This document shows positions 1 to 25,509 of a stretch of 25,509 bases of DNA, piece after piece. Under the pieces are notes generated by a model. The model saw nothing but the letters and a program-made list of their open reading frames with translations, made no database searches and was not told the origin of the DNA. Position 1 is the first letter of the stretch. Each line of letters starts with the position of its first letter. This DNA comes from a virus. The stretch covers positions 1 to 25,509 of the IMG/VR virus record IMGVR_UViG_3300049841_000067; one strand, 5' to 3'. The position numbers were made by a program, and so were the translations under genes.

Positions 1-1
1 C

Positions 2-253
2 GAGATGACCGATGATGAGTTGAAGTCTCTCGTTGATCAAGTCGTTGCTGTACGCCCTGCCGGGTCTAACAAGCCCGGCGCTACTTCCTTCGGAGGCAGG
101 ACGCCAACACCGGAAGGAAGTGGTGGTAATTCTGGTAACGACAATCTAACAGTGGCTGAGTTTCAGAAGATGAACACGTCAGAAAAATCACAGCTATATG
201 GTCGCAATCCCGATCTGTACAACAAGCTACAGAAACAGACTGTTGGTCGATAG
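2..253 (+). CDS. C-terminal part of phage capsid scaffold-like protein (partial)
   Basis: The frame is open to the left edge of the window, so this is probably the 3' end of a longer gene; the ATG at 5 is then internal. A low-complexity Gly/Ser/Pro linker is followed by LTVAEFQKMNTSEKSQLYGR and then NPDLYNKL. This 'LT..EF.KM...EK..LY..NPDLY.KL' ending is characteristic of the C-termini of phage scaffolding proteins, where a short helix contacts the coat protein. The position 24 bases before the major capsid gene agrees with that. Scaffold identity rests on the C-terminal motif and the neighbour only; the N-terminal part, possibly with a coiled coil, is not visible. Confidence 0.6.
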   Translation, partial: EMTDDELKSLVDQVVAVRPAGSNKPGATSFGGRTPTPEGSGGNSGNDNLTVAEFQKMNTSEKSQLYGRNPDLYNKLQKQTVGR

Positions 254-277
254 CGTTTAATCAGGAAGGGCCTTTAA

Positions 278-1174
278 ATGACTGGTACTGTCGCAGCTGA
301 TTTTGTTTTCGTTCCCAAAGTCTGGTCAGATCATATTTCCGCGTACTTCAGTAAAAAACTGGTGTTTGGTGCATTCGCAACGCCAGACAACACGCTCACC
401 CAGCAGCCTGGGGAGACGGTGACTTTCCCGTACTTCAAGGCAATTGGAGCCGCAGAAGACGCCGTGGAAGCCAATGACCTGACCGTTGACAAGCTGCAAG
501 ATGACAGCTTTGCGGCGACCGTGAAAGAGGTCGGCAAGGCTGTCAGCTTCACAGATAAGTCTATCCGCAAGTCGGCGGCGCGACGGGAACGCCTCTTTGA
601 TGAGGCTCAAACCCAGATTGGGCGCGTGCATGCTGAAAAGGTGGACGCTGATCTGATTACCGAGATCAATACGGTTGGAAACTTCACGCAGGGATACACC
701 GCTGCAGACGCCACTGGCCTCTGTACGGTAAGCTCTCTGTTTGAGGCCCGTATCATGGGTTTCGGCGATCGTACCAACGAAGCAGCCGTGATCTTCATGC
801 ACTCACTCAATTATCTGTCGATGATCCAGGACAGTACCGCAGGCTTCCTGAAAGCAGACGCGAATGATCCCATGTACCACGTCCCCGGCTTCATGGGTCG
901 GCTGTTTGGTGCGGCTCTCGTCGTCGTTGATACCGTGCCCCGTGGCCCGGATATCGCGACCAAGCAGTCCTACCAGTGTTTCATTTGCAAGCCAAATGCT
1001 TATGGCATCATGACTGCCGAGTCCATGGAAGTCGAAAAAGACCGCGATATCCTGGGCCGCGTGTCAGTCGTCAGCGCAACTCAGTGGTATGCTGTCAAAG
1101 CATTCCATGCGAAGATTGCAGCCGAAGACAAGCGGATTGTCCGCGCAACATTCGTTACGAAGGTTGCCGCGTAA
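278..1174 (+). CDS. Major capsid protein, N4-gp56-like (HK97 fold)
   Basis: A 298-aa protein whose sequence pattern fits the N4-gp56 family of major capsid proteins. Features seen are an early hydrophobic region (FVPKVWSDHISAYF), a conserved 'GETVTFPYFKAIG' strand, 'EVGKAVSFTDKS' in the middle, and a late segment with domain-like beta strands ending in ATFVTKVA. This family builds the icosahedral shell. The ATG at 278 has a good Shine-Dalgarno sequence (AGGAAGG at 263-269). It follows a scaffold-like gene and is followed by an intrinsic terminator, as expected for a very highly expressed coat gene. No extended N-terminal delta domain is present, consistent with a separate scaffold. Confidence 0.88.
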   Translation: MTGTVAADFVFVPKVWSDHISAYFSKKLVFGAFATPDNTLTQQPGETVTFPYFKAIGAAEDAVEANDLTVDKLQDDSFAATVKEVGKAVSFTDKSIRKSAARRERLFDEAQTQIGRVHAEKVDADLITEINTVGNFTQGYTAADATGLCTVSSLFEARIMGFGDRTNEAAVIFMHSLNYLSMIQDSTAGFLKADANDPMYHVPGFMGRLFGAALVVVDTVPRGPDIATKQSYQCFICKPNAYGIMTAESMEVEKDRDILGRVSVVSATQWYAVKAFHAKIAAEDKRIVRATFVTKVAA

Positions 1175-1200
1175 ACCATTGTTTCAGAGCCATGAAACGC

Positions 1201-1227
1201 GGGGGCCAATCTCTTTGGCCCCTTTTT
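1201..1227 (+). terminator. Intrinsic terminator after the capsid gene
   Basis: GGGGCCAA (1202-1209) pairs perfectly with TTGGCCCC (1215-1222) around a 5-nt loop and is followed directly by TTTTT (1223-1227). It sits 27 bases after the capsid stop codon and only 17 bases before the next start, so it probably makes downstream head genes less abundant than coat mRNA. Confidence 0.8.
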
Positions 1228-1243
1228 ACATGAGGAATAAGAA

Positions 1244-1579
1244 ATGGGCATGCTTTTGCACAAAAAGCGCCGTAAGCAGAACCAGGACCGCAAAGCGGCA
1301 GCAGAGGCGAAGAAGGTGGAGGGTACAGGTGGCGGCACGAGCGGGCCAGCGCCGAACGATCCACCAGATAACCCACCGCCAGCGGACACCGGGACGGGTC
1401 AGACAACGCCTGTCACGGACAGCGATAACGAGGGGGAAGGTGATGGTGATGGCGAAGAGAACGACGAGGAAAGCCTGTCTCTGGAGTCCGAAACAGTCGA
1501 AGGACTGGAGAAGGAAGGCCCCATAGACAAGTCGGCTGGCGTCAGCAAGAAGGATAAGAAGAAGAACAAGCATAAGTGA
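1244..1579 (+). CDS. Small charge-segregated, low-complexity protein of unknown function
   Basis: A 111-aa product. The ATG at 1244 has GAGGAA at 1232-1237 as ribosome binding site. Composition is strongly blocked: residues 1-27 are very basic (HKKRRKQNQDRK), residues 28-60 are Gly/Pro/Thr linker, residues 61-90 are very acidic (SDNEGEGDGDGEENDEES), and the end is basic again (KKDKKKNKHK). No folded domain is recognisable and it is probably disordered. It is flanked by terminators on both sides, in the place between coat and cargo genes where decoration, packaging or scaffold-like helpers can lie. A role in DNA or capsid interior binding is only a guess. The opposite strand and other frames also show open frames here, but this one has the ribosome binding site and clean spacing. 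Confidence 0.55.
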   Translation: MGMLLHKKRRKQNQDRKAAAEAKKVEGTGGGTSGPAPNDPPDNPPPADTGTGQTTPVTDSDNEGEGDGDGEENDEESLSLESETVEGLEKEGPIDKSAGVSKKDKKKNKHK

Positions 1580-1586
1580 GCGCGCC

Positions 1587-1619
1587 GGGGGAGGTTCTTA
1601 AAAAGCCTTCCCCTCTTTG
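1587..1619 (+). terminator. Likely intrinsic terminator
   Basis: GGGGAGG (1587-1594 region) can pair with CCTTCCCC (1606-1613), including one G-U pair and one offset base, across an A/T-rich loop, and is followed by TCTTTG. It is weaker than the one after the capsid gene because the T-run is short and interrupted. Confidence 0.45.
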
Positions 1620-1634
1620 CGTTCGGAGGATGAC

Positions 1635-2516
1635 ATGCAAGATAAGAATGTCAGGTTTATCCGGGTGGGTGGTCGGGTGATCCCTATTCACAGTGAGAAG
1701 GAATTGAAGAAGCAGCGGGCGCAAGGTGCGGCTGCTGCGGCTGGCGGGGCTTATGCTGTGAAGCATTCTGTGCCGCGAGTCACCGGGAGAACGACCTACT
1801 ACCACGGCACCACGAAGGATTATGCCAGCAGGATCCGAAGCGTCGGCATCAGGCCGGGCGAGTCGTTCGGTATTTCCGATATGTTCGACAAAAAGAGCGC
1901 TGGCTTTGATGCGAAAAAGTACACCTACATGACCGGCAGTCGGAAGCAGGCCCGAATGTACGCGAATCAGGCCGCAGCCCTGGACGCTCTCAAGGGTCGC
2001 ACGCGTGCCAAGGATATGGCTGGTGCTCTCGATGAATTCACAACGGGGATAGACCGTAAAATCGAGAACATGCGGCCTTTCCTGCGGAAGGATGCGGACA
2101 TTGTGAAGCTGTCGATACCCTTTGGGGACAAGCGGGTCAAGTTTGTCAAAAACCCCGAGATGCGCGGAGCCAGGAACTGGCAGGAGCTGCTGACGAAGTT
2201 GTCGAAGGACAAGCAGGCGACGGAACGCATGGCCAGGGGTGGTTATGTGATCGGTCAAAATCCTTTTATCGATAAGCGGGTCGGTAAAATGATGATGAAG
2301 GGCCTTGATACTCCCACCGTTGAGGGGGCTATAGGTGCGGAATTCATCAAGGGTTCGGCCAATTATCAGCGTCTCGGGTTCCGCGAGGTTGCCAGATATG
2401 CGAAGGCGAACAAGGGGCGTTTCGCTGCTGGCCTTGCCCTTGGCGCTGCCGGGCTCGCGGCTGTCGGATGGGGTACAAACAGGTTCTTAAAATCTTTCCA
2501 GAAGGAGAAGAAGTAA
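1635..2516 (+). CDS. Putative virion-associated ADP-ribosyltransferase-like protein with N-terminal tag and C-terminal membrane helix
   Basis: I choose the ATG at 1635 (293 aa) because CGGAGG at 1624-1629 is well placed; a TTG at 1617 lies further up in the same frame. Residues 6-18 (VRFIRVGGRVIPI) match a motif in the next two proteins. Residues 53-111 look like the ADP-ribosyltransferase fold of the H-Y-E class: YYHGT (H57) then SRIRSVGIRPG, then YTYMTGSRKQARMYA (Y98, Y109), the pattern of 'HGT...GL.PG...vYlT....A..YA'. The third catalytic residue is not assigned. Residues 263-279 are an Ala/Gly hydrophobic helix, followed by FLKSFQKEKK. Phages such as T4 package ARTs in the head and inject them; a similar role here is inferred from position and tag. 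Family membership is from motifs only. Confidence 0.6.
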   Translation: MQDKNVRFIRVGGRVIPIHSEKELKKQRAQGAAAAAGGAYAVKHSVPRVTGRTTYYHGTTKDYASRIRSVGIRPGESFGISDMFDKKSAGFDAKKYTYMTGSRKQARMYANQAAALDALKGRTRAKDMAGALDEFTTGIDRKIENMRPFLRKDADIVKLSIPFGDKRVKFVKNPEMRGARNWQELLTKLSKDKQATERMARGGYVIGQNPFIDKRVGKMMMKGLDTPTVEGAIGAEFIKGSANYQRLGFREVARYAKANKGRFAAGLALGAAGLAAVGWGTNRFLKSFQKEKK

Positions 2517-2517
2517 G

Positions 2518-3072
2518 ATGACAAGCAATTTGCCTTCAACCGCTGTCAGATTCATCCATAAGAATGGCCGCACAATCCCCATCTTTTCCCGACAAAAGAT
2601 GGCTGGCGCGCAGGCGTACCGACAGGCGAAGCGGACGGTTGTCAACGCAGCTCGAACCGCCACCAACGAAGTGAAATTCGCAGCCGGCAACTTCCGTATA
2701 AACTACGCAAACAACGTCCCGCGTGCCGTCAAGGTCGGCTCGGGTGTGGCGCTTGGGGCTGCTGCTGCAGTCGGCGCTGGGATCGGCATCAGGAAGCTTT
2801 GGAAGGCGTTCCCCTCGAAGACCGAGGGTCAGAGGTATCAGCGGAATTCGACCATGGCCGGCCTTGCTATTGGTACGCTCGCCGCTGCAAATGTCGTTCA
2901 CACTGCGGCCAATCATGCTGGCTTTCGCGCAGTAATGAAGCGTATGACGAAGGGTAAGCAGCTGGCGACTGTTGGTGTGGCGGCGGCCATACCGATGGCC
3001 TTCTGGAGTGGCATCGGCGCTCTGGATGGTGCTATGGGCAAGTGGGCGCGCGACAGAAAGAAGAAAAAATAA
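2518..3072 (+). CDS. Membrane-active cargo-like protein with shared N-terminal tag (unknown function)
   Basis: 184 aa, ATG at 2518 preceded by AAGGAGAAG. Residues 10-22 (VRFIHKNGRTIPI) match the tag of both neighbours. Three Ala/Gly-rich hydrophobic stretches follow, at about residues 73-91, 113-130 and 149-169, and the protein ends in KWARDRKKKK. The rest is basic, without acidic clusters. No enzyme domain is recognised. The gene begins one base after the stop of the ART-like gene and ends ten bases before the next tagged gene, so the three form one unit. The hydrophobic, basic character would fit a protein that inserts into or crosses the host membrane during DNA ejection; that is inference. 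Confidence 0.7.
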   Translation: MTSNLPSTAVRFIHKNGRTIPIFSRQKMAGAQAYRQAKRTVVNAARTATNEVKFAAGNFRINYANNVPRAVKVGSGVALGAAAAVGAGIGIRKLWKAFPSKTEGQRYQRNSTMAGLAIGTLAAANVVHTAANHAGFRAVMKRMTKGKQLATVGVAAAIPMAFWSGIGALDGAMGKWARDRKKKK

Positions 3073-3081
3073 GGGGGCATC

Positions 3082-3675
3082 ATGTCAGCAGTAGACAGCA
3101 AGCAGCATCAGGGCATAGTGTTCCGCCGAATTCATGGCCGCATCGTTCCCATTCGGCAGAAGGAGGACGCGCTTTCACGGATCGAGACGAACGCAAAGAA
3201 AGCCGCAGCGATCGGCGGGACCGCTGGCGGTGCCAGCTATGCGGGTTTCGAGTCCATCCGGCGATGGCTCGGCGCTCGCAAGAAGGAGGTGGCGCAACAG
3301 ATTATCCCCTTCCGGTCGATGCGTCCAGCGCCATTCACCAGGATCAAGCCAACGCCGCCATGGGACGACGTTGGGAAGACGGTTTTCCACATGGATGACA
3401 GCCCCATGGCCCGCATCGCTCGCGAGGGGTACAACAAGGAGCTAAACGCATTCAAGTACGCAAAGACGAAAAGCGCCAAGCTCTGGAAGACCTACATGAC
3501 CGAGGCCAAGCCCGTGCTTGCTGGCAGGGCCGGGCTCCGATTCCGACACTTCCAGTTGGGCAAGGCTGAGCGTTTTGTCGCTGGTCACACTCTCAAGGCA
3601 ACAGCTGCAATTGGCGCTGCTGCTGCCATTGGGGCTTTTGCATACTACCAACTAAAAAAGAAGGACAAGCGCTAA
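3082..3675 (+). CDS. Third tagged cargo-like protein with C-terminal membrane helix (unknown function)
   Basis: 197 aa, ATG at 3082 after AAGGGGG. Residues 12-24 (IVFRRIHGRIVPI) carry the shared tag. An Ala/Gly-rich segment at about residues 37-52 (AAAIGGTAGGASYAGF) resembles the one at residues 32-41 of the ART-like protein. The central part, with many Lys and Arg, is not recognised. Residues 173-189 form an Ala/Ile hydrophobic helix followed by QLKKKDKR. It shares tag, Gly/Ala segment, tail helix and Lys-rich end with the other two proteins, so the trio probably has a common origin or a common sorting requirement. Its stop overlaps the next ATG (TAATG). Confidence 0.7.
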   Translation: MSAVDSKQHQGIVFRRIHGRIVPIRQKEDALSRIETNAKKAAAIGGTAGGASYAGFESIRRWLGARKKEVAQQIIPFRSMRPAPFTRIKPTPPWDDVGKTVFHMDDSPMARIAREGYNKELNAFKYAKTKSAKLWKTYMTEAKPVLAGRAGLRFRHFQLGKAERFVAGHTLKATAAIGAAAAIGAFAYYQLKKKDKR

Positions 3676-4028
3676 TGGCTCTCACTGATGACGAAAAAAC
3701 AGAGGCTGTGGTCTATCTTGGGTACTCGTCGAGGACCGTGATACCCGGTACGACCGAGTATTCCAAGATAATTTCGGACAACCTCACCAACCTTGGCGAC
3801 TTCGGCGAGCGTCGGGTGAAAAAATTCCTTAAGCGGGTTCGTGACGTGGATGAGAAGATCGAGCAGGCGACCGAACGCCTGTCAGTGACTCAGGTTGACG
3901 ACTTTAAATTAAATGAGGATGAAATCCAGAAGTTAAGGAGCGTTAGGAAATCTTACGTCAAGGAAATTTCGACAGTTACCAACATCCCGAGCGTGAGGTC
4001 GTCCAGCGGCGTTGGGGTTTGCCTATGA
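3675..4028 (+). CDS. Head-tail connector / head-completion-like protein
   Basis: 117 aa, start overlapping the previous stop (TAATG at 3673-3677). The beginning MALTDDEKTEAVVYLGYSSR resembles the 'LTD.EK..VR..LGY' start common in small phage connector or neck proteins. The rest is mostly helical and charged. Its place is right for an adaptor between portal and tail: after the head genes and before head-closure and tail-completion candidates. The assignment is by position and N-terminal pattern, so it is tentative. Confidence 0.5.
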   Translation: MALTDDEKTEAVVYLGYSSRTVIPGTTEYSKIISDNLTNLGDFGERRVKKFLKRVRDVDEKIEQATERLSVTQVDDFKLNEDEIQKLRSVRKSYVKEISTVTNIPSVRSSSGVGVCL

Positions 4029-4447
4029 CGGCGGATTCAAAGAGCCTCACAAAGTCTCTATCTGGCAGTTTAAAAAGTGCTTTATCGGTAAGAGATAAAC
4101 TCGGACTGAGTAAGGCTCAGGTGGTTCTGGTCAGCAGAACGTGGAGCGGCAAGGCTCCCGGCGAGGGTAACGCCTCGGATGAGCGTAAACAGATTCTTCC
4201 CAGTCCGACTATAAAGGACTACGGGCACGACCTGCGAATCGTTGCAGCGGGCGCAATCCAGCAAGGGGACCTGTTTCTAAAGCACCTACCCCGCGAGCTG
4301 ACGCGTAATGAAATTCTGAACATAACCGAAGAGAAGAACCAGGAACAGTTCTGGGAAATTGACGGGCGTCGATTCCAGGGCGTGAAAGAGAAGGACGAAA
4401 CCTTTTTCTGGTCCCTTCAAGTGAGGCCAACAGTCGGGAGGCAATAG
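4025..4447 (+). CDS. Head-closure-like structural protein
   Basis: ATG at 4025 overlaps the previous stop in an ATGA; a TTG at 4019 is also in frame but less likely. The 140-aa product contains SLKSALSVRDKLGLSKAQV followed by VLVSRTWSGKAPGEG, a pattern I associate with conserved phage proteins between the connector and the HK97 gp10-like gene. The C-terminal half is beta-rich (QFWEIDGRRFQGVKEKDETF). Position suggests the head-closure ring protein; the sequence alone does not prove it. Confidence 0.45.
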   Translation: MTADSKSLTKSLSGSLKSALSVRDKLGLSKAQVVLVSRTWSGKAPGEGNASDERKQILPSPTIKDYGHDLRIVAAGAIQQGDLFLKHLPRELTRNEILNITEEKNQEQFWEIDGRRFQGVKEKDETFFWSLQVRPTVGRQ

Positions 4448-4448
4448 G

Positions 4449-4937
4449 ATGGTCAGCAAGCGGGTTATCGACTTACGAAAACTCGCGAACGATAGCCTAA
4501 GCCTCATCGAAAGTTTGCACGTCGATTTGATGGACGGAGTAGAGCGCGGCTTGCTCCGTTCTCTTCCCGATCTGGTGAAGGCCAGCCCGGTCGATACCGG
4601 GCAGTTTGCCTCCAGCTGGGCGGTTGAGCGTCCATCAGAAGATAGTGTGTTACTCCTGAATTCCGCACCCCATGCCGCAGTTATTGAGTATGGGGCGCGG
4701 CCTTTCACCCCTCCAATCGGCCCGCTCCTTGCGTGGGCAAAAAGGGTCCTACAGGATCCGAAGACACCCAACGACCCCAGCAACCCTAACGACTATGGTC
4801 CCAACGTCAGAGCCCTGGCTTTTGCTGTCCAGGCGAAGATTGCGCGGGAAGGGATGGAACCCCATCACATAGTCGAGAGCAACCTAAACGCCATCTTGGC
4901 CAACATTATCGCCGAGTGGAAAGCAGCTGGGGGTTAA
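4449..4937 (+). CDS. HK97 gp10-like tail-completion / neck protein
   Basis: 162 aa, ATG at 4449 one base after the previous stop, with GGGAGG at 4437-4442. The core SPVDTGQFASSWAVE, then NSAPHAAVIEYGARPFTPP and later ARE GMEPHHIV match the conserved pattern of the HK97-gp10/neck protein family ('PVDTG.lr.S....Y...vEyG....p....'). These proteins join the tail to the head. The order connector, head closure, gp10-like, terminator, sheath is standard for contractile-tailed phages. Confidence 0.78.
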   Translation: MVSKRVIDLRKLANDSLSLIESLHVDLMDGVERGLLRSLPDLVKASPVDTGQFASSWAVERPSEDSVLLLNSAPHAAVIEYGARPFTPPIGPLLAWAKRVLQDPKTPNDPSNPNDYGPNVRALAFAVQAKIAREGMEPHHIVESNLNAILANIIAEWKAAGG

Positions 4938-4940
4938 GCC

Positions 4941-5525
4941 GTGGCAAATTTCGGAAGCGAGTCACCGCATGCGCAGGTGCTGGCGGTGCTCGTCGAGTAT
5001 CTGCAGCGCACCATCAAGAGCCCGCGATTCAAGACCGCGCAGGCCGGCTGGCCCGATGCGAGCAAAGAGCTGGTGTTGCCGGCGATGTCTGCCGTTATCC
5101 GTTCCGAGCAGTTGACCCAGTATGATCCATATTTGAAGAAGACGGAGAACCTGCAGACGGACAGTGAGAAGCCGTCGTCAGACAATACCTATGATTGCGG
5201 GGAGTGGGAATTTTCCATACAGCTGGATCTTTGGCTAAAGACGAATGCTGAACGCTATGACGCGCAGACGGCTATTACCAACGCGTTCCATAAGTTTGAG
5301 GAGCGCGTGAGCCCGGCAATAAAACTCCAGCTCAAAGAATACTTCGGCACCGAGGCAATTTATTCCTTCGTTAAAAGCTCCATACCTGACGCTGCATACA
5401 CGCCATTGACTCAAGAGTTCCGCGTGATGGTCGATATCTCTTGCACCTGCTCCCATCTTGTTCGGCGGGAGAACGAAAGCGTCATCACCGCGACAGAGCT
5501 GGTGGCCGACTTCGAGGAAACGTAA
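4941..5525 (+). CDS. Probable tail terminator / neck protein
   Basis: 194 aa with a GTG start at 4941, three bases after the previous stop, with GGGGG as weak ribosome binding site. No specific motif is recognised, but size and place directly before the sheath gene match the tail terminator of contractile-tailed phages. It contains a beta-rich central part (WEFSIQLDLWLKTNAE) and a C-terminal part ending ELVADFEET. Assigned by position. Confidence 0.45.
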   Translation: MANFGSESPHAQVLAVLVEYLQRTIKSPRFKTAQAGWPDASKELVLPAMSAVIRSEQLTQYDPYLKKTENLQTDSEKPSSDNTYDCGEWEFSIQLDLWLKTNAERYDAQTAITNAFHKFEERVSPAIKLQLKEYFGTEAIYSFVKSSIPDAAYTPLTQEFRVMVDISCTCSHLVRRENESVITATELVADFEET

Positions 5526-5540
5526 CAAGGAGCTTTTAAC

Positions 5541-6974
5541 ATGGTTTACCGCAGTACGAACCCGCTTGACTGGGATGATCTTGATGACGTGTACGTTGCC
5601 GAGTCAGCGCCAGCGCCGAGCGTCCAGGGTGTAGCCGCGAACGTCGCCATCCTCGTCGGAGCCTTCCAACGTGGTCCTGAGAGCCTTGAGGAGCCAGGGG
5701 ACATCGGCGCTCTTGAGGAAATGTATGGCCGCAGCAGCTTCACCGGCAACCTCGCCATCAAAAACAAAAAGTTTGGCTCATTGAAGATCAGCCGCGTGGT
5801 CGCTGCAGCCGCAGCCAAGGCCAGCCTGACTTTGAAGGCCGGTCTTGTGGATACCATCAAGTTTGAGGCTAAATACCGTGGCGCTTATGGCAACGGTATC
5901 ACCGTGCAAACTGCTGCAGGGTCTTCTGGTACCACGACTTACACCATCACCGACACCAACCCGAACGCGGTTTTGCCAGCCGAGACGTATGCAAACGTCG
6001 AGGGTACGACCATGACAGCTGCGACATTTGCGGCGTCAAAGTTGATCAATGCAACGATCCTGTCAAGCGCGAATGAGCCAGACGTTGCTGCAGCGGCACC
6101 GCTCACGGGCGGCGCTGATGGAACAATTGCTGATACTGATTACCAGACGGCTCTTGCTTTTGCAGAAGCGGAGCTGGCTGGTAACGTCGTTTTCTTTGAT
6201 GTCTACAACACGATCCGCAACGGCTACCTCAAAACGCACGTCGCCAACTGTCCAGACAAGATGGCCGTACTGTGTGAGGCTTCCGAGTCCACTACCCTTT
6301 CCACGGCCATGACCGATGTCGGCAACCTTCGCGACACCGAGGGTCGCCTTATCTTCGCATTCAACCATATCAAAACTGTGATCGATGGGGCGGAAGTCTG
6401 GACGCATCCAGCCTCCTGGGTCGCTTCCATCATCAGCCAGACGCCCCCATGGGTTGACCCTGCATCGGTTGATGCGGCTGACTTCATGGCCGGCGCAACG
6501 GGCGTTTATTACAAGCTGTCCCGTAGCCAATTCATTCAAGCAAAAAATGCCGGTATCGCTGCCTTCGAGATGAAGGACGGCTATATCAAGCTGAAATCTG
6601 GCATCACAACCCAGATCGCCGACAGCAGCAAGGTCACGATCTTGCGCCGCCGTATGGCAGACTATCTGACAAACAGCATTGGCAAGTTCTTGACCCTGTA
6701 CAGCAATAAGCCAAACAAGGCGCAGAACCGCAAGGAAATGGGTGCGGGTATGATGGAATTTGTCACCCGCAACGAGAACGAAGGCGTCTTGCCGAAGGAC
6801 TCGGAAGTCAAGAACGGCAAGGCCAAGCTGATCGACACTGAAAGCCTTAACACCGACAGCTCTTTGGCTTCTGGTATGGTCAAGATCAAGTACAAGCAAC
6901 GCATCTTTAGCTCCATGCGCTATATCGTTCTGATTGCAGAGATCGGCGAAAGCGTTGTTGTGACTGAAGAGTAA
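5541..6974 (+). CDS. Tail sheath protein
   Basis: 477 aa, ATG at 5541 with AAGGAG at 5526-5531. It starts with a typical sheath N-terminus: APAPSVQGVAANVAILVGAF followed by QRGPESLEEPGDIGALEEMYG, which corresponds to the 'G.....VGTA..GP.n.p..i.s..ef...fG' pattern. The C-terminal domain contains LRRRMADYLTNSIGKFL and ends in a beta strand region (RYIVLIAEIGESVVV). The sheath contracts on infection and drives the tube through the envelope. It is directly followed by the tube gene, the usual order. Confidence 0.9.
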   Translation: MVYRSTNPLDWDDLDDVYVAESAPAPSVQGVAANVAILVGAFQRGPESLEEPGDIGALEEMYGRSSFTGNLAIKNKKFGSLKISRVVAAAAAKASLTLKAGLVDTIKFEAKYRGAYGNGITVQTAAGSSGTTTYTITDTNPNAVLPAETYANVEGTTMTAATFAASKLINATILSSANEPDVAAAAPLTGGADGTIADTDYQTALAFAEAELAGNVVFFDVYNTIRNGYLKTHVANCPDKMAVLCEASESTTLSTAMTDVGNLRDTEGRLIFAFNHIKTVIDGAEVWTHPASWVASIISQTPPWVDPASVDAADFMAGATGVYYKLSRSQFIQAKNAGIAAFEMKDGYIKLKSGITTQIADSSKVTILRRRMADYLTNSIGKFLTLYSNKPNKAQNRKEMGAGMMEFVTRNENEGVLPKDSEVKNGKAKLIDTESLNTDSSLASGMVKIKYKQRIFSSMRYIVLIAEIGESVVVTEE

Positions 6975-7002
6975 GGCCAAACGAAACACAGGAGATTAAA
7001 CC

Positions 7003-7425
7003 ATGACGGCAAGTATCAGAGGACACCAAGCAGTGGTGAAGCTGTTTCGTAACGGCCTTCCTGCGGGTCAAATTCCTATCACGAAGTTTAACATCAGTCA
7101 GGATTCCACCTTTTCGCGCAGCTTTTATGTGGGTCAGCCACATGGCGAGGGTGATCAATCCCAGGAAGGCTGGTCTGGTTCCTTCGACGTGGAAGTCAAG
7201 GGCGGCGAGGTAGACACCTTGATCGATGCCATGGTCAACGCAAAACTAAACGGCGTTGGCGTGGATGAGATCACTATCGTTGATACCGAGCTGTACGCGG
7301 ACGGCACCAGCCAAACCTACGTTTACATTGATGTCCAGGCGAAGATGTCCAAGAGCGTCGGCGGGATCAATGAAAAAGTGACCAAGAAACTCGACTGGCA
7401 AGCGAGTCTGCGGAAAGCTGTCTAA
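7003..7425 (+). CDS. Tail tube protein
   Basis: 140 aa, ATG at 7003 with ACAGGAGA at 6988-6995. It is beta-rich (TASIRGHQAVVKLFRNGLP, GWSGSFDVEVKGGEVDTLID, ELYADGTSQTYVYIDVQAKM), as expected of the tube fold shared by Mu gpM-like and XkdM-like proteins. It follows the sheath and precedes the chaperone and tape measure genes. The inner tube conducts DNA. Confidence 0.8.
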   Translation: MTASIRGHQAVVKLFRNGLPAGQIPITKFNISQDSTFSRSFYVGQPHGEGDQSQEGWSGSFDVEVKGGEVDTLIDAMVNAKLNGVGVDEITIVDTELYADGTSQTYVYIDVQAKMSKSVGGINEKVTKKLDWQASLRKAV

Positions 7426-7434
7426 GTTCCATAA

Positions 7435-7457
7435 AGGCCCGGCTGGTGGCCGGGTCT
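7435..7457 (+). other. RNA hairpin between tube and chaperone genes
   Basis: AGGCCCGGC pairs with GCCGGGTCT (9 bp with one G-U pair) around the loop TGGTG. There is no T-run behind it, so it is not a classical intrinsic terminator. It could protect the 3' end of the abundant tube mRNA or act as a partial terminator. Confidence 0.5.
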
Positions 7458-7489
7458 GTCCACTTTAAAAAGTTTGGAGACGTGCAACC

Positions 7490-7822
7490 ATGGCAAACTA
7501 CAAAGTAACTTTGACATCTGGAAAAGTCGTTGTAATGCGTGAGATGTCCGTGAAGCTCAAGAATGAGTGCATTACGTCGGCAGCGAATGCGCTTGGCAAG
7601 GACGCATCTGGCCCTATTTTCCAGGCTCGTCTGCAAGATGAAATGATGAAGACCCTTCTGGTGTCCGTGAATGGGAAGAACCCGAGCGGCGCTGAGAAGG
7701 AAGACCTGGACCAGCTCTTTACCATGGCCGAGTACACGCAGCTTGGCAAGGCGACGGGCGACATCATGGGAGTGGACGAGGAAAAAAAGCCGAAGATCGA
7801 ACTTATTACAGCGAGCGCATGA
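7490..7822 (+). CDS. Tail assembly chaperone, unshifted product (gpG / gpE-like)
   Basis: 110 aa, ATG at 7490. A short, mixed helical protein (MANYKVTLTSGKVVVMREMS...) located between tube and tape measure genes, the fixed place of tail assembly chaperones that coat the tape measure. Near its end lies a slippery heptamer that allows a longer product (see the frameshift entries). Lambda gpG/gpGT and P2 gpE/gpE+E' are made this way. Confidence 0.75.
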   Translation: MANYKVTLTSGKVVVMREMSVKLKNECITSAANALGKDASGPIFQARLQDEMMKTLLVSVNGKNPSGAEKEDLDQLFTMAEYTQLGKATGDIMGVDEEKKPKIELITASA

Positions 7823-7971
7823 CGTGGTTTAAGCAGCTCGCCTGGATTACGCGCTACACGAGCATGCGCCCGGAAGATCTGGAACGCATGCCGCTGAGGG
7901 ATTACCTGATGTTTGTTGAAGCGCTGGCGGACATCCTGACCAAAGAGTCAACTGTTACCGAAAAGGGGTAA
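7490..7971 (+). CDS. Tail assembly chaperone, -1 frameshift product (gpGT-like)
   Basis: Reading in frame from 7490 to the AAG codon at 7787-7789, then slipping back one base, gives the continuation AEDRTYYSERMTWFKQLAWI and so on to a TAA at 7969-7971, with no stop between. The fusion is 160 aa: 100 from the first frame and 60 from the second. The second part is coding-like, with Trp, Tyr and charged helices (RPEDLERMPLRDYLMFVEAL). The tape measure ATG follows six bases later. Alternatively the second frame could be translated separately from the ATG at 7819, which overlaps the first stop as ATGA, giving 50 aa. Confidence 0.75.
7783..7789 (+). other. Programmed -1 frameshift site A_AAA_AAG
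   Basis: The heptamer A_AAA_AAG is in the correct register with the upstream frame. This is the X_XXY_YYZ type of site and the same heptamer as in E. coli dnaX. GGGAG at 7768-7772 lies exactly 10 bases upstream, the arrangement in which a Shine-Dalgarno-like element stimulates slippage in dnaX. No convincing downstream stem was found by eye. Confidence 0.8.
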
Positions 7972-7977
7972 AAGGTT

Positions 7978-9819
7978 ATGTTCTCGCTAAACCCGGCAAC
8001 CCTGATCTTTGACTTCCGGTTTGATATCGCCGACGCGCTCATGCAAACCGATGCCTTAAACCATAGTGTTTCCCAGATTTCTGACTCTGCCATGCGCGCC
8101 GAGCAATCGATAATATCGCTCGGCGCTTCTGTTCTTACCTCGCTAGGTACTGTCCCAGGCACGATTGCTGGCATGTTCGGCGCTGCTGTGCAGGCGTCGG
8201 AGAAGTTCGAGCAATCCACACTCAGCTGGGCCAACCTCATTTCGGCCAACAAGGACGTGCTTAGTGGTCCGATCGGAACCCATGAGCAACGCTTGGTTGC
8301 GGCCCGCTCCATCATGCTAGACATCGCCCGCATAAGTCGGGAATTCGGACTACCCCAAAAAGATCTTAGCGACTTCTCGAAGATGATCAACGCGAACCTG
8401 ACCCGCAAGGGCTTGCAGGGAACAAACTTCGAGGTTGGTACAAATATGGCCCGGCAACTTCTGAAGTCAGCGCCAAACCTTGGCATTGACCCGATGCTTT
8501 CCATGGGTCAGCTCGTGCGCGCGATTCAGGGCGGGGCAAACATGGGTGATCCCCTTTTCCGCTCTCTGACATCCGACACCACGGCAATGCACAGATTCAG
8601 CAGGGCTGGCGGTACGGAGCTTTTCAATGCCCTGCCAGCAGCTCAGCGGGTGAAGCTCCTTAATGAGGCGCTTGGGCAGTTCGCTAAAGACAGTAGTGTG
8701 AATGAGGCGCGGTTTCGGTCGATGACCGGCCAGCTGCAGGTACTCAAAGACACCATGATTGGCTTTGATGGTGTTCTGCGTCCGCTCGGGGACCGGGTCA
8801 AGAAGCTGATACTTGAGGCTTTGGTGTTCATCAATGAATCGCTGACCACCGAAGGCCGGAAGATTGTGGCCAACTTTAACAAAATATTCTCAATGGTCGC
8901 AGGCAGCTCGCAGCAGGCGATTGTTAACCTTACCCAGGCCCAGCGGCTTGAAAAGACCTTGCAAGTCGGTAAGTCCGCTGTGACCTTTCTTGCTCACATG
9001 GCCCTTATCAGTGAAGGGCTCAAGCTGATAGCGCACTTCACTGGTGCGGAAGTCGGAGCCATGCGCCTGATCGGTGCGGCGCTTGGTGCTTTTGGTGCCA
9101 GTCTGCGGGTTGCATGGTCTTTTATTGGTCCAATCTTAGGCATGATGGCCCGCTTCGTCGCGCCGCTCATCATGCCGATTATCAGCGTCATCGTCAGCCA
9201 GATCCTGCTGCCCCTCGTGGTGCTCATGGGTGCGCTTTCGACGCTCGACAGGGCTGTCGGGTACGCGCGGGTTGCCGACCTTAAGGCCATGCCCAAGGTG
9301 CTCGCTGAACTGTCGGGCTGGGGCGCACGCTTTGCGCTCGCGTGGGAAGGTATCCTGCTGCCGTTCACGACCGGGATGGACATCATCGCCAAGGCGCTGG
9401 CCCCGCTGTTCCAGTTCACGACCTGGATGGACATAATAAGGACTCCAGTCGAGTGGCTTTTGACCGCGCTGGAGGCCGTTGCGGCTTTGATGGTGCATTT
9501 CACCGTCAGCCTCGAAACGCTCGGGGACCGGATGGGGGCCTGGATCTTCAACACCCACGATAAGCATGACGACTGGGGCGACGTGTTCAATAGGCTCTAC
9601 GAAGAGAAGATGAACAAGCTGCAGGAGCGCATGGACCGGGGAGAGATCACGCCTAAGCAGGAAGTCAACATAGGCCGCGTGACCATTGAAAACAAATTCC
9701 AGGAGAACATGCAGCCCGACCGGATCGCATTCACGATTAAAGAGCAGCTGGTAAAGCTCGCCAACAACGGCACACAGGCCAAGGGCATACCTCCAATTTA
9801 TCCCAGTTACGGGAGGTAA
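7978..9819 (+). CDS. Tail tape measure protein
   Basis: 613 aa, ATG at 7978, six bases after the frameshift-product stop. The N-terminal part is helical (MQTDALNHSVSQISDSAMRA). Hydrophobic segments lie in the second half (SFIGPILGMMARFVAPLIMP and LILPLVVL-like stretches around residues 375-420), typical of tape measure proteins, which line the tube and enter the inner membrane. At roughly 0.15 nm per residue the tail would be about 90 nm, short for this class; that is an estimate. No lytic transglycosylase domain is seen. Confidence 0.85.
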   Translation: MFSLNPATLIFDFRFDIADALMQTDALNHSVSQISDSAMRAEQSIISLGASVLTSLGTVPGTIAGMFGAAVQASEKFEQSTLSWANLISANKDVLSGPIGTHEQRLVAARSIMLDIARISREFGLPQKDLSDFSKMINANLTRKGLQGTNFEVGTNMARQLLKSAPNLGIDPMLSMGQLVRAIQGGANMGDPLFRSLTSDTTAMHRFSRAGGTELFNALPAAQRVKLLNEALGQFAKDSSVNEARFRSMTGQLQVLKDTMIGFDGVLRPLGDRVKKLILEALVFINESLTTEGRKIVANFNKIFSMVAGSSQQAIVNLTQAQRLEKTLQVGKSAVTFLAHMALISEGLKLIAHFTGAEVGAMRLIGAALGAFGASLRVAWSFIGPILGMMARFVAPLIMPIISVIVSQILLPLVVLMGALSTLDRAVGYARVADLKAMPKVLAELSGWGARFALAWEGILLPFTTGMDIIAKALAPLFQFTTWMDIIRTPVEWLLTALEAVAALMVHFTVSLETLGDRMGAWIFNTHDKHDDWGDVFNRLYEEKMNKLQERMDRGEITPKQEVNIGRVTIENKFQENMQPDRIAFTIKEQLVKLANNGTQAKGIPPIYPSYGR

Positions 9820-9826
9820 ATGACCC

Positions 9827-10978
9827 ATGATCCCGGAAATCATAACGTCAATCATGGGGCAGGGTTCATCCAACTCCATCAAGCGCGCTGACTTCGCGTT
9901 CTTCTCGATTGAGGAACAGATTGAAGCGGCGCGAAACCCTATCAAGCTGAAGCTTTTGGGGAACATGCTGCCGTTTATCCCCTTCCAGCTCGGCGGCGAA
10001 CAGAAACTTGTTGAGAAATATTACCCTGGAAACCCTGAGCCCAGCGTCCAGGTGATGGGCGCGCGGGAAGCGCCAGTCACCATCAAGGGGCGGCTCCAGG
10101 ATAAGCGTCAGCCGGTCGGCTCCGAGATCGCGTGGCGGGTCAAGGACGTGCTCGAAGACATCAGAAAGCGTGGGAACCTTGTGCGTATAAGCCTTGGGGA
10201 CCAGTGGATACGCTACGGCTTTCTGCAGACAACCAAGTTTCCGATGCGTGATAGAAATAACCTTGAGTATGAGCTTACTTTCTTTCTTGTGTCGGAGAAC
10301 AAGCCGCAGCAGAACCCTATCATCACCGATAAAAAGCAGATCCCGCGTGATGTCGGCGACGACCTGAAAAAAATCAACGCTTCGATGGCCAACAACCTCC
10401 TGAGCTACCCCGAGGGATACCCCAAGGATATCTTTGACCAAGTCAACGACATCGTCAATGGCGTAAGCAAGCAGGTGAAGCAGGTTACGGACGCGGTTGA
10501 CAACATCATCTCACTGGCTGAGAAGTCGTCAGCCGTCCTCAATCGCACGGTCGCGTTGCTCGCGTCGGCGCGTTCCTATGTTTACAAAAGCAGCCAGCGC
10601 CTTGGTATGATTGCCCTTGACGAGAAGGTTAGGGAGGGAACGCTAAAAGAGGCATTTGATTACGGTGGCGTAACGCTGTCCTACAAAGGCGTGAAATCCC
10701 AGAACCAGACCAGCGGCTATCGTTCTGTAACGGCGACTCTTGGCACGTTGCGGGAGATGTCTCAAGCCCAGGTCATGCTGCAAAGCCTTAGCGATGACAT
10801 CATTGCTTATATCAACTCGATTTCCAACATCCGTCACCGGGTCAAGGATGGCGAAACGCTCCAGACCATAGCTGTCAAGTATTACGGCACAGCCGACCAG
10901 TGGGAGAAGATCTATACCCACAATAAGCTGACCAGCTCAATACTCGTCACCGGGACCGTGCTGGAGATTCCAAAATGA
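9827..10978 (+). CDS. Tail/baseplate hub-associated protein with C-terminal LysM domain
   Basis: 383 aa, ATG at 9827. The last 48 residues, RHRVKDGETLQTIAVKYYGT followed by ADQWEKIYTHNKL and ending VLEIPK, form a LysM domain, which in phage tails often serves as a structural or peptidoglycan-contacting module (T4 gp53-like and XkdP-like proteins). The N-terminal half contains VTIKGRLQDKRQPVGSEIAW, like DNA circularisation/Mu gpN-type tail proteins. Its place between tape measure and gpD-like hub supports a distal-tube/baseplate connector role. The stop overlaps the next ATG (ATGA). Confidence 0.75.
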   Translation: MIPEIITSIMGQGSSNSIKRADFAFFSIEEQIEAARNPIKLKLLGNMLPFIPFQLGGEQKLVEKYYPGNPEPSVQVMGAREAPVTIKGRLQDKRQPVGSEIAWRVKDVLEDIRKRGNLVRISLGDQWIRYGFLQTTKFPMRDRNNLEYELTFFLVSENKPQQNPIITDKKQIPRDVGDDLKKINASMANNLLSYPEGYPKDIFDQVNDIVNGVSKQVKQVTDAVDNIISLAEKSSAVLNRTVALLASARSYVYKSSQRLGMIALDEKVREGTLKEAFDYGGVTLSYKGVKSQNQTSGYRSVTATLGTLREMSQAQVMLQSLSDDIIAYINSISNIRHRVKDGETLQTIAVKYYGTADQWEKIYTHNKLTSSILVTGTVLEIPK

Positions 10979-12381
10979 GCACGTTTTACCCGCAAATGGT
11001 GATGGTCCTGTCAGTTCTCTGGGAGGACTATAAGCGCGGCTCCGCATCCAAGAGCCAAGCTGGCAACTACACCATAGCGCTGGTGCCTGAGTCGGTGTCG
11101 GTGAAAATCAACGACTATCGCACCGCCGACACGTTCAACTGTGAGCTGGATTACAAAAACTTTCCCTTTGACCCGCGAAGTATTCGCAGCATACAAGTCA
11201 CGGTTCACGTTGAAGACGCGCGCCGAATCCTGGACTGGCCAGACGCTGTGCAGCCGAAGCCAGAGACAACGATATTTGCCGGCTTCGCGGATGAGACGAC
11301 CATAGACCTGGACGAGGATAACCGCAAGGTTTCCTTTTCCGGTCGTGATCTGACTTCCATTCTGATCGATACCCGCTGGGATGGGACGCTGGTCGATGTC
11401 CAAAACGTCACGCTGGACGTTGTTATCAAGCGCATCCTGGGTAAGCTCGACGCTACCAAGGGGCTCAAGGTTTCGTTCCGCATCCGGGGCAAGATGCCGA
11501 CCCTGGCTCAGATCCCTGGCGGCTACGGCGACCCCGCTGCTGGCCCTGATGGCGAGCTTCGCAACAAGCGCAGCGCCCGACCCAATGAAAGCTACTGGGA
11601 CGTGATCCAGGATCTTATCACGCGCGCCGGTCTGATCGGTTATATCGAGATTGATACTCTCGTGATCACCGACCCCAACGCCTTGTACGACCGCAAGGAC
11701 GCCAAGCAATTCATCTATGGGCGGAACCTTACCAGCCTGCAAATGAAAAGGAAGATTGGGCGCGTCAAGGATATCAACTTAAAGCTGACTTCGATGAATC
11801 CCAGGCTGGCTGAGCCTGTCATCACCTGCCACATTCCGCGCGATGCAACCCCTGCCTTTAAAAAGCGCATGAAGGTACCAGACGGCGACATTATGATTGA
11901 GCGTATCCGTCCAGACGGCACCAAGGAAGAGAAACCGGAGCCAGCGCCGTTTCTGGCCTTCAATATTCCGCGCGCCCCGAGCAGGCAACGCCTCATCGAG
12001 ATTGGGGAAAACATCTTCGAGGAGATGAGCCGCCAGCAGATAGAGGGTCAGATAAAAACCGGGGAAATGATGGGCCGCAACCTGCAGGGCGTGGAATTCG
12101 ACCTGACAAAAATGCGAATAGGGACGCCCATCGACATCAAGATAGACAACTCTGACCTTGTTGGTATGCGTGAGATCGATTCGGAAACCGAGCGGGAGCA
12201 CTACTTGCGCGAGCGCGGATACACGGCGGAAGTCGCCAAGTATTTCGCCAAGACGTTTACTGGCTTCGGCTCTCCGTTCTACACCAAGGGCGTGGAAATG
12301 GCTATGGGCGCTGACGACGGATTCAGCCTTACCATCGAGTACGTGAACTTTATCGAGCTTAAAGAGGACTTGATAAAATGA
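10975..12381 (+). CDS. Baseplate hub protein (gpD / T4 gp27-like)
   Basis: 468 aa, ATG at 10975 overlapping the previous stop as ATGA. It contains SVSVKINDYRTADTFNCELD followed by YKNFPFDP, FSGRDLTSILIDTR and YIEIDTLVITDPNALYDRKD, the order of motifs in late control protein D and Mu gp44-like hubs: 'n.y..adtf.v.l', then 'v.G.D....L'. The C-terminal part (MGADDGFSLTIEYVNF) fits too. Hub trimers form the end of the tube above the spike. Confidence 0.82.
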   Translation: MSTFYPQMVMVLSVLWEDYKRGSASKSQAGNYTIALVPESVSVKINDYRTADTFNCELDYKNFPFDPRSIRSIQVTVHVEDARRILDWPDAVQPKPETTIFAGFADETTIDLDEDNRKVSFSGRDLTSILIDTRWDGTLVDVQNVTLDVVIKRILGKLDATKGLKVSFRIRGKMPTLAQIPGGYGDPAAGPDGELRNKRSARPNESYWDVIQDLITRAGLIGYIEIDTLVITDPNALYDRKDAKQFIYGRNLTSLQMKRKIGRVKDINLKLTSMNPRLAEPVITCHIPRDATPAFKKRMKVPDGDIMIERIRPDGTKEEKPEPAPFLAFNIPRAPSRQRLIEIGENIFEEMSRQQIEGQIKTGEMMGRNLQGVEFDLTKMRIGTPIDIKIDNSDLVGMREIDSETEREHYLRERGYTAEVAKYFAKTFTGFGSPFYTKGVEMAMGADDGFSLTIEYVNFIELKEDLIK

Positions 12382-13100
12382 TCGAAGAACTTAGATACCT
12401 TCTGAAAAGTGACCCTGGCCTTTATCTGGCCCAGGTTACAGAGGTATCTGACCTCGATCAGGAGAAATCAGAATACCTTGCAAAGCTCAAGCTTTTGCCG
12501 GATCGCGGCGAGTTCGTAGCGCCGCAAGCCTTTGGTGATGAGAAGCTCCAGGTTGGTGACGTGGTATTCCTGGCAATCCCTGCTGATGAACCGGAATATG
12601 CTTATGTCATGTTCGTCATACCAAACACGGCGAACACCCTGCACGCCAGAACTGATGTCGGGGGCCGCGTTCTGAAGTCGCGCCCAGGCAAGAAGCTGCA
12701 TCTTGTCTCAGATACTAAAATCACGATCGGCAAGGGTATGGATACCGAGGAAGCTGAGCCTCTGTTGCTCGGGGCCGTTACCCACAGCTATTTCGGGACC
12801 ATAGTAACCCGTATTCTCGCGGCCTGCGATCAGGTCAAGGCTGCAGCCGATCAAGTCAAGGCCGTGGCCGACGCGCTGAAGACCGGCCCGATAGCTGATA
12901 CCTGCGCGCCCGGTAGCCCTGTAGCTCCAGGCGCTGCGATTATTACCGCGATGGGTGCGGCATCACTGGCCGCTACCAATATCGGGACCGCTATCACAGA
13001 TTTGAAAAGTAGCATCAACTCCGACAAGTCAACTTATCTGGACGACGCGAACACCAACATCAAAAGCCAGATAGCTTTTACCGAGCGAGGGGGTAGCTGA
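12378..13100 (+). CDS. Baseplate spike / central puncturing protein (gpV / gp45-like)
   Basis: 240 aa, start overlapping the previous stop (ATGA). The N-terminal half looks like an OB-fold followed by beta repeats: LYLAQVTEVSDLD, QVGDVVFLAIPADEP, YVMFVIPNTANTLHA. A beta segment (GKKLHLVSDTKITIGKG) leads to a helical C-terminal half with AADQVKAVADAL and a Gly/Ala-rich part. Size and place between hub and gp25-like genes indicate the membrane-piercing spike. I do not see a His-rich, iron-binding tip, so the tip may be another protein or unusual. Confidence 0.65.
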   Translation: MIEELRYLLKSDPGLYLAQVTEVSDLDQEKSEYLAKLKLLPDRGEFVAPQAFGDEKLQVGDVVFLAIPADEPEYAYVMFVIPNTANTLHARTDVGGRVLKSRPGKKLHLVSDTKITIGKGMDTEEAEPLLLGAVTHSYFGTIVTRILAACDQVKAAADQVKAVADALKTGPIADTCAPGSPVAPGAAIITAMGAASLAATNIGTAITDLKSSINSDKSTYLDDANTNIKSQIAFTERGGS

Positions 13101-13474
13101 TGGCTGACTATGGCCGCGATATCGCATACGCACACACGACGACGACCGGCGACCTGCCGACGATCGAGGGTGAGGAAAATCTAAGCGCAGCCCTTTTGCG
13201 GCGCTGGTTTACGGACCCAGGAACCTTTGTTTATCGGCCTGATTATGGCGGCGGGGTGTTGAGTTTTCGTAACCTGCCGATGACGATTGAGAACCAACGC
13301 AAGATTGCATCGCGGATTGAGCAGCAATCGATGCAGGACGCGCGGGTCGAGGGCGTCCGCTCCATCCAGTTCACAATCGATGACCCAGAGCCCAGCATGA
13401 TCAAGGTAACGGTCAAGATCAAGCCGGTTGGACAGAACGAAATAACCGTAGAATTCGACGACCTGGGAGGCTAA
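13100..13474 (+). CDS. Baseplate wedge protein, gp25/gpW-like
   Basis: 124 aa, start overlapping the previous stop as TGATG. The sequence ENLSAALLRRWFTDPGTFVY and RPDYGGGVLSFRNLPMTIEN matches the gp25-like family ('..L.qal..rL.T.pGs.....YG..l.......'), and QQSMQDARVEGVRSIQFTID completes the pattern. This wedge component initiates sheath assembly. Confidence 0.85.
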   Translation: MADYGRDIAYAHTTTTGDLPTIEGEENLSAALLRRWFTDPGTFVYRPDYGGGVLSFRNLPMTIENQRKIASRIEQQSMQDARVEGVRSIQFTIDDPEPSMIKVTVKIKPVGQNEITVEFDDLGG

Positions 13475-13478
13475 ATAG

Positions 13479-14648
13479 ATGGCTGCACCGCTCCTTACAA
13501 AAGAACAGCTATATGCGATCTATAAGGCCGCCGTTCAGGGTGCTGACCCAGCCAACGACAAGCTCACGGACTGGTCGGCTGGATCCATCAACGACATGCT
13601 TGCGGGCGCTTCGGCCTGCGTCGGCACCGAATTGCAGTTCTACATTGCCAACGGATTCAGTAAAACACTGATCGCCAACACCGAAGCCGAAGAGATGGAC
13701 GAGCTGGTCGTGGACCACTACGGCGAGGAGTTCGCCAGGACCGGCGACGTTCCAGCAGTCGGGATTGTGAAAGTCACGCGCACTGTAACCACAGCGGCGG
13801 AAACCCTGGACGCCGGTACTGTCGTGCAAACGGACACACCCACCGGGGGCTCGCCGATCACCTTCACAACTGATATCGACCTCGACTTTGTGATCGGTCA
13901 GGCAGTCGGGTATGTGGCCATTACCGCTGAGAACGCAGGTACGGCCGGCAATATCGAAGATGGTGATATTACTACGATTAGCCCCGCAATCACCGGCTGG
14001 AGCGTGACCAACGAGGAGCCGACAGCGGGCGGCGCACAGCGACTCACTGACAGCGAATATCAGGACTTTGTTGGCGACAAGATCAGTGAAGCGCGCGGTG
14101 CAACCGATAGCGGAATCGAGGCCAAGCTTCGTGGCGTTCCCGGTATCGTCAACGCTACCGTACACACTCGTTTCCAGGCCGTCAAGAATTGGAACATTGC
14201 AAGCGGCGCAGTCGAAGGAGCGGCTTATACTGTCGTTCGCTCCATCTGTTATATCGCCGACGCCAACGGTACAGCCAACCCGGCTTTGGTGGCCAAGGCT
14301 GAGGAAGCTTTGGCTGGCGAGAAGGCTGCGGGTGCAAATATCGATATCATCGCGGCAAGCGCTCAGTCGATGGATTGGACCGCATCCTATACCCTGAACG
14401 GTGCAGGGCCTAACTTCGGCTCGTTGTCGGTGGATTCATCGCCGATCAAGCAAACGATGCGCGATTATATCGACAATCTTGGGATCGGTGACGACTTCTC
14501 CCGGTCGTCAGCCAATGCCTATGTGCTCAGCGTTTGGGGGCCATCAGGCAGTAACGACATCTCCGCTTTTACGACTTCGGTCCCAAGCGGGGATGTCTCC
14601 ACTGGTGAGAATGTCAAGCTGGTGGCTGGCGTGATGGGGTTTGTATGA
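13479..14648 (+). CDS. Baseplate J-like protein (gp47 / T4 gp6-like wedge)
   Basis: 389 aa, ATG at 13479 with CTGGGAGG before it. It contains VAAEETL-type and 'AGTAGNIEDGDITTISPAI' segments, EEPTAGGAQRLTDSEYQDFV and KLRGVPGIVNATVHT, the signature series of baseplate J proteins ('AG..GN......i......gi..V.N..a..GG...E.d...R.R'). Directly follows the gp25-like gene, the standard order in Mu- and P2-like baseplates. Confidence 0.85.
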   Translation: MAAPLLTKEQLYAIYKAAVQGADPANDKLTDWSAGSINDMLAGASACVGTELQFYIANGFSKTLIANTEAEEMDELVVDHYGEEFARTGDVPAVGIVKVTRTVTTAAETLDAGTVVQTDTPTGGSPITFTTDIDLDFVIGQAVGYVAITAENAGTAGNIEDGDITTISPAITGWSVTNEEPTAGGAQRLTDSEYQDFVGDKISEARGATDSGIEAKLRGVPGIVNATVHTRFQAVKNWNIASGAVEGAAYTVVRSICYIADANGTANPALVAKAEEALAGEKAAGANIDIIAASAQSMDWTASYTLNGAGPNFGSLSVDSSPIKQTMRDYIDNLGIGDDFSRSSANAYVLSVWGPSGSNDISAFTTSVPSGDVSTGENVKLVAGVMGFV

Positions 14649-15286
14649 CGCTTCATAAAACACCGCTGACGGTTCAGCAATGGCTTGCGAAGGTCAACGC
14701 AACACTTCCCGGATGGTGGCTGGAAGACGCTGACCATAGCATCCTGCGTAGTCACATGATCGGCATGGCTGCAGTGATGCAGGCTCTTGAAGAAAATTTG
14801 TGCCAACACCTTGACGAAACGTACCTTACCCTTTGCGGTGACGACACTATAGACGTTTACGCCGCAGAGAGGCTGGTTCCAGAACTCGGGTACACAGGTG
14901 ATGCTCGCAATGATCAGGTGCGCGAGATCCGCAGCCGCATGCACCTGGAAGGCATCCGCGAGCGCGTGTCTCTCCTCCTCGATGATCCAACTGTCAATGT
15001 GATAAACGGCTACCCAACCGAGCCATGCGTGATGATTGACGCTGACTATGATGACAATGAGGAGGACATCCTTGATTGGTCGGCGCTGACGAACTTTTTT
15101 AGCGTGATTGTTGGTCAGCAGATTCTTTCGGCTGATTCCTATGTAGATCGCGCCCAGTACGTTGACCGCGATGTCTTCGCCGGCTCGACTGACCATGGCG
15201 TCAGTCCTGTCACAGAGAACATTAAAAAGGTCGTGGATCATTACAAAGGGTCTGGATTTCTTTATCGAATCTTCCAAAGGGGCTGA
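14645..15286 (+). CDS. Baseplate/tail protein, gpI-like
   Basis: 213 aa, start overlapping the previous stop (ATGA). The position after baseplate J is where gpI (P2) or gp48 (Mu) is found. The N-terminal LPGWWLEDADHSILRSHMIG followed by AAVMQALEENLCQHLDETYL fits these proteins, which begin with a helical region that packs on the wedge. The middle carries a long acidic stretch (DADYDDNEEDILDW). The assignment is mainly by gene order. Confidence 0.6.
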   Translation: MTLHKTPLTVQQWLAKVNATLPGWWLEDADHSILRSHMIGMAAVMQALEENLCQHLDETYLTLCGDDTIDVYAAERLVPELGYTGDARNDQVREIRSRMHLEGIRERVSLLLDDPTVNVINGYPTEPCVMIDADYDDNEEDILDWSALTNFFSVIVGQQILSADSYVDRAQYVDRDVFAGSTDHGVSPVTENIKKVVDHYKGSGFLYRIFQRG

Positions 15287-15291
15287 TACTT

Positions 15292-16908
15292 ATGAGTCGC
15301 CAAACATGGATCGAAGGTCAGGTAGTTACCTCTGATGATTTAAATAACCTCACGCTTGGCGTTGAGCAGACATTGCTTGAGCAGGTTCTACAGAACGTCC
15401 TCCAAGGTCATGAGGGCTTTGTTGTTGATGCCTTCAAGGTTATGCGTGCCTCTGCAACGACCTTCACCGTTACGGGCGGTCTTGGTCTTTATAAGGACAC
15501 GACGCAGACAACGCCAGAGTCAAAGTATCGACTCATGCACAACACCACGCCCAGTACGATATACACGATCACGACGCCACACGCTACGCTGTCGCGTCTT
15601 GACATCGTACAGGTTCGTTTCAAGATCGAGAACGAGGCGAGCGCAACCCGTGATGTCAAAGACGGGCTCGGAACCGTGGCCCCGCAATCGGTTGTTATTC
15701 GCAAGAAATGGACGTTTGACCTCCAGATAAAGGACGGGGTTGCGTCTGGCTCGCCAGTAGCGCCGTCGCCTGACGCCGGTTGGGTCAAAATCACGACCAT
15801 ATCGGTGAGCCCTGGCGCTACTGGCATTCTGAACCAAGCAGCATGTGCTGATAACAGGACTGTTCTGTACCTGTTCGATGAAGTGGCTGCGGCCATCGCT
15901 GCAGAGATCGCCGCGCGGACGGCGGCTGTATCGGCTTTGGACGCCCGTTTGCTGGTCCTTGAGACATCGACAGGCAACTATACTCAGGATCTTTGGCAGT
16001 GGGAATTGGGCTCTGAGAACGTGGATACGGTCGCAGCATCCACCAACGACCTTGTATGGACCAAGGCTTTTGGGGCCACGACCACATGGGCGACCGCCTT
16101 ACCTGCGGCCAGCACTGGCAGTCGCTATTGGGAACTAATGTGGATGTTTCAACGTAAGATAGCCCTGAAAATCATAGACGGGGCTGGTGCTGTGTGGTTG
16201 ATCGTGCCGCGATCCCCTCTGGCGTCCTATGATACCTATGTGAATGTCGGCGGAACTGTTGGTACCGCAAACTATACCTTCACCCTCCTGGCTACTGGTA
16301 TCGGCACAGTCTACGACGTTTACAAAAACGGCACGTCAATGGCCAACTTCTCAACCTTTACTTCCTTGTCCTCTGGATCTATGAACACGTCGAGCTTTCG
16401 CGCTGTGCTTTTCGGCACCAAGGCCCCGGCTGCTGGCTGGTCATCCGTCAACGGTGTTGCGCTGTTTCCTGAGTACCCCAAGAAAAAATGGTTTCGTTTC
16501 ATCCTTGGGACTGCTGCCGGTGCTGGTCCTGGGTCTTCAGAAGTGTTTGGTGTGAACCACCAATTTACTTATGGTCGGCGCTATCGGGTTACGCTGCAGA
16601 ACGTGAACTTTACGCAAACAGGGTCAAACACGGAGTTTGCGCTGTGGTTCTCCAATCACCCTACAGCGCTTTCTGTCGCTAACCAGATTTATAACAACAC
16701 TACCGCCGTTCTCGGCTCTGGCCTTGGGATACGGGTGGACGCGTGTTTTAACTTTACGGCAATGGGGAACGGTATCGTGTTCCAAATGAACCGAACGATA
16801 CCCTTTTTCTCGCTCAATTATAGCGGTTTGAATACCGGGTCATATGCCCTCAGCTTCTTCAAGTCTGAGGGTCGAGCGTATCCAATGTTGATTGTTGAAG
16901 AGTTGTAA
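15292..16908 (+). CDS. Tail fibre / baseplate-fibre connector protein
   Basis: 538 aa, ATG at 15292. The N-terminus ([20 protein letters not shown]) is typical of fibre proteins that attach to the baseplate ('...w..g.vv...dlN...'). The central part has a helical stretch with [20 protein letters not shown] at about residues 195-220, likely a short coiled coil, and the C-terminal 300 residues are beta-rich with many Ser, Thr, Tyr and Gly, as in receptor-binding parts. Exact receptor role cannot be read from the sequence. Confidence 0.65.
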
Positions 16909-16918
16909 GAGGTGAGCC

Positions 16919-19009
16919 ATGGGCATGCTTATTAAAAACCCACCAGCAGACGGCGAGCAAGGCCCAGCGGGACCGCAAGGGCCTGCGGGTCCAACTGGCC
17001 CCCAAGGCCCCATGGGTGCAACCGGATCAACAGGACCACAAGGACCACAAGGGCCGGCTGGTGCCACGGGACCGCAGGGGCCAGAGGGTCCAGCAGGGTC
17101 GGACGGTTACGAAGGCCCAGAGGGGCCGCAGGGTGAGCCAGGGGCTGATGGTCCTCCTGGTGAGCAGGGTCCAGAAGGCCCCGAAGGTCCCGAGGGGCCG
17201 CAAGGGCCGGCTGGTCCTGCTGGCCCAGCTGGGCCGACCGGGGCCACTGGTTCGACGGGTCCAGCTGGCCCGAGTGGTGGTCAGTGGTTTGTTGGCTCGG
17301 GAGCGCCATCGGCAGGCACGGGCGTCAACGGTGACTTTTATCTGGATTCCGCGACGGGCAACGTATACTCCAAGTCTGGCGGAACATGGAGCGTCAGCGC
17401 GAATATCAAAGGCCCGACCGGCTCCGCTGGTGCGGCTGGCCCAGGTGTCGCTACGGGCGGCGTGGCTACGCAGGTTCTCAAGAAAAACTCGGCGACAAAC
17501 TATGATACCGTCTGGTCGGATAACGACACGCTGCAGTCAACGCAGACTTTCAGCGGCACCAATGGGATGGTGGGGGCGCTCAAGCTTAAGCCGGCCAATG
17601 GCAGTGTGGGCGGCTTCCCAGGTGCTGGTATCTATGTGGATGATGGCCGGTACAACGGCACCACGTACAACATCGGTTATAAATGTATTGATCTGATGAC
17701 AGGAGCTTGGTCAACGAATGGCCCGATAAATGCGGGGGCCTATGCCTGCGTGTTGCTTGCCGGCCAGCTCAACCGGATCACTGCAGGCGTCAACTATTCT
17801 GCAATCGTTGCCGGCAATAACAACGAGCTTAAGGGTAACTCGCTCAACGGTATCTACAATTCCGCTGGCTCCACCGTCTACGGCGGCGCTGGCAATACCA
17901 TCATGGGCACCGACACGTCTTATACTTCGGGTGATTATAACTTTGTTGCTGGTGGTCGCTTCCATGCGATCGATCACAGCCGCTGTACGGTATTCGGTGA
18001 ATACGTTGTCACGAACGAGGCCGGGGCCATCTACTTCGGTCAGACCGATGGTTCCTTTTCTCAGCATTTCCGCAACGTCACCTTTAAAGTCGGCGGCGCA
18101 AAGCGCAGCCTTTGGATTGGTCACGCCGTAAACCTCGCCTCTGGTGCAGGTATTGACGGGCAGGTCGGGGCAGCGGAAAACACGCTTTGGCTCCAGACGA
18201 CCTACAGAACCTATGAATCCAACGCTTTCGGCATCCGTGCGGCCCCTGACATGACGACCAAAGTTCGTCAGATCATGCCGACCGCTGCGCCGATCGCAGG
18301 CGACCGCATGCGCGTGGGATCCGTGGCGTTGACGAGTGGTGTCAACGAAGTCTCGATGGTATGGCAAGGCTCGCAGGTAGTGACGGCGGCGGCGGGCTCC
18401 GCGCTGACCGTTGACTTCCTTACTGGTCGCTCGCAAAAAATCACGCTGACAGCCAACTGCACGCTGACGTTCAGCAATGCCGTGGCCGGTGAACGCTATG
18501 ACATCGTCATCGTGCAGGACACGACACCGCGCACCATTACATGGCCTGCGTCCGTGAAATGGCCAGGAGGGGCTGCTATTCCTCTCACCCCAAGCTCTGG
18601 CGGCATCGACGTTATCAGTCTTCTTTATGACGGAACGAACTTCTATGCAACCTATATTCCGTGGGAATACACCAACGCTTCGCTCACGGTTGGGGCAGTC
18701 AGTGGCAGCTGGACCACGACCAGAGCGGTGGGCACGTATTACCGAAATTCTGCTGGCCATCATCGTTTGCGCTTCAATATCGAGGGATCTTTTGCAGCGA
18801 GCCAGGGCGGTGCAACTTACACAATCTCAGGCGTTACCTTCCTGACCGCTGCGCCCCAGGCTTTCTGTGGTGCAGGCGGAAGCGGATACTATGTGGGTCG
18901 GACGGTCGTAACGAGCAACCAACTGACTCAAACAGTCGGAACGTCCGCAACGGCTTATCAACTGTGGGGCGATGTCGAGCTTGATAGTAAGCCGACGTGG
19001 GTTCCATAA
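16919..19009 (+). CDS. Collagen-like tail fibre protein
   Basis: 696 aa, ATG at 16919 with AGAGGTGAG before it. Residues 12-119 consist of 36 uninterrupted Gly-X-Y triplets rich in Pro and Gln, a collagen-like triple-helical shaft. It is followed by [20 protein letters not shown], a module often attached to phage collagen repeats ('W..GsG.Ps...G..GD.Y'). A second short Gly-rich stretch ([13 protein letters not shown]) is at about residue 160. The middle ([39 protein letters not shown]) resembles head-like repeats of trimeric adhesins. The C-terminus is beta-rich. It is the likely host-binding fibre or a decoration of it. Confidence 0.8.
16952..17275 (+). repeat. Collagen-like Gly-X-Y coding repeat
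   Basis: This segment encodes 36 consecutive Gly-X-Y triplets. At DNA level it is a 9-base-flavoured repeat built on GGNCCNNNN with frequent GGGCC/GGTCC and CAAGG units. Such tracts are prone to expansion and contraction by slippage or recombination. Confidence 0.85.
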
Positions 19010-19022
19010 GGAGAAGGGTTTT

Positions 19023-19412
19023 ATGACAACGGTTGCTCTTGGTTATCCTATCCCTCTCTTTGTCATCCTCGAAAGCGGGGCAAATGACAAGGTTATCAAG
19101 GCCAATATTGTCAACCCGTTGACCGGGATCGACATTCACACCGACATCGAGCTTTTATACATGAGCGGGAGCGAAGCGCGATACAAAAGCGCCGAAGAAA
19201 TTGCTATGCCTGACGTGCAGAACCTGCTCATCCAGTATCGGATTTATGAGGCTGACGGGATCACACTCTTGCAAGAGGATTCCGAGACTGTGGAGCTGGC
19301 CAGCTCGGGCGGCAGTGGTGGCGGTGGCTTCGGTGGGTCATCGGCTGAGTCAATTATCGGAATCGTTGAAGACAGCGACCTTGTGGGCGTCGTATCTGAT
19401 GAGGAGGTTTAG
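19023..19412 (+). CDS. Small fibre-associated protein of unknown function
   Basis: 129 aa from the ATG at 19023, preceded by AAGGAGAAGG at 19009-19018; an upstream start at 18972 would overlap the fibre gene. The first 90 residues look like a small beta domain (VALGYPIPLFVILESGANDK, then DIHTDIELLYMSGSEARYK). Then come a flexible glycine linker (SSGGSGGGGFGGSSAES) and an acidic tail (VEDSDLVGVVSDEEV). The linker and acidic end are unusual. Position suggests a tail-tip or fibre accessory, possibly a fibre chaperone. Confidence 0.6.
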   Translation: MTTVALGYPIPLFVILESGANDKVIKANIVNPLTGIDIHTDIELLYMSGSEARYKSAEEIAMPDVQNLLIQYRIYEADGITLLQEDSETVELASSGGSGGGGFGGSSAESIIGIVEDSDLVGVVSDEEV

Positions 19413-19415
19413 ACC

Positions 19416-19754
19416 ATGATCAACATTGTGCGCGGCTCTGATCGTACAATCCGGCTGCAGCTGCGGAAATCCAGCGGTGAACCATACGACCTGACAGCGT
19501 GTTCAGCCGCGAAGGCCACGTTTTCAGACGAGGATGACAAGCTGGTCACGCGAACCCTTGTAGACGGCCAGATCACCTTTCCGAACCGGGGCGGCGGCGT
19601 GCTCGACATCCGGCTTGCGAAAGAATTCACGGCAAAACTCAAGATTGCCGAGCGGCAGGCCATCCAAATCGAGGTCGTAGTGTCCACAGATACCAGGAAA
19701 ATCATGCTTTACGAAAGTTTGACCGTTATTGAGTCGATGGAGGACGACGTGTAA
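19416..19754 (+). CDS. Small beta-domain phage protein (BppU N-terminal-like)
   Basis: 112 aa, ATG at 19416 three bases after the previous stop, with GAGGAGG at 19400-19406. The sequence IVRGSDRTIRLQLRKSSGEP followed by YDLTACSAAKATF matches a pattern common in baseplate upper protein N-terminal domains and related phage proteins ('..GD...i.l.l....G.p.dLtga....'). A partner of the preceding protein is plausible; exact role unknown. Confidence 0.55.
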   Translation: MINIVRGSDRTIRLQLRKSSGEPYDLTACSAAKATFSDEDDKLVTRTLVDGQITFPNRGGGVLDIRLAKEFTAKLKIAERQAIQIEVVVSTDTRKIMLYESLTVIESMEDDV

Positions 19755-19772
19755 CCATTGTAAGAGGTGGCT

Positions 19773-20231
19773 ATGAGTTTTCTTGTCGGCGGTATTCTGG
19801 AAGGTGGCGCAAAGCTCCTGGATGGCGTCAAGGGCCTCGTTTCCGAGTTTCACTTGGCCCCCGAGCAGCAAGCGAAGTTTGAACTCGACGCGCAAAAGCT
19901 CATCGCTGATCGCGATGCGCAGCTTGAGCAGACGCTTCGCCAGCAACTCGAATCACGGGAAAAAATCATCGTCGCCGAGATGCAGACGGGGGATAAGGTC
20001 ACGCGCTGGGCTCGTCCTGGTATCGTATGGGCCGGCCTGCTGTTCATGGGCATGACGAACGTCCTCATCCCCTCCGCAGCGTTCTTTATGAGCCGACCCA
20101 TGCCGACGCTCAACATGGACCCTCACTTTTGGGATGCGTGGACGATCGTTGTCAGCGTTTGGGCGGGCGGCAGGAGCCTTGAAAAGATGGGTGTTCCGAA
20201 TCCCGTGGCGAAGCTCACCGGCAAGAAATAA
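19773..20231 (+). CDS. Holin, 3TM / GTA-holin-like
   Basis: 152 aa from the ATG at 19773 (AGAGG at 19764-19768; a GTG six bases upstream is also possible). A short amphipathic N-terminus is followed by a charged helix with Gln and Glu (about residues 28-70), then TRWARPGIVWAGLLFMGMTN and PHFWDAWTIVVSVWAGGRSL. Hydrophobic segments are at about 83-106 and 118-133. 'R.ARP' before a membrane helix and 'GRS.EK' after the last one are typical of the 3TM holin family found in proteobacterial phages and gene transfer agents. It makes inner membrane holes that release the endolysin. Confidence 0.78.
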   Translation: MSFLVGGILEGGAKLLDGVKGLVSEFHLAPEQQAKFELDAQKLIADRDAQLEQTLRQQLESREKIIVAEMQTGDKVTRWARPGIVWAGLLFMGMTNVLIPSAAFFMSRPMPTLNMDPHFWDAWTIVVSVWAGGRSLEKMGVPNPVAKLTGKK

Positions 20232-20236
20232 AATGC

Positions 20237-20264
20237 GAGGCCCCCTGGTAAAACAAGGGGCCTC
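20237..20264 (+). terminator. Strong hairpin after the holin gene, possible terminator
   Basis: GAGGCCCC (20237-20244) pairs perfectly with GGGGCCTC (20257-20264). There is no T-run after it, so termination would be weak or factor-dependent. It lies between convergent genes (the holin and the 76-aa minus-strand gene) and can act in both directions. Confidence 0.5.
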
Positions 20265-20290
20265 TGCGACGATATTCTATTCTCGTTATT

Positions 20291-20521
20291 CTACGAAACC
20301 AGGAAAAAGAGCAGTGAAAAAAGGCAGATCAAGGCAAAAGTCGCCCAATACAAAGCCGACTCCTGGTCAGCTTTGCTTGGTTTAACATCAATCCTTGGCG
20401 TGCTCATCATACCACAGCCCCCGCATTCCAGCTCCTGAAAACTTCCCTTATTCAAAAAAACACCCACGCACTGATAACCGCAGCACGGATAGAAAAGGCT
20501 GGCTCTCGTCCATTTGGGCAT
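20291..20521 (-). CDS. Small Cys-rich membrane protein (zinc-ribbon-like plus membrane helix), unknown function
   Basis: 76 aa on the minus strand from the ATG at 20521-20519, with GGGAG seven bases before it; an upstream ATG at 20629 would read through the palindrome array and is less likely. Residues 11-18 (YPCCGYQC) and 32-37 (ECGGCG) give five Cys in a spacing that could bind zinc. Residues 57-75 (LYWATFALICLFSLLFFLVS) are a clear membrane segment at the very C-terminus. It lies against the direction of the lysis genes and directly behind an operator-like array, features of a phage moron. The Cys pattern loosely recalls Lar-type zinc ribbons, but identity is not established. Confidence 0.6.
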   Translation of the reverse strand: MPKWTRASLFYPCCGYQCVGVFLNKGSFQELECGGCGMMSTPRIDVKPSKADQESALYWATFALICLFSLLFFLVS

Positions 20522-20537
20522 TGGCGACTCCCTGGTG

Positions 20538-20679
20538 TGTTGATCACGAGCAACAGTGTGTTGGTCATGACCAACGATGAGCATGACCAACAGTATCGGC
20601 TGGGGAAATGTTGAGCATGACCAACACACCGGAGCCTGCGAGAACCCACGGGTGCGTTAAGTGTTGGTCGTGCCCAACG
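20538..20679. repeat. Cluster of five 18-bp palindromes (array 1)
   Basis: Sites at 20538-20555 (TGTTGATCACGAGCAACA), 20559-20576 (TGTTGGTCATGACCAACG), 20575-20592 (left half weak), 20609-20626 (TGTTGAGCATGACCAACA) and 20662-20679 (TGTTGGTCGTGCCCAACG). The first two start 21 bases apart, two helical turns. The array directly precedes the ribosome binding site of the 76-aa minus-strand gene, so it probably contains its operator or promoter control. A matching cluster is at 22217-22273. Confidence 0.85.
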
Positions 20680-20795
20680 TCTGTCATCTGATGCGGCTAG
20701 ACCTTAGCCTCACTTCTTGAGCCTATATCGTCTCCTAATTCCCCGCCGTTTTTCAATACATATCAGAAACCTACGGTCAGCGCTCAATTCACGCC

Positions 20796-20844
20796 AACGG
20801 CCCCCCGAATGAGGGTTTATACGGGCCGTTCGCGGCCTTCTTTT
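20796..20844 (+). terminator. UUCG-loop terminator with a competing upstream arm (possible attenuator)
   Basis: GGCCG-TTCG-CGGCC (20824-20837) is a tetraloop hairpin followed by TTCTTTT, a good intrinsic terminator on the + strand. The upstream sequence AACGGCCC (20796-20803) is perfectly complementary to GGGCCGTT (20823-20830), which covers the left half of the terminator, so two exclusive folds are possible. It lies upstream of the endolysin gene. Confidence 0.55.
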
Positions 20845-20871
20845 CCCCGATTGTTAACGTCGATTCGACTT

Positions 20872-20900
20872 GCAGCCCCAGCCCCCTCGCTGGTGGCTGC
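20872..20900 (+). other. Hairpin just upstream of the endolysin ribosome binding site
   Basis: GCAGCC-CCAGC pairs with GCTGG-T-GGCTGC as an 11-bp stem with one bulged T and a 6-base loop. It ends seven bases before GGTGGAG (20907-20913), the ribosome binding site of the endolysin. It may modulate translation or, with the attenuator above, form a structured leader. Confidence 0.5.
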
Positions 20901-20920
20901 ATTTCGGTGGAGAAAACTGG

Positions 20921-21403
20921 ATGAATAAGAAAGGTCTTGACCTGATTAAGCTTTACGAGTCGTTCAAGGCGAAACCCTACCTCTGCCCAGCAGGTATTCC
21001 AACGATCGGCTACGGGTCCACATTCTACCAGGACGGGCGCAAGGTCACGCTCGCGGACAAGCCCATTAGTGAGGGTGAGGGGTACCGGCTCATGGTCTGG
21101 CATGTTGGTCAGATCACCCCTGAAGTGTTGCGCATGATCAACGTCGAGCTGACAGAAAATCAGCTGGCCGCTCTGGAATCGCTGGCCTACAACATCGGCC
21201 TGGATCGCCTGCAGGGCTCAACGCTGCTGCGTATGCTGAATAACAAGGATTACGCCGGGGCCGCTGATCAGTTCATCGTCTGGAACAAGGGCAGGGTTGG
21301 AGGGAAGCTAGTGGTACTTTCCGGCCTTACCAAGCGCCGCGCGGACGAGCGCCGGTTGTTTCTCTCGCCTGACGATGAAGAGGATACTAATGGAACCGTC
21401 TAA
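20921..21403 (+). CDS. Endolysin, lysozyme-type muramidase (GH24)
   Basis: 160 aa from the ATG at 20921, which has GGTGGAG eight bases before it; an earlier in-frame ATG at 20870 lies in the leader hairpins and is less likely. The catalytic pattern Glu-8-Cys-5-Thr is present: E13 in LYESF, C22 in YLCPAG, T28 in IPTIGYG, as in P22-type lysozymes where Cys replaces Asp. LTENQLAALESLAYNIG and GLTKRRADERRLFL are also typical. No signal or SAR helix is seen, so release depends on the holin. It cleaves peptidoglycan glycan strands. Confidence 0.9.
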   Translation: MNKKGLDLIKLYESFKAKPYLCPAGIPTIGYGSTFYQDGRKVTLADKPISEGEGYRLMVWHVGQITPEVLRMINVELTENQLAALESLAYNIGLDRLQGSTLLRMLNNKDYAGAADQFIVWNKGRVGGKLVVLSGLTKRRADERRLFLSPDDEEDTNGTV

Positions 21404-21761
21404 CATTGCGAACGTCCAGAACTTTGCCGCTGTGCAAAGCCTGATAGCTGTTTACAGCTTCATCTCATCGCCGCCGATTATCGTAGGCGTTGTCTGGTGG
21501 CTGGTTAAACGCTACTTCGGAAAACAGGAGGAGCTTATAAAGGGCCTCACGACCAGCATGGACGACGTTAAGCTCAAGATTGCGCTGTATGACAGCAAGT
21601 CCAAAGCGCTCGACGACGCCCTGACCAACGTCAGCAAAATGCGGGACGACATAACCATCCTGAAGTCGAAGCTTGACGCGGCGTTCCGCATCATTGACCA
21701 CTTGACAAGCTTTGAAAAAGACGTAGAAAACCGGCTCAAACCAACCCCCAAACCCCAGTAA
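21390..21761 (+). CDS. Membrane-anchored coiled-coil protein, spanin-like (i-spanin candidate)
   Basis: 123 aa from the ATG at 21390 (AGAGG just upstream), overlapping the end of the endolysin gene; an in-frame ATG at 21375 is an alternative. One hydrophobic segment lies at residues 17-39 (SLIAVYSFISSPPIIVGVVW), then a long charged helix with heptad character (about residues 45-110), ending in KPTPKPQ. The layout, N-terminal membrane anchor plus periplasmic coiled coil immediately after endolysin, matches Rz-type inner membrane spanins. No overlapping Rz1-like lipoprotein was found by eye, so an XhlA-like or other accessory role remains possible. Confidence 0.55.
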   Translation: MEPSNIANVQNFAAVQSLIAVYSFISSPPIIVGVVWWLVKRYFGKQEELIKGLTTSMDDVKLKIALYDSKSKALDDALTNVSKMRDDITILKSKLDAAFRIIDHLTSFEKDVENRLKPTPKPQ

Positions 21762-21793
21762 TCTGCATAAAAACCCTACAGGAACCCCACCGG

Positions 21794-21810
21794 GGAGGCT
21801 CAACGCCTCC
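21794..21810. terminator. Hairpin between convergent genes
   Basis: GGAGGC-TCAAC-GCCTCC is a 6-bp stem in the 49-base gap between the spanin-like gene (+) and the Uma2-like gene (-). Read on the minus strand, a further CCCC-GGT-GGGG hairpin and a T-run (21772-21776) follow, so it may serve minus-strand transcripts best. Confidence 0.5.
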
Positions 21811-22203
21811 TCACCCCTTCCCCAACAGCTCGCGGAATATAGCCCGGATGCCTTCCAGCTCGTTCGGATTGCCCATGTAATTGCCCTTGGCGTCCAAACC
21901 CAGCAATTCGAGCCAATCCCGAGCGATATCATAGACGACATAGAAGGGCACACCATTGGATTGGTACAGCTCGCGCTTATAGCCGAAGTCGGCCTTTTGC
22001 GTCGTCTGCGCAATCTCCACTACAACCCACGGCTGTTGGCCTTTCCAGCCGATCAAGTCTGGCTCTGGGTTAGTCTTGTCCTCGAAATTCAGCGTCACAG
22101 GCCCGGTCCAGACCAGTTCTGGTAGTATGGAAATGCAAGCGCGCGCCATCAACAGCTGGAAGCGGCCATGATCGAAGCCAACGGGCGACATCAGCAATGC
22201 CAT
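21811..22203 (-). CDS. Uma2-like PD-(D/E)XK nuclease family protein
   Basis: 130 aa on the minus strand, ATG at 22203 with AAGGGGGAG immediately upstream. The core NPEPDLIGW (D49), PWVVVEIAQTT (E63), ADFGYKRELYQSNGVPFYVV (D72, K76) and YD match the Uma2 (DUF820) pattern 'PDl...p.lvvEi.S.....D...K...Y...GV.eYwvvD'. Uma2 proteins are restriction-endonuclease-fold proteins common in cyanobacteria and other bacteria, function mostly unknown. It is shorter than the usual ~180-200 aa, lacking much of the N-terminal part. It lies opposite to the lysis genes behind array 2, as a moron-like cargo gene. Confidence 0.7.
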   Translation of the reverse strand: MALLMSPVGFDHGRFQLLMARACISILPELVWTGPVTLNFEDKTNPEPDLIGWKGQQPWVVVEIAQTTQKADFGYKRELYQSNGVPFYVVYDIARDWLELLGLDAKGNYMGNPNELEGIRAIFRELLGKG

Positions 22204-22216
22204 GGCTCCCCCTTAG

Positions 22217-22273
22217 TGTTGCTCGCGCTCAACACGTTGGTCATGACCAACACACTGTTGCTCGTGATCAACA
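22217..22273. repeat. Cluster of three 18-bp palindromes (array 2), inverted copy of part of array 1
   Basis: Sites at 22217-22234 (TGTTGCTCGCGCTCAACA), 22235-22252 (CGTTGGTCATGACCAACA) and 22256-22273 (TGTTGCTCGTGATCAACA). Bases 22235-22273 are the exact reverse complement of 20538-20576 over 39 bases. The cluster fills the gap between the stop codon of the XRE gene and the ribosome binding site of the Uma2-like gene. Confidence 0.88.
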
Positions 22274-22621
22274 TTAGCTAGCCTTCTTCTGCTTGGGTAT
22301 GGTGCCGATATGCAGGCCGGCATCAGCCAGCATTTTGTTGATCATGAACAACGCGTCAGCCTGCGTGGTGCCTTGCAGTTCCGCTTTTTTCAGCTTTGCC
22401 GTGTCGCTGGTGAATAGGTCGGCAACATAAACATGGAAAAGCTCTGCAAGCTTGTCCATTGCCTCAGCAGTGGGCATGCAAAAATTCTCGGCGTTCTCAT
22501 ACCTGGAGATCATTGCGGGGCTCACACCCACAAAAGCGGCGACCTGGGCTTGTGTGTAGCCGTTGAGGGATCGTAGCGCCTCTACATTCCTTGCGAAAAT
22601 TCCTTGTGTAATAGATGCCAC
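22274..22621 (-). CDS. XRE-family HTH transcriptional regulator (repressor candidate)
   Basis: 115 aa on the minus strand with a GTG start at 22621-22619; GGTGGAGG lies seven bases upstream. Residues 15-65 form a Cro/CI-type helix-turn-helix (GYTQAQVAAFVGVSPAMISR followed by YENAENF). The C-terminal 45 residues (KKAELQGTTQADALFMINKM) may serve dimerisation. It is transcribed divergently from the RecT-like gene, across repeats that are likely its own operators. This suggests it controls the early genes, as CI/Cro-like regulators do. It lacks a LexA/CI-type protease domain. Confidence 0.82.
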   Translation of the reverse strand: MASITQGIFARNVEALRSLNGYTQAQVAAFVGVSPAMISRYENAENFCMPTAEAMDKLAELFHVYVADLFTSDTAKLKKAELQGTTQADALFMINKMLADAGLHIGTIPKQKKAS

Positions 22622-22643
22622 TTGAAAACCTCCACCAACTTAA

Positions 22644-22738
22644 TTTGCATTTAATCATTATTACAATTTGCGTTTAAGGACAAGTCTGGTGGGTGCTCAT
22701 TTATCAAATAAAAACGCCGTGCTTGCATTTAATAAATG
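22644..22738. promoter_or_regulatory. Divergent control region with three TTGCATTTAAT-type repeats and a promoter for the RecT-like gene
   Basis: TTTGCATTTAAT (22644-22655), TTTGCGTTTAAG (22667-22678) and CTTGCATTTAAT (22722-22733) are direct repeats in the A/T-rich region between the XRE gene and the RecT-like gene. CATTTA-A-TAAATG (22726-22738) is also a palindrome. TTGCAT (22723-22728), 17 bases, TATCAA (22746-22751) fit a sigma-70 promoter whose -35 box lies inside the third repeat, so binding of the XRE protein would block it. Confidence 0.5.
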
Positions 22739-22803
22739 TTAGAGCTATCAATAAATCATGCAAACGGGCAAAGCCCGAGACAAAAAATTAAGGAGATTTG
22801 AAC

Positions 22804-23442
22804 ATGAGTAGGACCAAGAACGCCTTGGCGCTAGCGGAGGAGATGGATTGCGTTGCGATACGCAGTGAGTGGGAAGAGTTGCTGGAGATGGCCACAGTGC
22901 TGGTGCAATCGGGCTTTCTGCCCAAGGCGATCAACTCGCCCGCGAAGGCCGTAGCGGTGATCATGAAGGGGCGGGAGCTGCGCATAGCGCCCATGCACGC
23001 GCTTACGCACATTCACATTATCGACGGCAAGCCCACGATGTCGGCAGAACTTGTGCTGGCTCTGATTATCGAGCGCAGCGGGACACCCCTCGAATTCCTG
23101 CAAAACGACGGCTTTGGCTGCAAGATCCTGGTGGCTGACAGGGTCGGCGTTAAGGGTAGCGTCGTCGAATTCATGCTTAAAGACGCCGTGGACGCGCAGC
23201 TAATGGGCAAGGACAACTGGAAGAAGTACACGCGCGCTATGCTGCGATCCCGCTGCATCATGGAGATGGCCCGCAAACACTTCCCCGACATCATCAGTGG
23301 CGTAAGCTATGCCCCTGAAGAACTCGCAGGTGATAGGGTCGTGATGAATGCAGAGGGTGCGGTGGTCGAGGTTCTGCCTGTGGACAGAGCTGGGGATAAA
23401 GTCAAACGGACAGCGTCCGAGCGCCCAAGTTGGAGAAGGTGA
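22804..23442 (+). CDS. RecT-like single-strand annealing recombinase
   Basis: 212 aa, ATG at 22804 with AAGGAG at 22790-22795. Residues 51-90, AVIMKGRELRIAPMHALTHI followed by HIIDGKPTMSAELVLALI, match the conserved block of phage RecT-like annealing proteins ('A..i..G.elGipPm.al..i.vi.GKp.lsA.lm.al'). Later MLRSRCIMEMARKHFPDIIS and GVSYAPEEL also agree with this family. Such proteins anneal single strands in phage recombination and repair. No partner exonuclease is seen beside it. Identification is by pattern. Confidence 0.68.
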   Translation: MSRTKNALALAEEMDCVAIRSEWEELLEMATVLVQSGFLPKAINSPAKAVAVIMKGRELRIAPMHALTHIHIIDGKPTMSAELVLALIIERSGTPLEFLQNDGFGCKILVADRVGVKGSVVEFMLKDAVDAQLMGKDNWKKYTRAMLRSRCIMEMARKHFPDIISGVSYAPEELAGDRVVMNAEGAVVEVLPVDRAGDKVKRTASERPSWRR

Positions 23443-23627
23443 TGCCGGATACCCCCGAGGCATGGGAATGGCTGGACAAGCGTATGGCTGGTCTTTCCGA
23501 CGATTGGAAAATGACCATAAGCGTCGGTGCGGTCGGCAGGCGGGTCTGTGACCTGCTCTCTGATATCGAGGCGGCGCAGTTCGATGCAACGCCTGATTTT
23601 TCTGAATCGGTCGAAATCCGCGCGTAA
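23442..23627 (+). CDS. Small acidic protein of unknown function
   Basis: 61 aa from the ATG at 23442, which overlaps the stop of the RecT-like gene (TGATG), with GGAGAAGG just before it. The sequence is helical (PEAWEWLDKRMAGLSDDWKM) and ends acidic. The tight coupling suggests a role with the annealing protein, but there is no recognisable domain. Confidence 0.55.
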   Translation: MPDTPEAWEWLDKRMAGLSDDWKMTISVGAVGRRVCDLLSDIEAAQFDATPDFSESVEIRA

Positions 23628-23633
23628 TAACGG

Positions 23634-23670
23634 GGCCAGGGAAGTGTGTACTCCCTGGCCTTCGTTTTCT
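23634..23670 (+). terminator. Intrinsic terminator after the recombination genes
   Basis: GGCCAGGGA (23634-23642) pairs with TCCCTGGCC (23652-23660) in a perfect 9-bp stem, followed by TTCGTTTTCT. It ends the XRE-controlled early transcript a few bases after the 61-aa gene. Confidence 0.82.
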
Positions 23671-23824
23671 CTTGCCCATTGAATTTGCTGGGTTTAGGGT
23701 GGGTGGAACAGCGACAGCTCAAAGACGTTTACCCGACTACTTCTGAGCCGCGCCTTGTGGTGAACCAAAGTAACAACGCCTGTTGCATGATGCGACCGGG
23801 CCGCTACCCCTTTACCAAGACCCT
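23671..23824. other. Non-coding gap, no gene recognised
   Basis: About 150 bases after the terminator with no convincing gene; a short open frame that starts inside the terminator hairpin is not credible. A promoter for the replication genes is expected here or in the duplicated leader that follows, but I see no strong -35/-10 pair. Confidence 0.5.
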
Positions 23825-23891
23825 TGGAGAGCCTTAGTCATGACGAATATCAAACCAAAGCCAATGGAGGGCCTTAGTTCATGACGAATAT
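23825..23891 (+). repeat. Duplicated translation-start region (two copies, 40 bases apart)
   Basis: TGGAGAGCCTTAGTCATGAC (from 23825, repeat continuing to 23850) and TGGAGGGCCTTAGTTCATGA (from 23865, continuing to 23891) are near-identical over about 26 bases. Each contains a GGAG-type ribosome binding site 8-9 bases before an ATG. The first ATG opens only a 14-codon peptide (MTNIKPKPMEGLSS); the second opens a 40-codon frame with the same MTNI beginning. Confidence 0.7.
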
Positions 23892-24003
23892 AGCCACAGA
23901 ACCCGCGTCCCGCAAGCCCCTTTCAAAATTAAAACCCGAAAAAACAAAACCCGCGTCTGGCGCGGGCTTGAGAAAAAAGAATGAGGTTTTGTCTCATGGA
24001 TGA
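23881..24003 (+). CDS. Possible 40-aa leader peptide upstream of the replication gene
   Basis: ATG at 23881 with GGAGGG nine bases upstream; a short basic product beginning MTNIATEPASRKPLSKLKPE and ending in NEVLSHG. Its end overlaps the start of the replication initiator by eight bases, as expected of a translationally coupled leader. It also contains the hairpin at 23950-23966. It may be a real small gene or only a remnant of duplication. Confidence 0.4.
   Translation: MTNIATEPASRKPLSKLKPEKTKPASGAGLRKKNEVLSHG
23942..23967 (-). terminator. Minus-strand terminator-like hairpin
   Basis: CCCGCG-TCTGG-CGCGGG is a perfect 6-bp stem. On the minus strand it is followed by TTTTGTTTTTT, which is a strong intrinsic terminator for leftward transcripts; on the + strand there is no T-run after it. 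Confidence 0.55.
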
Positions 24004-25018
24004 GCGTAAAAATCAAGGTCACGAACGACATTTTTATGACGAGCAAGTCTTTGTCAAATGGACTCACATTAACCAGTTCATCATCTTCTGTGATGGAATT
24101 AGTCGCTCTGTTGGAGGCGGCAACGCCAAGCTGGTCATGGGTCAGAACATGATTTGCATAATGACGCTGCTTGTTAATCATATGGGGCGGCAGAATGTAG
24201 ATGGTCTGGATATCGACGAAAAGGACATAGCTCAGGCTTTCTGGGGCGCTCAGTCTTACATTCAGCGGGAAACGGGGATGTCACAGAGCCGAGTCAGCGA
24301 AGCTCTGTCAGCTCTCGTTGATTCAGGGGTCCTAGTTAGGGATGTCGAGGAGGGCACAACCTTTTACGCATTCTCGCCGCGCACTATCCAGGCTGCCATT
24401 GAGTACAGCAAAATGAAGTACGAAAAGGAGCGGGCAAGGCTAAAGCCGGGTAGACCAGCTGTTAAGTCAAAAATACCCATCCGGGACGCGGATATGACCC
24501 ATCCGGGACGCGGATATGACCCATCCGGGTCCCGGATGCGCCCCATCCGGGTCCCGGATATGACCCATCCGGGACCCGGATGCGCCCCCTTTATAGAAGA
24601 AAGATCTAAGGATTTATCGATCGAACCAAAGAGTGAATCACAAATGGATGGATGGAATGGCGGCGCGAATGACGCACCGCCCAGCCAGCCAATTGTGAGT
24701 GATGATTTTAAACCGATGAGCGGGAAGCATCTGGCTGACTTCATCGAGCTATGCAAGCGCATAGAGTGGCAGATTTCCAGGGGTGACAAGAGCTTCGTGC
24801 ATTGGCCCACTACCCAGGATTTTATTCTGGAGAAGTGGAAGGAGAAGGGGGAAAGGCACCTGCACGGCTTCGAGGGGTGGCTTCAAACAAAGATGTCGCA
24901 GAGACTGGCTAACGGTCGAATGTTCAAGAAGTCTGCGCCTTGGGATGCGCGCTTGAAGTTCTGCTGGGAGCTGTTTCTTGATGAATTGAGATGCAAAGAA
25001 GAGGAGCTTCGGCAATGA
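23996..25018 (+). CDS. Phage replication initiator with winged-helix domain, containing iterons (lambda O-like organisation)
   Basis: 340 aa from the ATG at 23996 (GAGG eight bases upstream); another in-frame ATG at 23981 is possible. Residues 93-129 (TGMSQSRVSEALSALVDSGV, then YAFSP) are a winged helix-turn-helix, inside an N-terminal DNA-binding domain of about 150 residues. Residues 161-197 are encoded by the five 22-bp iterons and form a Pro/Arg/Asp/Gly-rich linker. The C-terminal 130 residues (SGKHLADFIELCKRIEWQIS; FEGWLQTKMSQ) are a helical domain that may contact a helicase or its loader. DNA-binding N-terminus, iteron-bearing linker and helicase-contact C-terminus mirror lambda O. The next gene overlaps it as ATGA. 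Confidence 0.72.
   Translation: MDERKNQGHERHFYDEQVFVKWTHINQFIIFCDGISRSVGGGNAKLVMGQNMICIMTLLVNHMGRQNVDGLDIDEKDIAQAFWGAQSYIQRETGMSQSRVSEALSALVDSGVLVRDVEEGTTFYAFSPRTIQAAIEYSKMKYEKERARLKPGRPAVKSKIPIRDADMTHPGRGYDPSGSRMRPIRVPDMTHPGPGCAPFIEERSKDLSIEPKSESQMDGWNGGANDAPPSQPIVSDDFKPMSGKHLADFIELCKRIEWQISRGDKSFVHWPTTQDFILEKWKEKGERHLHGFEGWLQTKMSQRLANGRMFKKSAPWDARLKFCWELFLDELRCKEEELRQ
24476..24585 (+). repeat. Five tandem 22-bp iterons: candidate phage replication origin
   Basis: Five consecutive 22-base units start at 24476, 24498, 24520, 24542 and 24564. Each begins CCCATCCGGG; units 1 and 2 are identical. Units 3-5 contain a perfect dyad ATCCGGG-T/A-CCCGGAT. 22 is not a multiple of 3, so the repeat is maintained at the DNA level, not for its protein. 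The unit equals two helical turns. An A/T-richer stretch follows (24589-24630), where strands could open. It lies inside the replication initiator gene, as in lambda. Confidence 0.82.
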
Positions 25019-25242
25019 CGACGTACAGCTTGCGACAGGTGGGCGATATGCTCAGTGTGAAAGAGCGGACGGTAAGGGGCTGGATCCGGCTTGGGAAGCT
25101 AAAGGCCGCGCGTTCGTGCGGTTGGGCTTTCGTCGTCGATGCGGAGGAGCTGGAGCGCTTCAAGCGCGAGGAGACGTGGACACCAGAGGACATCGTCCCC
25201 TATATCCGCAAGAATATCCCTGGTATGTATAAAGGAGCATAG
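25015..25242 (+). CDS. Excisionase/MerR-like small DNA-binding protein (HTH_17 type)
   Basis: 75 aa from the ATG at 25015, which overlaps the previous stop as ATGA, with GAGGAG upstream. SLRQVGDMLSVKERTVRGWI and RLGKLKAARSCGWAFVVDAEEL match the short winged helix-turn-helix of excisionase-type proteins ('t..eva.lL.vs..tv..wi..GkLpa.r.g..w.i...el..fl'). It could be a directionality factor, a regulator, or a replication accessory. Its coupling to the initiator gene favours the last two. Confidence 0.65.
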   Translation: MTTYSLRQVGDMLSVKERTVRGWIRLGKLKAARSCGWAFVVDAEELERFKREETWTPEDIVPYIRKNIPGMYKGA

Positions 25243-25260
25243 CAACGCTGGGAGGGTAAA

Positions 25261-25422
25261 ATGCGGCTCTGGAGCCTCTTGAGTTTTTTGCGTCCTCTGA
25301 TACGGAAAATCATGACATCGAGGCCCAGACGGTACAAAGTGCGCTCCTGCGTGCGAACAATTCAGGACTCTGATCTGTTTCTTGCGTATAGACGGGCAAA
25401 GAGCAAAAAGGACGAGGCATAA
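25261..25422 (+). CDS. Small basic protein of unknown function (53 aa)
   Basis: ATG at 25261 with GGGAGGG ideally placed; TAA at 25420-25422. The product MRLWSLLSFLRPLIRKIMTS continues with many Arg/Lys and ends KSKKDEA. The N-terminus is hydrophobic/amphipathic, the rest basic. It lies between the excisionase-like gene and the single-strand-binding protein gene with tight spacing, which makes it likely real despite its size. Confidence 0.6.
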   Translation: MRLWSLLSFLRPLIRKIMTSRPRRYKVRSCVRTIQDSDLFLAYRRAKSKKDEA

Positions 25423-25423
25423 A

Positions 25424-25509
25424 ATGGCGTCTGTCAATCTGGTTATTCTGCAAGGCGTTCTCCAGGATGACCCCAAAATTGAGTACGACCAGCGTGGTTT
25501 GGCTATGAC
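25424..25509 (+). CDS. ssb: Single-stranded DNA-binding protein, N-terminal part (runs off the window)
   Basis: ATG at 25424, one base after the previous stop. The first 28 residues, MASVNLVILQGVLQDDPKIE then YDQRGLAM, match the start of bacterial and phage SSB proteins ('..vNkviLiGnLg.DPe.ry...G'), the first strand of the OB-fold. Its place beside a replication initiator and downstream of a RecT-like gene fits. Only the beginning is in the window. Confidence 0.75.
   Translation, partial: MASVNLVILQGVLQDDPKIEYDQRGLAM

Follow-up and report, generated by a model that had tools for sequence, protein, structure and literature searches.

Clustered 18-bp palindromes around the lysis genes of a tailed phage as putative operators of a dimeric regulator

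Repeated binding sites in described phages

In lambda-type phages, the operators OL and OR are arranged in tandem and consist of 17-18-bp imperfect palindromes, which are bound by a dimeric helix-turn-helix (HTH) repressor. Repeated sites of other kinds are also described. For instance, the stoperators of mycobacteriophages are 13-bp asymmetric sites that occur genome-wide and in one orientation (PMC6550527, PMC9283540), the centromere of phage N15 is made of 18-bp palindromes dispersed over 12 kb (PMC7205306), and the late-activator sites of P2 Ogr and P4 Delta have the form TGT-N12-ACA (PMC3931495).

Here, we describe ten palindromes of 18 bp in a stretch of 25,509 bases (the window), which is a linear, partial contig of a tailed phage (Table 1). 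These palindromes resemble lambda OL/OR in that at least three of them are in tandem, about two turns apart, in two clusters that are kilobases apart, and in that their inner bases are degenerate. Unlike OL/OR, however, the clusters bracket lysis/moron genes and not early promoters, two of the sites are inside genes, and the motif is unrelated in sequence. As with stoperators, there are many copies of one site, some of them away from promoters; by contrast, the window sites are dyads that are confined to 1.8 kb. The sites of N15 occur singly and hardly vary, while those of the window are degenerate and tandem. Finally, the palindrome formally fits the P2 Ogr/P4 Delta pattern. Nevertheless, P2-type late promoters were rejected, as the annotated activator sites of P2 lack the GTTG-N8-CAAC dyad; a search of the window for an Ogr_Delta zinc-finger activator (PF04606) gave no match.

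The palindrome and its distribution

The ten dyads match the consensus Y-GTTG-N-K-C-R followed by Y-G-M-N-CAAC-R, that is, a YGTTGVKCR half-site repeated with dyad symmetry and a conserved arm. All of them are located between positions 20538 and 22353, and a motif search of the rest of the 25,509-base window returned no further copy. The core GTTGNKCRYGMNCAAC is exact in nine sites, and the remaining one, at 20575, departs from the conserved arm at one position. A third-order Markov model would predict 0.0025 exact cores per window; with up to three mismatches allowed, 11 matches are seen against 0.06 expected from dinucleotide shuffles. When a motif matrix made from the ten window sites together with two sites from another phage contig (L055, see below) is used in one scoring, the ten sites score 22-28 and the best other place in the window scores 12.8. 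The palindrome sequence was not found in the open literature that was searched, and an Rfam search of the window gave nothing above chance.

An earlier note on this DNA had listed eight sites, five at 20538-20679 and three at 22217-22273. All eight are found at those positions, and the true total is ten, with sites 6 and 10 as the additions. Eight of the ten sit in two gene leaders and these two in coding sequence; thus, the motif is not limited to gene leaders. Sampling of synonymous codons yields site 6 in 0.6% of cases and site 10 in 0.9%, and such rare codon combinations imply that both were probably selected as sites too. In both clusters there are tandem steps of 21 bp, which correspond to two helical turns. 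The exact 39-bp reverse complement shared by the clusters, which had also been noticed before, was confirmed and comprises sites 1 and 2 in one cluster and sites 8 and 9 in the other.

Table 1. Palindromic sites and neighbouring genes in the window
Feature	Positions	Strand	Sequence	Matrix score	Remarks
Holin, 3TM	19767..20231	+			PF11351, 4.5e-18; outside the bracketed segment
76-aa Cys-rich ORF	20291..20521	-			C-terminal hydrophobic stretch; five sites 5′ of start
39-bp unit, sites 1 and 2	20538..20576	+			perfect inverted copy of 22235-22273
Site 1	20538..20555		TGTTGATCACGAGCAACA	26.9
Site 2	20559..20576		TGTTGGTCATGACCAACG	27.8	21 bp from site 1
Site 3, degenerate	20575..20592		CGATGAGCATGACCAACA	22.1	shares 2 bases with site 2
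Site 4	20609..20626		TGTTGAGCATGACCAACA	27.3
Site 5	20662..20679		TGTTGGTCGTGCCCAACG	24.1
Phage lysozyme	20924..21403	+			PF00959, 3e-34
Site 6	21126..21143		TGTTGCGCATGATCAACG		within lysozyme gene (VLRMIN)
Rz-like/small lysis-cassette ORF	21375..21761	+			only weak PHROG matches, of unknown function
Uma2-family (PD-(D/E)XK-like) ORF	21811..22203	-			Pfam E=1e-13; three sites 5′ of start
Site 7	22217..22234		TGTTGCTCGCGCTCAACA	23.3	13 bp 5′ of Uma2 ATG
39-bp unit, sites 8 and 9	22235..22273	-			perfect inverted copy of 20538-20576
Site 8	22235..22252		CGTTGGTCATGACCAACA	27.8
Site 9	22256..22273		TGTTGCTCGTGATCAACA	26.9	adjoins XRE stop codon; 21 bp from site 8
XRE/HTH_3 regulator	22274..22621	-			RstR/PezA-like HTH
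Site 10	22336..22353		TGTTGATCATGAACAACG		within XRE gene (ALFMIN)

Genes around the two clusters

Both clusters lie just upstream of minus-strand genes, as had been noted before, and each is followed directly, in the direction of the gene, by a Shine-Dalgarno-like stretch and an ATG. The gap between the nearest site and the start codon is 16 bases for the 76-aa ORF and 13 for the Uma2 ORF. A search at either cluster for a sigma-70-like promoter gave none above background, and the promoters of the host may differ from the sigma-70 type. A plausible Shine-Dalgarno sequence precedes the 76-aa ORF, which has no family match and weak codon-usage support (0.03 bits per codon, against 0.26-0.37 in its neighbours). 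The Uma2 ORF, with its Pfam match (E=1e-13), is solid.

A strong hairpin (20237-20264) follows the holin gene, and a second, terminator-like one (20823-20848) is situated between the first cluster and the lysozyme gene; the lysozyme must consequently use its own promoter downstream of this hairpin, or antitermination. To the right of the XRE gene, there are divergently oriented genes for RecT-like and O-like replication proteins. The first ~23 positions of the family profile are missing from the Uma2 ORF, and in a six-frame comparison the profile match runs upstream through the palindrome cluster (21811-22263), over a TAA stop. The gene may therefore be truncated at its N-terminus, or the extension may be due to chance. 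Among phages and plasmids, no match to the Uma2 protein was found.

Occurrence in other phages and in bacteria

The earlier note had proposed a search for the motif in the rest of the phage, in related phages and in hosts. When 2.9 million viral contigs were scanned for two dyads within 30 bp, the same motif pair was found outside the window in a single contig, L055, and a scan of viral contigs for pairs with gaps of 31-61 bp found none. The L055 pair consists of TGTTGATCATGAGCAACA and CGTTGATCATGAGCAACA, 45 bp apart and in direct orientation, and lies 26 bases upstream of a minus-strand gene, before its ribosome-binding site (RBS); this gene leads a RusA-terminase-portal run. L055 shows no match to any of the window proteins that were compared. 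Thus, the motif is common to both phages without shared genes, which suggests a regulator that is either linked to host range or widely used. Komagataeibacter phages phiKX1/2, which have the nearest matches for the window RecT and the L055 portal, lack the motif. In the collections searched, no close relative turned up for the phage as a whole, for its sheath, XRE, Uma2 and 76-aa proteins or for the L055 gene. The further matches from a scan of viral contigs for single copies were discarded, as they seem to reflect chance or coding sequence in common. A lone TGTTGATCATGAGCAACA immediately precedes the RBS of a tape-measure gene in another phage (L080:8091-8108); it could be a genuine site or a chance match.

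Among 84,980 prokaryotic genomes scanned with the tandem consensus, ten stretches were obtained, six of which are actinobacterial arrays of GTTGnGCATGCnCAAC; the other four seem to be coding repeats or to arise by chance. The actinobacterial arrays share with the window the dyad layout TTG-N-KCR...CAA and a location beside gene starts. They contain three to four copies in tandem, spaced by two or four helical turns (22-23 and 44-46 bp). In contrast to the window sites, position 7 is always G, and the arrays precede the regulator's own gene. In five of the six loci, a gene for an EspR-like HTH protein is found directly downstream, followed by a Peptidase_M78-like gene, with the EspR-like assignment taken from weak profile matches (HTH_31, E 0.03; PDB 3r1f, E 0.009). 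The window XRE has no sequence similarity to these proteins, and the arrays are analogues of the window sites rather than homologues. By analogy, the fact that in cells the tandem dyad architecture is mostly found before an HTH regulator gene supports an operator reading of the window sites. The EspR-like gene, accompanied by its tandem operators and a Peptidase_M78-like gene, is near-identical (96-100%) in contigs of Arthrobacter, Herbiconiux, Leucobacter and Microbacterium, and a 74% relative is present in L139. The EspR-like unit of L134, L135, L139, L140 and L142 has the appearance of a regulatory cassette that was transferred recently.

A putative operator array

We are moderately confident that the ten palindromes are operators for one symmetric dimeric HTH protein, encoded in the missing part of the phage or by the host. 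Two features expected of an operator array are present, namely a repeated dyad with a conserved half-site whose halves vary independently, and a non-random confinement beside gene starts. When the window and L055 sites are taken together, columns 6 and 13 are paired in three of the 12, where shuffles give a mean of 4.2. At columns 7 and 12, T-A, G-A and T-C are seen and G-C never is, and at columns 1/18 and 7/12 no site has more than one non-consensus half. Thus, the halves vary independently and without compensation, and the sites look like DNA operators of a symmetric dimer, not like RNA hairpins or REP-like stems. The array as a whole looks like an ordinary control element whose recognition sequence has not been described previously. 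The earlier note had suggested that one protein could bind both clusters and co-regulate the adjacent genes; a dimeric DNA-binding protein at both is the best reading.

The neighbouring XRE regulator is disfavoured as the binder. The earlier doubt about it holds, as the region between XRE and RecT contains no palindrome (best score -3.4); a promoter without the motif means that XRE is probably not the protein in question. This divergent region has three TTGCRTTTAA repeats, at 22645, 22668 and 22723, which are likely the operators of the XRE regulator itself.

According to the mechanism that we propose, a dimeric HTH protein would occupy the ten operators cooperatively, with the 21-bp steps placing adjacent dimers on the same face of the helix, and the occupied sites, immediately before the ribosome-binding sites, would stop minus-strand transcription from passing through the two leaders into the Uma2 and 76-aa ORFs. 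The 39-bp copy would stem from a duplication of two adjacent sites in inverted orientation, and may have been retained because both copies bind; for the copying itself, the RecT-like annealing protein is at most a candidate. The two clusters, 1.7 kb apart, and the two intragenic sites may also be bridged by the dimeric phage or host regulator in a repression loop that would keep the lysozyme/Rz segment silent in the prophage and would also control the Uma2 nuclease and the small membrane protein. This extension is tentative and rather doubtful; if it is true, lysis timing and accessory genes would be under one switch. In any case, the YGTTGVKCR half-site is a precise and testable recognition sequence that is found next to gene starts in two unrelated phages, and the array suggests that the lysis region and a Uma2-family gene are controlled directly through operators.

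Alternative readings

The palindromes could also be a parS-like centromere of a phage-plasmid, with a ParB from the missing part segregating an extrachromosomal prophage. Such a role would suit palindromes of 16-18 bp that are clustered and indifferent to gene borders, and a putative origin, the 22-bp iterons of the O-like gene, is 2-4 kb away from the sites. There is the precedent of N15, with its 18-bp palindromes spread over 12 kb as a centromere, and Burkholderia parSc3, rebuilt in part from mutant names (PMC5450999), also has GTTG/CAAC arms. Nevertheless, its inner bases are unlike those of the window sites, whose half-sites are 77% alike with four of nine positions fixed, far from the near-identity of N15 (92%, eight of nine), and no ParB_N domain is present in the 25.5 kb of this partial contig. 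We consider a centromere unlikely.

In the earlier note, the clusters were also considered as possible mobile or recombination sites. Neither mobility nor recombination is supported: beyond the motif there is no shared sequence save the duplicated pair, there is no covariation, and no invertase or recombinase was recognised among the window ORFs scanned. The exact, inverted duplication of the 39-bp unit might be a recent jump of REP-like palindromes that spread by themselves and insert beside genes. However, the flanks differ except at that one pair, the inner bases of the remaining sites differ as well, the stems do not covary, and there are sites inside two conserved genes. Moreover, none of the 84,980 genomes carries window-type tandem copies as a dispersed repeat. 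REP-like elements are thus quite improbable.

Iterons of a replication origin, recognised by a phage initiator, are a still weaker proposal. Two other phages (L124 and L126) have TGTTG...CAACA palindromes in tandem, built on another core and located within genes for winged-helix initiators; by contrast, the window has a distinct 22-bp palindromic array in its own O-like gene. Its TGTTG sites lie outside this gene, at a distance of 2 kb, and are split into two clusters. Slightly less credible still is an inversion of the 1.7 kb between the clusters by recombination at these sites. Perfect 39-bp inverted repeats do flank the lysozyme, the Rz-like ORF and Uma2, and the phage encodes a RecT-like annealing protein. 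Nevertheless, no invertase or site-specific recombinase was recognised among the scanned ORFs of the window (the missing part of the phage could encode one), the eight extra sites of the motif would be senseless as crossover sites, and the L055 pair is direct, not inverted. Least probable of all are tandem RNA hairpins that control translation from the minus-strand leaders, since, although in two phages three genes have the sites immediately before their RBS and the leader of the first cluster folds well (z -4.3), the other two leaders do not (z -1.2 and -0.2), the folds are inconsistent between the clusters and L055, mismatches in the inner pairs are uncompensated, and two sites are in coding sequence, the one in lysozyme in a gene of the opposite strand.

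Other repeats

Apart from the palindromes, a collagen-like (Gly-X-Y) repeat protein is encoded at 16919-19009, in the tail-fibre position. The O-like gene (23981-25018) contains five tandem repeats of 22 bp (24454-24588), which are palindromes of the ATCCGGGwCSCGGAT type and are likely origin iterons. Palindromic iterons with a TGTTG/CAACA arm, TGTTGCACnnnnGCAACA, are found in tandem at L124:7038-7159, with 21-bp steps, and at L126:10743-10779.
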